From Coriobacteriaceae bacterium EMTCatB1 (GTDB taxonomy: Bacteria; Actinomycetota; Coriobacteriia; Anaerosomatales; Anaerosomataceae), in the NCBI GenBank assembly GCA_001950395.1, contig BDLO01000001.1, positions 62,001 to 126,000 on the forward strand: a DNA stretch of 64,000 bases, written 5' to 3'. The notes under the pieces were generated by a model. That model worked only from the letters and a program-made list of their open reading frames with translations, had not been told where the DNA came from and made no database searches. Shown in pieces: positions 1-64,000 of the stretch (position 1 is the first letter of the stretch; each line of letters starts with the position of its first letter). The position numbers and the translations under genes are program-made.

Positions 1-2
1 CG

Positions 3-356
3 TCGGGCACGTACGAGTACTTCAAAGAGGCCGTGGTCGGCAAGGACAAGGAGTACGCGAAGACTGCCAAGCTCCTGCCGTCCAACCAGGCGATCGTCGA
101 CGAGGTCAAGGCGAACGACGCTGGCATCGGCTACGTGGGTCTCGGCTACGTGAGCGACGACGTCAAGGTGGTCGCGGTCGACGGCGTGAAAGCGTCGGTC
201 GAGACTGCCAAGGACGGCAGCTACCCGATCGCCCGGTACCTGTACATGTACAGCAATGGCGAGGTGAGCGGTCTCCTCAAGGCATACCTCGACTGGGTCA
301 CGGGCTCGGAGGGTCAGGCGCTCGTCGCCGACGAGGGATTCGTCCCGCTGCAGTGA
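3..356 (+). CDS. pstS: Phosphate ABC transporter substrate-binding protein PstS (C-terminal part)
   Basis: This is the 3' part of the periplasmic or lipid-anchored phosphate-binding protein that delivers phosphate to PstCA. The reading frame is already open at base 3, and the first residues (SGTYEYF) match the phosphate-contact loop typical of PstS. The ORF-track start at base 33 is therefore an internal codon and the true start lies before the window. The C-terminus (AYLDWVTGSEGQ...) is the usual end of PstS. The stop lies four bases before pstC, so the gene heads a pstSCAB operon. The partner order and sequence make the call firm; only the N-terminus, including any lipobox, cannot be seen. 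Confidence 0.93.
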   Translation, partial: SGTYEYFKEAVVGKDKEYAKTAKLLPSNQAIVDEVKANDAGIGYVGLGYVSDDVKVVAVDGVKASVETAKDGSYPIARYLYMYSNGEVSGLLKAYLDWVTGSEGQALVADEGFVPLQ

Positions 357-360
357 TCCG

Positions 361-1290
361 ATGACAGACACGCTCCGTCCATCTGATTCGCGGTCGCGCG
401 GCCGCACGGCGCTCAGCCGTGCGGCCGAGACCTTCGCCAAGGGGTTCATCACGGCCACGGGCTGGCTGGCGATCGTCGTTCTGGCCGCGATAGCCGCGTT
501 CCTCGTATGGAACTCGCTGCGCGCGCTTGGCGAGGCGGGTCTTGGCCGCATCGTCACCGGAACGGACTGGTATCCGACGTCGAGCCCAGGGAAGTTCGGA
601 GCCGCACCCTTGATCGTCGGCTCTTTGATCGTCACACTCGTCGCTCTCGTCGTGGCCGTCCCGGTCGGACTGGCTGCGGCCGTGTACCTGAGCGAGTTCG
701 CCGGTCGCCGCCTCAAGGAGGTCTCGAAGGCCGTCATCGAGTTCATGGCAGCCATCCCGTCGGTCGTGTACGGCCTCGTCGGCGTGGCGCTCGTCGTTCC
801 TGCGGTGAAGCGAGCATTCGCCCTGGACAGCGGGCTGACCGCGCTGTCAGGCGGGATCGTGCTCGGCGTGATGGCGTTGCCGACGATCGTCTCGATCTCC
901 GAAGATGCGCTGCACGCCGTGCCCTCGTCGTTGCGGCACGCGTCGCTCGCTCTGGGCAACACGCGGTGGCAGACGACGTACAAGGTGACCGTACCTGCAG
1001 CGAGCTCAGGCATATTCGCTGCGGTGATGCTTGGCGTCGGCCGAGCTATCGGCGAGACGATGGCCGTCTTGATGCTCACTGGTAACGCAGCAGTCATGCC
1101 GCGCTCGCTTCTTGAGTCCGTGAGGACCATGACCGGGACGATCGCCGCGGAGATGGGCGAGGTCGTGCAGGGCGGCACGCACTACTCCGTGTTGTTCGTG
1201 GTGGGCCTTGTTCTGTTCGCGGCCACCTTCTCGATCAATCTGGCGGCCGATCTGGTGCTGGAGAAGCAGCGGAAGCGGTGGGGTGTATGA
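361..1290 (+). CDS. pstC: Phosphate ABC transporter permease PstC
   Basis: Inner-membrane permease subunit of the high-affinity phosphate importer; 309 residues, normal for the family. After a roughly 30-residue basic N-terminus there are about six hydrophobic segments, starting with GWLAIVVLAAIAAFLV. The EAA-type loop that docks with PstB is visible around residues 220-240 (GRAIGETMAVLML). The ATG lies four bases after the pstS stop, and the gene overlaps the likely pstA start by four bases (ATGA), which implies translational coupling. Expression is probably phosphate-controlled, but any Pho box would lie upstream of the window. Confidence 0.96.
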   Translation: MTDTLRPSDSRSRGRTALSRAAETFAKGFITATGWLAIVVLAAIAAFLVWNSLRALGEAGLGRIVTGTDWYPTSSPGKFGAAPLIVGSLIVTLVALVVAVPVGLAAAVYLSEFAGRRLKEVSKAVIEFMAAIPSVVYGLVGVALVVPAVKRAFALDSGLTALSGGIVLGVMALPTIVSISEDALHAVPSSLRHASLALGNTRWQTTYKVTVPAASSGIFAAVMLGVGRAIGETMAVLMLTGNAAVMPRSLLESVRTMTGTIAAEMGEVVQGGTHYSVLFVVGLVLFAATFSINLAADLVLEKQRKRWGV

Positions 1291-2150
1291 GGCTCACGAG
1301 AGTGAAGCGCGCTCGCGCCGCAGAGGCGGTCGCCCGAGCGATCCTCGGGGCGTCGGCGCTGCTCGTCGTCGCTGCCGCAGCATTCCTCGTGCTCTACATC
1401 GCGAAGAAAGGGCTTCCCGGTCTGAGCTGGGAGTTCCTGACCGAAGTCCCGAAAAACCGGGGGCGTGAAGGCGGCATCTACCCGGCGCTCGTCGGGACGT
1501 TGTACGTCGTGGCTTGCACGGGATTGTTCGCTGTCCCGCTGGGCGTCCTTGGCGGGGTGTACCTGTCCGAGTACGCGCCGAAGAAGAGATCCACGCGGAT
1601 CATACGGCTTGCGGTGGCCAACATGGCGGGAGTCCCCTCGATCGTCTACGGCCTGTTCGGCCTGGCTGCTTTCGTGCTGGCTGCGGGCTTTGGGCGGTCG
1701 ATCATCGCAGCCTCGCTCACGCTCACCTGCATGACGCTCCCGGTGATCGTCACGGCGACCGAGGAGGCGCTGCGGCAGGTGCCGGCGGACCTTCGGCACG
1801 CCGCGCTCGCGCTTGGAGCGAGCAAGATACGCACCGTCCTCTCGGTGGTCTTGCCGGCCGCAGCGCCCGGCATCGTGACGGGGGTCGTGCTCGGGCTCGC
1901 GCGCGCCGCCGGAGAGACCGCCCCGATCCTGTTCACGGGGGCGGTATTCCAGATGCGCCGTCTTCCTGACGGCCTCGGGTCGCAGTTCATGGCGCTGCCG
2001 TATCACATCTACACGCAAGTGACGTCGGTCCCCAATTGGAACAGGGACTTGGTCTGGGGGACGGCACTCGTGCTCGTCGCGAGCGTGAGCGCAGCGAGCG
2101 CTGCGGCAGCGATCTGGCGTTCAGCAAGAAGGAGGAGGATCTCATGGTGA
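1287..2150 (+). CDS. pstA: Phosphate ABC transporter permease PstA
   Basis: Second permease of the phosphate importer, pairing with PstC. The ORF track opens at a GTG at 1278, but the ATG at 1287 forms the classic ATGA overlap with the pstC stop and follows a purine-rich GGAAGCGGTGGGG stretch, so I prefer it (287 residues). About six membrane segments are present, and the conserved GRAxGE-type loop appears as [13 protein letters not shown] near residue 210. The 3' end overlaps the chosen pstB start by seven bases. Confidence 0.95.
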
Positions 2151-3016
2151 CGAGCGTGCGCTCGGCGTTGACGACGGCTGTCCCGACTCTGCGCGAAACC
2201 GCTGAAGCTGCAGAGAACGTTCTCGAGGAGACCATCGTGCGAGGCCGTGGCGCGTTCGACCTGCAGTCCGTCTCTGTGGCGTACGGCTCGGAGACCGTGA
2301 TCGCGGACGTCACCATGGGCATTCCCTCGCAAGCCGTCACAGCGCTGATCGGGCCATCGGGCTGCGGGAAGTCGACGCTGCTCCGGTGCCTGAATCGGAT
2401 GAACGACGAGATCGGGAACGTCCGCGTCAGCGGCACAATCGCGCTCGACGGCGTCGACATCATGGCGCGCGGCGTCGATCCGGTGGAGCTCAGGATGCGC
2501 GTCGGCCAGGTGTTCCAGCGGCCGAATCCGTTCCCGATGAGCATCTACGACAACGTGGCGTACGGCCCGCGCACGCAAGGCATACGTCATCGTGACGAGC
2601 TCGATGCGATCGTCGAGGACGCGCTTAAGCGCGCCGCACTGTGGGACGAGGTGAAGGGCTCGCTCAAGAAACACGCATTCGACCTCTCAGGCGGCCAGCA
2701 GCAACGGCTGTGCATCGCCCGCGCGCTCGCGACGAAGCCCGAGGTGCTCCTCATGGACGAGCCCGCGTCGGCGCTCGACCCGATCTCCACGCAGCAGATC
2801 GAGGACACCATCGCCGAGCTCAAGCGCTCGGTGACGATCGTCATCGTCACCCATAACATGCAGCAGGCGGCTCGCGTCTCGGACCAGACGGCATTCATGC
2901 TTCGCGAGCGTCTCGACGAGCCGGCGCATCTCATCGAAGTCGGCGAGACGCGCAAGATGTTCACCAACCCCGACGATCCTCGCACCGAGGCGTACATCAC
3001 GGGCCGTTTTGGCTAA
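2144..3016 (+). CDS. pstB: Phosphate ABC transporter ATP-binding protein PstB
   Basis: ATPase of the phosphate importer. The ORF runs back to 2036, but the ATG at 2144 follows a strong GGAGGAGG (2131-2138), giving 290 residues. Walker A is GPSGCGKS (about 70-77), the ABC signature is LSGGQQQR (about 181) and Walker B is [13 protein letters not shown] (about 200). The N-terminus carries roughly 35 residues ahead of the ABC core that most PstB proteins lack; an internal start closer to the core cannot be excluded. It ends the operon: a perfect 10-bp hairpin follows 35 bases after the stop. No phoU follows in the window. Confidence 0.96.
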
Positions 3017-3050
3017 GCTCGAAGCGGGTGATCCGCTCCCAGAAAAGAGG

Positions 3051-3080
3051 ACGAGGCCCGTTGGGGGGGACGGGCCTCGT
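3051..3080 (+). terminator. Hairpin terminator after pstSCAB
   Basis: A perfect 10-bp inverted repeat (ACGAGGCCCG / CGGGCCTCGT) with a 10-base loop lies 35 bases after the pstB stop. There is no long U-tract, only a short TCAGTTG tail, so termination could be partly factor-dependent. The position at an operon end and the perfect stem support the call. Confidence 0.7.
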
Positions 3081-3233
3081 TCAGTTGAGCGGCGGTCCCC
3101 GCGTCCGAGGGGGGAGGGAAGATGCGGGTCGCACTGCTCGTCACGTACTATAGCAATATCCGTGCCACTATGCAAGCGGCGGGGAATAAGATTCACAAAG
3201 ACGGACGCCGGTGAGCGATCGCGAGGTGCTTCG

Positions 3234-4181
3234 ATGGAGAAGACGACACTGCCATGGAGCGGTCAGCACGTCTGTCGGGTGGCGCTCGGAACGTGGTCGA
3301 TGGGCGGCTGGATGTGGGGTGGTGCTGACGAGCGAGCTGCGCGTGCCACGATTCAGCGTGCACTCGAGATCGGCGTCGACTTCGTGGACACGGCGCCCGT
3401 GTACGGCTTCGGGCTCTCAGAGCGGCTGCTCGGTGAGGAGCTTGAGGCGCTTGGGGTCCGAGACCGCGTGGTGATCGCGACGAAGTGCGGGTTGGTCTGG
3501 GACGAGCGGCAGGAGCCGTGGCGCGACTCGTCTCCCGCGAGCATCCGCCGCGAGGTCGAGGCGTCGCTCGAGCGGCTCAAGACCTCGTGGATCGACCTGT
3601 ACCTAGTGCACTGGCCGGACGAGGGCACGCCGTTCGAGGAGACGGCTGCGGCGCTTCAGGCGCTCGTGGACGAGGGGATCGTGCGGGCGGTCGGCGTCTG
3701 CAACTACTCGGTCGAGCAGATGGAGCGGTTCCGTCTCGGCGGCCGCTTGGACGCCGCACAGTTCCGCTACAACCTCTTCGAGCCGGCGAACGAGCCGCTG
3801 CTGCGGTACGCCCGCGAGCGTGGTCTGGTCTCCATGGCGTACAGCCCGCTCGCCCGAGGGCTTCTCACGGGAGCGATGCGGCGAGACCAGGAGCCGACGG
3901 ATGCGGCGAGGCGGGCTCCGATGTACCACGGCGAGTCCTACCAGCGGCACCTCGATGCCGTTGAGCGGCTCGACAGCTTGGCTCAAGCGCGCTACGGGCG
4001 CCGCGTCATCCATCTTGCGGTGCGCTGGCTGCTCGACCAGCCGGGGATGTCGGTGGTGCTGTGGGGCGCACGGCGGCCGGAGCAGCTCGACGCCGTTGAC
4101 GGCGTCTGGGGATTCTCTCTGGACGACGACGCCTTCCGCGAGATCGGCAAGATCGTGTCAGGGCTCGAAGACCCGCGTTAG
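3234..4181 (+). CDS. Aldo/keto reductase
   Basis: NAD(P)H-dependent oxidoreductase of the aldo/keto reductase superfamily, a cytosolic TIM barrel of 315 residues. The ORF extends back to 3009 through the pstB terminator, which cannot be coding; the ATG at 3234 after a GCGAGGTG purine stretch is the sensible start. The catalytic tetrad can be assigned as Asp52 and Tyr57 (DTAPVYG), Lys84 (ATKCG) and His126 (LVHWPD). The substrate cannot be told from sequence. The stop codon overlaps the stop of the convergent exporter gene (shared TTAG), so no room is left for a terminator between them. Confidence 0.9.
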   Translation: MEKTTLPWSGQHVCRVALGTWSMGGWMWGGADERAARATIQRALEIGVDFVDTAPVYGFGLSERLLGEELEALGVRDRVVIATKCGLVWDERQEPWRDSSPASIRREVEASLERLKTSWIDLYLVHWPDEGTPFEETAAALQALVDEGIVRAVGVCNYSVEQMERFRLGGRLDAAQFRYNLFEPANEPLLRYARERGLVSMAYSPLARGLLTGAMRRDQEPTDAARRAPMYHGESYQRHLDAVERLDSLAQARYGRRVIHLAVRWLLDQPGMSVVLWGARRPEQLDAVDGVWGFSLDDDAFREIGKIVSGLEDPR

Positions 4182-5524
4182 CAGGGCGTGTCGCCCTCGC
4201 AGATGAGCGCGGGGCGTGCCAGCAGCACGAGCCCGTACGCGATCACGACGGCGCCGCCGATGGCGATCGCGACCTGCACGCCCGTGCGCTCGGCGAGCCA
4301 CCCGAACAACGCAGAACCCACCGGCATCATGCCCATGAACGCCATCACGAACAGCGCCATCACCCGGCCGCGCACCGTGGGGTCTGCAGCGAGCTGGAGC
4401 GACGTGTTGATGCTCGACACGATCGCGAGGAACGCCGCTCCGATCGCGAAGAGCACGAACCCGGACAGGTGCGGCTGCCGCGAGAGCGCGAGCACGAGGA
4501 TGCCGAGGCCCATCACGACGTAGCCCACGCGGATGATGCGCTCGCGGCGGATCCTTCGTGACAGCGTCGCCACGACGAGCGCGCTCGTGAGCGCGCCGGC
4601 TCCGTTGGCAGCCATCAGAGCCGAGTATCCGGTCTCTTTCAGCCCCAGCACGCTCTTGGCGATGGCTGGGAGCAGCGCTGCGAACGGCATCCCGAAGGTC
4701 GTCAGAACCGCGGCGCTCAGCAGGAGCCACGCCACGCGGGAGTGCTCCCGGGCGTAGCGGACGCCACCCAAGAGGGTGTCTCGCGCGGAGCCTGGCGAGC
4801 GGTGCGGTCGCTGCTGGGCCAGGCGGATCATCGCGAGAGCAGCGATGACGAACAGGAAGCTCGCAGCGTTGACGTAGAACACGGCGGTGACGCCCAGCAG
4901 CGCGAAGACGGCTCCGCCAGCGACCGGGCCGAGGAACCGCGCCGCGTTGAACTGCGCGGAGTTGAGCGCGATCGCGTTCATCAGCGACTGAGGCGGCACC
5001 AGCTCGGGCGTCATGGCCTGCCATGCAGGAGAGGTGAGCGCTTGGAAGACGCCGCCGAGGAGAACGAGGGAGTAGATCCACGCCATGGAGATCTTCCCCG
5101 TCTGATAGAGGGCCCCGAACGCGATCGCCTGGAGCATGAGCGCGGCCTGGGCGAAGATGAGCAGCTTGCGCCGGTCCCACCGGTCTGCGAGCGCCCCGGC
5201 GACCACGGCCAGGAAGGTGACGGGAAGCCCAGAAAGCGCGTTCACGAAGCCGAGCGCTTGAGAGGACGAGGTGAGGTCGTACACGATCCAGCCGAGCGCG
5301 ACGATCTGCATCCACGAGCCGACGTTCGACAGGAGCGCTCCGAAGAACGCGAGAGAGAAATCGCGATACGCGAACGATTCGAAGGTCCGGAAGCGCGAGA
5401 GAAGACCCGCGGGAGGGCTGCACGCGTCTGCTTCCGCGGTCAGCGCGTCCAGTGATCGCTCCGATGCTGATGGCTCGCCGGGGCCCGGCCCCATCGCCTC
5501 GTCGTGTTCACATCCGTGCCGCAC
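4178..5524 (-). CDS. MFS exporter (EntS-like, MFS_3 type)
   Basis: Major facilitator superfamily transporter with about 12 membrane segments and the FxxxF(S/W)xGxxxSxxGxW signature region at the first helix (YRDFSLAFFGALLSNVGSWMQ). This type normally exports siderophores, drugs or other small molecules; the substrate is unknown here. The ORF opens with TTG at 5542, but GAGGAGG at 5537-5531 is spaced for the GTG at 5524, giving 448 residues. It is transcribed away from the glutamate-synthase gene upstream, with a hairpin between them. Its last bases overlap the aldo/keto reductase stop tail to tail. Confidence 0.85.
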   Translation of the reverse strand: MRHGCEHDEAMGPGPGEPSASERSLDALTAEADACSPPAGLLSRFRTFESFAYRDFSLAFFGALLSNVGSWMQIVALGWIVYDLTSSSQALGFVNALSGLPVTFLAVVAGALADRWDRRKLLIFAQAALMLQAIAFGALYQTGKISMAWIYSLVLLGGVFQALTSPAWQAMTPELVPPQSLMNAIALNSAQFNAARFLGPVAGGAVFALLGVTAVFYVNAASFLFVIAALAMIRLAQQRPHRSPGSARDTLLGGVRYAREHSRVAWLLLSAAVLTTFGMPFAALLPAIAKSVLGLKETGYSALMAANGAGALTSALVVATLSRRIRRERIIRVGYVVMGLGILVLALSRQPHLSGFVLFAIGAAFLAIVSSINTSLQLAADPTVRGRVMALFVMAFMGMMPVGSALFGWLAERTGVQVAIAIGGAVVIAYGLVLLARPALICEGDTPC

Positions 5525-5547
5525 GTCCATCCTCCTCGCCAAGCGAC

Positions 5548-5574
5548 GCCGCCCCTGCGTGGTGCAGGGGCGGC
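5548..5574 (-). terminator. Hairpin terminator between glutamate-synthase gene and MFS gene
   Basis: Perfect 11-bp inverted repeat (GCCGCCCCTGC / GCAGGGGCGGC) with a 5-base loop, located downstream of the leftward glutamate-synthase domain gene and just ahead of the exporter start. It probably ends the first transcript; there is no strong U-tract on either strand. Confidence 0.6.
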
Positions 5575-5618
5575 AGCCTGGACGTATTGTACGGCGGGAC
5601 GCCGCTTCGCGCGAGCCG

Positions 5619-7208
5619 TCAGGCGTCGATGATGTCGAACGCCTCCTGGCGATACGCGTCCATGACGTACGGGATGCCGGAGATCTCGGCCGCCTCGCGC
5701 GTGAGCGCCATGAGATCGGCTTGCGAGATGGTCGAGAGCCGCATGTTGCGCGAGCCGCTCATGAGCTGCTGGAGCCCGACCTTGATCTTGTCGGCGAAGG
5801 TGTAGATGCCGATCGCGCCGAGCGGGAACTTCTCGACCTCGTCGCCGTACTTGGCTCTGAGGGTCTCGTACGAGACGAAGATCTCCTCTTTCGTCGAGCC
5901 GAACTCCGAGACGGTGCGCGGCAGGTCCTGCTCCTCGAGCCACTTGCCGATGTTCTTGCCGACGAAGCCCGGGATCATCAGCGCGCGGCCCATGCACACG
6001 GCCTTGGTGTGCGGAGCGCCCAGCGCGAGGACTTTGAAGACGTGGTCCTCGGTGGAGAAGCCGCCAGCGATCGCGATGTCGGGGACGTAGGCGCCCTTCG
6101 CGCGGAGCCGCTCGACGAGCTGGTTGGTCATGCACTGCAGGTAGAAGGTCGGGACGCCCCACTCCTCCATCATGCGCCACGGGCTCATGCCGGTGCCGCC
6201 GGGAGCGCCGTCGATGGTGAGCAGGTCGATCTTCGCGTTGCTGGCCCACTTGATGGCCATCGCGAGCTCGCGCATCGGGTACGCGCCGGTCTTCAGCGTG
6301 ACGCGCTTGGCGCCGAGCGAGCGCAGCCGTTCGACCTCTGCGTAGAACGCTTCCTCGTCGATGAAGCCGAGGCGGCTGTGACGCTCGAAGTGCTTGATGG
6401 CCGTCGCGCGGAAGGCGGCCTGCACCGCAGGATCGCTCGGGTCAGGGGTCACGAGGTAGCCGCGGCGCTGCAGCTCGAGCGCGCGCTCAAGCGAATCGAC
6501 CTTGATCTCGCCGCCGATGCACTTGGCGCCCTGGCCCCACTTGAGCTCGATGGTCTCCACGCCGAGCTTCTCGATGACGTATTCGGCCACACCAAGCCGA
6601 GTGTCTTCGACGTTCATCTGGACGAGGATGTCGCCGTAGCCCTCGTGGTAGCGGCGATACAGCTCGACGCGACGCTCCATGTCCGGCGCTTTGACGACCT
6701 TGCCTTTGTCGTTGAGCTCCAGAGCAGGATCGATCCCGCACACGTTCTCGCCGCAGACGATCGAGATGCCCGAGATGGCGGCGCCGATCGCGAAGTGCTC
6801 CCAGTTCTTGCGGGCGATCTCGGTCGAGCCGAGCGCGCCGGTGAAGATGGGGAGCTTCATGCGGACCTTGTTCTCGTAGCCGAACTCGGTCTGGGTGTCG
6901 ACCATCGTGAAGAGCGTGTTGTCCGGGTTGCCCTCGACGCCGTCAGGCAGACCCTTGGCGCCCATGGCGTAGCCCTGGATGTTGAGGTGGGAGTAGTCGA
7001 CGGGGTAGTCCTTGTCGCCACCCGCTGTGATCTCGCCGAACGGCCCCGGATAGATGACTTCGCGACCGCGGAACGTCGCTTTGAAGATCTCGCAGTTGCC
7101 GCGGCATCCGTCGACGCACCGCGTGCAGATGCCAGAAGACGGCGACACGTCGCGTGACCGGTTGCTGGTCTGGGTCGCCTCGTTCGCATTGGGACGCCTG
7201 AGATTCAT
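5619..7208 (-). CDS. Stand-alone FMN-binding glutamate synthase domain protein
   Basis: A 529-residue protein corresponding to the central FMN and Fe-S domain of glutamate synthase (GltB), as in the short archaeal-type enzymes, without the glutamine amidotransferase domain. The N-terminus has a compact Cys motif (CTRCVDGCRGNC, about 28-39) that could hold an Fe-S cluster or metal. The synthase barrel covers the rest, with the glycine-rich flavin-binding stretch DGAPGGTGMSP and KTGAYPMRELA. It likely makes glutamate from 2-oxoglutarate using ammonia or a separate amidotransferase and a ferredoxin or NADPH donor. It is divergent from glnA with about 125 bases between starts, which fits a GS-GOGAT nitrogen-assimilation pair. 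A GGGAGGAAC purine run precedes the ATG. Confidence 0.88.
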   Translation of the reverse strand: MNLRRPNANEATQTSNRSRDVSPSSGICTRCVDGCRGNCEIFKATFRGREVIYPGPFGEITAGGDKDYPVDYSHLNIQGYAMGAKGLPDGVEGNPDNTLFTMVDTQTEFGYENKVRMKLPIFTGALGSTEIARKNWEHFAIGAAISGISIVCGENVCGIDPALELNDKGKVVKAPDMERRVELYRRYHEGYGDILVQMNVEDTRLGVAEYVIEKLGVETIELKWGQGAKCIGGEIKVDSLERALELQRRGYLVTPDPSDPAVQAAFRATAIKHFERHSRLGFIDEEAFYAEVERLRSLGAKRVTLKTGAYPMRELAMAIKWASNAKIDLLTIDGAPGGTGMSPWRMMEEWGVPTFYLQCMTNQLVERLRAKGAYVPDIAIAGGFSTEDHVFKVLALGAPHTKAVCMGRALMIPGFVGKNIGKWLEEQDLPRTVSEFGSTKEEIFVSYETLRAKYGDEVEKFPLGAIGIYTFADKIKVGLQQLMSGSRNMRLSTISQADLMALTREAAEISGIPYVMDAYRQEAFDIIDA

Positions 7209-7333
7209 CGTGACCCCTGTTCCTCCCGTGTCTCTACTGCCGGCCGGTTTTGCGCTATGGTAACGCAGTGGAAACCAGCTCGAGACTGCAAATCGGATAA
7301 AGGTACGCGATTCTTGCGAGAAAGGGCGTGAAG

Positions 7334-8662
7334 ATGCCGCACGAGCTTCGCCACGAGGTTGTGAAGGCCGTAAAGGATCAGAAGATCGAGTTCGTGCACC
7401 TGTGGTTCACCGACGTCCTCGGCTTTCTCAAGAGCTTCACCATCGACATCGAGGAGCTCGAGACGGCGATGACCGAGGGGATGGGCTTCGACGGATCGTC
7501 CATCCAGGGTTTCGCTCGCATCCAAGAGTCCGACATGATCGCCCTGCCGGATCCCACGACGCTGCAGATCCTGCCGTGGAGGCAGAAGGGGGCGCTCGTC
7601 GCCACGATGTTCTGCGACATCGTGAAGCCGGACGGGTCGCCGTACGAAGCGGATCCGCGCTACGTGTTGAAGCGCAACCTCGCGCGCGCGGCTGAGATGG
7701 GCTACACGTTCTACATCGGCCCCGAGCTCGAGTACTACTACCTCAAGAGCGAGGAGGACCCCGTCCCTCTCGACCGCGCGACGTATTTCGACCAGACGAC
7801 GCGCGACCTCGCGGTCGACCTGCGCAAGGACACCGTCCGCGCGCTGAAGCGCTTCGGCATCCAGGTCGAGTACAGCCACCACGAGGTGGGTCCGAGCCAG
7901 CACGAGATCGACTTGCGGTACCGCGAGGCGCTCGCGATGGCGGACGCCGTCATGACCTACCGCGTCCTGGTGAAAGAGATCGCGCAGATGAACGGCGTGT
8001 ACGCCACCTTCATGCCGAAGCCCCTGTTCGGGGAGGCCGGAAGCGGCATGCACGTCCATCAGTCGCTGTTCAAGGACGGCAAGAACGCGTTCTACGACCC
8101 CGAAGACGAGTACCATCTGTCGGCGGTCGCCAAGTCGTACATCGCAGGCATCCTCGCGCACGCGCGGGAGATCTGCGCAGTCACGAATCAGTGGGTGAAC
8201 AGCTACAAGCGTCTCGTGTCGGGATACGAGGCACCCGTGTACATCTGCTGGGCGCATCGGAATCGGTCGGCGCTCGTGCGCGTGCCGATGTACAAGCCGG
8301 GCAAGGAGGCCGCCACGCGCATCGAGCTCCGTTCGCCGGATCCCGCGTGCAACCCCTACCTTGCGTTCTCGGTCATGCTCGCGGCCGGCCTCGACGGCAT
8401 CGAGCGCGGCCTGGAGCTTCCCCCCGACGTCACGGACGACGTCTACGAGATGTCCGATGAAGAGCGTGCGGCCAGAGGAATCGAGCAGCTGCCGGAGGAC
8501 CTCTACGAGGCGCTCAAGGAGATGGAGCAGAGCGACCTCGTGCGGCGGACCTTGGGCGACCAGGTATTCGAGTGGTTCCTGCGCAACAAGACGGCAGAGT
8601 GGCACGAGTACCGCACGCGCGTGACCCCGTGGGAGACGGAGAAGTACCTGCCGCTCCTCTAG
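7334..8662 (+). CDS. glnA: Glutamine synthetase, type I
   Basis: Makes glutamine from glutamate, ammonia and ATP. Typical GSI length (442 residues) and motifs: MGFDGSSIQGF in the N-terminal beta-grasp, GPELEYYY, HHEVGPSQHEID, GMHVHQSLF and RIELRSPDP in the catalytic domain. The ORF track begins at GTG 7328; the ATG at 7334 has a better spacing to AAGGG (7322-7326). The family is GSI-alpha by length. Its divergent partner encodes the glutamate-synthase domain protein, and the shared 125-bp region contains the symmetric TATGGTA / TACCATA, which could serve as -10 sequences in both directions. Confidence 0.96.
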   Translation: MPHELRHEVVKAVKDQKIEFVHLWFTDVLGFLKSFTIDIEELETAMTEGMGFDGSSIQGFARIQESDMIALPDPTTLQILPWRQKGALVATMFCDIVKPDGSPYEADPRYVLKRNLARAAEMGYTFYIGPELEYYYLKSEEDPVPLDRATYFDQTTRDLAVDLRKDTVRALKRFGIQVEYSHHEVGPSQHEIDLRYREALAMADAVMTYRVLVKEIAQMNGVYATFMPKPLFGEAGSGMHVHQSLFKDGKNAFYDPEDEYHLSAVAKSYIAGILAHAREICAVTNQWVNSYKRLVSGYEAPVYICWAHRNRSALVRVPMYKPGKEAATRIELRSPDPACNPYLAFSVMLAAGLDGIERGLELPPDVTDDVYEMSDEERAARGIEQLPEDLYEALKEMEQSDLVRRTLGDQVFEWFLRNKTAEWHEYRTRVTPWETEKYLPLL

Positions 8663-8776
8663 CGGCCGTGTGACGCACGAACAGCCAGGCCGTTCGTCAG
8701 AGACGCCTTCAGACTGAAGGGCGCCATACCGAGATAATCGGTAGAAAGCGGCGACGGACGGTCAAGGAGGCGTCTC

Positions 8777-9001
8777 ATGGCGTCGACGACGTGCGAGTTC
8801 AGCTCCCGGTGTGCGGTGTTCGCCGGGCGTTCCGTCCGGGCCGATGCGGCTATGCGGTATCGTGAGCACTACTGCATGGGCGACTGCTCGGCATGCGCAC
8901 GGTGGGCGCTGGCGATCGCGATCGGAATCGACGAGGTTCCTGACGAGCTCCTGCCGCACCAGCACGATCGCGCGGATGCGTACCTGATCCAGGCCGTGTG
9001 A
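8777..9001 (+). CDS. Small Cys-containing protein of unknown function
   Basis: A 74-residue cytosolic protein with five or six cysteines, including the motif YREHYCMGDCSACARW in the centre. An AAGGAGG precedes the ATG with good spacing, and codon use matches the neighbours. I recognise the layout (C near the N-terminus, LKxxYCxGDxxxCARY-like centre, VPxxLxPxQxDRA tail) as a family of short uncharacterised proteins seen in anaerobes, but I know no function for it. It may bind a metal or an Fe-S cluster. It stands alone between glnA and the convergent thrC. Confidence 0.7.
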   Translation: MASTTCEFSSRCAVFAGRSVRADAAMRYREHYCMGDCSACARWALAIAIGIDEVPDELLPHQHDRADAYLIQAV

Positions 9002-9014
9002 GCAGGACGTGGCG

Positions 9015-10556
9015 CTACGCGCCCGAAAGCCAGTCCTGCACCGCGCGCTCGACGCCCTCGCGACCCGCGTCGACCACCGTGCTGAAGCGCTCTGGTAGCG
9101 CGTCGAGCTCGGCGAGCGCGGCCGGGACGTGCGCGTTGGATCCAGCAAGCTTAGCGACGGCTTCCAGCAGAGCGCTCGGCGTGAGGCGCGCGTGCTCGGG
9201 CGGCAGCGGGTCACGGTGGCCAAGACCCATAAGGGCGCGAATCACGTCGGCTCCGAACTTCGCCCAGTGCGCGGTGGAGACGACGAGCACCGGGTTCTCG
9301 CCGCGCAGCCGCTCCGCGACCTCCCACGCGACTGCGGTGTGCGGATCCATGAGGTAGCCCGTCTCCTCGTGTACTCGCCGAATGGCCTCGAGAGACTCGT
9401 CGTTGCCCACCCAATCACCGACGAGGAACTCGCGCATCCGGCGGTACGTGTCTCGATCGACCCGGAAGCGCTTCTGCTCGGCGAGGTCTCGCATCCACCC
9501 GCGGACGGCTTCAGGTCCTGCGAGGTGGTACAGCAAGCGTTCGAGATTGCTGGAGACGAGGATGTCCATGCTCGGGCTCGGAGTGGTCACGAAAGCACGC
9601 TCCGAGACGTCGTACGTTCCCGTGGCGATGAAGTCCGACAGCACGTTGTTCTCGTTGCTCGCGCACAGCAAGCGCTCGATCGGCACCCCCATGCTTCGAG
9701 CGTAGTACGCGCCGAGGATGTTCCCGAAGTTCCCCGTCGGCACGCACACGTCGATCGGCCTGCCGGCCACCACGCCGCCTTGCCTGACCATCTCCGCGTA
9801 CGCGCTTACGTAGTACACGATCTGGGGCAGCAGCCGGCCCCAGTTGATCGAGTTCGCCGAGGAAAGGGCGAGTCGGTGGCTGTCGTGAAGCCGGCGATTG
9901 AAGTCCGGGTCGTTGAAGGCGGCCTTGACGGCGGCCTGGCAGTCGTCGAAGTTGCCGCGCACGCCGAAGACGGCGACGTTCGTGCCGCGCTGCGTCACCA
10001 TCTGCTTGCGCTGCATCTCGGAGACGCCGCCGTGCGGGTAGAAGACCGCGATGCGGGTGTGCTCGCGGTCGGCGAAACCCTCGAGCGCGGCTTTGCCTGT
10101 GTCGCCCGAGGTGGCCACGAGGATGAGGAAGTCGTCCTCGAGCGTCCCTGCTCGCTGCTGCATCTCGATCGCCTCGGAGAAGTACAGCGGCATGCACTGG
10201 AGCGCCATGTCCTTGAACGCCGACGTGGGGCCATGCCAGAGCTCGAGCACGTGCATTCCGGGGACGACCTCTTCGACGGGCGCGATGCGCTCGTCGTCCC
10301 ACTGGTCCCCGTACGCCGCGCGAGCGAGCGAGAGCGAGCGCGCCTCCTCGACGTCGACCTCGAACCACGCGAACACGCGCGCGACGCGCTCCGCGTACGG
10401 GATCTCAGCGAGGGCGAGCACGTCTTCCAGCGAGACGGAAGGGACGCGCTCCGGGACGTACAAGCCGCCCCCGTGCGCGATGCCCTTCACGACCGCTTCG
10501 GTGAAGGTAGGACGTGAGCCGTCGAGGTCGCGGGTATCCAGGTATCGCATCACCAT
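9015..10556 (-). CDS. thrC: Threonine synthase
   Basis: PLP enzyme converting O-phosphohomoserine to threonine, 513 residues, the length and layout of the longer (ThrC type 2) class. The PLP lysine lies in SAFKDMALQ (about residue 114), followed by VATSGDTGKAAL. The ORF track extends far upstream into the divergent gene; the first family-like start is MVMRYLDTRD at 10556 (or 10550). No Shine-Dalgarno is visible, but TACCAT ends six bases before the 10556 ATG, so the message may be leaderless. Divergent from the phosphoglycerate mutase gene. Confidence 0.93.
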   Translation of the reverse strand: MVMRYLDTRDLDGSRPTFTEAVVKGIAHGGGLYVPERVPSVSLEDVLALAEIPYAERVARVFAWFEVDVEEARSLSLARAAYGDQWDDERIAPVEEVVPGMHVLELWHGPTSAFKDMALQCMPLYFSEAIEMQQRAGTLEDDFLILVATSGDTGKAALEGFADREHTRIAVFYPHGGVSEMQRKQMVTQRGTNVAVFGVRGNFDDCQAAVKAAFNDPDFNRRLHDSHRLALSSANSINWGRLLPQIVYYVSAYAEMVRQGGVVAGRPIDVCVPTGNFGNILGAYYARSMGVPIERLLCASNENNVLSDFIATGTYDVSERAFVTTPSPSMDILVSSNLERLLYHLAGPEAVRGWMRDLAEQKRFRVDRDTYRRMREFLVGDWVGNDESLEAIRRVHEETGYLMDPHTAVAWEVAERLRGENPVLVVSTAHWAKFGADVIRALMGLGHRDPLPPEHARLTPSALLEAVAKLAGSNAHVPAALAELDALPERFSTVVDAGREGVERAVQDWLSGA

Positions 10557-10644
10557 GCGCGCATGGTACCAGAAAGCACGCGGGTCCCTGCTGCAACAGC
10601 CGGTGCCCCGTGGTACCGTGTCGCAAACGGCGGGAGGAGGATGC

Positions 10645-11841
10645 GTGAAGCACGTCGTCGTGATCATGGATGGCGCGGCGGGCTGGCCGCTCGAGGAGCT
10701 CGGTGGAGTCACGACGCTCGAAGCCGCTCGCACGCCGAACCTCGACGCTCTCGCACGCGAAGGCGTCGTCGGTCTCGCCCAGACCGTGCCGTCGGGAGCC
10801 GAGCCGTCGTCGTCTGCAGCGTGCACCTCGATCCTGGGCTACGACCCGGTGCGCGACTACGTCGGACGCGGCGCGATCGAGGCTGCGAGCGTGGGCATCT
10901 CGCTCGCTGAGGACGAGGTCGCCTTGCGCATGAACCTCGTGCACGTGGCAGACGGCGTCATGCGGTCGTACTCGTGCGGCCACGTCTCAACGGAGGAGTC
11001 GCGGTCGATCGTCGAGGACTTAGCGCGCGAGCTCGCGGATGAGACCTTCGCGTTCTACCCGGGCGTCTCGTACCGGCACATCCTCGTGGTGAAGGGGCAC
11101 CCGGAGCTGCTGGAAGCCGAGTACACGCCACCGCACGACATCTCGGACAAGCCGATCGCCGGGCACGAGCCGCAGGGGGCGGGCGCCGAGGTGCTGCTCG
11201 ACCTGATGGAGCGGGCGCGGCCGGTGCTCGCGGCGTCGCCGGCCAATCGCGCGCGCGCCGAGCGCGAGGACCTGCCCGCCACCGACATCTGGCCGTTCTG
11301 GCCGGGTGTCGCACCGCGAGGCCTGCGGCCGTTCAGCGAGGCGCGGGGGATCCGGGCCGCGCTGACCTCCGGCGTGGATCTGCTGAATGGCCTCGCGGCG
11401 CTGTTCGGCATCGACCGCTTGCAGATCGAGGGCGTGACTGACGGCGCTGACACGGACTACGCGGCGCAGGCGGAAGGCGCGCTGGCGGCCCTCGCAAGCC
11501 ACGACCTCGTCGTCGTCCACGTGGAGTCCCCTGACGAGGAGGGGCATGCGGGCGACGTCGAGGGGAAGATCGAGGCCATCGAGGCGATCGACCGCGAGGT
11601 CGTCGGCAGGATGCGCCGGTACGGCGAGCCCCTTCGCATCCTGTGCATGCCTGACCATCCGACGCCGATCGCGCTCAAGACGCACGTGGGAGAGCCAGTG
11701 CCGTTCGTGCTTCACGGTCCAGGTCTCAGCGGGGCAGGCGCCCGATCGTTCTCCGAGAGAGCAGCGACGGAGACCGGCCTTCTCGTCGATCCCGGCCGGC
11801 TCGTGATGGACATGCTGCTCGGGAGGGAGGCGGATGCGTGA
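10645..11841 (+). CDS. apgM: 2,3-bisphosphoglycerate-independent phosphoglycerate mutase, archaeal type
   Basis: Interconverts 3- and 2-phosphoglycerate without a bisphosphoglycerate cofactor; belongs to the alkaline phosphatase-like metalloenzyme superfamily. The N-terminus (VVIMDGAAGWP) supplies a metal aspartate, PSGAEPSSSAACTSILGYDP carries the phospho-acceptor serine region, and VVHVESPDEEGHAGD and CMPDHPTP carry further metal ligands. The GTG at 10645 follows GGAGGAGG, giving 398 residues; the longer ORF overlaps thrC and is rejected. Annotations of this family sometimes read phosphonopyruvate decarboxylase-related. The stop overlaps the next start (TGATG). Confidence 0.9.
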   Translation: MKHVVVIMDGAAGWPLEELGGVTTLEAARTPNLDALAREGVVGLAQTVPSGAEPSSSAACTSILGYDPVRDYVGRGAIEAASVGISLAEDEVALRMNLVHVADGVMRSYSCGHVSTEESRSIVEDLARELADETFAFYPGVSYRHILVVKGHPELLEAEYTPPHDISDKPIAGHEPQGAGAEVLLDLMERARPVLAASPANRARAEREDLPATDIWPFWPGVAPRGLRPFSEARGIRAALTSGVDLLNGLAALFGIDRLQIEGVTDGADTDYAAQAEGALAALASHDLVVVHVESPDEEGHAGDVEGKIEAIEAIDREVVGRMRRYGEPLRILCMPDHPTPIALKTHVGEPVPFVLHGPGLSGAGARSFSERAATETGLLVDPGRLVMDMLLGREADA

Positions 11842-12425
11842 TGGGACTCTCCGAATACCAGTCCAAGCGCGACTTCGCACGGACCACGGAGCCCTCAGGC
11901 GAACCGAACGGGACGCGTGCCGACGGCGACGCCCTCGCCTTCGTCGTCCACAAGCACGCGTCCTCGCACCTTCACTACGACTTCCGGCTGGAGTGGGACG
12001 GCGTGCTCAAGTCGTGGGCGATCCCTAAAGGCCCGTCGCTCGATCCGGCTCAGAAGCGGCTCGCGGTGCAGGTGGAGGACCACCCTCTGGAGTACGCCGC
12101 GTTCGAGGGGACGATCCCCGAAGGGGAGTACGGAGCAGGCACCGTCATGATCTGGGACCGCGGAACTTGGGAGCCCCTCGGCGATCCAGGTGAGGGGTTC
12201 GAACGGGGCTCTCTGAAGTTCGTCCTGCGCGGATCGCGGCTCAAGGGCGGCTTCGCCTTGGTGCGCTTGCGGAGACGGCCGGGCGAGACCCGCGACAACT
12301 GGCTTCTCATCAAAGAGAGAGACGAGCACGCGTCGAGCGTGAGCGACCAAGAGCTGCTCGCGCCCGACGCGCGTTCTGTGGCGAGCGGTCGGACGATGGA
12401 GGAGATCGCCCAAGATGCGCGATGA
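11841..12425 (+). CDS. LigD-type 3'-phosphoesterase domain protein
   Basis: A 194-residue stand-alone version of the phosphoesterase domain of the bacterial end-joining ligase LigD. It probably cleans 3' ends of DNA by removing 3'-phosphates or ribonucleotides. The family core is clear: FVVHKHASSHLHYDFRLEWDG with the conserved His and Asp residues, LKSWAIPKGPS, and the EGEYGAGTV loop. No ligase, polymerase or Ku gene is nearby, so partners are elsewhere or absent. Start chosen as the ATG at 11841 that overlaps the apgM stop; GTG 11838 is an alternative. The TGA lies inside the following terminator stem. Confidence 0.88.
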   Translation: MGLSEYQSKRDFARTTEPSGEPNGTRADGDALAFVVHKHASSHLHYDFRLEWDGVLKSWAIPKGPSLDPAQKRLAVQVEDHPLEYAAFEGTIPEGEYGAGTVMIWDRGTWEPLGDPGEGFERGSLKFVLRGSRLKGGFALVRLRRRPGETRDNWLLIKERDEHASSVSDQELLAPDARSVASGRTMEEIAQDAR

Positions 12426-12445
12426 CCCGGACAAGCCGGGTCATC
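12421..12445 (+). terminator. Hairpin containing the stop codon of the phosphoesterase gene
   Basis: Perfect 10-bp inverted repeat GATGACCCGG / CCGGGTCATC with a 5-base loop. The TGA stop of the phosphoesterase gene lies within the left arm. Likely terminator for the apgM operon; it could also act for the convergent SHOCT gene. Confidence 0.6.
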
Positions 12446-12465
12446 GCTCGAGGGAGGGTGCGAGC

Positions 12466-12490
12466 GGGACCTGAGGGGGTGGCAGGTCCC
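12466..12490. terminator. Second hairpin between convergent genes
   Basis: Inverted repeat GGGACCTG / CAGGTCCC with a 9-base loop, 15 bases before the end of the leftward SHOCT gene. It probably serves the leftward transcript, or both directions together with the hairpin at 12421-12445. Confidence 0.45.
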
Positions 12491-12504
12491 GTCGAAGGAG
12501 GGGG

Positions 12505-12825
12505 CTAGGCGGTCAGCGCTCGCACGATCGTCTGGTACTGCTCGACGTCGATCTCTCCGCGAGCGAGCCGTTCGCGCGCGATGCGCAGGGCATCGTCAGA
12601 CGCCGAGCCGGCAGGCGCGCCGCTCATGGCGACTGGAGCCGAGGTGGATCCTGCGCCGCGCCGGGACGCTCTGACGATCAGCCACACGACGAGCGCCACG
12701 ACCGCCGCCGTCACGAGCAGCCCGAAGAGCCAGCCTGCGAGCGGGAAGAAGAGCCCGTCGTGCATCGGCACGTACCCGAAGCCACGGCCGAGCGGGGCTC
12801 CCCGGAATGGGAATGCGTGCATCAT
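12505..12825 (-). CDS. Small membrane protein with C-terminal SHOCT domain
   Basis: A 106-residue protein with one strong membrane helix (WLFGLLVTAAVVALVVWLIV, about 32-51) and a C-terminal SHOCT-type short helical pair (ALRIARERLARGEIDVEQY...). SHOCT domains are oligomerisation or interaction modules of unknown role, often in membrane or stress proteins. GGAGG sits just upstream; the ATG at 12825 or 12822 is the start. It is monocistronic, convergent with the phosphoesterase gene. Confidence 0.78.
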   Translation of the reverse strand: MMHAFPFRGAPLGRGFGYVPMHDGLFFPLAGWLFGLLVTAAVVALVVWLIVRASRRGAGSTSAPVAMSGAPAGSASDDALRIARERLARGEIDVEQYQTIVRALTA

Positions 12826-12919
12826 CGTTCCTCCTTTGCCGTGTCGGAAAGCCCGACGTAGGCGATGATGCCCGGCAGCTGTGCAGCGCGCGTGACGCGG
12901 ATGTGAAGATGTCGTGGAG

Positions 12920-13864
12920 TCAGTCCGCGGTCGCCGGTGGACGGCGGGGCGGCCGCGTCGGAGCGCTCGTGGCCAGCGCGACGCCAGCGATGATCACGCC
13001 GGCGCCGAGAAGCGTCCACGCGTCGACCGGCTCGGGCGGGACGAGCCCGGCATGCCCTGCGAGGTGTCCGAGCGCCACGGCGATGGCCGGGTTCACGTAC
13101 GCGTACGTCATGACCTTCGAGGCCGGAGCGTTCCGCAGGAGCCAGACGAACGCGGTGAAGGCGATGCACGACCCCACCACGGTGAGGTATGCGAGCGCGC
13201 CGATGCTGCGAGGCGTGAGCGAGAGGCGGCCCCACTCGCCTGCGACGGTCCCGATGCCGAGCAGCACCGTTCCTGCGACGAGCATCTCGTAGCCGGTGAC
13301 GACGAGAGCATCCGCTTTCACGGGCCGACGCTTCGAGTACACCGAGCCAGCGGTCCACAGCCAGGTGCCGGCGATCTGGATCGCGATGCCGCCAAGCTCT
13401 TCAGGCGTGCCGTGAACGCCCGTGATGCGCGGCGCGACCAGCACGGCAAGACCCGCGAGCCCGAGCAGCAGGCCTGCGACGCCCTGGGCGGATGGCCGTT
13501 CCATGTCCGGAAGCGCCCACTCCGCGAGGGCGATCCACAGCGGCAGCAAGGCGACGATGAGCGCAGCGAGACCGGACGGTATCACGCGCTCGGACAAGAA
13601 GGTGGAGTACATGCCGCCCACGAGCAGGAAGATGCCGACGATGGCAGTGGTTCTCAGATCTGACGGCCGCATGCGCACGGATCGGCCGCGGGCGGCCGCG
13701 AACGCGAGCAGCGCGAGTCCGGCGGGAACGAGTCGAAGTCCCGCGAAGAGCGCGGGCGGCATCTGGTCGCTGAGCCCGATGCGGATCGCGAGGTACGTGG
13801 AGCCCCACACCACGTATAGCGTGGCGAACGCGGCGATGAGCTTGACGCGGTGGCTGTTCATCAA
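12920..13864 (-). CDS. DMT-superfamily (EamA) transporter, YedA-like
   Basis: A 314-residue membrane protein with ten predicted helices arranged as two EamA repeats, the drug/metabolite exporter fold. The first helix carries TLYVVWGSTYLAIRIG, typical of the RhaT/YedA branch that exports amino acids or other metabolites. The start is MM at 13864/13861. On the minus strand TATGAT lies at about 13913-13908, a plausible -10 with a leader of about 40 bases. The substrate is not predictable. Confidence 0.88.
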   Translation of the reverse strand: MMNSHRVKLIAAFATLYVVWGSTYLAIRIGLSDQMPPALFAGLRLVPAGLALLAFAAARGRSVRMRPSDLRTTAIVGIFLLVGGMYSTFLSERVIPSGLAALIVALLPLWIALAEWALPDMERPSAQGVAGLLLGLAGLAVLVAPRITGVHGTPEELGGIAIQIAGTWLWTAGSVYSKRRPVKADALVVTGYEMLVAGTVLLGIGTVAGEWGRLSLTPRSIGALAYLTVVGSCIAFTAFVWLLRNAPASKVMTYAYVNPAIAVALGHLAGHAGLVPPEPVDAWTLLGAGVIIAGVALATSAPTRPPRRPPATAD

Positions 13865-13956
13865 ACGGATGCTGCCTCTCCAGCTGTTCGAGGACGCATT
13901 AGGGCATCATACTCCGTGCCAGAGACTTCCACACGACGGTGGGGAGGAGATGCCGT

Positions 13957-14400
13957 ATGGGCGAGTTCCCGCGACCGGCTCTGACCGCCGATGCGGCGCT
14001 CGTGCGCCACGGCGACACTGGTTGGGAGATCTTGCTCGTCAAACGCGGTCGTCCGCCGTTCGCGGGACGCTGGGCCCTCCCGGGCGGGTTCGTCGACGAA
14101 TACGAGCCTCCCGAAGACGCGGCACGTCGTGAGCTCGAAGAGGAGACGGGGATCCGCTTCGACGGCCCGCTCGCTTTGGTGGGTGTCTACGGCGGTCCTG
14201 GCCGCGACCCGCGAGGCTGGACGGTGTCTGTGGTGTTCGCGGGGATCGCGGACGCGGACGACCTCGGTGCGGCCACTGCAGGAGATGACGCCGACGACGC
14301 CGCGTGGCACCCGTTGGAATCCGTCCCAGATCTTGCATTCGACCACGCGGACATCGTCTCCGACGTCAGGCGGTGGCTCGGCCGGGAACAGCGGGTATGA
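13957..14400 (+). CDS. NUDIX hydrolase
   Basis: Cytosolic 147-residue pyrophosphohydrolase of nucleoside-diphosphate-linked compounds. The NUDIX box is complete (GGFVDEYEPP...RRELEEETG, about residues 43-65). The ATG at 13957 has GGGGAGGAG seven bases upstream, better than the longer ORF at 13939. The N-terminal VxLVxRGxPPFxGxWALPGGFV pattern resembles ADP-ribose pyrophosphatase-like members, but the substrate remains open. Confidence 0.92.
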   Translation: MGEFPRPALTADAALVRHGDTGWEILLVKRGRPPFAGRWALPGGFVDEYEPPEDAARRELEEETGIRFDGPLALVGVYGGPGRDPRGWTVSVVFAGIADADDLGAATAGDDADDAAWHPLESVPDLAFDHADIVSDVRRWLGREQRV

Positions 14401-14438
14401 TAGGTGGCAAGCCACGGGCTCGCTTGAGGGAGGGTGCC

Positions 14439-16622
14439 ATGAGTGCTGCGGCGATTCGGATTCGGACGCTTGCGGCGGCTGTCGTCGTCGCGCTTCTCGC
14501 GGGCGTCTGCACGCCCGTGACGACGGCGCACGGAGGCGTGCTGAGACCTGCGTTGCGGCCTCTGGCGGCGGACGACGACGTACCTGGTGTTCCGCTCGAC
14601 GAGTACCCGCTCGTCTCCCGCACCGTCACGGGAACGCTCGACGCGGTGCCGATCTCGCTGCCGCCCGAGGACGCCATCGACCTGTTCTCCGTCTACCTGG
14701 CTCCCGGCGAGCAGATCCAGGCGCGGCTGAGCGCCACTCCTGGCACTGATTTCGACCTGTACCTGTTCAGCCCGGACTCGGTCAGCTTCATCGCGGCGAT
14801 CGAGGTGGCGAGCTCCATCACGGCAGGCACGTCGAGCGAGAGCATCTGCTACACGGCGAGCGAGCGGTACGGGGCCGGCCGGTACTACCTCGCCGTGGTG
14901 ACGTGGAACTCTGAGGGCTCCTATCAATTGGACTGGCACGTCTCGGGTCGCTCCGACGGCAACGTGCCGGGGCGGGCGCTGATGAGCAGCTCCGTGACGG
15001 GCGTCGTGGATCCCGCCACTGACCGGGACGACGTGTACGCGCTGCCGCTCGCTCCAGGGCAGAGCGTGACGTGCACGCTGACCGCGGACAGCCCCGCCGA
15101 CACGGTGAAGCTGGCGGTCTACCCGCCGATGTGGGACAACGGCGGGGTGCTTGAGCCCGTGCTGGACGTGTATCACGCCGGCGACGCCGTGGTCGACCAA
15201 GGGTCTGCGGTCACGCTCAACGTGAACGTTCCCGGCGATCGCGGTGGCACCTGGTACTTCGACGTGCGGGCCGTCTCACCAGACACCGCGTATACGCTCG
15301 AGTGGGAAGTCGCGAACCCGGACGTGCCGGGCGCGCCGCTCGATAGCGGCGTCGCTACCGGGGCGCTGACGGCGAGCACGGTGTGGATGTTCCCCGTGCG
15401 GTGGGGGCAGCAGGTGACGGGCTCTCTGTGGACGAGCCCCACGCCGGCGGCGGCCTCCGCGTGGCTGTTCGCTCCCGGCACGACGAGCGTCGCGGACACG
15501 ACGGGGGCGGCGTGGTCGTCGAGTTGGAGTGCGTCTGACCAGCCGAAGCGATTCTCGTGGTCGGTTCCTTCCGAAGCGGCAGAAGGGATCGCGTTCCTTC
15601 GCGTCGACGCTCCGGCAGCCCCGCTCTTCGAGCAGCGCATCTGGAAGTCCGTGACGTCCCGGCGGCTGTACGGCGCCGACCGCTACGCCACCGCAGTGCG
15701 CATCTCTCGGTCCGGCTTCCGTTCGGGGTCCGACGTCGTCGTCATCGCGAGCGGCGAGAACTTCCCCGACGCTCTTTCCGCCTCGGGGCTGGCGGGGGCG
15801 TACGATGCGCCGCTCCTGTTGGTCCGCAAGGCTGAGCTTTCCGACGTCGTGCAGCAGGAGATCGACCGTCTGGCGCCGTCACGGGTGTTCGTGGTGGGCG
15901 GTCCGGGCGCCGTTTCCGACACGGTCGTGGCGTCGATCGCGGCGAGACCGAGCGTGCGTGTGGTGACGCGCGTGAGCGGCGCTGACAGGTACGAGACCTC
16001 TGCGGAGGTGGCTCGTCGCGTCGTGTCCCGGCTCGGACCGGACTTCGACGGCGTCGTGTACGTCGCGCGAGGAGACCTGTTCCCTGACGCATTGGCGGTC
16101 TCGCCTCTCGCGTGGCGAGCCCGTCGTCCAGTGCTGCTCACGGCTCCAGGCGCGCTCTCGGACAGCGTAAGAGCGGTTCTGCACGACCTATCGCCGTCTG
16201 AAGCGATCGTCATCGGTGGCACGGGAGCAGTATCCAGTGCTGTGTTCGACGAGGTCGACGGGCTGGCCGATACGGCACGCCGTGTGTGGGGTCTTGACCG
16301 CTACGCGACCGCGGCTGCCGTAGCCGAAGACGGCGTCGAAACGGGCGTCGCTGCGCCCTCGTTCGTCGCGATCGCCACGGGAGCGAACTTCCCGGACGCG
16401 CTTGCGGGGGGCGCTCTGGCTGGCGCAGAGGGCGGCGTGCTGCTCCTCTCCGCGCCGTCTGCCCTGTCGTCTCCAACCCAAGCGTTCCTCGCTGGCTCTC
16501 GGGAAGGGATAGAGGCGTGCCGGCTGCTCGGCGGGACAGGCGCGCTGGCAGAGACGGTCCGCACGGGCGCCGACACCGCGCTCGCCGTGACGTGGCCGGA
16601 CCACCCTCCGGCGTGGTGGTAA
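14439..16622 (+). CDS. Secreted protein with three CWB2 cell-wall-binding repeats
   Basis: A 727-residue exported protein. A signal peptide (basic start, then LAAAVVVALLAGVCTPVTTAHG) is followed by three beta-rich segments resembling bacterial pre-peptidase C-terminal (PPC) domains (about 35-400), each starting with a VPGxPL-type phrase. From about residue 407 there are three tandem CWB2 repeats with the hallmarks GADRYATAV, NFPDALSA and VVGGPGAVS and their variants. CWB2 units anchor proteins non-covalently to anionic wall polymers. No enzymatic domain is evident, so this may be an S-layer-like or adhesive wall protein. The ATG at 14439 follows GAGGGAGGG; the longer ORF at 14304 overlaps the NUDIX gene. 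Confidence 0.86.
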   Translation: MSAAAIRIRTLAAAVVVALLAGVCTPVTTAHGGVLRPALRPLAADDDVPGVPLDEYPLVSRTVTGTLDAVPISLPPEDAIDLFSVYLAPGEQIQARLSATPGTDFDLYLFSPDSVSFIAAIEVASSITAGTSSESICYTASERYGAGRYYLAVVTWNSEGSYQLDWHVSGRSDGNVPGRALMSSSVTGVVDPATDRDDVYALPLAPGQSVTCTLTADSPADTVKLAVYPPMWDNGGVLEPVLDVYHAGDAVVDQGSAVTLNVNVPGDRGGTWYFDVRAVSPDTAYTLEWEVANPDVPGAPLDSGVATGALTASTVWMFPVRWGQQVTGSLWTSPTPAAASAWLFAPGTTSVADTTGAAWSSSWSASDQPKRFSWSVPSEAAEGIAFLRVDAPAAPLFEQRIWKSVTSRRLYGADRYATAVRISRSGFRSGSDVVVIASGENFPDALSASGLAGAYDAPLLLVRKAELSDVVQQEIDRLAPSRVFVVGGPGAVSDTVVASIAARPSVRVVTRVSGADRYETSAEVARRVVSRLGPDFDGVVYVARGDLFPDALAVSPLAWRARRPVLLTAPGALSDSVRAVLHDLSPSEAIVIGGTGAVSSAVFDEVDGLADTARRVWGLDRYATAAAVAEDGVETGVAAPSFVAIATGANFPDALAGGALAGAEGGVLLLSAPSALSSPTQAFLAGSREGIEACRLLGGTGALAETVRTGADTALAVTWPDHPPAWW

Positions 16623-16631
16623 GACCGTCGT

Positions 16632-16660
16632 TGACACGGCGCTGCGCTGAGCGTAAACTG
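16632..16660 (+). promoter_or_regulatory. Consensus promoter of the methionine operon
   Basis: TTGACA (16632-16637), a 17-base spacer and TAAACT (16655-16660), close to the sigma-70/sigA consensus. The expected transcript start near 16667 gives a leader of about 360 bases that contains the T-box. Confidence 0.8.
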
Positions 16661-16666
16661 CCGCAT

Positions 16667-17007
16667 CAACCTCATACGCGCCGTTGATGGGGATGAGTAC
16701 GCGGGACCGGTAGGTCCGCCAGAGAGCCGGGGCAGCTGGAAACCGGCGTCCGAAAGCCCGCGGAACATGGCCCCAGAGGCATCCGGAGGAAACGCTCGCG
16801 GTGAGCGGAGTAATGCCGGACGGAAGCCCCCGTTATCGCAGGCTTCGTGAGCATCGGACCCCCTCGGCTGACTCCCGCCGGCCGAGCGGAGAGACCACCG
16901 GTCCCGTGCTCGAGATGAGGCCGCGTGTTGCGCGGCGAAGTCGGGTGGTACCGCGAAGGCCCAGGCGCCTCTCGCCCTGACAAGGACTGTCGGGCGGGAG
17001 GCGTTTT
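16667..17007 (+). promoter_or_regulatory. T-box riboswitch, specifier ATG (methionine), with terminator
   Basis: Leader RNA that senses uncharged tRNA and controls read-through into the methionine operon. The T-box sequence GGGTGGTACCGCG is at 16943-16955. Stem I can be drawn: TGGGG pairs with CCCCA, then the specifier loop with AGTA (16697-16700) on the 5' side and GAACATGG on the 3' side, then CGCGGG (16701-16706) with CCCGCG (16757-16762). The distal AGAGAGC and GGGCAGCTGG motifs are present. The triplet in specifier position is ATG (16767-16769) followed by G, so tRNA-Met is the expected ligand. A terminator (12-bp stem CGCCTCTCGCCC with one G-U pair, then TTTT) ends at 17007, so control is by transcription antitermination. 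Confidence 0.92.
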
Positions 17008-17026
17008 GCATAGCAGGAGGTGCGGG

Positions 17027-18199
17027 ATGGGAAAGACCTGGGACGAGATCAACGAGCGGATCTCCTCCGGCTCGGCGGTGGTGCTGACCGCCGAGGAGTT
17101 CGCGGAGCTGGCAGCGGACGTCGGCGTGAAGGAAGCAGCCAGGCGCGTCGACGTCGTGACCACGGGGACCTTCGGGCCGATGTGCTCCTCTGGCGTCGTG
17201 CTCAACTTCGGGCACAGCGACCCGCCCATCCGTATGAGCCGCATCACGCTCAACGACGTGGAGGCCTACGGCGGTCTTGCAGCCGTCGACACGTTCCTCG
17301 GGGTGACGCAGCAGAGCGCGTCGCGAGGACTCGAATACGGCGGTGCCCACGTGATCGAGGACTTGATCGCCGGAAAGGCGGTGCGGCTGAGAGCGTGGAG
17401 CTCGGGGACGGACTGCTATCCGCGAACGGAGATCGACACCTGGGTGCGGCTGGAGGACCTGAACCAAGCGTACTTCTTCAACCCGCGCAACGCGTACCAG
17501 AACTACGCGGTGGCGGTGAACTCTTCCGATCGCGTCCTTCACACCTACATGGGCACGCTGCTCCCGCGGCTCGGGAACGCCACGTACTGCTCGGCCGGCG
17601 CGCTCTCGCCGCTGCTGAACGACCCGGCCTACCGGACCATCGGCGTCGGAAGCCGCATCTTCGTCGCTGGCGCTCCGGGATTCGTCGCGTGGGAGGGCAC
17701 GCAGCACAACCCGAACCAGCAGCGAGATGAGCACGGTGTGCCAGTCGCTCCAGCGGGCACGCTCGCGGTCATCGCGGACCTCAAACGTGCTTCGACGCGC
17801 TTCTTCGCTGCCGCCTCGATGACGGGGTATGGCGTGAGCGCCTTTGTGGGCATCGGCGTCCCGATACCGGTGCTCGACGAGGACGTCGCGCAGACGCTCG
17901 CGCTCACCGACGCCGACATCTCGGCCACGGTGTTCGACTACGGGGTCCAACGGCGAAGCCGACCCGCGCTCGGTCGCGTCACCTACGCAGAGCTGCGGTC
18001 AGGGGCCATCGAAGTGCAGGGCAAGAAGGTGCCAGCAGGCCCGATCAGCTCGCTCAAGAAGGCCAGGGAGATCGCTGCGGAGCTCAAGCGCTGGATCTCC
18101 GAGGAGAGGTTCACGCTCGCCGAGCCCCTCAAGCCGCTGCCGCAGCCGGGCGAGCAGGGCGTCAAGCCGCTCGAGATCCGTTCTGAGGAGGCGATATAG
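17027..18199 (+). CDS. Homocysteine biosynthesis protein (HcyBio, DUF39)
   Basis: A 390-residue member of the HcyBio family (formerly DUF39), shown in methanogens and some bacteria to act with a NIL/ferredoxin partner in making homocysteine from aspartate semialdehyde and a sulfur source. Matching blocks include TTGTFGPMCSSG, which carries a conserved Cys, HVIEDLIAGK and ATYCSAGALSPLLND. AGGAGG lies six bases before the ATG. It is the first gene after the Met-specific T-box, and its partner ferredoxin follows directly, so the operon context strongly supports the assignment. Confidence 0.92.
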   Translation: MGKTWDEINERISSGSAVVLTAEEFAELAADVGVKEAARRVDVVTTGTFGPMCSSGVVLNFGHSDPPIRMSRITLNDVEAYGGLAAVDTFLGVTQQSASRGLEYGGAHVIEDLIAGKAVRLRAWSSGTDCYPRTEIDTWVRLEDLNQAYFFNPRNAYQNYAVAVNSSDRVLHTYMGTLLPRLGNATYCSAGALSPLLNDPAYRTIGVGSRIFVAGAPGFVAWEGTQHNPNQQRDEHGVPVAPAGTLAVIADLKRASTRFFAAASMTGYGVSAFVGIGVPIPVLDEDVAQTLALTDADISATVFDYGVQRRSRPALGRVTYAELRSGAIEVQGKKVPAGPISSLKKAREIAAELKRWISEERFTLAEPLKPLPQPGEQGVKPLEIRSEEAI

Positions 18200-18607
18200 A
18201 TGCCGCGCAAACGTCTCGACCTCACCTTCCCGCCTAGGCAGGCGACGAAGCCGATCACCTACCACCTCGTGAAGGACTTCGACCTGGTGCCGAACATCCT
18301 GCGCGCGCAGATTCACCCAGGTCAGGAAGGCCGCATGGTGCTGGAGGTGACCGGTCGCAAGGAGGACTTCGACGCCGGCATCGCGTTCCTGGAATCCGAA
18401 GGCATCGTGGTGCGGCCTGCCGCGACCGACATCTGTCTAGACGAAGACAAGTGCGTGCTCTGCGGCCTGTGCACCGCCGTCTGCCGCCCAGGGGCGCTGA
18501 CGCTCAACGGCGCGGGCGACGAGCTCGTCTTCGACAAGGACAAGTGCGTGTACTGCGAGGCGTGCGTGGTAGCCTGTCCGCGACGGGCTATAACGCTGAC
18601 GTTCTAA
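18200..18607 (+). CDS. NIL-domain ferredoxin, partner of HcyBio
   Basis: A 135-residue protein with an N-terminal NIL domain (about 15-75; a ligand-binding ACT-like fold also found in methionine transporters) and a C-terminal 2x[4Fe-4S] ferredoxin (CVLCGLCTAVC and CVYCEACVVAC). In methanogens the equivalent protein (MA1822 type) is required with HcyBio for homocysteine synthesis, probably donating electrons for sulfide incorporation. It starts at the base following the HcyBio stop, so the two are co-translated. Confidence 0.9.
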   Translation: MPRKRLDLTFPPRQATKPITYHLVKDFDLVPNILRAQIHPGQEGRMVLEVTGRKEDFDAGIAFLESEGIVVRPAATDICLDEDKCVLCGLCTAVCRPGALTLNGAGDELVFDKDKCVYCEACVVACPRRAITLTF

Positions 18608-18617
18608 GCCAGGGGTG

Positions 18618-18965
18618 ATGACCGTGCCGCAGCTCAGATTCTTGCAGGTCTTCGTGCTGCTCGTGCTCGTCTCGCTCGTGCTTGCCGTTCTTGCCCTGGT
18701 TGCAGGAGCGCGAGCCGGCTCGCGTGCCGGCAAGAGGGTGTTGCGCGCCAGCGTCCTGATCCTGCTGGCGTCGCTCGTGGGTTGCGCGGCGTGGGGCGCC
18801 GCATCGGGAGAGATTCGCGTCTTTTGGAGCGAGCTCGGCCTGGACGCGGTCGTGCAGATCGGTGCGTTCGTGGCGATCGTCTACTTCACGGCTCACAACT
18901 TCACGTCGCGCTACCTCGATGACAGGGCCGTCCAGGAGAGGAAGGAGAGCGCGGAGGATGCCTGA
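18618..18965 (+). CDS. Small membrane protein in methionine operon
   Basis: About 115 residues with three hydrophobic stretches (VFVLLVLVSLVLAVLALVAG near the start; VLRASVLILLASLVGCAAWG; VVQIGAFVAIVYFTAH) and a charged C-terminus. I do not recognise the family. The start could be GTG 18615, ATG 18618 or GTG 18624. It sits between the NIL-ferredoxin and metH and overlaps metH by eight bases, so it is co-regulated with methionine synthesis; a transport or scaffold role is possible but only by context. Confidence 0.7.
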   Translation: MTVPQLRFLQVFVLLVLVSLVLAVLALVAGARAGSRAGKRVLRASVLILLASLVGCAAWGAASGEIRVFWSELGLDAVVQIGAFVAIVYFTAHNFTSRYLDDRAVQERKESAEDA

Positions 18966-21348
18966 CATCGCAGCACGGCTCGGCCGCGAAGTGCTCGTCG
19001 TCGACGGCGCGATGGGCACGATGCTGCAGCGCGCCGGCATACCGCCGGAGCAGCCGGGCATCCAGCTCAACCTGATCGCCCCGGAGGTCGTCGCCGACAT
19101 CCACCGGAGCTACGTGCTCGTGGGCGCGGACTGCGTGACGACGAACACCTTCGGCGGGACGCGCCCGAAGCTCGCTCAACACGGCCTCGAGGGCTTGCTC
19201 GAGCAGGCCAACCGGGCCGGCGTGCGACTGGCTCGCGAGTCCGGTGCTCAGCACGTGCTTGCCGACGTCGGGCCGACCGGCTTGGTGATGGAGCCCTTGG
19301 GGAGCGCGACCTTCGACGAGGTGTACGCGCACTTCTTCGAGCAGGTCCGGGCGCTCGCTGCCGAATCGCCTGACGCCATCCTCATCGAGACGATGACCGA
19401 TATCGCCGAGGCGCGCTGTGCGGTGCTCGCAGCGCGCGACGCCTGCGACCTTCCCGTGTTCGTGACGGTGACGTTCGGGCGCGGCGGCGTTATGGACCTC
19501 TCGGGAACGCCACCCGAAGCGGCCGCCGTGATCCTGGAAGCTGCCGGCGCATCGGCGGTCGGCGTCAACTGCGGGCTCGGGCCAGCAGAGATGCTACCGC
19601 TGGTGGAGCGCATGGCGCGCGCCACGGCGCTTCCCATCATCGTGCAGCCCAACGCAGGGATCCCTCGCGTCGAGGGTGGCGTCACCGTGTTCCCGGGCAC
19701 GGCTGAGGAGATGGGGGCCTACGCCGCGAAGTTCGTCGAGGCAGGCGCGTCCGTGGTGGGGTCCTGCTGCGGCTCGACGCCCGCGTTCACCGGTGCGATC
19801 GTCGACGCCGTCAAGGAGCTGCCCGTGTCGAGGAGGCCAGGACGCGGCCGCGGAGTGACGCTCGCGAGTCCGCGCCGGGTGCTCAGCATCGGGGGCGGCC
19901 GCCCGATGGCGGTCATCGGCGAGCGGATCAACCCGACAGGCAAGAAGGCGCTCGCTCAATCGTTGCGCGAAGGGTCGATGGCGATCGTGCGGCAGTTCGC
20001 TGCGGAACAGGCGGCTGCGGGGGCTCATGCGCTCGACGTGAACGTGGGGGCCGCTGGCGTCGACGCGCGCACGGCCTTGCCTGCGGCGGTGCTTGCGCTG
20101 TCGGGCTCCTGCGACTTGCCGCTCGTGCTCGACACGACGGATCCGGCGGCGCTGGAAGCGGCTCTCAAGCTGTACCCAGGCCGCGCGCTCATCAACAGCG
20201 TGAACGGCGGCGAGGAGTCGATGGGTGCGGTGCTCCCGCTCGCCAGGAGATACGGTGCCGCCGTGTTGGTGCTCGCGCTTGACGGCGACGGCATCCCAGG
20301 CACGTCCGAAGGTCGGGTGCGAGTCGTGGAGCGCGTGCGTGAGCACGCTCTTGCCGCCGGTCTGTCGGACGACGACCTGCTCGTCGACTGCCTCGTGCTC
20401 ACTGCCGCCTCCGACCCGGGATCGGCGCGGGTGACGCTCGATGCGCTCCGCGAGGTGAAGGCGAGATGGGGTCTTGCCGCCGTGCTCGGCGTGAGCAACG
20501 TCAGCCACGGCCTCCCTGGGCGCTCGACTCTGAACGCCACGTTCCTCGCGATGGCCGCAGGTGCGGGGCTCGACGCCGCCATCGTCAATCCCGGCGACGC
20601 CGAGGTGATGCGAGCGGTCGCGGCGGCCGACGCGCTGCTCGGCCGCGACGAGCGCGCGGAGCACTGGGTCGCTCTCGCGTCCGAGCGCTCGGGGCAGGAC
20701 GAGCCCGCGGCCTCCAGCGAAGAGGAGCGGCTCGCGCTCGCCGTCGAACGCGGCGACGCAGACGGCGCCCCGCAGCTCGTCGAGCAGCTGATCGCTCGCG
20801 GCTGGCCGGCTGCGCAGCTGATCGCCGACGTGCTGACGCCGGCGATCCAGCGTCTCGGAGACGCCTACGGTCGCGGCGACGTGTTCCTGCCGCAGCTGAT
20901 CGCGGCCGCTGATGCGATGAAGGCAGCGGTCGAGACCGCGAAGCGCCACTTGCCGCCTGGAGCGGGGGCGTCGCTCGGTCGCGTGGCGTTCGGCACGGTG
21001 AAGGGCGACATCCACAGCATCGGGAAGGACATCTGCATCTCGATGCTCGAGAGCCACGGTTTCGCGGTCGACGACCTCGGTGTCGACGTGAGCGCGGATC
21101 GTTTCGCGCAAGCAGCGCGTGACGCGGACGTGGTGTGCGCGTCTGCGCTCATGACCACGACGTTGCCTGCGATGGAGGAGGCCGTCCGCGCCGTTGTGGC
21201 GACAGGCACGCCGGTCCTCGTCGGCGGAGCGGTCGTCACCGAGGAGTACGCGCGTTCGATCGGAGCAGGGTACGCAGACGACGCTCCCGGCTGCGTGGAG
21301 GCCGTCCGGAAGGCCGTGGCGAGCCGCAACGCCGCAAAGGAGAGCTGA
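18958..21348 (+). CDS. metH: Cobalamin-dependent methionine synthase, short form
   Basis: Transfers the methyl group of methyltetrahydrofolate via cobalamin to homocysteine. 796 residues contain, in order, the homocysteine/zinc barrel (1 to about 310; zinc cysteines in GVNCGLGP and GSCCGSTP), the pterin-binding barrel (about 320-575; GERINPTGKK), the B12 cap and the B12 domain (about 590-796) with the axial-histidine motif DIHSIGKD (near 683). The C-terminal AdoMet-dependent reactivation domain of E. coli MetH is missing, as in several anaerobes. The ATG at 18958 has GGAGG just ahead. The 3' end leads into metV and metF, which supply methyl-THF. Confidence 0.95.
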   Translation: MPDIAARLGREVLVVDGAMGTMLQRAGIPPEQPGIQLNLIAPEVVADIHRSYVLVGADCVTTNTFGGTRPKLAQHGLEGLLEQANRAGVRLARESGAQHVLADVGPTGLVMEPLGSATFDEVYAHFFEQVRALAAESPDAILIETMTDIAEARCAVLAARDACDLPVFVTVTFGRGGVMDLSGTPPEAAAVILEAAGASAVGVNCGLGPAEMLPLVERMARATALPIIVQPNAGIPRVEGGVTVFPGTAEEMGAYAAKFVEAGASVVGSCCGSTPAFTGAIVDAVKELPVSRRPGRGRGVTLASPRRVLSIGGGRPMAVIGERINPTGKKALAQSLREGSMAIVRQFAAEQAAAGAHALDVNVGAAGVDARTALPAAVLALSGSCDLPLVLDTTDPAALEAALKLYPGRALINSVNGGEESMGAVLPLARRYGAAVLVLALDGDGIPGTSEGRVRVVERVREHALAAGLSDDDLLVDCLVLTAASDPGSARVTLDALREVKARWGLAAVLGVSNVSHGLPGRSTLNATFLAMAAGAGLDAAIVNPGDAEVMRAVAAADALLGRDERAEHWVALASERSGQDEPAASSEEERLALAVERGDADGAPQLVEQLIARGWPAAQLIADVLTPAIQRLGDAYGRGDVFLPQLIAAADAMKAAVETAKRHLPPGAGASLGRVAFGTVKGDIHSIGKDICISMLESHGFAVDDLGVDVSADRFAQAARDADVVCASALMTTTLPAMEEAVRAVVATGTPVLVGGAVVTEEYARSIGAGYADDAPGCVEAVRKAVASRNAAKES

Positions 21349-21349
21349 C

Positions 21350-22021
21350 GTGATCATCACCAAACGGAGAGAGTGGCAGCGAGTGCTCGACGACCTGGGT
21401 TCCGTCGAGGCCAGGCGCGTGTTCGTCGTCGGGTGCGGCGAGTGCGCGACGGCCGCCCACACGGGCGGCGAGCCGGAGGTCGCCGAGGCGTGCGAGCGGC
21501 TGGCTGCGAGCGGCTTCGAGGTGACCGGCTCGTGCGTGCCTGAAGTCACGTGCCACGCCGGCGGCGTACGGCTCGAGACTCGCAAGAACGCAGCAGCCAT
21601 ACAGGACGCCGACGCCCTCGTCGTTCTCGCGTGCGGAGCTGGCACGCAGACGGTGGCGGATGCTGTGGCGAAGCCCGTCTTTCCCGGGCTCGAGTCGGCG
21701 TTCCTCGGGACGACCGTGCGCCACGGCGTGTTCGAGGAGCGCTGCCAGATGTGCGGGGAGTGCGTCCTTGACGCCACAGGTGGCATCTGCCCGGTCACGG
21801 CGTGTCCGAAAGGCATGCTCAACGGGCCGTGCGGCGGCATGTGGGACGGCATGTGCGACGTCCTGGACGACCGCGAGTGCGTGCACGTGCGGATCCGAGC
21901 CCGGCTGGCGGAGCAGGGCCGGGACGTCGCTCGTACGCTGCCCCCGAAAGACCACTCGAAGAAGCTCAAGCCCGCTCGGCTGAGCGTGAAGGAGCACAGA
22001 CCCGACGGGAGCGTGCGATGA
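21350..22021 (+). CDS. metV: MetV, zinc/Fe-S-type partner of methylenetetrahydrofolate reductase
   Basis: A 223-residue protein matching the MTHFR C-terminal-domain (MetV) family of acetogens and other anaerobes. Cysteines are grouped in VVGCGECATAAHTGG, VPEVTCHAGG, CQMCGECVL and TACPKGMLNGPCGG, which suggests metal or Fe-S binding. MetV forms a complex with MetF and lets it use donors other than NADH. GTG at 21350 follows AAGGAGAG. Its last four bases overlap metF (ATGA). Confidence 0.92.
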   Translation: MIITKRREWQRVLDDLGSVEARRVFVVGCGECATAAHTGGEPEVAEACERLAASGFEVTGSCVPEVTCHAGGVRLETRKNAAAIQDADALVVLACGAGTQTVADAVAKPVFPGLESAFLGTTVRHGVFEERCQMCGECVLDATGGICPVTACPKGMLNGPCGGMWDGMCDVLDDRECVHVRIRARLAEQGRDVARTLPPKDHSKKLKPARLSVKEHRPDGSVR

Positions 22022-22890
22022 GCCGGCTCCGAGAAGCCCTCGAGCGAGGCGAGTTCGTCATCACGGGCGAGATCGCCCCGCCGCGCGGAAGCGACGTCTC
22101 TGCGATGCGCGAGACGATGGCGCTCGTCGGTCCGCTGTGCCACGCGCTCAACATCACGGACAATCAGGGCGCTTCGCTCCACATGTCGAGCCTGGGCGCG
22201 TGCCTGGTGGCGCTCGAGATGGGGTTCGAGCCGATCTTCCAGCAAACGTGCCGCGACCGGAACCGGCTCGCCCTGCAATCAGACCTCATGGCCGCGTGGG
22301 CGCTCGGCATCGAGAACGTCCTTATGGTGACGGGCGACGACCCGCGGAGCGGCGACCACCCGCAAGCGAAGGGCGTCTTCGACGTCGACTCGACGCAGCT
22401 TCTTCGCATCGCCAAAGACATGAACGAGGGCAGGGACATGCAGGGCCGTCCGCTTGCTGGCGGCACGGGGTTCTACCTGGGCGCCGCCATGTTCCCTGAA
22501 GCCGAGCCGTGGGACGCGCAACTGGCTCGCACCGTCGGCAAGATCGAGGCGGGCGCCCGGTTCTTCCAGACACAGGCCGTCTTCGACCTTGAGAAGCTGG
22601 CGCGTGCGGTGGATGCTCTGCACGCGCACGGCGCGAAGGTCATCGCTGGCGTGCTCTTCTTGCGCAGCCCGCGCGTCATCGACTTCGTGAACGAGCACCT
22701 CGCCGGGCTGAGGGTCCCCGATCACGTCGCGAGACGAATCAAGAGCGCTCCTGACCCGCTCGAGGCGGCGATCGACCTTGCCGTCGAACAGGTGGCTGCT
22801 ATCCGCGAGATCGCCGACGGAGTCCACGTCATGCCGCTCGGTCTCGATGGCCGCGTGCCCGAGGTCTTGGAGCGGGCCGGCGTGCTTTGA
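22018..22890 (+). CDS. metF: Methylenetetrahydrofolate reductase, MetF
   Basis: Reduces 5,10-methylene-THF to 5-methyl-THF for MetH, and in acetogenic or related metabolism for the methyl branch. 290 residues, FAD-dependent TIM barrel. VITGEIAPPRGSD at the N-terminus holds the catalytic glutamate, and NVLMVTGDDPRSGDHP and the C-terminal GGTGFYLGAAMFPE and RFFQTQAVFD are typical. The start is the ATG of the ATGA overlap with metV; the longer ORF is a shadow. Last gene of the methionine operon. About 150 bases of non-coding DNA follow, with only a weak 6-bp hairpin (GCGAGC/GCTCGC at 22921-22946). Confidence 0.94.
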   Translation: MSRLREALERGEFVITGEIAPPRGSDVSAMRETMALVGPLCHALNITDNQGASLHMSSLGACLVALEMGFEPIFQQTCRDRNRLALQSDLMAAWALGIENVLMVTGDDPRSGDHPQAKGVFDVDSTQLLRIAKDMNEGRDMQGRPLAGGTGFYLGAAMFPEAEPWDAQLARTVGKIEAGARFFQTQAVFDLEKLARAVDALHAHGAKVIAGVLFLRSPRVIDFVNEHLAGLRVPDHVARRIKSAPDPLEAAIDLAVEQVAAIREIADGVHVMPLGLDGRVPEVLERAGVL

Positions 22891-23045
22891 GCGCGCTGAC
22901 CGCACGTCGCACGGGGCTTTGCGAGCGGTTCTCACGGCTGGCTCGCGGTCGTCACATTCCCTTCAGCCCGTCACCCAGGGCGGCTCGCGCTCGTTACTTC
23001 GGTGAAGAGAGATAAACCAAGCTCCGGGAATCGGGGGCCGCATGG

Positions 23046-23051
23046 TAGGAT
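23046..23051 (+). promoter_or_regulatory. Probable -10 box (TAGGAT) before TorD-like gene
   Basis: TAGGAT lies just after the ORF-track ATG at 23042, so a transcript from here would start near 23058 and would exclude that ATG. No clear -35 is visible. This is why I prefer the ATG at 23096. Confidence 0.4.
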
Positions 23052-23095
23052 TGCGGTACTACGCACGTCAAGCGACGAGCAAGCGCGGTGCAGCG

Positions 23096-23776
23096 ATGGC
23101 ATTACCCGGAGGACAGCTCTGCCGGTGCGACCTCGAGGCCCGGATCGGGACCTACGGCGCGCTCGCCGACGTGCTCGGCGGCGCTGCTGACGAGGTTCAA
23201 GGAGCAGTGGTCTCGTTGCGGCGCGCGGGGTCGTGGTGCTCGCTTGCGTACTTCGACGACGACGCTATCCAGGCCGCGTGCGCTGAAGCTGAGCGTGCAG
23301 CACGTGACCCGCACGAGGTCGTGCGATTCCTCGAGGAGCGCCGAGCCGTGATCGGCCACGAGCGCTTCGATCCGTTCATGCACCGCGTATCGCCATGCGG
23401 CGCAACGTACGTGACCGACAAACCAGAGGATCTCCTCGCGGACCTGGCGGCGCTGTACGGGGAAGCCGGGTACGTGGTCCACTATCGGGTGCCCTGTGAG
23501 TCGCACATCGCCGTGGAGCTCGACTACATGCGGTTTCTGTTGGAGCGCGTACGGGCCGGCGACGAAGAGGCCTCGAAGGGCGCCGCGGACTTCTTCGTGA
23601 AACACATCTCGGGATGGTCGCTGCTGTTCGCGGTCGCGTTCGGCGATGCCGTCCAGCATCCCATCTCGCGCTGCGTGGCTCTGAGGCTGGATCGCTTCCT
23701 CTCCTGCGAGGAGAATGTGGTCAGGCACAGCGTGCCTTCCAACTGCATCCAGTGCCGTCTGGCGGGTGCGGACTGA
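23096..23776 (+). CDS. TorD-like molybdoenzyme chaperone
   Basis: A 226-residue all-helical protein resembling the TorD/DmsD chaperones that help molybdopterin oxidoreductases acquire cofactor and Tat export. Family-like features are the central ESHIAVELDYMRFLL helix and the later FFVKHISGWSLLFA segment. It also carries several cysteines, including a C-terminal CIQC. The start is uncertain (23042 or 23096). The MoaE-like gene follows 48 bases later, which supports a molybdenum-cofactor setting, although no molybdoenzyme gene is in the window. Confidence 0.72.
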   Translation: MALPGGQLCRCDLEARIGTYGALADVLGGAADEVQGAVVSLRRAGSWCSLAYFDDDAIQAACAEAERAARDPHEVVRFLEERRAVIGHERFDPFMHRVSPCGATYVTDKPEDLLADLAALYGEAGYVVHYRVPCESHIAVELDYMRFLLERVRAGDEEASKGAADFFVKHISGWSLLFAVAFGDAVQHPISRCVALRLDRFLSCEENVVRHSVPSNCIQCRLAGAD

Positions 23777-23783
23777 GCGACGC

Positions 23784-23789
23784 TATACT
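23784..23789 (+). promoter_or_regulatory. Probable -10 box (TATACT) before MoaE-like gene
   Basis: TATACT sits 35 bases ahead of the ATG at 23825, with GAGGAG (23813 onward) as ribosome site. No good -35 hexamer is visible, so an activator may be needed. Confidence 0.5.
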
Positions 23790-23824
23790 GAGGCGGTCCG
23801 TCCGACCGTTCTGAGGAGCTGCGA

Positions 23825-24199
23825 ATGGCACACGCGGGTCGTCCCTCAGTCGACGAGTGGCTGCAAGAAGCCAAGCGAACGTGCGACCTGTCAGCAACCG
23901 GGATGTTCCTCGTGCACAACGGCGTCGTGAGGGGCACCTCGAGGTCGGGCGATCTGGTCGGGGGCATGGACCTGTCGGTGGACTACGAACGGCTTGACGA
24001 GATCGTCGAGAGCGCGCGGCTGATGGAGGGCATCACCTACGTTCGCGCCTGGGTGAACGAGGGGTCGCTTGCCGTCGGGGACGACATCATGTACGTCGTC
24101 GTCGCGGGGGACATCCGGGAGCACGTCTTCGAAGCGCTCCAGGCGCTCGTGAAGATGATCAAGACCCAGGTCGTCAAGGAGATCGAGCGGCCTGTGTGA
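23825..24199 (+). CDS. MoaE-like molybdopterin synthase large subunit
   Basis: A 124-residue protein with the MoaE layout: an N-terminal strand-loop GMFLVHNGVVRGTSR, a central Y/E segment, and the catalytic-side pattern WVNEGSLAVGDDIMYVVVAGDIREHVFEAL...IKTQVVKE, which parallels HRxGxLxVGExxVxVxVxxxHRxxAF in MoaE. The usual HR is replaced by DIR, so catalytic competence is uncertain and it may be a divergent branch. The neighbouring TorD-like gene supports a molybdenum-cofactor link. Convergent with the next gene, with only seven bases between. Confidence 0.65.
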   Translation: MAHAGRPSVDEWLQEAKRTCDLSATGMFLVHNGVVRGTSRSGDLVGGMDLSVDYERLDEIVESARLMEGITYVRAWVNEGSLAVGDDIMYVVVAGDIREHVFEALQALVKMIKTQVVKEIERPV

Positions 24200-24206
24200 C
24201 GGGTCG

Positions 24207-25868
24207 TCAGCGCGCGGTCTCCTTCGCCGGCGCGACGAGGCTCGGGTCGGCGAACGCGAACGGCACCGCGTCGTTCTTCGAGGCGTACATCGCCATGTCC
24301 GCCGCGTGCATCAGCTCGCTGAAGCTGCGGCCGTCTGTCGGATAGAAGGCGATACCGATCGACACGTCGATCGGGACGGCGCCTTCTTCGATGATCAGGG
24401 GCTCCTCGAGCGCCTTGACGATCTTCCGTGCGATCAACCCGGCCGCCTTGCGCGAGGTGACCTGCGGCAAGAGCAGCGTGAACTCGTCGCCACCGAGACG
24501 GGCGACGGTATCGCTCCTGCGCACGACCTTGCTCAATCTCCGTCCGATCTCGGCGAGCAGCGCATCGCCGATGGCGTGGCCGAGCGAGTCGTTGACGAGC
24601 TTGAAGTCATTGATGTCCATGAACATGACTGCGAAGCAGGAATCCTCCCGCTCGGCGCGGCTGATGGCGACGGCCAGTCGGTCGTCGAAAAGCGCGCGGT
24701 TCGGCAATCCGGTGAGCAGGTCGTAGTACGCCATCTTCCGGATGGTCTCTTCGGCGCGTTTGCGCTCGGTGATGTCGTGCGCGACGGCCTGCACCGCCGG
24801 CCGACCGTGGTACATGAGCGGCGTCGAGGTGATTTGGACGTCGATCGCAGTGCCGTCCTTGCGCACGAAGCGGAACTCCGTGGGCGGCAGAGACCGGCGC
24901 TCGATGACTGTCGTCCTGAGGGCCTCCGCCGCGCGATCTTTGAACGCGGGGTCGACGAACTCGAGGACGTGCGTGCCCAGGAGGTCGCGCGGGTCTTCGT
25001 ACCCGAGCATCCGGGCGCCGTTCGGGTTGATGAACGAGACCACACCTTCGATGTGCACGAGAATGAGGTCTGGCGCCATCTCCACCAAGCTGCGGAAGCG
25101 CTCCTCGCTCTCCCGAAGCGCCTTCTCCGCACGACGCCTTACCGCTATCTCCTCAGTGAGCAGCTCGTTTGCGTGCTCGAGCTCGGCAGTGCGCTCGTGG
25201 ACTTCTCTCTCAAGTCGCTCGCTGTACTCTTGGAGAGCGACTTCCGCCCTGCGGACGTTCGTGATGTCCCGCGCCGTCTCGACGACCGACTCGATCGACC
25301 CATCCGGGGCGAGCACGGGATAGAAGGTGGACTCGATCCAGAGCTCGCCGCGCGAGGAGTCGGCGCTGTGCTTCACGCCCGTCTGCGGAGCGTGTGTGCG
25401 CACCACCTCTTCGAGCATGCATCCTTCGCACGGCCCGTCCAGGCCGAGCACGGCCTCGTAGCAGCGACGTCCTACAAGGGCTTCCGGGTCGACCTTGGTG
25501 AGATCCTTCGTAGCGGGATTCGCGTACCGCACCGTGTAATCGGGATCGAGCACTATCACGGCGTCAGGGCTGTGGTCGTACACCATCTGGAGCTTCGAGC
25601 GCTCGTGCTCGAGCGTCCGCACCGTCGCTGCGTACCGGTCGAACATCGTCTGCGTGTACCATGCCCCAGACGCGATGAGGGCCGCGACGGCGACCCGCAG
25701 CACGAGCGTCGGTGGCTCAGGGTTCAGCAGGTCTTGCCAGAAGCCCGCGCCTTCAGGTGAGATGACCCCGTGCACGTAGCTGACGCCCAGCCAGAACGCG
25801 ACGATGATCGCGAGCGCGGCTGCGAACAGCCGTGGCTCGTTGCGCGGGGCCGAGCCGTTCTTCCTCAT
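24207..25868 (-). CDS. Membrane PAS-PAS-GGDEF diguanylate cyclase
   Basis: Signal protein that should make cyclic di-GMP. About 553 residues: two N-terminal membrane helices (about 14-34 and 50-70), PAS domain 1 (about 95-205, with a CEGC motif in an unusual Cys pair), a coiled coil (SERLEREVHERTAELEHANE), PAS domain 2 (about 245-370), and GGDEF (about 380-540) with an intact LGGDEF. No RxxD inhibitory site is obvious. The ORF starts with TTG at 25940, but ATG 25868 follows GAGGGG and puts the membrane helix near the N-terminus. Lone gene, divergent from lpdA. Confidence 0.9.
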   Translation of the reverse strand: MRKNGSAPRNEPRLFAAALAIIVAFWLGVSYVHGVISPEGAGFWQDLLNPEPPTLVLRVAVAALIASGAWYTQTMFDRYAATVRTLEHERSKLQMVYDHSPDAVIVLDPDYTVRYANPATKDLTKVDPEALVGRRCYEAVLGLDGPCEGCMLEEVVRTHAPQTGVKHSADSSRGELWIESTFYPVLAPDGSIESVVETARDITNVRRAEVALQEYSERLEREVHERTAELEHANELLTEEIAVRRRAEKALRESEERFRSLVEMAPDLILVHIEGVVSFINPNGARMLGYEDPRDLLGTHVLEFVDPAFKDRAAEALRTTVIERRSLPPTEFRFVRKDGTAIDVQITSTPLMYHGRPAVQAVAHDITERKRAEETIRKMAYYDLLTGLPNRALFDDRLAVAISRAEREDSCFAVMFMDINDFKLVNDSLGHAIGDALLAEIGRRLSKVVRRSDTVARLGGDEFTLLLPQVTSRKAAGLIARKIVKALEEPLIIEEGAVPIDVSIGIAFYPTDGRSFSELMHAADMAMYASKNDAVPFAFADPSLVAPAKETAR

Positions 25869-26035
25869 CACGACGATCCCCTCGAAAGACGCCAGTGCCG
25901 TCGTGTCGTCTTCCCCTCGTATCGGCACAGGCCCATACAATTGTTAACCCACGAGCGATGACTGGCAACCTTTGGAGAGTGTCTCCCGACGAACGGTCTG
26001 ACGAACGGCGCGAACGGCCGCTTGGGGCAGGGTGC

Positions 26036-26041
26036 TAGAAT
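26036..26041 (+). promoter_or_regulatory. Probable -10 box (TAGAAT) of lpdA-lipA
   Basis: TAGAAT about 30 bases ahead of the lpdA ATG, the same hexamer seen before gatC and the XRE gene. A -35 element is not evident. Confidence 0.45.
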
Positions 26042-26070
26042 CGTGCGACACACGACGATGGGAGGCAGGC

Positions 26071-27477
26071 ATGCGCATCGCGGTCATCGGAGGGGGCCCG
26101 GGAGGGTACGCCGCAGCGTTCGAGGCGGCGCGTCTGGGCGCGGAGGTGGTGCTCGTCGAGCGCGATCGGCTTGGCGGCACCTGCCTCAACTGGGGTTGCG
26201 TTCCGACCAAGGCGATACTGCGCTCGGCGCACGCAGCGCTCGACGCTCGCAATGCGAAAGCGCTTGGTCTTTCCGGGGCGCCGCTTGCGGTCGATCTGCC
26301 CGCTTTGGAGGCCCGGACCCGCGGCGTCGTGGACGAGCTCCGCGGCCAACTCGAGGCGACCGCGCGGCGGCTGAAGGTCGCGGTCCTGCGGGGCGAGGGT
26401 CGTCTGGAGGGGGCGCACCGGGTGGCGGTGCAGCTCGCCGAAGGCGGCACCGAGGCCATCGAGGCGGACGCCGTGATCGTCGCCACTGGCTCGGAGCCGT
26501 TCCGGCTTCCGAACATAGACCACAGCATCCCGACCGTCTGGACGAGCGACGACGCGGTCTCGCTCAGGGGGATTCCCGAGAGCATCGTCGTGATCGGAGG
26601 CGGGGTCATCGGGCTCGAGTTCGCGTGCGCGTACGCTGCATTCGGCAGCAGCGTGACGGTCGTCGAGCTCACCGAGCAGGTGCTGCCTGGCATGGATAAA
26701 CGGGTGGCGCGCACCATCCAGCTCGCCCTCGAAGCGCTCGGGGTGTCCTTCCACCTCGGCGACGCCGTGGAGCGGGTCGAGGACCGCGGTGCTCACGCCT
26801 CTTCAACGCTGCGGAGCGGCTCGGTGCTGGAATCGGACGTCGTGCTGTCGGCGGTCGGGCGGGTGCCCGTGGCGAGCGGCATCGGCCTGGAGGAGGCCGG
26901 CGTCGAGTTCGACAGGAGGGCGGTCAAGGTCGACGAGCGCCTCATGACGAGCGTGCCCGGCATCTTTGCCGTCGGCGACGCGATAGCGGGCATGATGCTC
27001 GCGCACGTGGCCGAGGCGGAGGGTCGAGCTGCTGCTCGAAATGCCGTGGCATGGGCCGAGTCCCGTGCGGCGGGCGTCGAACCTGCGTATGAGAGCGTGC
27101 GCTACGACTGCATCCCGGCGTGCGTCTACACCTTCCCGAACGTCGCGTCTGTCGGTGCGACGCGGGACGCAGCTGCCGCTCAGGGAGTCGATGCCGTGCA
27201 GGCGGTCGCGAAATTCACCGGCAACGCTCGCGCTCTCGCAGAAGGCGAGCCCGAGGGGTTCGTGCAGGTCGTCGCCGAGCGTGGAAGCGGCAGGATGCTC
27301 GGGTGCCAAATCGTCGGGCCGTTCGCGGTGGAGATCGTCCACGAGGCGGCCATCGCGATTCGAGAGGGCTTGAGCGTCGTCGAGATCGGCGAGGCGGTGC
27401 ACGCGCACCCCACGGTCTCCGAGACTCTCATGCTGGCGTGTGAGGACGCTGCGTCAAAGTCGGGAGCCCGTCGCTGA
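26071..27477 (+). CDS. lpdA: Dihydrolipoyl dehydrogenase
   Basis: FAD enzyme that reoxidises dihydrolipoamide in 2-oxoacid dehydrogenases or the glycine cleavage system. 468 residues with the FAD motif GGGPGG (7-12), redox-active disulfide GGTCLNWGCVPTK (Cys38/Cys43), the NAD motif GGGVIGLEF and C-terminal HAHPT with the active-site His. GGGAGG precedes the ATG. The stop overlaps the lipA start (TGATG), a natural pairing because lipoyl synthase makes the cofactor this enzyme recycles. No E1, E2 or gcv genes are in the window. Confidence 0.95.
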   Translation: MRIAVIGGGPGGYAAAFEAARLGAEVVLVERDRLGGTCLNWGCVPTKAILRSAHAALDARNAKALGLSGAPLAVDLPALEARTRGVVDELRGQLEATARRLKVAVLRGEGRLEGAHRVAVQLAEGGTEAIEADAVIVATGSEPFRLPNIDHSIPTVWTSDDAVSLRGIPESIVVIGGGVIGLEFACAYAAFGSSVTVVELTEQVLPGMDKRVARTIQLALEALGVSFHLGDAVERVEDRGAHASSTLRSGSVLESDVVLSAVGRVPVASGIGLEEAGVEFDRRAVKVDERLMTSVPGIFAVGDAIAGMMLAHVAEAEGRAAARNAVAWAESRAAGVEPAYESVRYDCIPACVYTFPNVASVGATRDAAAAQGVDAVQAVAKFTGNARALAEGEPEGFVQVVAERGSGRMLGCQIVGPFAVEIVHEAAIAIREGLSVVEIGEAVHAHPTVSETLMLACEDAASKSGARR

Positions 27478-28355
27478 TGCCGTACCAGCACGGAGAGAGC
27501 GCGCCGAGGATGCCAGAGTGGATGCGGCGCCCGATCGCCCGGGAGGGCGCGTACGCGAGCGTGAAAGAGCTCCTCGCTCGTCATCGGCTCCACACGGTGT
27601 GCCAGTCTGCGAAGTGCCCCAACCAGGGGGAGTGCTTCGCGTCAGGCACTGCGACGTTCCTGGTCGGGGGCGGGGTGTGCACGCGCGGGTGCCGCTTCTG
27701 CGCTGTTGAGCCGGGCGCTCCTGAGCCATTGGATTCCACCGAACCCGAGAGGGTCGCGCAGGCCGCGGCCGAGCTCGGCTTGGAGCACGTGGTGGTGACC
27801 ATGGTGACACGCGACGACGTGCCAGACGGAGGGGCCGCGCACGTGGCTGCGGTGATCCGTGCCGTGCAGGCGGCTGTCCCCGGTGCCGCCATCGAGGTCC
27901 TGACGAGCGACTTCGGCGGCTCGATCGAGGCGCTCGACGTCGTGCTGGCGGAGCGTCCCGACGTCTACAACCACAACGTGGAGACGGTCCCGCGGCTATA
28001 TCCCGCTGTGCGTCCGCAGGCGGACTACGAGCGGAGCTTGCGGATCCTGCGACACGCGGCAGAGCGCGGTGGCTTTCCAGTGAAATCTGGCCTCATGGTG
28101 GGTCTTGGCGAGGCGTACGAAGAAGTGGTCGAGACGCTGGCCGACTTGCGTGACGCGGGGTGCTCGATCGTCACCATCGGGCAGTACCTTCGACCCAGCC
28201 GCGAGCACCTCCCGGTCGTCGAGTTCGTGCGGCCCGAGGTCTTCGCGGCGCTTGAGGAGGAGGCGCGCGCCCTCGGCTTCGAAGCAGTCGCGTCGGGTCC
28301 CTTCGTGCGGTCGAGCTACCACGCGCGCGAGGCGGCTAACGCGGTTCGAGCGTGA
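27477..28355 (+). CDS. lipA: Lipoyl synthase
   Basis: Radical-SAM enzyme inserting two sulfurs into octanoyl chains. 292 residues. The auxiliary-cluster cysteines are CQSAKCPNQGEC (Cys42, 47, 53) and the radical-SAM cluster is CTRGCRFC (Cys68, 72, 75); the C-terminal RSSY serine motif is present. Its start overlaps the lpdA stop by one base. Its 3' end overlaps the end of the convergent GGDEF gene by 20 bases. Confidence 0.95.
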   Translation: MPYQHGESAPRMPEWMRRPIAREGAYASVKELLARHRLHTVCQSAKCPNQGECFASGTATFLVGGGVCTRGCRFCAVEPGAPEPLDSTEPERVAQAAAELGLEHVVVTMVTRDDVPDGGAAHVAAVIRAVQAAVPGAAIEVLTSDFGGSIEALDVVLAERPDVYNHNVETVPRLYPAVRPQADYERSLRILRHAAERGGFPVKSGLMVGLGEAYEEVVETLADLRDAGCSIVTIGQYLRPSREHLPVVEFVRPEVFAALEEEARALGFEAVASGPFVRSSYHAREAANAVRA

Positions 28356-29376
28356 CGGGCGTGCCTGCTCGGTCTCGACTGGCGCTCTTCGCTTCGTACA
28401 AGGAGACGTCGGCTGCGGCGACGAGCTCGTCGACTGACCGCGGCTCGGAACCTGCCGGGTCGAGCGCAACAGCGCCGCCGACTGTCACTCGCACGGGCAG
28501 CTCGATGCCGCCGACGAGGAGCACGGGCTGCGAGCGGACGGCCTCAAGCAGCCGGCTCGCGAGCGCCTCGTACTCCTGAGCGCTCGCCTCGGGCGCTACG
28601 ATCGCGAACTCGTCGCCGCCGTAGCGAAGCGCGAGATCAGCTGCCCGCATCGACGACTGAATACGCTCCGCGACTGCCCTGAGCGCCGCATCGCCGGCTC
28701 GATGCCCGTGCGCGTCGTTGATCGCCTTGAGCCCGTCGAGGTCGACCAACGCCATAGTGAGCGGGCGACCGTAGCGCGCCGCCCAGGCGAGCCACTGCGG
28801 AAGGTGCGTGTCGAGCGCCCGTCGGTTGCGCAGCCCCGTGAGCGGGTCCTTCGTCGCGAATCGCGTGAGCTTACGGTTGTCGGACCACGTGCGCTTCAGC
28901 ACCTTGGCGAGCATCGCGACGAGGGGCGCTTCTGCATGCCGTGCGATCGCAGCCACGAGGCGTTCGACGTGATTGCTGTACGCGTCGTGGCGGTACGACG
29001 CACGCGCCGGCTCCATGAGGTCGATGAGCTCGCCGAACACCGGATCGAGCATGAAGAACTCTACCTCTGCCGCGAGCGTCAGAGCCGTGCAGGTGTCGGC
29101 GACCTCAGGAGCCGACGCCTCTATCGACGCGACGTCGGCGCTGATCCTCTCGAGGCGCTCGATCAAGGAAGCGGGGTCGTCGAGGATGTCGGGAAGCAAC
29201 CCGCGGTTCCATGCGTCCAGGAGCTCGGTCCACCACCCGACGTGGGATCGCTCCTCGTCGGCGAGGGAGCGGAACAACGCGCGAAGCTCTTCGTTCGTCG
29301 TGCGCTCGGCGAGGACTCGGTACAGCCGCTCTGCTCGGCTGTCGAGCTCTACGCATAGCGTGAGGATCTCGCGCAT
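28336..29376 (-). CDS. Ferritin-like domain fused to GGDEF diguanylate cyclase
   Basis: A 346-residue soluble protein. Residues 1 to about 150 form a helical bundle resembling ferritin/rubrerythrin-like domains: helix 1 with ELDSRAERLYRVLAE, helix 2 with ADEERSHVGWW (an ExxH-type iron-ligand pattern), then further helices with acidic and His residues. Residues about 180-340 are GGDEF with intact YGGDEF near 250. No membrane helix is seen. The arrangement suggests cyclic-di-GMP synthesis tuned by iron, oxygen or redox state. The start is ATG 29376 behind GAGGGG; CATACT at 29408-29403 is a likely -10. Whether the full set of di-iron ligands is present needs modelling. Confidence 0.78.
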   Translation of the reverse strand: MREILTLCVELDSRAERLYRVLAERTTNEELRALFRSLADEERSHVGWWTELLDAWNRGLLPDILDDPASLIERLERISADVASIEASAPEVADTCTALTLAAEVEFFMLDPVFGELIDLMEPARASYRHDAYSNHVERLVAAIARHAEAPLVAMLAKVLKRTWSDNRKLTRFATKDPLTGLRNRRALDTHLPQWLAWAARYGRPLTMALVDLDGLKAINDAHGHRAGDAALRAVAERIQSSMRAADLALRYGGDEFAIVAPEASAQEYEALASRLLEAVRSQPVLLVGGIELPVRVTVGGAVALDPAGSEPRSVDELVAAADVSLYEAKSASRDRAGTPVTLEPR

Positions 29377-29417
29377 CGCCGCCCCTCTCTGGACCCCTCC
29401 AGTATGACACGGTGGGG

Positions 29418-29423
29418 TAGGAT
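29418..29423 (+). promoter_or_regulatory. -10 box (TAGGAT) placing the mRNA start at the ATG
   Basis: TAGGAT ends six bases before the UPF0280 ATG (29430), so transcription would begin at or beside the start codon. No Shine-Dalgarno is present. The divergent GGDEF gene's -10 (CATACT on the minus strand) lies about 10 bases away. Confidence 0.55.
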
Positions 29424-29429
29424 TAGCAC

Positions 29430-33546
<4,117 letters not shown>

Positions 33547-33582
33547 CGAGGCGTCGGCGACAGATGCGGAAGGCGGTGTTCG

Positions 33583-33738
33583 ATGGCGGAGACGGCACGA
33601 CGGTGGGGCGCCGACATAGCTCGAGACGTCGAGGAGACGGCTGAAACGGCGATCTCCCTCCTCTATCGGCGAAGCGCTGACGCCTACGCCGCGAGCGCGT
33701 CTGCGGCGGTGGGAGTCGCGAGCTCCCTCGTTGCGTGA
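33583..33738 (+). CDS. Possible small protein, 51 residues
   Basis: Too short for the ORF track. ATG 33583 with a GGAAGG about 10 bases ahead and an in-frame TGA at 33736. The product is helical and Ala-rich (ARRWGADIARDVEET...), possibly an amphipathic helix. It lies between the ferredoxin-CPBP gene and gatC, 36 bases after the former, and could be the last gene of that operon. There is no recognised homology, and the high GC raises the chance of a false ORF. Confidence 0.3.
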   Translation: MAETARRWGADIARDVEETAETAISLLYRRSADAYAASASAAVGVASSLVA

Positions 33739-33750
33739 GGCGCGGTCGCG

Positions 33751-33756
33751 TAGAAT
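33751..33756 (+). promoter_or_regulatory. Probable -10 box (TAGAAT) of gatCAB
   Basis: TAGAAT about 37 bases ahead of the gatC ATG, fitting a promoter for the gatCAB operon. The -35 region is not clear (TTGCGT lies only 14 bases upstream). Confidence 0.45.
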
Positions 33757-33792
33757 ACGCGCGTACGCCCGTTCCCGGAAAGGTCAGCGAAT

Positions 33793-34095
33793 ATGGCCAT
33801 CTCAGAAAGCGACGTCCGGCACGTAGCATTGCTTGCGCGCCTGGCGCTGACAGACGAGCAGGTTCGACACCTCACCGTGGAGCTCAGCTCGATTCTCGAT
33901 CACGTGAGCGAGATCCAGTCGCTCGACCTGGCGGGCGTCGAGCCGACCGCGCACCCGTTTCCGATGCGAAACGTGACACGGCCTGACGTGGTGCGGCCGG
34001 GCCTCTCGCGCGAGCGCGCGCTGCTCAACGCGCCCGAGGCCGAGGACGGCGCATTCGTCATCCCGCGCATCGTGGGGGCGGAGGAGGAGGCGTAA
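33793..34095 (+). CDS. gatC: Asp/Glu-tRNA amidotransferase subunit C
   Basis: A 100-residue stabilising subunit of GatCAB, which converts Glu-tRNA(Gln) and/or Asp-tRNA(Asn) to the amide forms. The pattern VRHVALLARLALTDEQ...ELSSILDHVSEIQSLD and the PTAHPFPMRNVTRPD segment are typical. The stop overlaps the gatA ATG by one base (TAATG). Confidence 0.94.
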   Translation: MAISESDVRHVALLARLALTDEQVRHLTVELSSILDHVSEIQSLDLAGVEPTAHPFPMRNVTRPDVVRPGLSRERALLNAPEAEDGAFVIPRIVGAEEEA

Positions 34096-35588
34096 TGGCA
34101 GAGCCGCGCCGCATCGTCGACATGACGGGTGCCCAGATCGCAGACGCCATCGCGCGCAAGGAGCTCTCCGCGCGGGAAGCGGCGGAGGCGGCCCTGGCCG
34201 AGATCGAGGCGCTGGAGCCGCGCGTCCACGCGTTCAACCAAGTCACGCCGGAGCTCGCGCTTCAGGCGGCCGAGCGCATCGATGCGATGGTGGCGTCAGG
34301 AGAGTCGCTTCCCCCGCTCGCGGGCGTCCCTGTCGCCATCAAGGACAACATGAACCTTATCGGGACGCGCACGACGTGCAGCTCTCGCATCCTCGAGAAC
34401 TACGAGTCCGTCTACACGTGCACCGCGGTGGAGAGGCTGCTCGCTGCCGGAGCAGTCCCCGTCGGCAAGTGCAACATGGACGAGTTCGCGTTCGGCTCTT
34501 CGACTGAGAACTCGGCGTTCGGCCCGACCCGCAACCCATGGGACCTCGAGCGGGTCCCTGGCGGGAGCAGCGGTGGAAGCGCCGCAGCGGTGGCAGCGCG
34601 CATGGCGGCCGTCTCGCTCGGCAGCGACACCGGCGGGAGCATACGGCAACCGGGAGCGCTGACCGGGACAGTTGCCGTGAAGCCGACGTACGGTCGAGTG
34701 AGCCGCTACGGGCTCGTCGCGTTCGCATCCTCGCTTGACCAGATCGGACCCTTCGCTCGGACGGTCGAGGACGCCGCGGCCGTCTTGCAGGCGATCGCAG
34801 GAAAAGACCCGATGGATGCGACGAGCGTCGATGAACCGGTGCCGGACTACCGAGCCGGTCTGGAGGCGGGCGTCGAGGGGCTGCGTGTCGGGCTCGTGAC
34901 AGACATGTTGGAGATGGAGGGGTGCGCTGGCGAGGTGCGCGCAGCGGTCGAGAACGCGGCGCGCGTGCTTGCCGACCTCGGCGCCGAGGTCGGCGAGGTG
35001 GAGCTGCCGATGAGCCGGCACGGCCTGAGCGCGTACTACGTCATCGGGCCAGCGGAGGCATCCTCGAACCTCGCTCGATTCGATGGCATCCGCTACGGCC
35101 ATCGCGTCAAGGACGCAGAAGACGTCCTCGACCTCTACATGCGCTCGCGGGCCGAGGGCTTCGGCCCCGAGACGATCCGGCGCGTCATGCTCGGGACGTA
35201 CGCCCTGTCGGCGGGCTACTACGAGGCGTACTACGGCCAGGCGCAGAAGACGCGCACGCTCATCATCCGGGAGTTCGCCGATGCGTTCGAGCGGTTCGAC
35301 GTGCTGCTCACGCCCACCTCTCCGACGGTCGCGTTCGGCATCGGCGAGAAGGCGTCCGACCCGCTCGCGATGTACCTCTCGGACGTGTACACGATCCCGC
35401 TCAACCTCGCCGGGCTGCCCGGGATCAGCGTCCCCGTGGCGCTCTGCTCGGAAAGCGGGCTTCCGATCGGAGCACAGATCGCGGCGCGCCACTTCGACGA
35501 AGCGACGATGTTCCGGGCGGCAGCCGCGCTCGAGCGAGCGCTCGGGCTGGACATGACGCCGCCGTTGGTGGCTGAGCGGCAGCGGTAG
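34095..35588 (+). CDS. gatA: Asp/Glu-tRNA amidotransferase subunit A
   Basis: Amidase that releases ammonia from glutamine for GatB. 497 residues, amidase-signature family. The Ser-Ser-Lys triad is supported by the IKDN lysine (near 82) and the GGSSGGSAAAVA signature (about 154), with the second serine block GSDTGGSIRQP. GAGGAGGAGG precedes the ATG. A 35-base gap follows to gatB. Confidence 0.95.
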   Translation: MAEPRRIVDMTGAQIADAIARKELSAREAAEAALAEIEALEPRVHAFNQVTPELALQAAERIDAMVASGESLPPLAGVPVAIKDNMNLIGTRTTCSSRILENYESVYTCTAVERLLAAGAVPVGKCNMDEFAFGSSTENSAFGPTRNPWDLERVPGGSSGGSAAAVAARMAAVSLGSDTGGSIRQPGALTGTVAVKPTYGRVSRYGLVAFASSLDQIGPFARTVEDAAAVLQAIAGKDPMDATSVDEPVPDYRAGLEAGVEGLRVGLVTDMLEMEGCAGEVRAAVENAARVLADLGAEVGEVELPMSRHGLSAYYVIGPAEASSNLARFDGIRYGHRVKDAEDVLDLYMRSRAEGFGPETIRRVMLGTYALSAGYYEAYYGQAQKTRTLIIREFADAFERFDVLLTPTSPTVAFGIGEKASDPLAMYLSDVYTIPLNLAGLPGISVPVALCSESGLPIGAQIAARHFDEATMFRAAAALERALGLDMTPPLVAERQR

Positions 35589-35623
35589 AGGGTCTGCGCG
35601 ACAAGACGAAGGAGCTTGCCAAG

Positions 35624-37126
35624 GTGGCGAAGGACCGTTTGAACGAGGTGCTCGAGCGCTACGAGGCCGTCATCGGCCTCGAGATACACACCGAGCTCAC
35701 GAGCCTGAACTCGAAGATGTTCTGCGGGTGCCCTGTGGAGTTCGGCGGCGAGCCGAACACGCGTGTGTGCCCCGTGTGCCTCGGCATGCCTGGGGCGTTG
35801 CCGGTGCCGAACCAGGCGGCGGTCGAGGCGACGGTGCTTGCGGGGCTGGCACTCGAGTGCGAGATCGCTCGCTTCAGCCAGTTCCACCGCAAGAACTACT
35901 TCTATCCCGACATGCCGAAGAACTACCAGATCTCCCAGTATGACCTGCCGTTCTGCGCTCACGGCCACCTCGACGTCGAGGTCGGGGAGGGGGACGCTGC
36001 GTACGTGACCCGCATCGGCATCACGCGGATCCACCTCGAGGAAGACACCGGCAAGATGATCCACGTCGGCGGCTCAGAAGGGCGGATCGCCGGGGCGGAC
36101 CACTCGCTCGTCGATTTCAACCGCGCAGGAACGCCGCTGATCGAGCTGGTGACCGAACCGGACATCCGGACGCCTGAAGAGGCCCGCCGCTTCGCTCAGA
36201 CGCTCAGGACGATCTTCCTCGCGCTCGGCATCTCGGACTGCAGCATGGAGGAGGGCTCCATGCGCGTCGACGCCAACGTGAGCATCCGGCCTCGCGGCGC
36301 TGTGGAGCTCGGCACAAAAGCCGAGGTGAAGAACATGAACTCGTTCAAAGCGCTCCACGACGCGCTCGCCTACGAGATCGTCCGGCAAGCGGACCTCGTG
36401 GACGCTGGTGGACGAGTCGTCCAGGAGACCCGGCACTGGGACGCAGCGGCGAAGCGCACGAGCGCGCTCCGTTCCAAGGAGGAAGCGCACGATTACCGGT
36501 ACTTCCCAGAGCCGGACATGGTGCCGTTCGAGTTCACCGAGGAGTGGATCGCCGCGATACGCGAGCGATTGCCAGAGCTCCCGGCGGCACGGCGGGACAG
36601 GTACGTGCAGACGTTCGGCCTGCCGAAGCACGACGCGCGCCTGATCGCCGAGGATGTGCCGCTCGCGCAGTTCTTCGAGCAAGCCGTTGACGCCGCTGGT
36701 GCGAAGCTCGCGAAGCCGGTGGCGAACTGGGTGCTCGGCGAGCTCTCGGCGCACCTCAACGCAACGGGCGCGGCTGTGGGGAGCTGCGGCATCACGCCGG
36801 AGATGCTGGCAGAGCTGGTGGTGCTGGTCGACGAAGGGACGATCTCAGGCAAGCAGGCGAAAGAGGTCTTCGCGGAGATGGCTGAGTCGGGCGACATGCC
36901 GGCCGCCATCGTCGAGCGCAGGGGGATGCGGCAGGTCTCCGACACCGGCGCGATCGAAGCCGTGGTGGTCAAGGTCCTCGCTGAGCATCCCGCCGAAGTC
37001 GAGAGCTACCGCTCGGGCAAGTCCGGTCTCATCGGGTGGTTCGTGGGCCAGGTGATGCGCGAGATGCGCGGACAAGCGAATCCCGCGGTCGTCAACGAGG
37101 TCCTCAAGCAGCACTTGGACCAGTAG
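35624..37126 (+). CDS. gatB: Asp/Glu-tRNA amidotransferase subunit B
   Basis: Binds the misacylated tRNA and activates it with ATP. 500 residues; N-terminal cradle with GLEIHTEL, zinc cysteines (CGCP...CPVCLGMPG), NYFYPDMPKNYQISQYD, then helical and tail domains (C-terminal VGQVMREMRGQANP). GTG 35624 has AAGGAG nine bases upstream. Last gene of gatCAB. Confidence 0.95.
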   Translation: MAKDRLNEVLERYEAVIGLEIHTELTSLNSKMFCGCPVEFGGEPNTRVCPVCLGMPGALPVPNQAAVEATVLAGLALECEIARFSQFHRKNYFYPDMPKNYQISQYDLPFCAHGHLDVEVGEGDAAYVTRIGITRIHLEEDTGKMIHVGGSEGRIAGADHSLVDFNRAGTPLIELVTEPDIRTPEEARRFAQTLRTIFLALGISDCSMEEGSMRVDANVSIRPRGAVELGTKAEVKNMNSFKALHDALAYEIVRQADLVDAGGRVVQETRHWDAAAKRTSALRSKEEAHDYRYFPEPDMVPFEFTEEWIAAIRERLPELPAARRDRYVQTFGLPKHDARLIAEDVPLAQFFEQAVDAAGAKLAKPVANWVLGELSAHLNATGAAVGSCGITPEMLAELVVLVDEGTISGKQAKEVFAEMAESGDMPAAIVERRGMRQVSDTGAIEAVVVKVLAEHPAEVESYRSGKSGLIGWFVGQVMREMRGQANPAVVNEVLKQHLDQ

Positions 37127-37208
37127 AGCCGTTCGGAAGCAATTTGATTCCTTTCGGCGGCCAAGAGCGACCGCGCGTCAGGAAATCAAAGAATCTAGCG
37201 AAAACCGC

Positions 37209-37237
37209 TTGCACGGTCGCACAGAGCTGGGTATAGT
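37209..37237 (+). promoter_or_regulatory. Consensus promoter for a non-coding RNA
   Basis: TTGCAC (37209-37214), 17-base spacer, TATAGT (37232-37237): one of the two best promoters in the window. The predicted start at about 37244 coincides with the first base of the 5' arm of the terminal helix described for the downstream RNA. No convincing coding gene follows on this strand for about 800 bases. Confidence 0.78.
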
Positions 37238-37243
37238 CCGTGT

Positions 37244-37417
37244 TGTCCCGAGAGGTCGATCCGGGCGAACCGCGAAAGGCAGCGTACCAGCAGCTGCCGG
37301 CGGGGCAGGAGTCGAAGGGTCAGCGAAAGCAGGCCGGACGCTCAGGTCCCAAAGGTAAGAAACGGGAAGCCGCCGAGTACCGGAGCCGCCGGAGAGGTTT
37401 CTCGGGACACCTCTTTT
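37244..37417 (+). ncRNA. Candidate free-standing structured RNA, about 174 nt
   Basis: The transcript expected from the consensus promoter would begin with TGTCCCGAGA (37244-37253), which is perfectly complementary to TCTCGGGACA at 37400-37409, so its two ends pair in a 10-bp helix. Inside are a GGCAGC/GCTGCC hairpin (about 37279-37299) and a possible CCGGCGG/CCGCCGG pairing (about 37297-37303 with 37386-37392), with purine-rich unpaired GAAAG and GGUAAGAAAC segments. A local terminator (AGAGGT/ACCTCT with a 10-base loop, then TTTT; 37393-37417) ends it. The 3' arm of the terminal helix lies in the terminator loop, so the two folds compete. I cannot match it to a named family; 6S-like or raiA-type RNAs are possible comparisons. 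Confidence 0.55.
37393..37417 (+). terminator. Terminator of the candidate RNA
   Basis: AGAGGT, 10-base loop, ACCTCT followed by TTTT and a second pyrimidine-rich stretch. It also faces the end of the leftward XRE gene (37428). Confidence 0.6.
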
Positions 37418-37427
37418 CTCCGGCTTT

Positions 37428-37955
37428 TCACGCGCCCTGCTCTCGTCGAAGCAATGCGTCGGCCGCCGATCGCACCACCGGGTCAGGATGGTGATCGCGG
37501 ACGCCGCGAAGGGCGCGAAGGGGTGCGTCGGCGAGCCGGCGCAGCGCAGCGCACGCCGCCAACGCGTGTTCACGGTCGCCCCATTCGGCGGTCCGAGCGA
37601 GCTCGGACACGGCGCGCTCCACTGTCTCGGCCGCGCTCGACTGCGCATGGTTCCGTCGATCGTCTGCCGTCGATGGTCTGGTGGTCCTCACCAGCAGCAC
37701 CGCCGCCCAGGACGCGGTCTCGACGCCGTATCGGGCGCACATCCGCTCGGCGAGCGCCTCTCCCACGAGCTCCTGGGGCGGGAGCCCGAAGTGATCGGCA
37801 AGCGCGAGGATGGCAGAAGGAGATGCGGTGCGCTCGCCCCGCTCGATGCGGGAGAGCATCGCCACGCTCAGGCCTGTTGCACGGGACACGTCGTGCAGCG
37901 TCTCGTTCCTCGAGACGCGGAGCGCGCGGAGGGTCTGTCCGATGCCAGTGGCCAC
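37428..37955 (-). CDS. XRE-family transcriptional regulator with helical C-terminal domain
   Basis: A 175-residue DNA-binding protein. The N-terminal helix-turn-helix (about 5-60: IGQTLRALRVSRNETLHDVSRATGLSVAMLSRIERGER) is the Cro/CI type. The C-terminal part (from about 75) is helical with Arg- and Asp-rich repeats that look HEAT-like (DREHALAACAALRRLADAPLRALRGVRDHHPDP). GTG 37955 starts six bases after TAGAAT, so the mRNA is probably leaderless. A palindrome between its -10 and -35 suggests autoregulation. Divergent from a small Cys/His protein gene. Confidence 0.85.
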   Translation of the reverse strand: MATGIGQTLRALRVSRNETLHDVSRATGLSVAMLSRIERGERTASPSAILALADHFGLPPQELVGEALAERMCARYGVETASWAAVLLVRTTRPSTADDRRNHAQSSAAETVERAVSELARTAEWGDREHALAACAALRRLADAPLRALRGVRDHHPDPVVRSAADALLRREQGA

Positions 37956-37961
37956 AAACGC

Positions 37962-37991
37962 ATTCTACATTGCTGGCAATGGATTTGACAA
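37962..37991 (-). promoter_or_regulatory. Promoter of the XRE gene with internal operator palindrome
   Basis: On the minus strand: TTGTCA, 18-base spacer, TAGAAT, then six bases to the GTG start. The spacer holds the palindrome ATTGC-TG-GCAAT (37969-37980). A plus-strand TTGACA at 37985-37990 overlaps the -35, so one bound regulator could block both divergent promoters. Confidence 0.65.
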
Positions 37992-38038
37992 CTATGGCAA
38001 ATCTGCTGTACGTTTGGGAGGCGAAGAAGGGACGGAAG

Positions 38039-38284
38039 ATGGCATTCGGTCACGAGAATGCATCGCACGAGTTCGGCAAGCGGGCGCTCGCCATACGCCA
38101 CTCGTGTGGTCACGAGCACGTGCACGCTGTGCCGCAAGCGTTCGTTCAGGAGGGTGTGCCGGCTCTCGCGCTTGCGGACACGCTTGCCGCCCACGACTGC
38201 CCAGCGTGTGCTGCTGGCCTTCCGCGGTGGATGGCCGATCCCTCTGGAGCACGCGCGACGGACGCCCAGGCGCCCGGGTGCTGA
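38039..38284 (+). CDS. Small Cys/His-rich protein, possible zinc binder
   Basis: An 81-residue protein starting at ATG 38039 after AAGAAGG; the longer ORF runs through the divergent promoter region and is rejected. It has HSCGHEHVH near residue 20-28 and HDCPAC near residue 52-57, enough for one zinc site (zinc-ribbon-like). No family recognised. Divergent from the XRE regulator and probably under its control. Confidence 0.6.
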   Translation: MAFGHENASHEFGKRALAIRHSCGHEHVHAVPQAFVQEGVPALALADTLAAHDCPACAAGLPRWMADPSGARATDAQAPGC

Positions 38285-38469
38285 AGCCTCCTGCGCCAGT
38301 ATGCATAATGGACGTTCATTGTTGCTCATACTATGCAGCAAGTGACTGAATTCACACAGAGAGTGGTACACTGTTCATGACATCGTGAACTGCTCACGAC
38401 CGATCCCTTGAAGTCGATGTCGCCAGGGGTGGCGCCCCTGTGCCCTGACAGCGTGGTCTGGGGGTCTCC

Positions 38470-39315
38470 ATGCTGGGCTCGGACGAAGGCGGGCAAGTAC
38501 GTAGCCGACGGTGGCGGCTTGGTCCGTTGATCTCGGTTGCGGCGACGTGGGTGTTCGTGGCCGTTCTGCTGTCGTTCCCGGGCTCGAGCACGAACTCGTT
38601 GTGGCCGCTGTTCGTCATCCCAACGGCTCTCGCTGGGGCGTTCTTCGGACTACCTGGAGGAGTCGTGTGTGGCGCGGTGAGCGCCCTCGCGGTTTTCCTG
38701 CTGATATCGGAGCCGCCGTCATCGGTGTGGGTCGGGCTCGGGACTTTCACGGTGGCAGCAGTCTTGGTAGGGGTGAAGACCACGCGTGATGAGCAGCGCG
38801 TGTCGGAGCTGCGCAAGTCCAGCGCGTTCGACCCGGACATCCCCGTGTTCGCGCAGGACCATTTCAGGCTCCGCCTGCACGAGGAAGCGCGTCGTTCTGT
38901 ACGGTACAGGCAACCCTTCGGAGTCCTGTCCGTGTCCATCGCGGGATACGGCGAATTCGTGCGCAAGTTCGGCACGCACAAAGGCAAAGCCATGATGGCC
39001 CGCCTCGCAGAAGCCGTTCGCGTCGCGGTCCGTGACAGCGACCTCATAGGCTGTCTCGGAGACGAAGAGCTGGGTGTCTTGCTTCCGCAGGCCGCGCCGC
39101 CAGAGTGCGAGGCTGTGGCGTCTCGGCTTGCAGACGTCGTGGCGCGGACACGCTTCGAGGGGGACGCGGTCGAGCCATACGTCAGCGCTGAGGCGCTGAT
39201 AGCGTGGGCGGTCTTCCCAGAGGACGCCGACAGCGTGGAGGCTCTTCTCCGCGTGCTGCGCGAACGTTCGGCGATGAGCACGTCTGGCTCTCGTGAGGTA
39301 GGTGCGACGAGATGA
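38470..39315 (+). CDS. Membrane protein with degenerate GGDEF domain
   Basis: A 281-residue protein with an N-terminal membrane region of about four helices (WVFVAVLLSFPG to VGLGTFTVAAVLVGV, residues about 22-103) and a C-terminal GGDEF-like domain (about 118-275). The signature is LGDEEL instead of GGDEF, so cyclase activity is unlikely; it may bind c-di-GMP or GTP, or act through protein contacts. It overlaps the mrpE-like gene by four bases (ATGA), which makes it the first cistron of the antiporter operon. Upstream, TACACT at 38367-38372 may be the -10 of this operon, and there are short palindromes such as GTGACTGAATTCAC. Confidence 0.78.
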   Translation: MLGSDEGGQVRSRRWRLGPLISVAATWVFVAVLLSFPGSSTNSLWPLFVIPTALAGAFFGLPGGVVCGAVSALAVFLLISEPPSSVWVGLGTFTVAAVLVGVKTTRDEQRVSELRKSSAFDPDIPVFAQDHFRLRLHEEARRSVRYRQPFGVLSVSIAGYGEFVRKFGTHKGKAMMARLAEAVRVAVRDSDLIGCLGDEELGVLLPQAAPPECEAVASRLADVVARTRFEGDAVEPYVSAEALIAWAVFPEDADSVEALLRVLRERSAMSTSGSREVGATR

Positions 39316-39791
39316 AGGCGGGCCAGTGCGCAGCGCTTCTCGCACTGTTCTGGTTGGTCCTGACCGGCCGGCTCGACCTTCTGCCGCTCGTGGCGGGAGT
39401 CCTGGCGGCGGTTCTCATCGCAGTGTGGGCCACTTCGAGTCTTTGGCAGAGGGACGATCCTCCGGTGCTCAGCCCGGCGCAGTGGCTCCGCTTCATCGGC
39501 TACACCGTCCGTCTCGTGCGCGACATCGTTGCCGCGGCGATCGTGGTGGCCGAGAAGGTGCTCGATCCGCGCATGCCGATCAGCCCTGTGCTCATAGTCC
39601 ATCGGGCGAAGTTCGACCGGGAAGTCAGCAGGATCGCCCTTGCGAACTCCATCACACTGACGCCGGGCACGCTGACGGTGGATATCGAGGGCGACGAATT
39701 CTTGGTGCACTGCCTGAACGAGGACTTCGCGGCCGACATCGTCGACGGGACGTTCGACCGTCGTATCCGCCGCGTCTTCGAGGAGCCCTGA
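39312..39791 (+). CDS. Na+/H+ antiporter subunit E (MrpE/MbhA-like)
   Basis: A 159-residue membrane subunit of the Mrp antiporter. Two N-terminal helices (LLALFWLVLTG and LPLVAGVLAAVLIAVWA), a soluble segment with LANSITLTPGTLTVDIEGDEFLVHCL (family hallmark) and a basic tail. Corresponds to MbhA in membrane-bound hydrogenase operons. Translationally coupled to the degenerate GGDEF gene upstream, and one base separates it from the next gene. Confidence 0.92.
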   Translation: MKAGQCAALLALFWLVLTGRLDLLPLVAGVLAAVLIAVWATSSLWQRDDPPVLSPAQWLRFIGYTVRLVRDIVAAAIVVAEKVLDPRMPISPVLIVHRAKFDREVSRIALANSITLTPGTLTVDIEGDEFLVHCLNEDFAADIVDGTFDRRIRRVFEEP

Positions 39792-39792
39792 G

Positions 39793-40068
39793 ATGGTCGT
39801 GTTCTTGTGGGGGGTCGCGGTGTTTCTGTTGGCCGTCGCCTCGATCTGCCTGTACCGGGCGTATATGGGCCCCACGGCGCTTGACCGAGTGCTGGCCGTC
39901 AACGTCATCGGAACCAAGACGATGGTGCTCCTCGTGATGCTCGCCTTCGTGTTCGGCAGGCCGCTGTACATCGACGTCGCGCTCGTGTACGCGCTGCTGA
40001 ACTTCGTCACGACGGTGGTGGCGACCCGTTGCTTTGAGACGGGAGTCCTGGAGGGCGACTGGCAGTGA
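39793..40068 (+). CDS. Na+/H+ antiporter subunit F (MrpF/MbhB-like)
   Basis: A 91-residue three-helix membrane protein. GPTALDRVLAVNVIGTK and the FGRPLYIDVALVYALLNF segment identify MrpF. It overlaps the next subunit by four bases. Forms part of the small-subunit module of the antiporter complex. Confidence 0.92.
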   Translation: MVVFLWGVAVFLLAVASICLYRAYMGPTALDRVLAVNVIGTKTMVLLVMLAFVFGRPLYIDVALVYALLNFVTTVVATRCFETGVLEGDWQ

Positions 40069-40400
40069 GCGTCTGGGACAGCATTCGATATGCCGTAGCG
40101 GCGGTGCTCATGTCCATCGGGGCGTTCTTCTTCCTGGTCGGGACGCTGGGGCTGCTTCGCTTCCCCGACTTCTACTCGCGGACGCACGGCGCGACGAAGT
40201 GCGACACGGTCGGCGCCGGTTCGATCCTCGGCGGCCTCGCTCTCTTGCGCGGCTTTGAGCCGGACGTGTTGAAGATCGTGGCGATTGCAAGTCTGGTGCT
40301 TCTCACCAGCCCGACGGCAGGGCACGCGCTTGCTCGAGCGGCATACCGGACAGGACTCAGGCCGTGGACCAGGCGCATCGAAGGAGGCGGGCAGACGTGA
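40065..40400 (+). CDS. Na+/H+ antiporter subunit G (MrpG/MbhC-like)
   Basis: A 111-residue three-helix subunit; GLLRFPDFYSRTHGATKCDT is the family signature. GTG start overlapping the mrpF stop. The stop overlaps the next GTG by three bases. Confidence 0.92.
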   Translation: MSVWDSIRYAVAAVLMSIGAFFFLVGTLGLLRFPDFYSRTHGATKCDTVGAGSILGGLALLRGFEPDVLKIVAIASLVLLTSPTAGHALARAAYRTGLRPWTRRIEGGGQT

Positions 40401-40651
40401 CGATCGAGGCGAGCCGGCTCTTCGACGTCGGGCTGATGACGCTGCTCGTGTTGTGCGCGCTGGCCGTCGTCCGGACCAAAGACCTGCTTGCGGCAGCAAT
40501 CATCTTCTCCGCATACAGCCTCGTGATGTGCCTCGTCTGGGACCACCGCGGTGCGCCCGATGTGGCGATGACCGAAGCCGCCGTGGGGGCCGGTGTCACC
40601 ACCGTCTTGTTCCTCTTGGCGATCGGCAAGACCGTGCGGAGAGAGAAGTGA
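40397..40651 (+). CDS. Antiporter subunit with DUF4040 domain (MbhD-like; C-terminal MrpA unit)
   Basis: An 84-residue membrane protein equal to the DUF4040 segment that in Mrp complexes is part of MrpA and in Mbh complexes is the separate subunit MbhD. The phrase PDVAMTEAAVGAGVTT is typical. GTG 40397 overlaps the mrpG stop (GTGA). Its separation from the NuoL-like part shows the Mbh-type gene organisation. Confidence 0.88.
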   Translation: MTIEASRLFDVGLMTLLVLCALAVVRTKDLLAAAIIFSAYSLVMCLVWDHRGAPDVAMTEAAVGAGVTTVLFLLAIGKTVRREK

Positions 40652-41355
40652 AGAAGGCGCTGATCATAGCGCTCCTCGCGGTGGCCGCCATTCCTCTGCT
40701 GGCCGCGATGGCCTCGATGCCGAGATTCGGCAGCCCGGAGCAGCCCGCATACACGCACGTGGCGAGCAGGTATCTGCAGAAGGGCGCCGAGGAGGCTGGC
40801 GCGGACAACGTCGTCACGGGAGTGATCCTCAACTACCGGGGTTTCGACACGAACGGCGAGGTGACGGTGATCTTCACCGCGTGCGCGGCGACAGCAGCGG
40901 TGCTCGTGACGTCGGGATCGCGGAAGAAGGAGAAGCCGGGCGAAGCCACAGTCCCTTTGAGCCCGGTCGTGGGGTACGTGGTGCGCCTCCTGGCCCCGTT
41001 CATAGCGCTGTTCGCCTTCTACGTGGTGCTGTTCGGCGAGGTCTCGCCCGGCGGTGGCTTCCAAGGCGGAACCATCTTCGCTGCGCTCATCATCATCTTG
41101 TCTGTGGTGGCAGGCAGAAACGTCGCCGAGCGCGTGCTTCCCGCTCGCGTTCGCCCGTGGCTTCAGATCGCGGGGCCGCTGTCGTTCATCGCAGTCGGGA
41201 CGCTGGGGGCTGTGTTGACCGGCTCATACCTCGGCTTCCCACACGCCCGAGGTCTTCTTGCGACCGCGATGCTCATGGGGATCGAGCTCGGCATCGGGAT
41301 CGGGGGAGCCACGGTGTTTGCGAGCATCTTCTGGCGTTTGGGTGATGAGCCATGA
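40648..41355 (+). CDS. Fused MbhE-MnhB antiporter subunit (MrpB-like)
   Basis: A 235-residue protein that joins an N-terminal MbhE unit (ADNVVTGVILNYRGFDTNGE, about 50-75) to a MnhB domain (GEVSPGGGFQGGTIFAAL, about 130-150, and GSYLGFPHARG). In Pyrococcus Mbh these are two genes (mbhE, mbhF); here they form one frame. About six helices. GTG 40648 overlaps the preceding stop; the ORF-track start is a shadow. Confidence 0.88.
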   Translation: MKKALIIALLAVAAIPLLAAMASMPRFGSPEQPAYTHVASRYLQKGAEEAGADNVVTGVILNYRGFDTNGEVTVIFTACAATAAVLVTSGSRKKEKPGEATVPLSPVVGYVVRLLAPFIALFAFYVVLFGEVSPGGGFQGGTIFAALIIILSVVAGRNVAERVLPARVRPWLQIAGPLSFIAVGTLGAVLTGSYLGFPHARGLLATAMLMGIELGIGIGGATVFASIFWRLGDEP

Positions 41356-41705
41356 TAGGCGCGCTCTGGTCGAACTTCGACTACGCGGTCTCTGTCGTCC
41401 TGTTCTTGATCGGGCTGTACTGCGTCATCGCCAAGAACAACCTGATCAAGAAGTTCATGGGCCTCAACATCATGGAGACCTCGGTGTTCGCGTTCATCGT
41501 GGCCATCGGTGTGGTTGACCGCGGCAGCGCCCCCATCATGGGGCCTGGGGCGCGTGGTCCGTTCGTCAACCCCATCCCGCAAGCCCTGATACTCACCGGC
41601 ATCGTGGTGGCTGTGAGCACGACTGCGCTGGCTTTGAGCTTGATCGTTCGGGTCTGGCATCAGTGCGGCACGATCGAGGCGGACGAGCTGAGGGAGCTGG
41701 AGTAG
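41352..41705 (+). CDS. Na+/H+ antiporter subunit C (MrpC/NuoK-like)
   Basis: A 117-residue NuoK-family subunit with three helices. LFLIGLYCVIAKNNLIKKFMGLNIMETSVF holds the conserved acidic residue in helix 2. ATGA overlap with the MnhB gene upstream; the next gene begins at the following base. Confidence 0.93.
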   Translation: MIGALWSNFDYAVSVVLFLIGLYCVIAKNNLIKKFMGLNIMETSVFAFIVAIGVVDRGSAPIMGPGARGPFVNPIPQALILTGIVVAVSTTALALSLIVRVWHQCGTIEADELRELE

Positions 41706-43199
41706 ATGTGGTGGCAGTGGGCACATTGGCTCCCGCTTGCTGTGCTTGTCCCGCTCGGCTTCGGGGTGACGACGCCTGCTGTGGCTGGGGGTGACGGCGG
41801 CCGGGCATGGCGATGGGCCGTCCTCGGTTCTGCCCTGGCTGCGGCAACGACGCTCGCCCTCGTCGTCCGCGTCGCACGCGAGGGCCCGTTTTCGTACGCG
41901 TTCGGCGGATGGAATCCGCCGTACGGCATCGAGTTCCGATTCGACGAGGTGGGCGCCTTCGCCTTCGTCGTGGCGTCTCTCGGGATGCTCGCGATCGTCT
42001 TCTCAGGACGATACGCCGAGCACGCGCTGGATCCGGCCCGGATCCCGTACTTCTACACGCTGCTTCTGCTCGACATCGCAGGATTGATCGGCTTCTCGGT
42101 CACTGGCGACCTATTCAACATGTACGTGTTCATGGAGATCATCTCGCTCTCGTCCTACGCGCTGGTGGCCGTGAGCGGCGAGCGGACAGCGGAGATGGCA
42201 GCGTTCAAGTACCTGGTCCTCGGTGCGGTCTCGTCGTTGCTCGTCTTGTTCGGCATCGGGATGGTGTACGGAACGACGGGCACGCTGAACCTCGCCGACG
42301 CGGCTCGGCGCCTTGGCGGCGTCGGGTCGGCGGTTCCCGTAGCGGTGGCGATCGCGCTCATGGCTGCGGGTTTCATGGTGAAGTCCGCCCTGTTCCCGCT
42401 GCACGTTTGGTTGCCTGACGCCCACGCGATCGCTCCGAGCCCCGTGAGCGCGGTGCTGTCTGGTCTCGTGGTGAAGGTGGGGCTGCTCGGAACCTTCCGT
42501 CTGTATCAGGTCGTCTACCGAACGGGCATCGTGGATCTTGCCGCTCTCGATCAGCTGTTTCTGTGGCTCGGCGCGATCTCGATCGTCATGGGCGCGTTCT
42601 TCGCCATCTTCCAGGACGACATCAAGATGATGCTGGCGTACTCCACGATCTCGAACATCGGCTACATCGTGATGGGCTTCGGGCTCGCCTCCAAGTTCGC
42701 TCTCATCGGGGCAGCCGTGCACATCTTCAACCACGCCATCATCAAGTCAGCGCTCTTCTTAGCTGCCGGAGCCATCATCCACCAGACCGGCTACCGCCGG
42801 CTGAGCGAGCTGCGGGGAGCGGGGCGGGGCATGCCGCTCACTGCTGCCGCGCTGTCGGTCGGCGCCGTGTCCATCGTCGGCATCCCGCCCACCGCTGGCT
42901 TCCTGTGCAAGTGGTACATCGCGCTGGGCGCGTTCGAGGCGGGCAGAGCAGCGTTCGGTTTCGCGCTCGTGTTCGGGGCGCTGTTCATCTTCGTCTACTA
43001 CATCCGCATGGTGAACGCGTTCTACTTCCAGGAGCCGGTGCATGCTGACGTGGTGCACGCTGGCGACCCGCCGCTGTCCATGCTCGTGCCCGTCTGGGTC
43101 CTGGCCGGGCTGTGCCTCGCGATGGGTCTTGCCGGCAAGATCCCTCTGACGTTCATCACGCCTGCCATCAGCAGGCTTCTGGCGCCGATCGGAGGGTGA
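41706..43199 (+). CDS. Na+/H+ antiporter subunit D (MrpD/NuoN-M-like)
   Basis: A 497-residue proton/sodium-conducting subunit with about 14 helices, Proton_antipo_M family. TGDLFNMYVFMEIISLSSYALVA carries the key glutamate of TM5, KSALFPLHVWLPDAHAIAPSPVSA the TM7-8 lysine/histidine region, and FQDDIKMMLAYSTISNIGYIVMG the discontinuous helix. Corresponds to MbhH. First of four large antiporter-like subunits in a row. Confidence 0.93.
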   Translation: MWWQWAHWLPLAVLVPLGFGVTTPAVAGGDGGRAWRWAVLGSALAAATTLALVVRVAREGPFSYAFGGWNPPYGIEFRFDEVGAFAFVVASLGMLAIVFSGRYAEHALDPARIPYFYTLLLLDIAGLIGFSVTGDLFNMYVFMEIISLSSYALVAVSGERTAEMAAFKYLVLGAVSSLLVLFGIGMVYGTTGTLNLADAARRLGGVGSAVPVAVAIALMAAGFMVKSALFPLHVWLPDAHAIAPSPVSAVLSGLVVKVGLLGTFRLYQVVYRTGIVDLAALDQLFLWLGAISIVMGAFFAIFQDDIKMMLAYSTISNIGYIVMGFGLASKFALIGAAVHIFNHAIIKSALFLAAGAIIHQTGYRRLSELRGAGRGMPLTAAALSVGAVSIVGIPPTAGFLCKWYIALGAFEAGRAAFGFALVFGALFIFVYYIRMVNAFYFQEPVHADVVHAGDPPLSMLVPVWVLAGLCLAMGLAGKIPLTFITPAISRLLAPIGG

Positions 43200-43200
43200 G

Positions 43201-44676
43201 ATGGAGACCGTCGACGTGAGAGTCCTGCTGGCTCCGGCTATCTCGTTCGCGTGCTCCGGCCTGGTCTTCCTCATGGGGCGAAACGTGTTCTGGCGCCGGT
43301 TCTGGAGCCTTGGGGCGGCGACGCTCAAGCTCGTGGTGGTCATGTCGATGCTGCCGGGAGCCTTGAGAGGCACGACGTACGTGTGGCGCTTCATCGAGTT
43401 CACGCCAGGCATCAGCATCGCATTCAGGGCAGACGCGCTGGGCATGTTCTTCGCGACCGTCTCGTCGACGTTGTGGCTTGTGACGACCGTGTTCGCCATC
43501 GGCTACATGGAACCTGAGCACGCCAAAGTGCGGTTCTTCGGCTTCTTCGCGCTGTGCGTGTCGACCACGGTCGGGGTGGCGTTCGCCGAGAACCTGCTCA
43601 CGCTGTTCGTGTTCTACGAGACCCTGACCATCTGCACCTATCCGCTGGTGATCCACGAGGAGACTCCCGAAGCGTTGCGTGCGGGCAGGAAGTACCTCGC
43701 GTACACGCTGAGCGGTGGCGCGTGCATCCTGCTCGGCTCGGCGCTGACCTACCAGGTCGCAGGCACGCTGACGCTCTCGAAGCCGGGGATCCTCCCCGCC
43801 TCAGCCGACCCAAGAACGCTCGCCATCCTGTTCACGACGCTCGTCGCCGGGTTCGGGGTCAAGGCCGCGATCATTCCGTTGCACGGATGGTTGCCGTCCG
43901 CGATGGTGGCCCCTACGCCGGTGAGCGCGCTCTTGCACGCCGTGGCGGTGGTGAAGGTCGGGGCGTTCGGCATCCTGCGTGTGGTGTACAACGTGTTCGG
44001 CGTCGAGCTTCTGCGCAGGCTCGGCTTCACCGTGCCGCTCGCGTACCTCGCGGCGTTCACCATCATCGCGGCATCCGTCGCAGCGCTCTTCCAGGACAAC
44101 CTGAAGCGACGGCTTGCGTACTCGACTGTGAGCCAGCTGTCCTACATCGTTCTAGGCGCTGCGCTGCTTACTCCGGCGGCTGCCTGCGCGGCCGTCGCGC
44201 ACATCGCCAACCAGGCTTTCGCGAAGATCACGATGTTCTTCGTGGCAGGATCGATCCAGCGAACCACCGGCAAGACGCAGATCCACGAGCTCGCGGGCAT
44301 CGGGCACGAGATGCCGCTGACCATGGCAGCGTTCACAGTCGCGTCACTGTCGTTCGTCGGAGTCCCTTTGTTCGCCGGGTTCATCACGAAGTGGTACCTG
44401 TCTCTCGGAGCGCTTGAGTCGGGCATGTGGTGGTTCGCCATCGTGATGCTCGCAAGCTCGCTGCTGAACGCGGCGTACTGGCTGCCGATCGTCTACCTGG
44501 CCTTCTTCAAGGGACCCCACGGACGCGGAACAGGCTCCGGTGAGGCGAGGCTGTTGTTGCTCGTCCCGACGCTCCTCTGTGCGGCGTGGGTGTTGGTGCT
44601 CGGCACGACGAGCGACGTGCCAGGCATGCCGTTCGCGCTCGCGCGGGCAGCCGTTGAGTTCGTGTTCAAGATGTGA
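43201..44676 (+). CDS. NuoL/M-like antiporter subunit (second of four)
   Basis: A 491-residue membrane protein of the complex-I antiporter family. FVFYETLTICTYPLVIHEETPEALRAGRKYLAYTL contains the functional glutamate, AAIIPLHGWLPSAMVAPTPVSALLHAVAVVK the Lys/His channel residues. The HEETPEA phrase is shared with the next gene, so the two are recent paralogues relative to mrpD. Resembles the MnhD/NuoM members of Mbh- and Fpo-like loci rather than MrpA. Confidence 0.9.
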   Translation: METVDVRVLLAPAISFACSGLVFLMGRNVFWRRFWSLGAATLKLVVVMSMLPGALRGTTYVWRFIEFTPGISIAFRADALGMFFATVSSTLWLVTTVFAIGYMEPEHAKVRFFGFFALCVSTTVGVAFAENLLTLFVFYETLTICTYPLVIHEETPEALRAGRKYLAYTLSGGACILLGSALTYQVAGTLTLSKPGILPASADPRTLAILFTTLVAGFGVKAAIIPLHGWLPSAMVAPTPVSALLHAVAVVKVGAFGILRVVYNVFGVELLRRLGFTVPLAYLAAFTIIAASVAALFQDNLKRRLAYSTVSQLSYIVLGAALLTPAAACAAVAHIANQAFAKITMFFVAGSIQRTTGKTQIHELAGIGHEMPLTMAAFTVASLSFVGVPLFAGFITKWYLSLGALESGMWWFAIVMLASSLLNAAYWLPIVYLAFFKGPHGRGTGSGEARLLLLVPTLLCAAWVLVLGTTSDVPGMPFALARAAVEFVFKM

Positions 44677-44688
44677 TGGGAGGACGGG

Positions 44689-46191
44689 ATGGTTGCGGGA
44701 GCTCAGACGAGTTGGGTGGTGCCCGCGGCGGTGTTCGTTCCGTTGCTTGGCGGTTGCGCGGCCGGTCTCTCGAGCGCGTGGTCTGAGAAGGCACGCCGGC
44801 TCGTCCTCTCCGCTGCGGCGGTCGTCACGGTCCTCCTTACCGGGCGCGTACTCGTGCAGGTGTCGTCAGGGGAGGTTCTCGAGGCCCGTCTGGTCCGCAT
44901 GACCCCCCAGATATGGGTGCACCTGAGAGTGGACGCCCTCGGCGCGTTGTACGGCATCGTCGCGTCCGTGCTGTGGCTGCTCGCGCTCGCGTATTCGTTC
45001 GGCTACATGGCAGACGAGCACCGTCTGCCGCGGTACTACGCCTTCTTCCTCCTGAGTCTCGGCTGGACAGTGGGCGTGGCGTACTCAGGGAACCTGCTCA
45101 CGTTCCTCATCTTCTACGAGCTGTTCAGCATCCTTACGTACCCGCTTGTGGTGCACGAGGAGACTCCCGAGGCGCTGGCCGCTGGCACGAAGTACATCGC
45201 CTACATCCTCGTTGGCGGGAGCCTTGTGCTTCTCGCGATCGTCTACACCTACTTCCTGGCAGGCGGGCAAGATATCGGCGCTCCGCTTCTTAACGCTGGG
45301 GTGGCGAAAGGGCAGCTCCTCGCGGTGTTCTGGTGCTTCTTGGCAGGGTTCGGGGTGAAGGCCGCGATCGTGCCCCTCCACGGGTGGGTTCCTGACGCCC
45401 ACCCTGCGGCGCCTGCTCCGTTCTCTGCGGTGCTCTCAGGCATCATGGTCGCCACCGGGACGTTCGGCATCATGCGGGTTGTCTTCAATGTGTTCGGCGT
45501 CGAGCTCGTGCGAGACCTCGGGGTGGGGCGTTGGGTCGCATACCTGGCCGCATTCACCGTCGTCTTCGCTGCTGTGCTCGCGATGAGCCAAGACGACGTC
45601 AAGCGTCGGCTCGCGTACTCGACCATCTCGCAGATGGGGTACGTGACCCTCGGCATCGCCCTTCTTGACCCCGATGCGGCGACGGGCGCGATCGTGCACG
45701 TCGCGAACCACGCGTTCATGAAAGGCGCGCTGTTCTTCTGCGCAGGCCTGTTCATCAAGCGGCTCGGCGTACGGTCTGTGCGCGACCTCGACGGCGCGTC
45801 GAAGCGCATGCCTCTGACCGCCGCAGCGCTGACGATCGCATCACTCGCGATGATCGGCACGCCGCCGCTCGCAGGGTTCGTCAGCAAGTGGTACCTCGGC
45901 ATCGGTATCCTCGACTCCGGGCAGGTCTGGTACCTTGCCGTGCTCATCGGGGGAGCGCTTCTGGCTGGCGTGTACCTGCTGCCGATCTCGTACCGGATGT
46001 ACTTCAAAGAGCCGAGCGCGGCCGTCGTGGGAGCGCTCAGCGAAGAAGGCGGCTCTCGCGAGGCGCCGTTCACGATGCTTGCCCCACTGGTCGGTGCGGT
46101 GGCGCTCGTGATCCTCCTTGGGATATGCGCTGCGGCGCCGTTCTTGCCGCTTGAAGTCGCCAAGAGCGCTGTCGAGGGATTCTTCAGGTGA
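44689..46191 (+). CDS. NuoL/M-like antiporter subunit (third of four)
   Basis: A 500-residue paralogue of the preceding gene; FLIFYELFSILTYPLVVHEETPEALAAGTKYIAYIL and AAIVPLHGWVPDAHPAAPAPFSAVLSG are the channel motifs. It keeps the ATISQMGY-type loop (STISQMGYVTLG). About 14 helices. A GGAGGACGGG stretch precedes the ATG. Could provide an additional ion path in the complex. Confidence 0.9.
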   Translation: MVAGAQTSWVVPAAVFVPLLGGCAAGLSSAWSEKARRLVLSAAAVVTVLLTGRVLVQVSSGEVLEARLVRMTPQIWVHLRVDALGALYGIVASVLWLLALAYSFGYMADEHRLPRYYAFFLLSLGWTVGVAYSGNLLTFLIFYELFSILTYPLVVHEETPEALAAGTKYIAYILVGGSLVLLAIVYTYFLAGGQDIGAPLLNAGVAKGQLLAVFWCFLAGFGVKAAIVPLHGWVPDAHPAAPAPFSAVLSGIMVATGTFGIMRVVFNVFGVELVRDLGVGRWVAYLAAFTVVFAAVLAMSQDDVKRRLAYSTISQMGYVTLGIALLDPDAATGAIVHVANHAFMKGALFFCAGLFIKRLGVRSVRDLDGASKRMPLTAAALTIASLAMIGTPPLAGFVSKWYLGIGILDSGQVWYLAVLIGGALLAGVYLLPISYRMYFKEPSAAVVGALSEEGGSREAPFTMLAPLVGAVALVILLGICAAAPFLPLEVAKSAVEGFFR

Positions 46192-46203
46192 AGGCGGGTT
46201 GCC

Positions 46204-48855
46204 GTGCACGCAGAGGCTGAGGCATACGTCAGCGCGCTGCCCGTGGCCGCGGTCGCGCTGCCGCTTCTGTCTGCGATTCTCGTGCCGCAGATCGGGCGAA
46301 GGTCGACTGGGTTCCGCAACCTGTTTGTCGCAATCGTGGTCGCCATCGACCTCGCGATCGTTGCGGCGTTGGTGCCCCAGGTGGCCGAGCACCATCGGGT
46401 CACGGCCTCCGTGCTTCCGACCTTCATGGGTGGGTTGCGCTTTGCGGTGGACTCGTTCTCGCTCTTGTTCGCGCTGTTCACGGCGCTCGTGTGGTTCGCG
46501 TCTACCCTGTATGCGCTCGACTATCTCGCGCACGAGAAGCACCACGACCGCTACCACGTGACGAACCTCGTGGTCCTGGCATCCATGCTCGGCGTCGTGA
46601 TGGCAGGCGATCTCGTCACCCTCTACCTGTTCTTCGAGTCGCTTGGGCTCGTGGCGTTCCTCTTCGTCATCCACGCAGAGACCGATGAGGCGAAGCGCGC
46701 GTCAGTGAAGTACTTCTGGACGACGGTGCTTGGCGGATTCGCGCTGTTCGGCGGGATCCTGTTGACCTTCGCTCTCGGGGGTGAGGGTGCGCTTCAGCCG
46801 CTTCCGCAGGAAGGGCCGGTGGCACTGAAGTGGACGGCCGCGGCTCTGCTCCTGCTCGGCTTCGGCGTCAAGGCCGGCATGCAGCCGGTGCACGTGTGGC
46901 TTCCGGACGCCCATCCCGTGGCGCCGTCGCCTGCCAGCGCTCTGCTCTCCGGCGTGATGATCAAGGCGGGTGCGTACGGCATCTTCCGGACCGTCACCGC
47001 CCTGTTCAGGCCACAAATCGCGGAGCACCTCGAGGAACACGCATGGGCCTTCAGCTCGCAGCTCGGGATAGTCGTGCTGTGGATCGGGATCTTCACGATG
47101 TTCACCGGCGTGTGCATGGCGTTGCTGCAGAGCAACGCCAAGCGCATGCTCGCGTACCACTCCGTGTCCCAGATGGGGTTCATCCTCGCGGGCATCGGCG
47201 CCGCCGGCTACCTGGGAGCTCACGGGGCGATGGGGATCGCCGGCGGGCTGTTCCATGTGCTGAACCACGCGCTGTTCAAGGCGTGTCTGTTCCTCGGGGT
47301 CGGCGCAGTCTACTTCCGCACCAAGTCGCTCGACATGTATCACCTCGGCGGGCTCGCGAAGCGCATGCCGCTCACGTTCGCGTTCATGGCCGTCGCAGCT
47401 GCCGGGATCACAGGCGTCCCGCTCTTCAACGGGTTCGTGAGCAAGTGCATGATCCATCATGCGCTCGTCGAGGCGTACGAGCTTCACGAGGTCGCGTCGC
47501 TCGCGTTCGCCGAGAAGGTCTACATCGTGACGTGCGGGGGCACTGCGTGCTCGTTCATCAAGCTCATCGGCCTCACATTCCTCGGGAAGCCCAAGGTCGA
47601 GTACGGGCCTGAGGTTCGAGAGGCGCCGCCGCGGATGCTGGTGGCGATGGGGATACTCGGCGCTGCGATCGTCACGCTCGGCGTGCGACCCCAGCTCGTG
47701 ATCCGCGGTGTCTTCGAGCCCGGCCTGCACCTGTGGGGACTGCACTTCGACGTGCTCGAAGAGTACCTGGCGGAGTACTTCTTGCGGTGGGGCGACATCT
47801 CCTCGGTGGTCGTCGCGTTCGCCATAGGGGCGACCGTGTTCACCGTAGGGATGAAGACGGGGCTGTTCCACGCGCACCTCCCGTGCTGGCTTTCGATCGA
47901 CTGGTGGTATCTGCAGGGCGTCCGAGCGCTGGGCCGTGGAGCGACGCTCGTGTGGAAGGCGTACGAATCGTGGCTCCACGCCGTGGCTGCTGCGCTCCGT
48001 GACGTGCGCGACGGGTACGGGCGCGCACGCGCGCGGATCGAGCGTTGGTATCGGCGCGCCACCGTGGTCCTCAGCACGGGCGTGACGGAGACGCTCGGCC
48101 AGCGGGCGATCGCGCGAGCCGAGCTCGCGTTGGAGGTCGAGCGACATGAAGAGGTGCGAGAGGCCGTCGAGCGGGCCGTCAGGGTGCTTGGCTCAGCCGG
48201 CATCGCGGAGGAAAGCGATTGGCGTGACGCCATCGACGCCGTGCGAGAATCGGCCAGCTACATCGCACAGCGGCTGTTCGCCGTGCGTCTAGCGGCCATC
48301 CAGGATGCCGTTCGCCAGGGTCATGCCCGGGAGCTGCTTGACCGCCTCGAAGGTCTGATAGCGGACACCGCACCGTGCCGGGATCGCGTGGCGATGGCTG
48401 CGCTCGCTGCTGCCGCGGACAGGCGTGCCGGACGCGACGTCGTGAGGCGCCTCGCCGCTGCTGCGAACGCCGCGGCGAGCGAGGAGCGGTTCGATTTGAA
48501 GGTGCGCGCTGCTGTCCGCGCCCGTCCTGCTGCAGTCGACCGCCTCGCATCGAGAGCGGAGGTGGCACCGACGGAGGTGGCGCGCGGGGCCCGGGAGGTC
48601 TTCGAGGCCAGCAGCGCATGGTCGCGCAGCGCCACGGTCTCGTGGAGCAGGTGGGCGCTCGACATGGTGAGACTGGCCGTCGATGCCATGACGCGCGAGC
48701 GCGCAGGCAGGGTCTTCGACACCTCGAGCAGCGAAGAGAGCGTGCTTGTCACGCGTCGTGCGATCACGCGGTACGCCCGGGACATGAGCTTCAACGTCGC
48801 GGTGATCGTTGCCGTGCTGCTTGCGTTCGTCGCGGCTGTCTTGCAAGGCCGCTGA
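46204..48855 (+). CDS. NuoL-like antiporter subunit with long soluble C-terminal extension
   Basis: An 883-residue protein. Residues 1 to about 560 are a NuoL/MrpA-like antiporter domain (LYLFFESLGLVAFLFVIHAETDEAKRA; PVHVWLPDAHPVAPSPASALLSGVMIK; SNAKRMLAYHSVSQMGF). After a further membrane stretch, residues about 590-855 form an Ala/Arg/Glu-rich helical soluble region (many EVREAVERAVR-type segments), ending in one hydrophobic C-terminal helix (FNVAVIVAVLLAFVAAVL). Typical NuoL is about 600-650 residues, so about 250 are extra. GTG start. Last gene of the operon, four bases from the end of the convergent MFS gene. Confidence 0.87.
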   Translation: MHAEAEAYVSALPVAAVALPLLSAILVPQIGRRSTGFRNLFVAIVVAIDLAIVAALVPQVAEHHRVTASVLPTFMGGLRFAVDSFSLLFALFTALVWFASTLYALDYLAHEKHHDRYHVTNLVVLASMLGVVMAGDLVTLYLFFESLGLVAFLFVIHAETDEAKRASVKYFWTTVLGGFALFGGILLTFALGGEGALQPLPQEGPVALKWTAAALLLLGFGVKAGMQPVHVWLPDAHPVAPSPASALLSGVMIKAGAYGIFRTVTALFRPQIAEHLEEHAWAFSSQLGIVVLWIGIFTMFTGVCMALLQSNAKRMLAYHSVSQMGFILAGIGAAGYLGAHGAMGIAGGLFHVLNHALFKACLFLGVGAVYFRTKSLDMYHLGGLAKRMPLTFAFMAVAAAGITGVPLFNGFVSKCMIHHALVEAYELHEVASLAFAEKVYIVTCGGTACSFIKLIGLTFLGKPKVEYGPEVREAPPRMLVAMGILGAAIVTLGVRPQLVIRGVFEPGLHLWGLHFDVLEEYLAEYFLRWGDISSVVVAFAIGATVFTVGMKTGLFHAHLPCWLSIDWWYLQGVRALGRGATLVWKAYESWLHAVAAALRDVRDGYGRARARIERWYRRATVVLSTGVTETLGQRAIARAELALEVERHEEVREAVERAVRVLGSAGIAEESDWRDAIDAVRESASYIAQRLFAVRLAAIQDAVRQGHARELLDRLEGLIADTAPCRDRVAMAALAAAADRRAGRDVVRRLAAAANAAASEERFDLKVRAAVRARPAAVDRLASRAEVAPTEVARGAREVFEASSAWSRSATVSWSRWALDMVRLAVDAMTRERAGRVFDTSSSEESVLVTRRAITRYARDMSFNVAVIVAVLLAFVAAVLQGR

Positions 48856-48859
48856 GCGC

Positions 48860-50107
48860 TCACCGGATCGGCGAGATCGGCTCGTCCGAGGCCAGCAGCG
48901 GCTGGATCTCGGCTGGCGCAGGAGCCGCAGCGCGGTCGATCGCGCGCGCTTCGAGCATGCCGAGCGTCGCAGCCGTCGCCGTGAACAGGCCGCCTGCGAT
49001 AAGGGTCTGCTGCACGCCGATCGCCGCTGCGAGCGCGGGAGCGAACGAAAGCGGCACGAGCTCGCCTGCCTGCCGGTGCACTTGTGCGGTCCCTGTCACG
49101 CGGCCCACGAGCTCGTGCGGTGTGTCGCGGTGCAAGAGCGTCCGTAGCAGCGGCTCGAGCGCGCCGACGATCGTACCCCACGCGAGTGCGCCGAGGGCGA
49201 TGACGCGCAGATCGGCGGTGCCGATGTACAAGACGCTCCCAGCGCCGGTGAGCGCAACGGCCGCTGCAAGGCCGCGCGCCGACACGACGGAGCGCGGCAG
49301 GCGCCGGAGCATCGTCGCGCCTAGGAGGATTCCCGCGCCGAACACGGCATTCACGTACCCGATCGTCTCAACGCCCGTTCGGACCACGTCGCGGTAGAAC
49401 AGCGGCTCGAGCGCGCCGAACGCTCCGAAGCCAAGCCAGGTCACGGTGCCTGCGAGCACGTAGAACCTGATCGATCGCATGCCGTAGACGACGCGCGCGC
49501 CTTCTGCTGCCTCCTTGAGCGGGTTGCCGCGCGTCTCAGAGCGCCGAGGGCCGTCGATCCGGGTGCGTGCGAACAACGCGACTGCGGCGATCGATGTGAG
49601 CGCGTCGAAGACGAAAACGCTGTCGACTCCAGCGGCGTGCGAGACGAAGGCGCCGAGCACCGGCCCGGTGATGAATGCTGCGGATCCAGCGGTCTCGAGG
49701 AGCGAGTTCATCCGTGCGAGTTCGGACGAGTCCCGGACGAGGTACGGCGCGAGCGATGCGGCGGCCGTCTGGATCGGGGAGCCTGCCAGGCCCCACAGCG
49801 CCACCAGCGGGACGAGCGTTGCGATGGAGTCGGCGGCCGCGACTGCCAACGCGACGGGGACGAACAGCGCTTCTGCGCCCATGATGACGCGCTTCGGGCC
49901 GTAACGGTCCACGAGCACGCCGCCGATGACGCTGCCGCCGATGGAAGCAGCGCTCAAGCAGAACATGACGAGCGCCAGCTGGCGAGGCGTGGCGTGCAGC
50001 GAGAAGGCCGCCTTGCCCCACACGCCGATGAAGAAGGCGGCTTCGCTGCCGGCTCGGGATATGAAACGCGCGGCGAGCGCGCGTCTGATGTCGGGCTTGC
50101 TTGTCAC
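48860..50107 (-). CDS. MFS transporter
   Basis: About 415 residues and 12 helices, MFS exporter-like (multidrug or enterobactin-exporter type). VLVDRYGPKRVIMGAE is the A-motif loop between helices 2 and 3. The ORF opens far upstream, but TATACC (50144-50139 on the minus strand) looks like a -10, so translation most likely begins at GTG 50107 (VTSKPDIRRAL). Substrate unknown. Convergent with the antiporter operon. Confidence 0.84.
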   Translation of the reverse strand: MTSKPDIRRALAARFISRAGSEAAFFIGVWGKAAFSLHATPRQLALVMFCLSAASIGGSVIGGVLVDRYGPKRVIMGAEALFVPVALAVAAADSIATLVPLVALWGLAGSPIQTAAASLAPYLVRDSSELARMNSLLETAGSAAFITGPVLGAFVSHAAGVDSVFVFDALTSIAAVALFARTRIDGPRRSETRGNPLKEAAEGARVVYGMRSIRFYVLAGTVTWLGFGAFGALEPLFYRDVVRTGVETIGYVNAVFGAGILLGATMLRRLPRSVVSARGLAAAVALTGAGSVLYIGTADLRVIALGALAWGTIVGALEPLLRTLLHRDTPHELVGRVTGTAQVHRQAGELVPLSFAPALAAAIGVQQTLIAGGLFTATAATLGMLEARAIDRAAAPAPAEIQPLLASDEPISPIR

Positions 50108-50252
50108 AGCGGTTCCGTCCTCGTTATGCAGACAAGCGCCAATGGTATACGAAACTCCGGTGCGTGTCTGGCGAGCCGGCCGTGACGGCGTTGCGTCTGG
50201 CGTCTGGAAGTCGCTGGGTGTACGCTCGTACCGTGACGAGGGAGGCGATTGC

Positions 50253-51197
50253 ATGGCAGGCGTCATCGAGTGTGCCGGGCTCACCAAGTACTACGGCAAG
50301 ACGCGAGGCGTCGAGGGGCTGACGCTTGAAGTCCCGCAGGGCTCCGTGTACGGGTTCCTGGGGCCGAACGGGGCGGGCAAGACGACCACCATCCGCTGCT
50401 TGCTCGGCATCTTGCGCCCGACCGCAGGCGAGGCGCGGCTGCTCGGCCAGCGCGTCGTGCTGGACGGAGCGCGGCTGCGAGCGCGCGTCGGCTACGTCCC
50501 AGGCGAGATCCACCTGTTCGAGAAGGAGACCGGCCGCTGGCACATCGACTACGTGTCGAGGCTGCGGAAAGCGCCGCCGTCTGCGGCGCAGGAGCTCGTG
50601 GAGCGGCTCGACTTCGACCCGTCGAGGAAGGTGAAGGAGCTCTCGAAAGGCAACAAGCAGAAGCTCGCGCTGATCTTGGGGCTGATGCACGCGCCCGAGG
50701 TGCTCATCCTCGACGAGCCCACCTCGGGGCTTGACCCGCTCAATCAGGAGACCGTGTTCCACATCATCGAGGAGCGGGTGAAGGAAGGCGCCACGGTGTT
50801 CCTCTCCAGCCACGTGCTATCTGAGGTGGAGCGGGTGTGCGACCGTGTCGGCATCATACGCGAAGGGCGGCTGGCTGCCGAGGAATCCGTCCGCGACCTG
50901 CTCGGCAAGCGCTTGCGCGAGCTCACCGTGACGTTCGCCGAGCCGGTCGAGCCAGGGTTCTTCGAAGGCGTCGCGGGCCTCACGCGGCTCGAGCAGCGCG
51001 GGCCCGAGACGTTCAGCGCGCGCGTGAAAGGCGACCACCTCGACGAGGTGGTCAAGCGGCTCGCGACGAAGCGGGTGGCCGACTTGAGCATCCAGCACGC
51101 GAGTCTGGAGGAAGTCTTCATGGAGTTCTACCGCAGCGAGGACGGCGGTACGGCTTTGCCTGCGGACGCGGGAGCCGAAGGGGGTGCGGAAGCATGA
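50253..51197 (+). CDS. ABC transporter ATP-binding protein
   Basis: A 314-residue ABC-2-type exporter ATPase. Walker A GPNGAGKT (37-44), a variant signature LSKGNKQK (about 130-137) and Walker B VLILDEPTSGLDP (about 150). The C-terminal 80 residues form the extra domain typical of drug/antibiotic ABC-2 ATPases. GAGGGAGG precedes the ATG. Overlaps the permease gene (ATGA). Confidence 0.92.
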   Translation: MAGVIECAGLTKYYGKTRGVEGLTLEVPQGSVYGFLGPNGAGKTTTIRCLLGILRPTAGEARLLGQRVVLDGARLRARVGYVPGEIHLFEKETGRWHIDYVSRLRKAPPSAAQELVERLDFDPSRKVKELSKGNKQKLALILGLMHAPEVLILDEPTSGLDPLNQETVFHIIEERVKEGATVFLSSHVLSEVERVCDRVGIIREGRLAAEESVRDLLGKRLRELTVTFAEPVEPGFFEGVAGLTRLEQRGPETFSARVKGDHLDEVVKRLATKRVADLSIQHASLEEVFMEFYRSEDGGTALPADAGAEGGAEA

Positions 51198-51991
51198 GCT
51201 GGACGGTGATCCGCGCCTCGTTGTGGCAGCGCCGCACGTCGCTCGCGTGGTACTTGGGCGGGCTGGCCTTCTACTCGTGGCTGATGGTGTGGTACTGGCC
51301 GAGCATCGGCGGCAGCCAGTACAAGGAGCTCGTCGAGAGCCTGCCGCCGGAGATGCTGAAGATGTTCGGCGGCACCGTGGTGTCCTTCGGGACCATCGGA
51401 GGCTTCTTCCAAATCGAGTACCTTGGGCTCATGTGGATGCTCATCGTGCTTTCGGCGGCGTTCATCTACGCGTCGCGCGCGTTCGCGGGCGAAATCGCCG
51501 ACGGCACGATGGAGCTGACGTTGGCGCAGCCCATCTCGCGAGCGACGCTCGCTGTGAGCAGGGTGGCGGGGCTCGTCATCATCTCCGCTGCGCTGTCGCT
51601 GACGACGTTCGGAACGCTCCAGCTCTTCGGAGCCGCCTACGACGTCAAGATCGCTGCGGAATCGCTGTGCCAGCTCATCGGGTTGGGGGCCCTCTTCATC
51701 CTTGCAGGCGGCGGCGTGTGCATGCTCGTGAGCGCGTGCGTCCGCGGCGGCGGGAAGGCCGGTGGGATCGCCGCCGGGCTTTTCGCGCTGATGTGGGCGA
51801 GCGACATCGTGGCGAACGTCTCCGACGTGGCTGACTTCTTCGGTCCGGTGAACCTCGTGAGCAAGTGGCAGCCAGGCGTGATCATGGACGGTGGCAGCGT
51901 CGAGCCGGCCACCTGGTGGCTGTACGGGATCGTCGCGCTCGTGTCCCTCGTTGCGAGCGTCGCGATCTTCACGCGCAGAGACGCCGCGTAG
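51194..51991 (+). CDS. ABC-2 type permease
   Basis: A 265-residue membrane partner of the preceding ATPase. About six helices, with a first helix SLAWYLGGLAFYSWLMVWYW and a last VALVSLVASVAIF, and the FAGEIADGTMELTLAQPISR loop that is characteristic of ABC-2 permeases with ATPase coupling. Substrate unknown; drug, lipid or peptide export is possible. Confidence 0.9.
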   Translation: MSWTVIRASLWQRRTSLAWYLGGLAFYSWLMVWYWPSIGGSQYKELVESLPPEMLKMFGGTVVSFGTIGGFFQIEYLGLMWMLIVLSAAFIYASRAFAGEIADGTMELTLAQPISRATLAVSRVAGLVIISAALSLTTFGTLQLFGAAYDVKIAAESLCQLIGLGALFILAGGGVCMLVSACVRGGGKAGGIAAGLFALMWASDIVANVSDVADFFGPVNLVSKWQPGVIMDGGSVEPATWWLYGIVALVSLVASVAIFTRRDAA

Positions 51992-52064
51992 CAGGACCGG
52001 CGCTCGGGGTGGCGCGCACGGCGCTGGTTCGGGTACCGTTCTGCATACCCTCGAGGAGGTGGCG

Positions 52065-53519
52065 ATGGAGGCGGCTCGTCCGGTCAGCCCGCTGCTCACG
52101 GACCTGTACCAGGTCACGATGGCGTACGCCTACTGGCGAAGCGGCGCTGCTCGCCTCGACGCGTGCTTCCACATGGTCTTCCGGTCGCATCCGTTCGGCG
52201 GCGGATACGCCGTGGCGTGCGGGCTCGCGCAGGCCGTGGAGTACCTGGAGGGTCTCCGTTTCCAAGAGGACGACCTCGCGTACCTGAAGACCCTGACTGG
52301 CGCAGACGGAGCGCCGCTTTTCGACGACGAGTTCTTGGGTTGGCTCGGCTCGATGCGGTTCGAATGCGACGTGGATGCCGTCCCCGAGGGCACGGTCGTG
52401 TTCCCCAACGAGCCGATCCTGCGCGTCACCGGCCCGATCGCGCAGGCGCAGCTCGTCGAGACGACGCTGCTCAACATCGTCGGCTTCCAGACGCTCGTCG
52501 CCACGAAAGCGGCGCGTGTCTGCCACGCCGCGAAGGGCGCTCCGGTGATCGAGTTCGGCTTGCGCCGCGCGCAGGGACCCGACGGCGGTCTCTCTGCGAG
52601 CAGGGCGGCGTACGTCGGTGGGTGTGTGGCCACCTCGAACGTGCTTGCCGGCAAACGGTTCGGCGTCCCCGTGGGCGGCACGCACGCGCACAGCTGGGTG
52701 ATGGCGTTCGACGATGAACAGTCCGCGTTCGACGCGTACGCGGATGCGATGCCGAACAACTGCGTGCTCCTCGTCGACACCTACGACACGCTGGAGGGCG
52801 TGCGGCACGCGATCGAGACGGGCAAGCGGCTCGCACAGCGCGGCCACGCGCTCATCGGCATCCGCATCGACTCGGGCGACCTGGCGTGGTTCGCCGCTCG
52901 AGCCCGGGAGATGCTCGACGCTGCGGGGATGCAGCACGTGAAGATATACGCCTCGAACGAGCTCGACGAGCAGACCATCGAAGCGCTCAAGGACCAGGGC
53001 GCGCCGATCGACGTGTGGGGCGTGGGCACCAAGCTCGCCACCGCCGACGGGCAGTCGGCTCTGGGTGCGGTGTACAAGCTCTCGGCGGTGCGAGAACCTG
53101 GCGGCCAATGGGAGCCGCGCATCAAGGTCTCGGAGCAGAGCATCAAGACCACGATCCCTGGCGTGCTGCAGGTGCGACGCTTCGTGAAAGACGGCATGTT
53201 CGACGGCGACATGGTCTTCGACGAGACGCGCCCGCTCGAGGAGCGCTGCGAGATGGTCGATCCCGGCGATCCCATCCGGCGCAAGCGCTTCTGCGCTCAA
53301 ACCCACGAGGATCTGCTCGTTCCGGTCTTCAGGCGCGGCGAGCGCGTGTACGACGTGCCGGACGCCGCGTCAGCGCGAGCGCGAGCCGCTGCCCAGATGG
53401 CGCGCCTCGACGCGAGCGTGAAGCGGCTGGTGGCGCCGTACATCTACCCTGTCGGCATCGAGAAGGGGCTGCACGACATCAGGGCCGCGCTCATCGCGCG
53501 GGCGCGGCGGATCGGGTGA
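52065..53519 (+). CDS. pncB: Nicotinate phosphoribosyltransferase
   Basis: Makes nicotinate mononucleotide from nicotinate and PRPP in NAD salvage. 484 residues. LTDLYQVTMAYAYWRSG at the N-terminus, EFGLRRAQGPDGGLSASRAAYVGG with the catalytic region, GTHAHSWVMAF, and DSGDLAWFAARAREMLD are family hallmarks. GAGGAGG is seven bases before ATG 52065; the longer ORF is rejected. Nicotinamidase follows 13 bases later, forming a salvage operon. Confidence 0.95.
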   Translation: MEAARPVSPLLTDLYQVTMAYAYWRSGAARLDACFHMVFRSHPFGGGYAVACGLAQAVEYLEGLRFQEDDLAYLKTLTGADGAPLFDDEFLGWLGSMRFECDVDAVPEGTVVFPNEPILRVTGPIAQAQLVETTLLNIVGFQTLVATKAARVCHAAKGAPVIEFGLRRAQGPDGGLSASRAAYVGGCVATSNVLAGKRFGVPVGGTHAHSWVMAFDDEQSAFDAYADAMPNNCVLLVDTYDTLEGVRHAIETGKRLAQRGHALIGIRIDSGDLAWFAARAREMLDAAGMQHVKIYASNELDEQTIEALKDQGAPIDVWGVGTKLATADGQSALGAVYKLSAVREPGGQWEPRIKVSEQSIKTTIPGVLQVRRFVKDGMFDGDMVFDETRPLEERCEMVDPGDPIRRKRFCAQTHEDLLVPVFRRGERVYDVPDAASARARAAAQMARLDASVKRLVAPYIYPVGIEKGLHDIRAALIARARRIG

Positions 53520-53532
53520 GGGAGGGGATCGC

Positions 53533-54153
53533 GTGAGAGCGCTCATCCTCGTCGACTTGCAGAACGATTTCATGCCAGGCGGCGCGCTGCCCGTTCCGGA
53601 GGGCGATGCGGTCGTGCCGGTCGCGAACCGGCTCTCGCCGCTGTTCTCGCTCGTGGTCGCCACGCAGGACTGGCACCCGCCGGGGCACGCCTCGTTCGCT
53701 TCCTCGCACCCAGGGGCGTCTCCTGGCGACGTCGTGATGCTGGGGGAGACGCAGCAGGTGCTGTGGCCGGATCACTGCGTGCAGCAGACGCCAGGAGCGT
53801 CGTTCCACTCAGGGCTCGACGTCGTACCCATCGGCCACGTGGTGCGGAAGGGCGCCGACCCGCTGGTGGACAGCTACAGCGCGTTCTTCGACAACGACCA
53901 CGTGAGCAGCACCGGTCTGGACGCGTACTTGCGTTCGCACGGCGTAAGCGAGCTCGTGGTGCTTGGCCTCGCCACCGACTACTGCGTGAAGGCGACCGTG
54001 CTCGACGCGCTCGGTCTCGGGTTCGGCGTGAGCGTCGTGCGCGACGGCTGCCGTGCGGTGGACGTCCAGCCCGGGGACGGGGATCGCGCGTTCGAGGCTA
54101 TGGCGAACGCCGGCGCACGGATCATAGACAGCGCCGACGCTGCCGATCTCTAA
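53533..54153 (+). CDS. pncA: Nicotinamidase (PncA, isochorismatase-like)
   Basis: Hydrolyses nicotinamide to nicotinate, the substrate of the preceding PncB. 206 residues. Catalytic triad Asp8 (VDLQNDF), Lys106 (VVRKGAD) and Cys151 (ATDYCVK); metal ligands Asp46, His48 and His52 (QDWHPPGH). GTG start following GAGGGAGGG. The two genes make a complete nicotinamide-to-NaMN route. Confidence 0.93.
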   Translation: MRALILVDLQNDFMPGGALPVPEGDAVVPVANRLSPLFSLVVATQDWHPPGHASFASSHPGASPGDVVMLGETQQVLWPDHCVQQTPGASFHSGLDVVPIGHVVRKGADPLVDSYSAFFDNDHVSSTGLDAYLRSHGVSELVVLGLATDYCVKATVLDALGLGFGVSVVRDGCRAVDVQPGDGDRAFEAMANAGARIIDSADAADL

Positions 54154-54168
54154 GGAGGCATCGCACGC

Positions 54169-54750
54169 ATGAGAGTGGTCGCGTTCAACTGCAGCGCACG
54201 CAAGTACGGGAACACTGCGCGCCTGATCGAGCGTGTCCTCGTCGAGCTTCGCGCAGAGGGCATCGAGACCGAGACCTTAGCGCTCGCGGGCAAGCGCGTG
54301 CACGGTTGCACGGCGTGCATGAAGTGCCGCGAGACGCTCGACAAGCGCTGCTCAGGCATCAACGACTACATAAGCGAGTGCATCGAGGCCATCGACGGGG
54401 CGGACGGCATCGTCATCGGCTCGCCCGTGTACTTCGCCGACATCACGCCGGAGGCAAAGGCGCTCATCGACCGCGTCGGGTATGTGGCCCGAGCCAACCC
54501 GGAGCTCCTCAGGCGCAAGGTGGGCGCGGCGGTGATCGCCGTGAGGCGCGGTGGAGCGATCCACGCGTTCGACAGCATCAACCACCTCTTCCTCATCAGC
54601 GAGATGATCGTGCCGGGTTCGTCGTACTGGAACATCGGGATCGGCGGGCCGCCCGGCGCCGTCGAGCAGGACGACGAGGGCACGCAGACGATGGCCCGGC
54701 TGGGTCAGAACATGGCGTGGCTGCTCAAGCGCGTGCGCAGCGAGGTCTAG
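54169..54750 (+). CDS. Flavodoxin-like NAD(P)H-dependent FMN reductase
   Basis: A 193-residue protein of the flavodoxin-like/iron-sulfur flavoprotein class. FNCSARKYGNTARLI is the FMN phosphate loop; CTACMKCRETLDKRC (about 47-61) is a Cys motif often seen in iron-sulfur flavoproteins; GSPVYFADITPEAKALIDR is the second FMN loop. AAGGAGG lies about 10 bases before the ATG. It may be part of the pncBA operon (15-base gap). The stop overlaps the end of the next, leftward gene by four bases. Confidence 0.86.
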   Translation: MRVVAFNCSARKYGNTARLIERVLVELRAEGIETETLALAGKRVHGCTACMKCRETLDKRCSGINDYISECIEAIDGADGIVIGSPVYFADITPEAKALIDRVGYVARANPELLRRKVGAAVIAVRRGGAIHAFDSINHLFLISEMIVPGSSYWNIGIGGPPGAVEQDDEGTQTMARLGQNMAWLLKRVRSEV

Positions 54751-55325
54751 AAGAACAGCGCCTGGAAGTCCTCGAGCGCCTCGTGCGCGTGGTCGTAGCC
54801 CCAGTCCTCGAGCGACAGGTAGAACCTCGGGTTGAATACGAGCCCCATGTCTTGCACGAGCCCGATCACGTCCTCGAGGATCTGCGGCCGCCGCACGACC
54901 AGCTTCAGCACGTCGGGATTCACGATGTCCGAGGAGTTCGAGGGCGGCATCCACATGAGCGTCTTGCCGCGGTAGACGACGAACAGGTCGAAGCAGAAGT
55001 TGCCGGCAGTCGTGACCGCGGTCCACGCGCCCTTCACGTCAGGCACGCGGCGCTTCAAGAGCGAAGCGTCCTTCGTGAGGCCAGCGACTTTGGCGAGCGT
55101 CTGGTCTTCCACTGCCATGCTGCACGGGAAGGTCGGGAGCGCCTGCAAGATCTCGCGCAGGTTGATCGCCTTGACGAGCGTGCGCTCGGGGACTTTCTCG
55201 CGCAGCACGTCGAGCGCCAGGCCGGCCTCCGCGTGCGAACGGGAGTTGACGAGCACCGAGAACACCTCGGGCGTGGCCGACATGACCGGCTCGAGGTCGG
55301 AGACGCGAGTGAGCACGTCGAGCAT
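54747..55325 (-). CDS. Hypothetical protein, 192 residues
   Basis: I do not recognise this family. The protein is mixed alpha/beta, without a signal peptide or membrane helix, and has short aromatic-rich segments (NFCFDLFVVYRGKTLMWMPP) and an acidic C-terminus (EDWGYDHAHEALEDFQALFF). It lies alone on the minus strand, convergent with the flavodoxin-like gene, and 122 bases downstream of the membrane phosphodiesterase. The start could be 55325 or the internal Met at about 55283. Confidence 0.72.
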   Translation of the reverse strand: MLDVLTRVSDLEPVMSATPEVFSVLVNSRSHAEAGLALDVLREKVPERTLVKAINLREILQALPTFPCSMAVEDQTLAKVAGLTKDASLLKRRVPDVKGAWTAVTTAGNFCFDLFVVYRGKTLMWMPPSNSSDIVNPDVLKLVVRRPQILEDVIGLVQDMGLVFNPRFYLSLEDWGYDHAHEALEDFQALFF

Positions 55326-55447
55326 GGGCGGTTCCTTGGGCGAGCAGCGACACTACGCGACGGGTATCGGCGCGCGCAGGCGGATGTCTTAGTGGCGCGC
55401 GTCACCGACCGCTCGACTTCCCGACGAACGGACGCGGCGGCTACGCG

Positions 55448-57142
55448 CTAGCTCTCGGCGCGCGTCTTCGGGTGCCAGCGCCCCACCGCGTAGGTCACCA
55501 CGGGCCCCAGTATCGCGGCCGCGCCCAGCGCGGTGGTCTGGAGCAGGTCGACGTCGTACTTGAAGCCCCAGAACAAGTCGGGGAGCCGCCAGACGCACGG
55601 CGCGCCCCACCGCCACAGGAACCACGCCACTTGCAGCCCGAGCACTGCCTGGATGGCGAGCACGGTCGCCACGCCGAGCGCGAGCCACCCGGCCGCATAG
55701 CCCTGTCGAGGATCCTTCGGTTGCTTTCGGAGCGCGGCATAGACCAGTGCCGCCACCACGCACGCGACGAGCGCCGCTAGCACCGCCTCGGCCATGCGCG
55801 CGTTGAAGAACTCCTGGACCTGCGATTCCTCGTTGAAGGTCGAAAGCGACCACCGGTACCGGTGCACGAGGAAGTACAGCGAGGTGAAGACGGCGTTGTA
55901 CGCGACGACGCCAGAGGCGGCCGCGACCAGCGCTCGCCACGATGCCAGCCCGATGACGGCAAGGACGCCTAGAGCGGCGAATGCGAGCGCGAGTGCCTGC
56001 GGGATGCGCTCGCGGCGGTCGGAGGCAAGACGCTGCTGCTCGGCGCGAGCGATGACCCGCTCGACGTCCGCGCGCGAGCCGAGCGTGTCGATGCCGGCGA
56101 TCGACTCAGGCCCGCCGACTTGCCGGGCGTACGCGAGCGCGAAGCCCGAGGCGCGCACGAAGTCGGCGTCCCTCGCACGGCCGTTCCCGTCGGCGAGCAC
56201 GTCCTCGATGGCCATGCCACGGGCCAGCCGCGGAGACTGCAAGCCCGCGAGCACCGAGACGGTGGGCGCGACGTCTTCGAGGCGGGCGCTCGCCTCGGTG
56301 TGGCGCACTCCCGGCCCGGCGAACACCGCGAACGTGTGGACGACGGGGTCCTCCCACCCGCCGTGGCCTCCTTCAGGGGTGTGGCCGTGGTCGGGGAAGA
56401 CGGCGAACACGGTCTTCCCGTCGTCGAAGGCGTCGATGAGCCGGGCGAGGTCTGCGTCCACTTTCGCGACCGTGCTTGCGTACCGTGCTGAGGCGCTTCC
56501 TGCCGCGTGTCCGGCGTCGTCGACGTCTGGAAGCAGCACCACCGCGAAGTCGGATGCGTTCTTGCGCTCGAGCGAGATCGCGGCGTCCACGATGCGGGCG
56601 GAGCGGTACTCGCCCTCGCCCCAGGGTATGAGGGCCGTTGCCGACGTGAGCTCGCTCACCCCGTACAGCGCGTCGAGGTCGTCTGGGCCTGCGACTGCGA
56701 GCCTGCGCCCCGAGCCGTGTGCGACGTCGAAGAGCGTCTCGACCTTCACGCGCCCTTCGTACCAGTTGGTGGTGACGCCGCTGATCTGCGGCGTGGCGCC
56801 GGAGAAGGCGGTCGTCCAGCACGGGTAGGAAAGACTCGGCTGGGGCGCCGTGAGGTGGATGTCTGCGCCGCGCTTCCGCAGCTCTTCGAGCGAGCGCATC
56901 GAGCGTGAGGCCTCGTCGGTGAGCCCGTCGATGAGGACGACGACCGTCCGCCGCTGCTCCGCGTCCGGCACGGGCGAGGAGAGCGGGGGCCGGGCCCCGG
57001 TGAACCGCTCGGTGTCGAGATCCACGAACGGGCTCTTGTACTCGACGACCTGGTTCCACGAGTACATTGCGAGCTGCATGGCTCCGTACGCGGTCGCGAG
57101 CGAGCACGCCACGCCGAGGACGAGAAGCGCCCAACGCTTCAC
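55448..57142 (-). CDS. Membrane alkaline-phosphatase-superfamily phosphodiesterase
   Basis: About 564 residues. An N-terminal signal-anchor helix (WALLVLGVACSLATAYGAMQ), then an extracytoplasmic alkaline-phosphatase-like (type I phosphodiesterase/nucleotide pyrophosphatase) domain with VVVLIDGLTDEASR (metal Asp), PSLSYPCWTTAFSGATP (nucleophile Thr/Ser region), LPDVDDAGHAAG and PDHGHTPEGGHGG (metal Asp/His), and a C-terminal block of about five membrane helices. The layout resembles phosphoglycerol-transferase-like or GPI-phosphoethanolamine-type enzymes; the substrate is unknown. GTG 57142 is preceded by GGAGG. Confidence 0.86.
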   Translation of the reverse strand: MKRWALLVLGVACSLATAYGAMQLAMYSWNQVVEYKSPFVDLDTERFTGARPPLSSPVPDAEQRRTVVVLIDGLTDEASRSMRSLEELRKRGADIHLTAPQPSLSYPCWTTAFSGATPQISGVTTNWYEGRVKVETLFDVAHGSGRRLAVAGPDDLDALYGVSELTSATALIPWGEGEYRSARIVDAAISLERKNASDFAVVLLPDVDDAGHAAGSASARYASTVAKVDADLARLIDAFDDGKTVFAVFPDHGHTPEGGHGGWEDPVVHTFAVFAGPGVRHTEASARLEDVAPTVSVLAGLQSPRLARGMAIEDVLADGNGRARDADFVRASGFALAYARQVGGPESIAGIDTLGSRADVERVIARAEQQRLASDRRERIPQALALAFAALGVLAVIGLASWRALVAAASGVVAYNAVFTSLYFLVHRYRWSLSTFNEESQVQEFFNARMAEAVLAALVACVVAALVYAALRKQPKDPRQGYAAGWLALGVATVLAIQAVLGLQVAWFLWRWGAPCVWRLPDLFWGFKYDVDLLQTTALGAAAILGPVVTYAVGRWHPKTRAES

Positions 57143-57271
57143 GGCTGCCTCCTTCCAGCAGATGAGGCGAGTGTGGCGGAGGAGGCCAAAGCGCGCAACC
57201 CGCCCCGCACTGGACGGATGGGCGCGCAAGGCGCATCATTGCGCGGGTCCATCGCACGGAAGGAGAGGCTG

Positions 57272-58141
57272 ATGGCAGTCCGCGTCGTGACCGACACCAC
57301 GTCGTACCTTCCTGACAGCGAGGTCGAGCGCTACGGGATCCGGCTCGTCCCGCTATCGGTCACGCTCGACGGCGTGACGTACGTGGAGCGCGTGGCAGAC
57401 GATGCGTTCTACCAGGCGTTGCTGAAAAGCAAGGGCTTCCCCACGACCTCGCAGCCGTCCGCCGCGACGATCGCCGAGGTCTTCAAAGCGATCGTGGAGC
57501 GGGGCGACGAAGTGGTGGCCGTCTTCTTGTCCTCTGAGATGAGCGGGACGTACTCGACTGCCCTGCTTGCGCGCGACATGGTGCGCGAGGAGATTCCCGA
57601 GGCGCGCATCGAGGTCGTCGACTCGCGCTCGAACTGCATGGAGCTCGGGTTCGCCGTGCTCGCGGCGGCGCGGGCTGCCGAGCAGGGTGCGAGCGCACAG
57701 GAGGCGGCGGCTGCTGCTGCCGAGATGACGTTCCACACGCGTTTCGTGTTCGTGCCCGACACCCTCGAGTACCTGCGGCGAGGCGGTCGCATCGGAAGCG
57801 CCTCTGCGCTGATCGGTACCCTGCTGCAGATACGGCCGATCCTGACCGTCGTTGACGGCAAGACCGACGTGTTCGCCAAGGTGCGCACGAAGCACAAGGC
57901 CATGACCGAGATCGTTGCTGCGCTGAAGCGGGACGCGGAGGCCAAAGGGCTCGTCGACGTGGTCGCTCACCACATCGCCGACGAAGAGGAGGGGCGCCAG
58001 CTCGCCGCAATGGCCGCAGAAGCTGTGGGGCGAGAGGTGCCCGTGATCTCGGTGGGGCCCACCATCGGGACGCACGTCGGGCCCGGTTCGGTGGGGCTCG
58101 TGTACGTGACGGAGAAACCGATGGAGAAGAGCGCTCGGTAG
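57272..58141 (+). CDS. DegV family fatty-acid-binding protein
   Basis: A 289-residue DegV-family protein, homologous to the FakB fatty-acid carriers of the fatty acid kinase system. VVTDTTSYLPDSEVERYGI at the N-terminus, PTTSQPSAATI (ligand-site Thr/Ser), LSSEMSGTYSTA and EYLRRGGRIGSASA are typical. GGAGAGG precedes the ATG; the longer ORF is rejected. A second DegV gene follows 35 bases later. No fakA-type kinase is nearby. Confidence 0.92.
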   Translation: MAVRVVTDTTSYLPDSEVERYGIRLVPLSVTLDGVTYVERVADDAFYQALLKSKGFPTTSQPSAATIAEVFKAIVERGDEVVAVFLSSEMSGTYSTALLARDMVREEIPEARIEVVDSRSNCMELGFAVLAAARAAEQGASAQEAAAAAAEMTFHTRFVFVPDTLEYLRRGGRIGSASALIGTLLQIRPILTVVDGKTDVFAKVRTKHKAMTEIVAALKRDAEAKGLVDVVAHHIADEEEGRQLAAMAAEAVGREVPVISVGPTIGTHVGPGSVGLVYVTEKPMEKSAR

Positions 58142-58176
58142 CCGCTCGTGCGACACGGAGCCTGACAGGAGACACG

Positions 58177-59064
58177 ATGATGACTCACGACGAACGACCC
58201 ATGCTCGCGATCGACTCGTGCTCGGATCTGACCCCCGAGATCGTCGCGAGATTCGACGTCGAGGAGCTGCACTTCCCGTTCACGCTGAACGGAGCGGAGC
58301 ACCTCGACGACTTCGGACGGAGCTTCCCTCACCGCGACTTCTACGCCGCCATGCGCGCGGGTGCCGCGCCGACGACTGCGCAGATCCCGCGCGCCGCGTT
58401 CGAGTCGCTCTTCCGGAAGGCCGCCGAGTCGGGCCGGACGCTCGTCTACCTCGGGTTCTCGTCGGGGCTGTCGGGAACGCTCGACACCGCCCACCTCGTG
58501 CGGCAAGCGGTGCTCGCCGATCATCCCAATGCGGACATCCGCATCGTCGACACGCTGAACGCATCGGCAGCCGAGGGATTCCTCGTCTACCACGCGATGC
58601 GGATGCACGCAGACGGCGCGAGCGCGGACGAGATCGTCCAGTTCGTCGAGAGCAGGAAGCTTCTCGTCAATGGCTTCTTCACGCTCGAGAACCTCGAAGC
58701 GCTGCGTCGAGGAGGGCGCATCTCGGACGCTGCGGCTGCCGCGGGCGCCGTGCTCGACATCAAGCCCATCCTGACGATCGATCGCGAAGGCAAGCTCGTG
58801 CTCAAGAGGAGCGTGCGCGGCCGCAAGAAGTCGGTGAGCACGCTGCTCGACATCATGCAGGAGCGACGCGACCCGTCTCTCGGCGACGTGGTCGCGGTGG
58901 TCCACGCCGACGCGCCGGAGGAGGCCGCTGCGCTCAAGGCGGCAGTGCAGGAGCGGTTCGCGCCGAGCGAGATCCTCGAGCTGCCGGTCGGCCCCGTCAT
59001 CGGCTCGCACGTCGGTCCCGGCATGCTCGCGCTGGTGTTCTGGGGCAAGGAGCGCGAGCGCTAG
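58177..59064 (+). CDS. DegV family protein (second copy)
   Basis: A 295-residue paralogue of the preceding gene with the same fold marks: LAIDSCSDLTPEIV, PTTAQIPRAAF, SSGLSGTLDTA and EALRRGGRISDAA. It differs clearly in sequence, so the pair probably binds different lipids. AGGAGA lies ahead of ATG 58177/58180. Convergent with carbamate kinase, which ends six bases further on. Confidence 0.91.
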   Translation: MMTHDERPMLAIDSCSDLTPEIVARFDVEELHFPFTLNGAEHLDDFGRSFPHRDFYAAMRAGAAPTTAQIPRAAFESLFRKAAESGRTLVYLGFSSGLSGTLDTAHLVRQAVLADHPNADIRIVDTLNASAAEGFLVYHAMRMHADGASADEIVQFVESRKLLVNGFFTLENLEALRRGGRISDAAAAAGAVLDIKPILTIDREGKLVLKRSVRGRKKSVSTLLDIMQERRDPSLGDVVAVVHADAPEEAAALKAAVQERFAPSEILELPVGPVIGSHVGPGMLALVFWGKERER

Positions 59065-59069
59065 GGCCC

Positions 59070-60023
59070 TCAGCCGCCGGTGATGCGCGTGCCGGCGCCC
59101 CCGGCGAGCGCCTCGTGCAGCTGCTCGACTGCGCAGACGATGGCGTCGCGGCCGGTGGTTCGCGCGAAGTGCGCGCATGCGGCGACCTTCGGACCGACGC
59201 TGCCGGCGTCGAGCTCTGATGCGAGCCGTTCGGCCTCTTCGGCGGTGAGGGTCTCGAGGGGGCGCGCATCGGGCGTCCCGAACCCGAGGTAGACGCGGTC
59301 GGCCTCCATCAGGATGACGAGGTGGTCCGCTCCGATGGCCTCCGCGAGGATAGCCGAGGCCCAATCCTTGTCGATGACGGCGTCGACGCCCTGCAGCGTG
59401 CCGTCGGCTTGGCGCACAACCGGCACGCCGCCGCCGCCCGCCGCGATGACGACGTCGCCGGAGTCGGCGAGCTGGGCGATCGTCGGCGCCTCCACGATCT
59501 CGACTGGCTTGGGCGACGGCACCACGCGGCGCATCAGCCCGCTGGGCACCTCTGCGAACGCCCACCCCTCCTCGGCAGCCAGTCGAGCGGCCTCCTCGGC
59601 GGTGTAGTAGGGGCCGATCGGCTTCGTCGGACGCTGGAACGCGGGGTCGAGGGGGTCGACGACGCACCGCGTGACGACGGTGACGACGCGGCGATGGCTG
59701 CCCGCGCGCGCGAGCGCGTTCGTCAGACTCGTCTCCAGCATGAAGCCGATGCCACCCTCGCTGTCGGCGTCTGCGATGTACAGCGGCATCGGCGGTATCT
59801 GGTCTCGCGCAGCCTCGTTGCGGACGACGATGTTGCCGACGACGGGCCCGTTGCCGTGCGTGAGCACGACCTTCGCGCCTGCCTGCACGAGCGGCACGAT
59901 CTGCTGCATCGACTCGTCGGCGCGCCGGAACTGCGTCTCGATGGTGCCGTCGTCGCCGCGACGCAGGATCGCGTTGCCGCCGAGCGCGATGACGAGGAGC
60001 GGGCTGTCTGGCGCAGCGCTCAC
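59070..60023 (-). CDS. arcC: Carbamate kinase
   Basis: Interconverts carbamoyl phosphate + ADP with carbamate + ATP, an ATP-yielding step in arginine or purine/agmatine breakdown. 317 residues, amino-acid-kinase fold. IALGGNAILRRG at the N-terminus, LTHGNGPVVGN, RRVVPSPKPVEI, AAGGGGVPVV and DKDWASAILAEAIGAD are family blocks. The GTG start (60023) overlaps the end of the upstream P-loop gene by four bases, so both come from one message. No arginine deiminase or ornithine carbamoyltransferase is in the window. Confidence 0.92.
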   Translation of the reverse strand: MSAAPDSPLLVIALGGNAILRRGDDGTIETQFRRADESMQQIVPLVQAGAKVVLTHGNGPVVGNIVVRNEAARDQIPPMPLYIADADSEGGIGFMLETSLTNALARAGSHRRVVTVVTRCVVDPLDPAFQRPTKPIGPYYTAEEAARLAAEEGWAFAEVPSGLMRRVVPSPKPVEIVEAPTIAQLADSGDVVIAAGGGGVPVVRQADGTLQGVDAVIDKDWASAILAEAIGADHLVILMEADRVYLGFGTPDARPLETLTAEEAERLASELDAGSVGPKVAACAHFARTTGRDAIVCAVEQLHEALAGGAGTRITGG

Positions 60024-61363
60024 GCGTCTGTGCTCCCGATGCGCTGCTGCTGCACGAACGCCCCGATGACGTCGTCGAGCGTCGGTGACGACGCGTCGAC
60101 CACCTCGTAGGTGGCGCGCACGGCCGGATGTGGGATGTCGATGAGCCGCGCCAGGTCGATCGGGGTCGCGACGACGACGACGTCGCACTCCGTCGAGCGG
60201 ATCGTCGCCTCAAGCTCCGCGAGCTGCTGCTTCGAGTAGCCCATGGCAGGCAGCACCTCGGTGAGGTGGGGGTACTGCGCGAAGGTCGCGGCGATCGACC
60301 CGACGGCGTACGGCCGCGGGTCGACGAGCGCGGCCGCTCCTGCCGCGCGTGCCGCGAGCGCTCCCGCGCCGTACGGCATCCCGCCGTGCGTGACGGTCGG
60401 GCCGTCCTCGATCACCAGGACGCGCCTGCCGTTCACGGCGTGCGGGTCGGCGAGCGTGATCTCAGACGCGGTCTCGATCACGATGGCGCTGTGGTTGAGC
60501 TTCGCCGCAGTCGCCCTGAGCTCGTCGATCACGGCCCTGTCGGCGGTGTTGACCTTGTTGACGACGAGCACGTCGGCGCGAAGCAGGTTCGCCTCGCCGG
60601 GGTGGTAGAGCCGCTCGTGGCCGGGGCGGTGCGGGTCCAGCGCGACGATCTCGAGGTCTGGCGCGAAGAACGGCATGTCGTTGTTGCCACCGTCCCAGAT
60701 GACGACGTCTGCCTCGCTCTCGGCCTGCCTCAAGATCGCCTCGTAGTCCACGCCCGCGTACACGACGATCCCGTCGCGGACCAGGTGCTCGTACTCCTCG
60801 CGCTCCTCGATCGTCACGCCGAATCGGTCGAGGTCCTCGACGGATGCGTAGCGCTCCACGCGCATCGCGAGCAGGTCGCGGTAGGGCATGGGGTGCCGTA
60901 CGTCGACGGCGCGGATGTCCCGCGAGCGCAGCGCACGGATGACGTACTTCGAGATCCCGCTCTTGCCGACGCCGGTGCGCACGGCGCATATCGAGATGAC
61001 CGGCTTGCTGGACTTGAGCATCGTGGGCGCGGAGCCCATCAACACGAAGTCGGCGCCCTCGGCGATCACGAGCGACGCCTTGTGCATGAGGTCGACGTGC
61101 GAGATGTCGCTGTAGGCGAACACGACGCGCTCGACTCGCTCTTCGCGGATGAGCCGAGCAAGGTCTGACTCAGGGACGATCGGGATGCCGTCTGGGTAGA
61201 GCGGGCCTGCGAGGTCGGGCGGGAAGACCCTCCCGTCGATGCCTGGGATCTGCGTCGCGGTGAACGCCACGACCTCCGTGCTCTCGTCGTCGCGGAACCT
61301 CGTCAGGAAGTCGTGGAAGTCGCGGCCTGCGGCGCCCATGATGGCCGTGCGCGTGCGCTTCAT
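60020..61363 (-). CDS. Cyclic 2,3-diphosphoglycerate synthetase-like P-loop protein (COG2403)
   Basis: A 447-residue protein of the family called predicted GTPase or cyclic 2,3-diphosphoglycerate synthetase. The N-terminal Rossmann part ends with a P-loop AVRTGVGKSG (about 127-136); VDVRHPMPYRDL and WDGGNNDMPFF follow, the latter acting as a Walker-B-like element; LVVNKVN resembles a GTPase specificity motif. A very good GGAGGTG lies before ATG 61363. Coupled to carbamate kinase, which is a recurring partner; this makes an energy-metabolism or phospho-metabolite role more likely than a regulatory GTPase, but that is inference. Confidence 0.8.
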   Translation of the reverse strand: MKRTRTAIMGAAGRDFHDFLTRFRDDESTEVVAFTATQIPGIDGRVFPPDLAGPLYPDGIPIVPESDLARLIREERVERVVFAYSDISHVDLMHKASLVIAEGADFVLMGSAPTMLKSSKPVISICAVRTGVGKSGISKYVIRALRSRDIRAVDVRHPMPYRDLLAMRVERYASVEDLDRFGVTIEEREEYEHLVRDGIVVYAGVDYEAILRQAESEADVVIWDGGNNDMPFFAPDLEIVALDPHRPGHERLYHPGEANLLRADVLVVNKVNTADRAVIDELRATAAKLNHSAIVIETASEITLADPHAVNGRRVLVIEDGPTVTHGGMPYGAGALAARAAGAAALVDPRPYAVGSIAATFAQYPHLTEVLPAMGYSKQQLAELEATIRSTECDVVVVATPIDLARLIDIPHPAVRATYEVVDASSPTLDDVIGAFVQQQRIGSTDA

Positions 61364-61464
61364 ACAACGCACCTCCGTTTGTATGCAGTCGCGTGCGGCG
61401 ACTGTGCTAGGGCCTACGCCCAGAGCATACCCCGATATGCGGTCTTGGTGCATCCGATTCAATG

Positions 61465-62049
61465 TCAGCCGTTCGGCTTCTGGGCGACGACGACGTCGTG
61501 GTAACGCAGCGCTGGCACTGCGCGCACGTCGACGAAGCCCGCGCGTACGAGGTCGGCGGCGATCTTCTCGGCGCCGGCCCTGTGCTCCACCGGCGGGCCC
61601 TTCGGCGTCGGCTCGCGCTTCCAGTCGACGATGCCGATCGTCCCGCCTGGCCTCAAGACCCTCATCGCCTCAGACAGCGCCGCATCGACGTCGTCGATCT
61701 CGTGGTGCAGGTTGATCATGTAGACGAGGTCGGCGAGGCCGTCCTCGAACGGGAGATCCTCTGCCCGCGCGTCCACGACCTCGATGCGGGCGCCTCCTGT
61801 CTCGCGCAGGTGCTCGCGCATCCAGCCAGTCATCGCGGGTTCGGCGTCGACCGCGTACACGACGCCCTCGGGACCCACGAGCGCCGCGAACTCGCGCGCG
61901 AACATGCCCGTCCCGGCGCCGACCTCGACGAGCGTTCGGGCGTCCTGAGCGCCGAACGCGTCCCACATGGCGCCGGGGTCGAGGTCCTGCAGGCGCGCGA
62001 CGTCGTTCAACGACGGAAGCTTCTTGGGGTCGAACCGGTGGGCAGCCAT
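61465..62049 (-). CDS. Class I SAM-dependent methyltransferase
   Basis: A 194-residue cytosolic methyltransferase. LVEVGAGTGMFAREFAAL is motif I, VYAVDAEPAM motif II, and LADLVYMINLHHEIDDVDAAL plus VLRPGGTIGIVDWKRE give the UbiE/methyltransf_11 pattern. Substrate unknown. AAGGAGAC precedes ATG 62049; the ORF-track start is too far upstream. Divergent from the secreted helical protein. Confidence 0.86.
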   Translation of the reverse strand: MAAHRFDPKKLPSLNDVARLQDLDPGAMWDAFGAQDARTLVEVGAGTGMFAREFAALVGPEGVVYAVDAEPAMTGWMREHLRETGGARIEVVDARAEDLPFEDGLADLVYMINLHHEIDDVDAALSEAMRVLRPGGTIGIVDWKREPTPKGPPVEHRAGAEKIAADLVRAGFVDVRAVPALRYHDVVVAQKPNG

Positions 62050-62174
62050 CGTCCTTCGTCTCCTTGCTTCACGGCACGGGCGTTTCCCGTTCATGCCGTC
62101 TTCATACGCGGTGGACAGAATCAGGTTTGCAAGGCCGCACGGGCCTTGGAAGACAGACACAGGAGGTGTCAGCA

Positions 62175-62729
62175 ATGAAGCATAGCAAGTCTCTCGCTCT
62201 GATCGCCGCTGGATTGGTGGCCGGCATCGTGCTCGGGAGCGTCGGTCTGGCGGCGGCAGCGCCGGCAAGCACGACGACTCCGGCGCCACAGACGACAGGG
62301 GTGCTTAGCGCGTGCATCGGCATGGGTCAGGCCATCCGAGGCGCAGGCGCCCGCCTGATCGACGTGCTCGCGGACCTCACCGGCCTGAGCACGACCGACA
62401 TCCAGGCCAAGCGCGCCGCCGGCGAGTCGATCGCGGACATCGCGAAGTCGGAAGGCGTCGACCCCGACGACGTCGTGGCGAAGGCGCTCGAGGCGCGCAA
62501 GGCGCTTCTGGACCAGAAGGTCGCCGACGGTACGATCACGCAAGAGCAGGCCGATGCCGCGTACGCGCAGATGCAGGAGCGTCTGACCGAGCGCGTCACC
62601 ACCACGGCGACCGGTCGTCCCTCGTGGGCCGGTCAGGGCCAGGGCCTCGGCGGTGGTCGCGGTGCCGGTCGCGGCGGCAACGGCGCTGGGTTCTGTGGCG
62701 GGTGCCAGGGCGTGAGCGCCGCTCAGTAG
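62175..62729 (+). CDS. Secreted small helical protein with Gly-rich tail
   Basis: A 184-residue exported protein. A signal peptide (KSLALIAAGLVAGIVLGSVGLAAAAP) is followed by a Thr/Pro stretch, a helical domain with a repeat-like tail (KALLDQKVADGTITQEQADAAYAQMQERL, similar to DUF2680/SHOCT-like helix pairs), and a Gly/Arg-rich C-terminus with GFCGGCQG. Homologues of this layout are common in Clostridia and Actinobacteria without known function; a metal-binding or spheroplast-protein-like role is possible. AGGAGGTG lies before ATG 62175. A strong hairpin follows. Confidence 0.8.
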   Translation: MKHSKSLALIAAGLVAGIVLGSVGLAAAAPASTTTPAPQTTGVLSACIGMGQAIRGAGARLIDVLADLTGLSTTDIQAKRAAGESIADIAKSEGVDPDDVVAKALEARKALLDQKVADGTITQEQADAAYAQMQERLTERVTTTATGRPSWAGQGQGLGGGRGAGRGGNGAGFCGGCQGVSAAQ

Positions 62730-62755
62730 CCGATCCCCTCTCTCCTCCCTCGCAT

Positions 62756-62785
62756 CACGGGCGGTCGCTCACGCGGCCGCCCGTG
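62756..62785 (+). terminator. Hairpin terminator after secreted protein gene
   Basis: A 12-bp stem CACGGGCGGTCG / CGGCCGCCCGTG (one G-U pair) with a 6-base loop, 27 bases after the stop. No T-run, but the stem is very stable. Confidence 0.65.
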
Positions 62786-62863
62786 GTGTGTCCGGAGCGA
62801 TTGCGTGCCACGCTCCCCGTGCATGTGGCATGATGTGCGGGGGGCGTCGGAAGGAAGGCAGCC

Positions 62864-63652
62864 ATGTCAGACGAAGCGCACTCGCTTGCAGTGCTCATCG
62901 ACTTCGAGAACCTCGCGCTCGGCTTCGAGCGCAGCGGGCAGGGCGGGCGCGGCAAGGGCTCCGCGCCGGCCCCGTTCGACATCAAAGCCGTGCTCGAGCG
63001 GCTGGTCGAGAAGGGCAAGCTGATCGTCAAGCGCGCGTACGCCGACTGGGGGCGGTTCTCGCAGTATCGGGAGGTCATGCACGACGCGGGGATCCAGATG
63101 ATGGAGATCCCGGAGCGCGGCATGACCGGCAAGAACTACGCGGACATCCAGCTCGCCGTCGACGCGCTCGACTTGTGCTACTCGAAGATGCACATCGACA
63201 CCTTCGTCATCGTCTCAGGCGACAGCGACTTCACGCCGCTCGTTTCCAAGCTCAAGGAGAACGGCAAGGCCGTCATCGGCTTGGGCATGAAGGACTCCAC
63301 GAGCGACCTGCTCGCTGCGAACTGCGACGAGTTCATCTACTACGAGGACATCGTGCGGGCGCCGAGCGGCCCGGCCGTCCCGCTCACGTCCATCCCGAAG
63401 GCCAAACGGCCGGCCATCAAGCTCCTCATAGAGGCAGTCGAGGCGCTGCAGCGCGAGAACAAGGACGTGATGTACTCCTCGATGGTGAAAGACACGATGA
63501 AGCGCAAGCAGCCGCAGTTCTCCGAGTCGTCGTACGGGTACCGCTCGTTCTCGGAGCTCCTGCAAGACGCAGAGACGATGGGCGTGATCACGCTTCGGAA
63601 GGATCAGCGCTCCGGCACGTGGGTCGTCGAGGGCTTCGCAAACGGGAAGTAG
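62864..63652 (+). CDS. NYN-domain ribonuclease-like protein with OST-HTH (LOTUS) domain
   Basis: A 262-residue protein. The N-terminal NYN (PIN-like) domain (1 to about 155) has the acidic residues expected for nuclease activity: LIDFEN, KNYADIQLAVDAL and VSGDSDFTPL. The C-terminal part (about 185-258; YSSMVKDTMKRKQPQFSESSYGYRSFSELL) is an OST-HTH/LOTUS RNA-binding fold. It probably cuts or processes RNA, but no substrate can be named. GGAAGG precedes the ATG. A glycosyltransferase gene starts five bases after it. Confidence 0.87.
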   Translation: MSDEAHSLAVLIDFENLALGFERSGQGGRGKGSAPAPFDIKAVLERLVEKGKLIVKRAYADWGRFSQYREVMHDAGIQMMEIPERGMTGKNYADIQLAVDALDLCYSKMHIDTFVIVSGDSDFTPLVSKLKENGKAVIGLGMKDSTSDLLAANCDEFIYYEDIVRAPSGPAVPLTSIPKAKRPAIKLLIEAVEALQRENKDVMYSSMVKDTMKRKQPQFSESSYGYRSFSELLQDAETMGVITLRKDQRSGTWVVEGFANGK

Positions 63653-63656
63653 CGTC

Positions 63657-64000
63657 GTGCGCATCGCAGTCGTCACAGACACCTACGTCCCGGAAGTCAA
63701 CGGCGTCGTCACCGCCATAGCTACGCACACGCGGTTGCTCGCCGAGCTTGGTCACGAGATCCTCATCATCGCGCCTCGGTACGGCGACTACGTCGACGAG
63801 CCGCAGCCGGGTATCGCCGTCGAGCGCTATCCGGCGTTCAGCTTCGTGACGAACAAGGCGACGCGGGTGGCGCTGCCTGCGATGACGTCGGTGATGCGCA
63901 CCATCAAGGCGTTCGGCCCGGATCTCGTGCACGTGCACACGCCGCTCTCCCTCGGAGTCGTGGGGCTTCTGTCCGCCAAGGCGCTCAAGCTGCCCATCGT
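63657..64000 (+). CDS. GT4 family glycosyltransferase (N-terminal part)
   Basis: A coding region cut by the window end and missing from the ORF track. GTG 63657 opens a frame reading VRIAVVTDTYVPEVNGV, the standard start of family-4 glycosyltransferases, with a following HTRLLAELGHE helix and PDLVHVHTPLSLG near residue 90-105 (the nucleotide-sugar family phrase). 114 codons are visible. It resembles the enzymes that glycosylate diacylglycerol or phosphatidylinositol; the acceptor cannot be known from this part. Coupled to the NYN gene (4-base gap). Confidence 0.85.
   Translation, partial: MRIAVVTDTYVPEVNGVVTAIATHTRLLAELGHEILIIAPRYGDYVDEPQPGIAVERYPAFSFVTNKATRVALPAMTSVMRTIKAFGPDLVHVHTPLSLGVVGLLSAKALKLPI

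Follow-up and report, generated by a model that had tools for sequence, protein, structure and literature searches.

An RNA switch appears to turn on a homoserine-free methionine operon in a strictly anaerobic actinobacterium, Coriobacteriaceae bacterium EMTCatB1, as judged from its genome sequence. A T-box leader with an AUG specifier very probably senses uncharged tRNA-Met and antiterminates transcription into the genes for HcyBio, NIL-ferredoxin, MetH, MetV and MetF, with tRNA binding, antitermination and the physiological response all being predictions. Methionine T-boxes are a known type of regulator, but their association with Actinomycetota and with the HcyBio pathway is, as far as the literature was searched, unreported.

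The T-box leader and its operon

The unit lies on the forward strand at positions 16631-22890 of the window, that is, the whole stretch of 64,000 nucleotides that was analysed, and consists of a promoter, a leader of about 360 nt and six genes. Its features, and one related gene further downstream, are the following (coordinates, strand, feature, basis):

16631..16659, +, promoter TTGACA-17-TAAACT, sigma-70 type (motif scan; counterpart in relatives)
16680..16780, +, T-box stem I with S-turn AGUA strand (RF00230 alignment; covarying helices)
16721-16726, +, AG bulge of stem I (RF00230 alignment)
16767..16769, +, specifier codon AUG, within GAAC-AUG-G at 16763-16770 (RF00230 alignment, relatives, register comparison)
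16782..16820, +, stem II with AGGAA/AGUAA internal loop (RF00230 alignment; covariation)
16821..16835, +, stem IIA/B element CGGAAGCCCCCGUUA (RF00230 alignment; near-invariant among relatives)
16849..16911, +, stem III, GAGCAUCGGACC...GGUCCCGUGCUC (pairing of the arms kept in most of the 37 leaders; visual reading)
16940..16981, +, antiterminator GUCGGG/CCUGAC, 7-nt bulge UGGUACC, GCGA/UCGC (38/38 leaders)
16943-16955, +, T-box motif GGGTGGTACCGCG (sequence)
16963..17007, +, intrinsic terminator, U-run 17004-17007 (folding; 38/38 leaders)
17027..18199, +, HcyBio (DUF39), homocysteine-forming enzyme (PF01837, 492 bits, 1e-147)
18200..18607, +, NIL-domain ferredoxin with two 4Fe-4S motifs (PF09383, PF00037)
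18615..18965, +, small hydrophobic protein of 116 aa, between NIL-ferredoxin and MetH
18958..21348, +, short B12-dependent MetH (PF02574, PF00809, PF02607, PF02310)
21350..22021, +, MetV-type partner of methylene-THF reductase (PF12225, MetV C-terminal domain)
22018..22890, +, MetF, methylenetetrahydrofolate reductase (PF02219, MTHFR)
29430..30158, +, COG2122 homologue, separate from the T-box operon; third gene of the DUF39 pathway to homocysteine

The leader extends from about 16666 to 17026 and reads as a full-length, transcription-attenuating T-box. The promoter claimed in the preliminary description is present, being the sole sigma-70-like site in 16400-19000 (one observed against 0.3 expected from shuffles), and a comparable TTGAC-type site with a spacing of 17 or 18 is found in 34 of the 36 relatives' leaders with enough upstream sequence, 14-21 nt upstream of the scanned end near stem I. 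The Rfam T-box model RF00230, the covariance check that the same description had proposed, matches 16674-16982 over model positions 1-219 of 219 with E 2.2e-13 in the 601 nt searched (1.6e-13 when run over the whole 1.84-Mb genome), a match seen in E-value mode, its 63.1 bits lying under the gathering score of 93. At the gathering threshold Rfam returned no match in the whole window, a false negative that follows from this difference in score.

Stem I, the T-box motif and the U-tailed terminator are likewise all where they had been described, with a tail of only four residues (UUUU, then GCAU). The antiterminator bulge carries UGGU (16946-16949), complementary to the ACCA 3' end of tRNA, and the antiterminator 3' strand is at the same time part of the terminator 5' arm, so that the two structures overlap. 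The terminator region is a strong fold (z -4.1), and when the region is folded alone the terminator is more stable than the antiterminator, which fits the requirement for a default-off T-box. A simple terminator scan did not report the 16963-17007 hairpin because its stem is bulged. The Shine-Dalgarno sequence AGGAGG (17015-17020) lies past the terminator, which ends 7 nt upstream and leaves it uncovered.

From these elements the following course of events can be proposed. RNA polymerase would start a few nucleotides past TAAACT and transcribe stem I, whose AUG specifier would pair with a CAU anticodon while the elbow of the tRNA would be gripped by the distal part of the stem. An uncharged tRNA would then pair through its free ACCA end with UGGU of the antiterminator bulge, the GUCGGG/CCUGAC antiterminator would form, the terminator would be blocked, and HcyBio, NIL-ferredoxin, MetH, MetV and MetF would be transcribed; with a methionine-charged tRNA, the default terminator would halt transcription before the operon. 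Homocysteine, which would come straight from aspartate semialdehyde plus sulfide, and methyl-THF would thus be supplied only when translation is short of methionine, with metK predicted to stay under its own SAM-I-like leader.

Pfam bears out the earlier assignment of the HcyBio, NIL-ferredoxin, short MetH, MetV and MetF genes; the chemistry ascribed to these enzymes is predicted. The HcyBio residues Cys53 and Cys130 show no variation across 65 homologues. The small hydrophobic protein has no Pfam or NCBIfam match and is found by sequence (tblastn) in only part of the relatives, while the order HcyBio, NIL, MetH, MetV, MetF is kept in them. A Pfam search of MetH gave no match to the reactivation domain PF02965; a DUF4445/RACo-type protein encoded elsewhere in the genome could reactivate the short MetH, by analogy with the role described in PMC5764234. 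The view that the T-box unit holds the whole route needs a small correction, since the COG2122 homologue lies about 6.5 kb downstream and the supply of aspartate semialdehyde is also outside. Neither this homologue nor the small hydrophobic protein figured in the preliminary description. This homologue is 43% identical to the COG2122-like protein of a Bacillota HcyBio locus (L074) and scores 265 bits against NF003323, whose cut-off is 271. A search of the genome for the classical homocysteine route, which covered the gamma-family PLP enzymes (PF01053), left no evident cystathionine-synthase or O-acylhomoserine-sulfhydrylase-like gene, the best PF01053 match (35.5 bits) being an aminotransferase.

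A large open reading frame (14304-16622), whose C-terminal part resembles what we take to be cell-wall-binding repeats, lies directly upstream, with the T-box on one side and a NUDIX-like gene on the other. In two related loci, L014 and L055, the NUDIX-like gene directly precedes HcyBio.

Conservation among the Anaerosomatales

Including the window's own, 38 distinct leaders were collected from Anaerosomatales (Coriobacteriia), 37 of them with a complete stem I. The comparison of related leaders suggested in the preliminary description finds the AUG, the covarying helices and the antiterminator/terminator pair all conserved: GAAC-ATG-G is kept in 37/37 distinct complete leaders and the UGGU bulge in 38/38, and the antiterminator and terminator both fold in each of the 38, with the six-pair A1 helix always complete. 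A compensatory antiterminator change is seen in L061 and L062 (ACCGCG...CGCC to ACCACG...CGTC). In 30 leaders, 96.6% of the cells of the named stem I/II/IIA/B structure are paired, a value that falls to 35-45% when partners are slid. Pairs changed on both sides in stems I and II number 10 against 3.8 in shuffles, and cells changed on both sides 33 against 9.7, counts that understate the stem I GGNC/GNCC helix, which the MAFFT alignment misregisters.

Which tRNA and which mechanism

That the specifier is ATG, as first read, stands after a search with covariance models for another codon in the slot: the Rfam model and the new covariance model both place AUG there, and it aligns with the AUC, CUG and UGG slot of the other T-boxes of the same genome, namely those of ileS (GAAG-ATC-A, Ile), ilvD (GAAC-CTG-G, Leu) and trpE (GGAA-TGG-G, Trp). 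The stretch GAACATGGCC includes both CAT and TGG, and a specifier one base over would call for tRNA-Trp (UGG) or tRNA-His (CAU), a reading that we consider extremely improbable. In the leaders of other families AUG is constant while C, G or T precedes it and G, A, T or C follows it (GATG, TATG, ATGA, ATGT, ATGC), which excludes the CAU and UGG registers. Moreover, the UGGU bulge fits A73, whereas tRNA-Trp has G73, to which the UGGC bulge of the trpE T-box corresponds, and the downstream genes are methionine genes. The Trp and His registers were rejected on the flanking-base variation and the discriminator base.

The AUG codon nevertheless leaves more than one candidate ligand. Three CAU tRNAs are encoded in the genome, putatively an elongator (L127), an initiator (L142) and an Ile2-like tRNA (L119), all with A73-CCA, where A73 matches UGGU. 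Since the elongator and the initiator have the same anticodon and the same discriminator base, neither specifier nor bulge can separate them. It may be, though we think it doubtful, that the same switch, like the metICFE leader of S. aureus, senses mainly initiator tRNA-fMet and reports translation initiation capacity. In S. aureus, the met leader has a strong affinity for initiator tRNA and a weak one for the elongator, and binding survived a change of the AUG specifier (PMC3771891), which means that the specifier alone is no proof of which tRNA-Met is sensed; on the other hand, no tested feature of the present leader favours the initiator. A broader and rather unlikely proposal is that the sensor of anaerobic Actinomycetota responds to initiator tRNA-fMet, coupling both homocysteine synthesis and the methyl branch of folate metabolism to the initiation of translation, while SAM would control SAM synthesis only, and that the AUG stem I elements of families f39, f55 and f69 that lack UGGNACC would signal in another way.

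For an attenuation switch responding to tRNA-Met, transcriptional control is supported because the antiterminator/terminator pair is conserved in 38/38 leaders. Class II T-boxes, which act on translation, have been described on actinobacterial ileS (PMC1262725), and the preliminary description noted that actinobacterial T-boxes are better known in this form; in this genome, however, the ileS and trpE T-boxes also end in terminators, so that the transcriptional kind is the norm for this lineage. A translational action of the present leader is very improbable, given that the hairpin competing with the antiterminator, conserved in 38/38 leaders, is a strong U-tailed terminator that leaves AGGAGG uncovered, and this mechanism was rejected on anatomy. 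Loss of the element is seen nearby in the tree, with fragments in L065, a leader without IIA/B and stem III in L227 and none in L055 and L014, yet decay into a non-functional T-box is hardly credible for the leader in the window, which has all its elements undamaged and whose structure shows covariation among relatives.

The T-box before ilvD in the present genome (L004:1501-1748; C1:133034-133281; Leu, CTG) carries GGGGTGGTGCTGAG where the Leu T-boxes of relatives carry GGGTGGTACCGCG, and from its sequence it looks degenerate.

Comparison with known methionine regulators

Staphylococcus and Lactobacillales are known to have methionine T-boxes (PMC3771891, PMC2494555, PMC3766115), whereas in Actinobacteria an early survey came upon neither classical T-boxes nor RNA structures ahead of methionine operons (PMC1262725). 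The metICFE-mdh leader of S. aureus (PMC3771891) is alike in being a transcriptional T-box with an AUG specifier and a tRNA-Met ligand (predicted here) before a methionine operon, and in standing where relatives use a SAM riboswitch. It differs in that it belongs to another phylum and controls a classical metIC-type route and MetE, together with CodY, while the present one precedes HcyBio/NIL-ferredoxin, MetH and MetVF in strict anaerobes. The Lactobacillales T-boxes (e.g. L. plantarum; PMC2494555, PMC3766115) share the Met-specific control of methionine synthesis, and theirs extends to transport; they have many targets per genome, whereas in Anaerosomatales the HcyBio operon is the only target found, and SAM-I-like elements persist at other places in the genome. 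The class II ileS T-boxes (PMC1262725) are tRNA-sensing leaders of the same phylum but mask the Shine-Dalgarno sequence, in contrast to the complete stem I/II/IIA/B with a terminator described above.

Outside Anaerosomatales, SAM-I occupies the same place in 6 of 12 HcyBio loci, mostly of Bacillota. The SAM-I-bearing Bacillota operons (L068, L069, L072, L074-L076) have the element in the same position before HcyBio, NIL-ferredoxin and further methionine genes but sense SAM, not charging. The single SAM-I-like element found in the present genome (G000) precedes metK, a gene named from its sequence, and scores 37.6 bits (E 4.8e-7 for the genome), below the gathering score of 44.4. With this element before metK and the Met T-box on the operon, there appears to be a division of labour in which SAM synthesis would be sensed by SAM and methionine synthesis by tRNA charging.

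The enzymes are those of the DUF39/NIL-ferredoxin/COG2122 pathway of Methanosarcina and Desulfovibrio, whose COG2122 and DUF4445/RACo-type proteins this genome also encodes; no mention of RNA regulation of the pathway was found in PMC5764234. Nor was any report of HcyBio/DUF39 with a T-box or riboswitch found among the papers open to the search, and single instances may already be listed elsewhere, for example in TBDB. The finding adds a phylum and a pathway to the Met T-boxes and, through an independent label at the level of the codon, links the poorly annotated DUF39/NIL-ferredoxin route with methionine. Moreover, one operon is found with two RNA sensors, for tRNA charging in Actinomycetota and for SAM in some Bacillota, which provides a natural test of why cells sense charging over SAM.

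Distribution in the class and phylum

A covariance model, R1, was built from 30 leaders. Among 300 Coriobacteriia genomes, it gave matches above 100 bits in 42, all of them Anaerosomatales, and these precede HcyBio wherever downstream sequence was inspected; the next-best matches are other T-boxes (such as ileS, ilvD and trpE), with scores of at most 86. R1 also matches no more than 1.5 kb upstream of 32 of the 86 HcyBio genes in 397 genomes of the phylum, and R1-positive genes occur in nine families (f1, f27, f39, f42, f45, f55, f56, f69, f75), while family f29 has none (0/29). Placed on the HcyBio tree, the presence or absence of the T-box takes at least six changes on well-supported branches to explain, which may reflect either several gains or an old element that was often lost.

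HcyBio loci without the T-box motif (L014, L055, L065, L066, L067, L113) gave no Rfam match, and neither did 20 further Actinomycetota HcyBio loci (f29, f30, f55, f56) at the gathering threshold. In L065 only scraps are left (about 3150-3265), which look like IIA/B and the 3' arm of the terminator, L227 has a leader truncated by the absence of IIA/B and stem III, and L055 and L014 show no leader remnants upstream of HcyBio. L065 and L227 may be read as snapshots of T-box loss before HcyBio.

Some HcyBio leaders of families f39, f55 and f69 have an AUG (GAAG-ATG-G) stem I, stem II, IIA/B and a terminator-like hairpin (L257, L261, L263, L265, L300-L302, L304, L305, L308-L310, L313, L319), and in these no canonical UGGNACC was found within 400 nt. 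Shortly before HcyBio, L261, L263, L265, L300-L302, L304, L308-L310, L313 and L319 carry a conserved element (AAGGTGGTGGTG...TATGGATCATG), one frame of which reads VVVxLVWIMxxLPR. The f39 frame VWIMxGLPR was rejected as a leader peptide, its start and stop not being conserved, and the element had no convincing Rfam match.

The specifier can also aid annotation, since the same label is found on three threonine-synthase-like genes elsewhere in the phylum. These AUG-specifier T-boxes precede genes of the threonine-synthase family (TIGR00260) in L314, L317 and L318 (genomes G513, G551 and G302), and the genes are perhaps mis-annotated methionine-pathway enzymes using O-phosphohomoserine.

Follow-up and report, generated by a model that had tools for sequence, protein, structure and literature searches.

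6S RNA (RF00013) resembles the RNA that we describe here in its length, in being a rod with paired ends, and in having its own promoter, but it also has a wide central bubble, which is lacking here. Bacterial Y RNAs resemble our RNA in three respects: the two ends of the molecule form a conserved stem, the interior varies, and the 3' end is U-rich. However, no tRNA-like module, as in the Y RNAs, was called in our RNA, and there is no Ro/rsr (Ro60) gene among the identified neighbors of its copies. The raiA motif RNA, or ModT (RF03072), is likewise free-standing and structured, with a similar length (about 200 nt) and strong conservation in Actinomycetota (and Bacillota), but it has a model that our RNA does not match. 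The ModT report (PMC11706538) describes an abundant and stable RNA that is possibly associated with protein and that modulates growth transitions. Few bacterial RNAs are as conserved and as structured as the one here without having a known role, and the comparable RNAs (6S and raiA/ModT) proved to be abundant regulators.

We analyzed a window of 64,000 nucleotides from Coriobacteriaceae bacterium EMTCatB1. It almost certainly contains a gene for an RNA of about 170 nt. The structured part lies on the forward strand, as do all of its features below, at 37245..37411 of the window (G000:C1:99245-99411), and it scores 144.5 bits against R1, a covariance model of 66 copies. The gene occupies the intergenic gap between the end of gatB (37126) and a convergent gene of the XRE family (37428-37955, minus strand). 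A sequence-only reading of this gap had proposed a free-standing structured RNA with its own near-consensus promoter, and the coordinates that it gave for the promoter, the arms of an end helix, the arms of a terminator, and a U-tract were all correct. That there is such an RNA is supported by conservation of the promoter, by covariation, and by comparison to shuffled folds: the RNA strand folds at −81 kcal/mol (z = −2.87), and 1/200 shuffles was equally good.

A DNA search of 61 genomes gave a match in 60 of them, and the window's own genome has a second copy (G000:C1:572290-572474). With a strict DNA pattern and one genome per GTDB species (85,462 species), we found 57 stretches, all of them in records whose titles refer to Coriobacteriia, Anaerosomatales, or Actinobacteria of other, loosely given names. 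The strict pattern had no matches in viral contigs, and phages and plasmids were likewise without a match. Across all phyla only this pattern was used; the covariance models were run on Actinomycetota-level sets. Among 300 genomes of the class, R1 identified 63, all from Anaerosomatales (63/69 of the members of the order that were sampled), with 1-3 copies in each. Outside of the class, there were 17 clear genomes, all from one other class of Actinomycetota; with R2, a model for this second class, 28/36 of its genomes were positive, or 24/26 of those of good quality. A third class gave weak matches (E of 5e-6 to 6e-5) in 4/7 sampled members of one family. Most of these have in common the end helix, GYCCCAAGRAGUCGG ... 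GAAGGUUYCUUGGGRC, and differ in the interior. Elsewhere in the window's class, the RNA was not seen in any family that was sampled from another order (one of these searches lacked a positive control), so related lineages apparently manage without it. Two further matches, in G334 (E = 0.08) and antisense at L041 (E = 0.008), were taken to be due to chance. Within Anaerosomatales and the second class, the RNA seems to have been inherited vertically. Its near-universal presence in the order and in most of the second class, at times in duplicate, along with invariant loops and a strongly conserved end helix, implies that it has an important job. The host lineages are known almost solely from metagenomes.

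The −35 element of the promoter (TTGCAC, 37209..37214) and the −10 element (TATAGT, 37232..37237) are separated by a spacer of 17 bases. The claim that this promoter is near-consensus was right about its positions and is backed by conservation in relatives, but TTGCAC is identical to TTGACA at only 3/6 positions, and in a consensus scan neither TTGCAC/TATAGT nor the terminator (AGAGGT/ACCTCT) passed. Despite the poor −35 box, we consider the promoter to be credible because its position is kept in relatives: they have TTGC or TTGAC at the same place, they retain the TA...T of the −10 element, and both classes have an upstream promoter at the equivalent spot, which in most copies from the second class includes a perfect TTGACA. 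The transcript probably starts around 37244/37245. A pyrimidine- and U-rich tail beyond the end helix (37409..37428) is the probable end of the transcript: across all copies, the fraction of T in the 14 bases that are 3' of the RNA is 0.41, versus 0.21 further downstream. A separate terminator-like hairpin lies within 90 bases of the RNA in 28/97 copies, as compared to 8 in shuffles.

The RNA is a rod that consists of an end helix, further helices, invariant internal loops, and a tip that is capped by a GNRA loop. In the end helix, P1, GTCCCGAGAGGTC (37245..37257) pairs with GGTTTCTCGGGAC (37396..37408), about 140 bases beyond it, to form 13 base pairs. (TGTCCCGAGA at 37244-37253 has its exact complement, TCTCGGGACA, at 37400-37409.) Next is P2 (5' side 37261..37267), where CC at 37261-37262 and GCG at 37265-37267 pair with 37391-37392 and 37387-37389, respectively. 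It is followed by P3, where CCG (37270..37272) pairs with 37381-37383 and every pair shows double changes within the family. Internal loop I has a conserved GAAAG (37274..37278) facing GAGTA (37375-37379), and then P4 is formed by GCAGC (37279..37283) and GCCGC (37369-37373). In internal loops II and III, a conserved GTACCAGCAG (37284..37293) faces AAACGGGAA (37360-37368); they contain the CC/GG pairs 37287-37288/37364-37365, which are two invariant C-G pairs. The remaining parts are P5 (CTGCC at 37294..37298, with 37354-37359), P6 (GGGG at 37302..37305, with TCCC at 37347-37350), and the apical hairpin P7 (37318..37335), which is closed by a GNRA loop (GC-GAAA-GC) and is the least conserved part of all. 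The inner helices that had been drawn from the window alone (GGCAGC/GCTGCC and CCGGCGG/CCGCCGG) had no more covariation than shuffles, and the helices above replace them.

This rod is supported by compensatory changes. In 66 copies from Anaerosomatales, with a structure drawn by hand, 92.5% of cells are paired and two-sided changes occur at 23/42 pairs; the covariation score is 0.304, versus 0.171 if shuffled and at most 0.09 if slid. In 67 copies from both classes, 90.6% of cells are paired, double changes occur at 33/45 pairs (418 double-change cells versus 136), and the covariation score is 0.461, versus 0.212 if shuffled; because this alignment was fitted to the model, its figures lean towards the model. 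As an independent check, we aligned 18 copies from the second class with MAFFT, using no prior structure, and RNAalifold recovered the identical architecture. The proposal of an end-to-end helix was thus borne out, as P1 was recovered from the second class alone and its pairs 1 and 2 show two-sided changes there (though never within Anaerosomatales). Between the two classes, identity is 82% in the internal loops, 73% in P1, 42% in the rest, and 34% at the tip. Together, the DNA matches in 60/61 relatives and the covariation over 66-67 copies are decisive against a chance resemblance.

Could the stretch instead encode a small protein or be a piece of mobile DNA? There is an 84-codon ORF, each genome has 1-3 copies, and the ends are inverted repeats. 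But the lengths of the copies are spread evenly over the three reading frames (30/33/34), so no conserved protein is encoded, as the earlier reading had held. Also against this explanation are the compensatory changes in 33/45 pairs, the retained synteny, the vertical-looking tree, and the lack of matches in phages, plasmids, and viral contigs. We give this explanation almost no credence.

The genes around the RNA bear on whether it acts in cis. The genes that converge on the ancestral copy are queD, RNase H, and one for a zinc-ribbon protein (CT398), and behind the copy is a gene of the DtxR type. The second class has kept RNase H and CT398 in the vicinity, together with CobO/queD or UbiD/cation-efflux genes. 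In a FastTree tree, the copies near gat genes, among them the one in the window, make up a single clade that is nested within the queD-linked copies, which implies a single duplication and relocation, and the window copy's position after gatB is the product of that event. At most loci the downstream gene is convergent (queD or CobO; the XRE gene here), and in a few copies it is on the same strand. Because the neighbors differ between the two sites and are mostly convergent, control of a neighbor in cis is disfavored; given the ancestral arrangement and the single gat clade, no single neighboring gene appears to be a target in cis. These results also weigh against a riboswitch or attenuator leader, in which a terminator would compete with the end helix, as in the sequence-only reading. 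That idea was reasonable in that AGAGGT (37393-37398) and ACCTCT (37408-37413), which is followed by TTTTCT, overlap the 3' strand of P1. However, the overlapping pairing does not covary (4.41/6 positions pair, versus 4.32 in shuffles), most loci have a convergent gene next to the RNA, and the neighboring genes vary among copies, so a riboswitch is very improbable. Separately, some genomes (L066, L069, L070, L084, L121, and L039) have a pair of copies within 0.4-2.6 kb of one another. The two are oriented either in tandem or oppositely, and they lie around the DtxR gene or close to gatB.

The RNA does not belong to a family in Rfam 15 (4227 models), as there was no match in the window's stretch (E ≤ 5) or in the RNA of 38 relative loci (E ≤ 5 or E ≤ 2). 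The suggestion that it is undescribed therefore stands, and we found nothing relevant in the open-access literature on structured RNAs in Anaerosomatales, OPB41, or Coriobacteriia. The family is new as compared to Rfam and open-access papers, rather than to the entire literature, and its mechanism may be of a known kind. The suggestion that it is 6S-like or of the raiA type failed, as both genuine genes are elsewhere in the same genome. For raiA, RF03072 matched neither the window's stretch nor any of 16 loci at E ≤ 5, and the true raiA RNA is a separate gene at G000:C1:243291-243515 (E = 4e-43, 162.7 bits). RNase P was considered because of the CT398/RNase H neighborhood, but the genome encodes RNase P RNA separately (287.5 bits), this RNA has a different sequence and fold, and ours does not match RF00010. 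The two genes are about 530 bases apart in one second-class family (L174).

A 6S-like regulator, which would bind RNA polymerase by imitating a melted promoter, might be expected to look much like this: about 170 nt, a single rod with paired 5' and 3' ends, and its own promoter. However, the genome has a separate 6S gene (44.4 bits, slightly below the cut-off), and 6S RNA was found in 20/21 genomes tested (above the cut-off in 14/21). RF00013 matches neither the window's stretch nor the relative loci. Also, there is no large single-stranded central bubble: the structure that is supported by covariation has only small internal loops, and these are invariant. Hence identity with 6S RNA is rejected, and a 6S-like function seems unlikely.

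The conservation of the loops is also informative about other mechanisms. Across the family, the invariant internal loops are GAAAG/GAGUA and GUACCAGYAGC/GAAACGGGAA, and from their sequences, loops I-III look like modules of the loop-E/sarcin-ricin type (AGUA or GUA facing GAA). A trans-acting small RNA that controls mRNAs by base-pairing would be free-standing, with its own promoter and a U-rich 3' end, as observed. But the invariant nucleotides are in paired regions or in closed internal loops, not in an exposed seed, and structure is kept over the entire length, which makes base-pairing a doubtful explanation. Another option is a self-contained RNA that binds a ligand, or a ribozyme, working in trans. 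The stacked invariant loops and the GNRA tip do resemble a tertiary core, but there is no downstream gene or expression platform, and the conservation suggests no cleavage site, so we view this option as improbable, too.

Instead, we propose that this is a stable housekeeping RNA of about 170 nt that acts in trans. A conserved protein or protein complex would bind the strongly conserved end helix, and the stacked internal loops would be a docking or functional surface. We favor a protein-bound RNA because P1 and the loops are kept while the tip changes, and in divergent members, which retain P1, the whole interior changes. The same invariant loops could also result from tertiary contacts within the RNA, from contacts with another RNA, or from binding of a small-molecule ligand, and the apparent absence of the RNA from the other orders of the class counts against our proposal. 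A ribonucleoprotein role, with binding via P1 and the loops, is the likeliest mechanism, but as it was deduced from conservation, we would call it an even bet. The broader proposal, that there is a new family of housekeeping RNAs in Actinomycetota that spans three classes, with a shared end helix and differing interiors, and that forms a ribonucleoprotein beside 6S, raiA, and RNase P, has about the same standing: it could well go either way. With the alignment and the covariance model, the RNA is directly testable.

Several variants of the RNA were seen. In the third class (L228-L231 and L218, family f44), P1 is kept and the interior is different, with GGAAAUGCGG...AAAGUACGG in several; these look like a sister subfamily. 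Shortened or divergent members (L220:2001-2086, L187:4001-4138, L216, L217, and L221), one of them only 86 nt, have the promoter and P1 as usual, with an interior that is different or missing. In the second class, an element of about 45 nt, CCCCCANGGTTRAYAGAGRCA...TCTCGARAACCC..TGGGGG, lies directly 3' of one copy of the RNA (L173-L175, L170:3402-3422, L187, L216, L217, L222, L223, and L227). There is exactly one such element per genome in 11/16 genomes (0 for a control pattern), and it is possibly a structured terminator or a 3' domain. Public metagenome-assembled genomes that are labelled Slackia or Aeromicrobium (L077, L081, L114, and L120) have copies of the Anaerosomatales type, so they are probably mislabelled. 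Finally, ARAGORN calls a tRNA-Gln(ttg) at 22852-22948 of the window that, at 97 bases, is unusually long for this tRNA.
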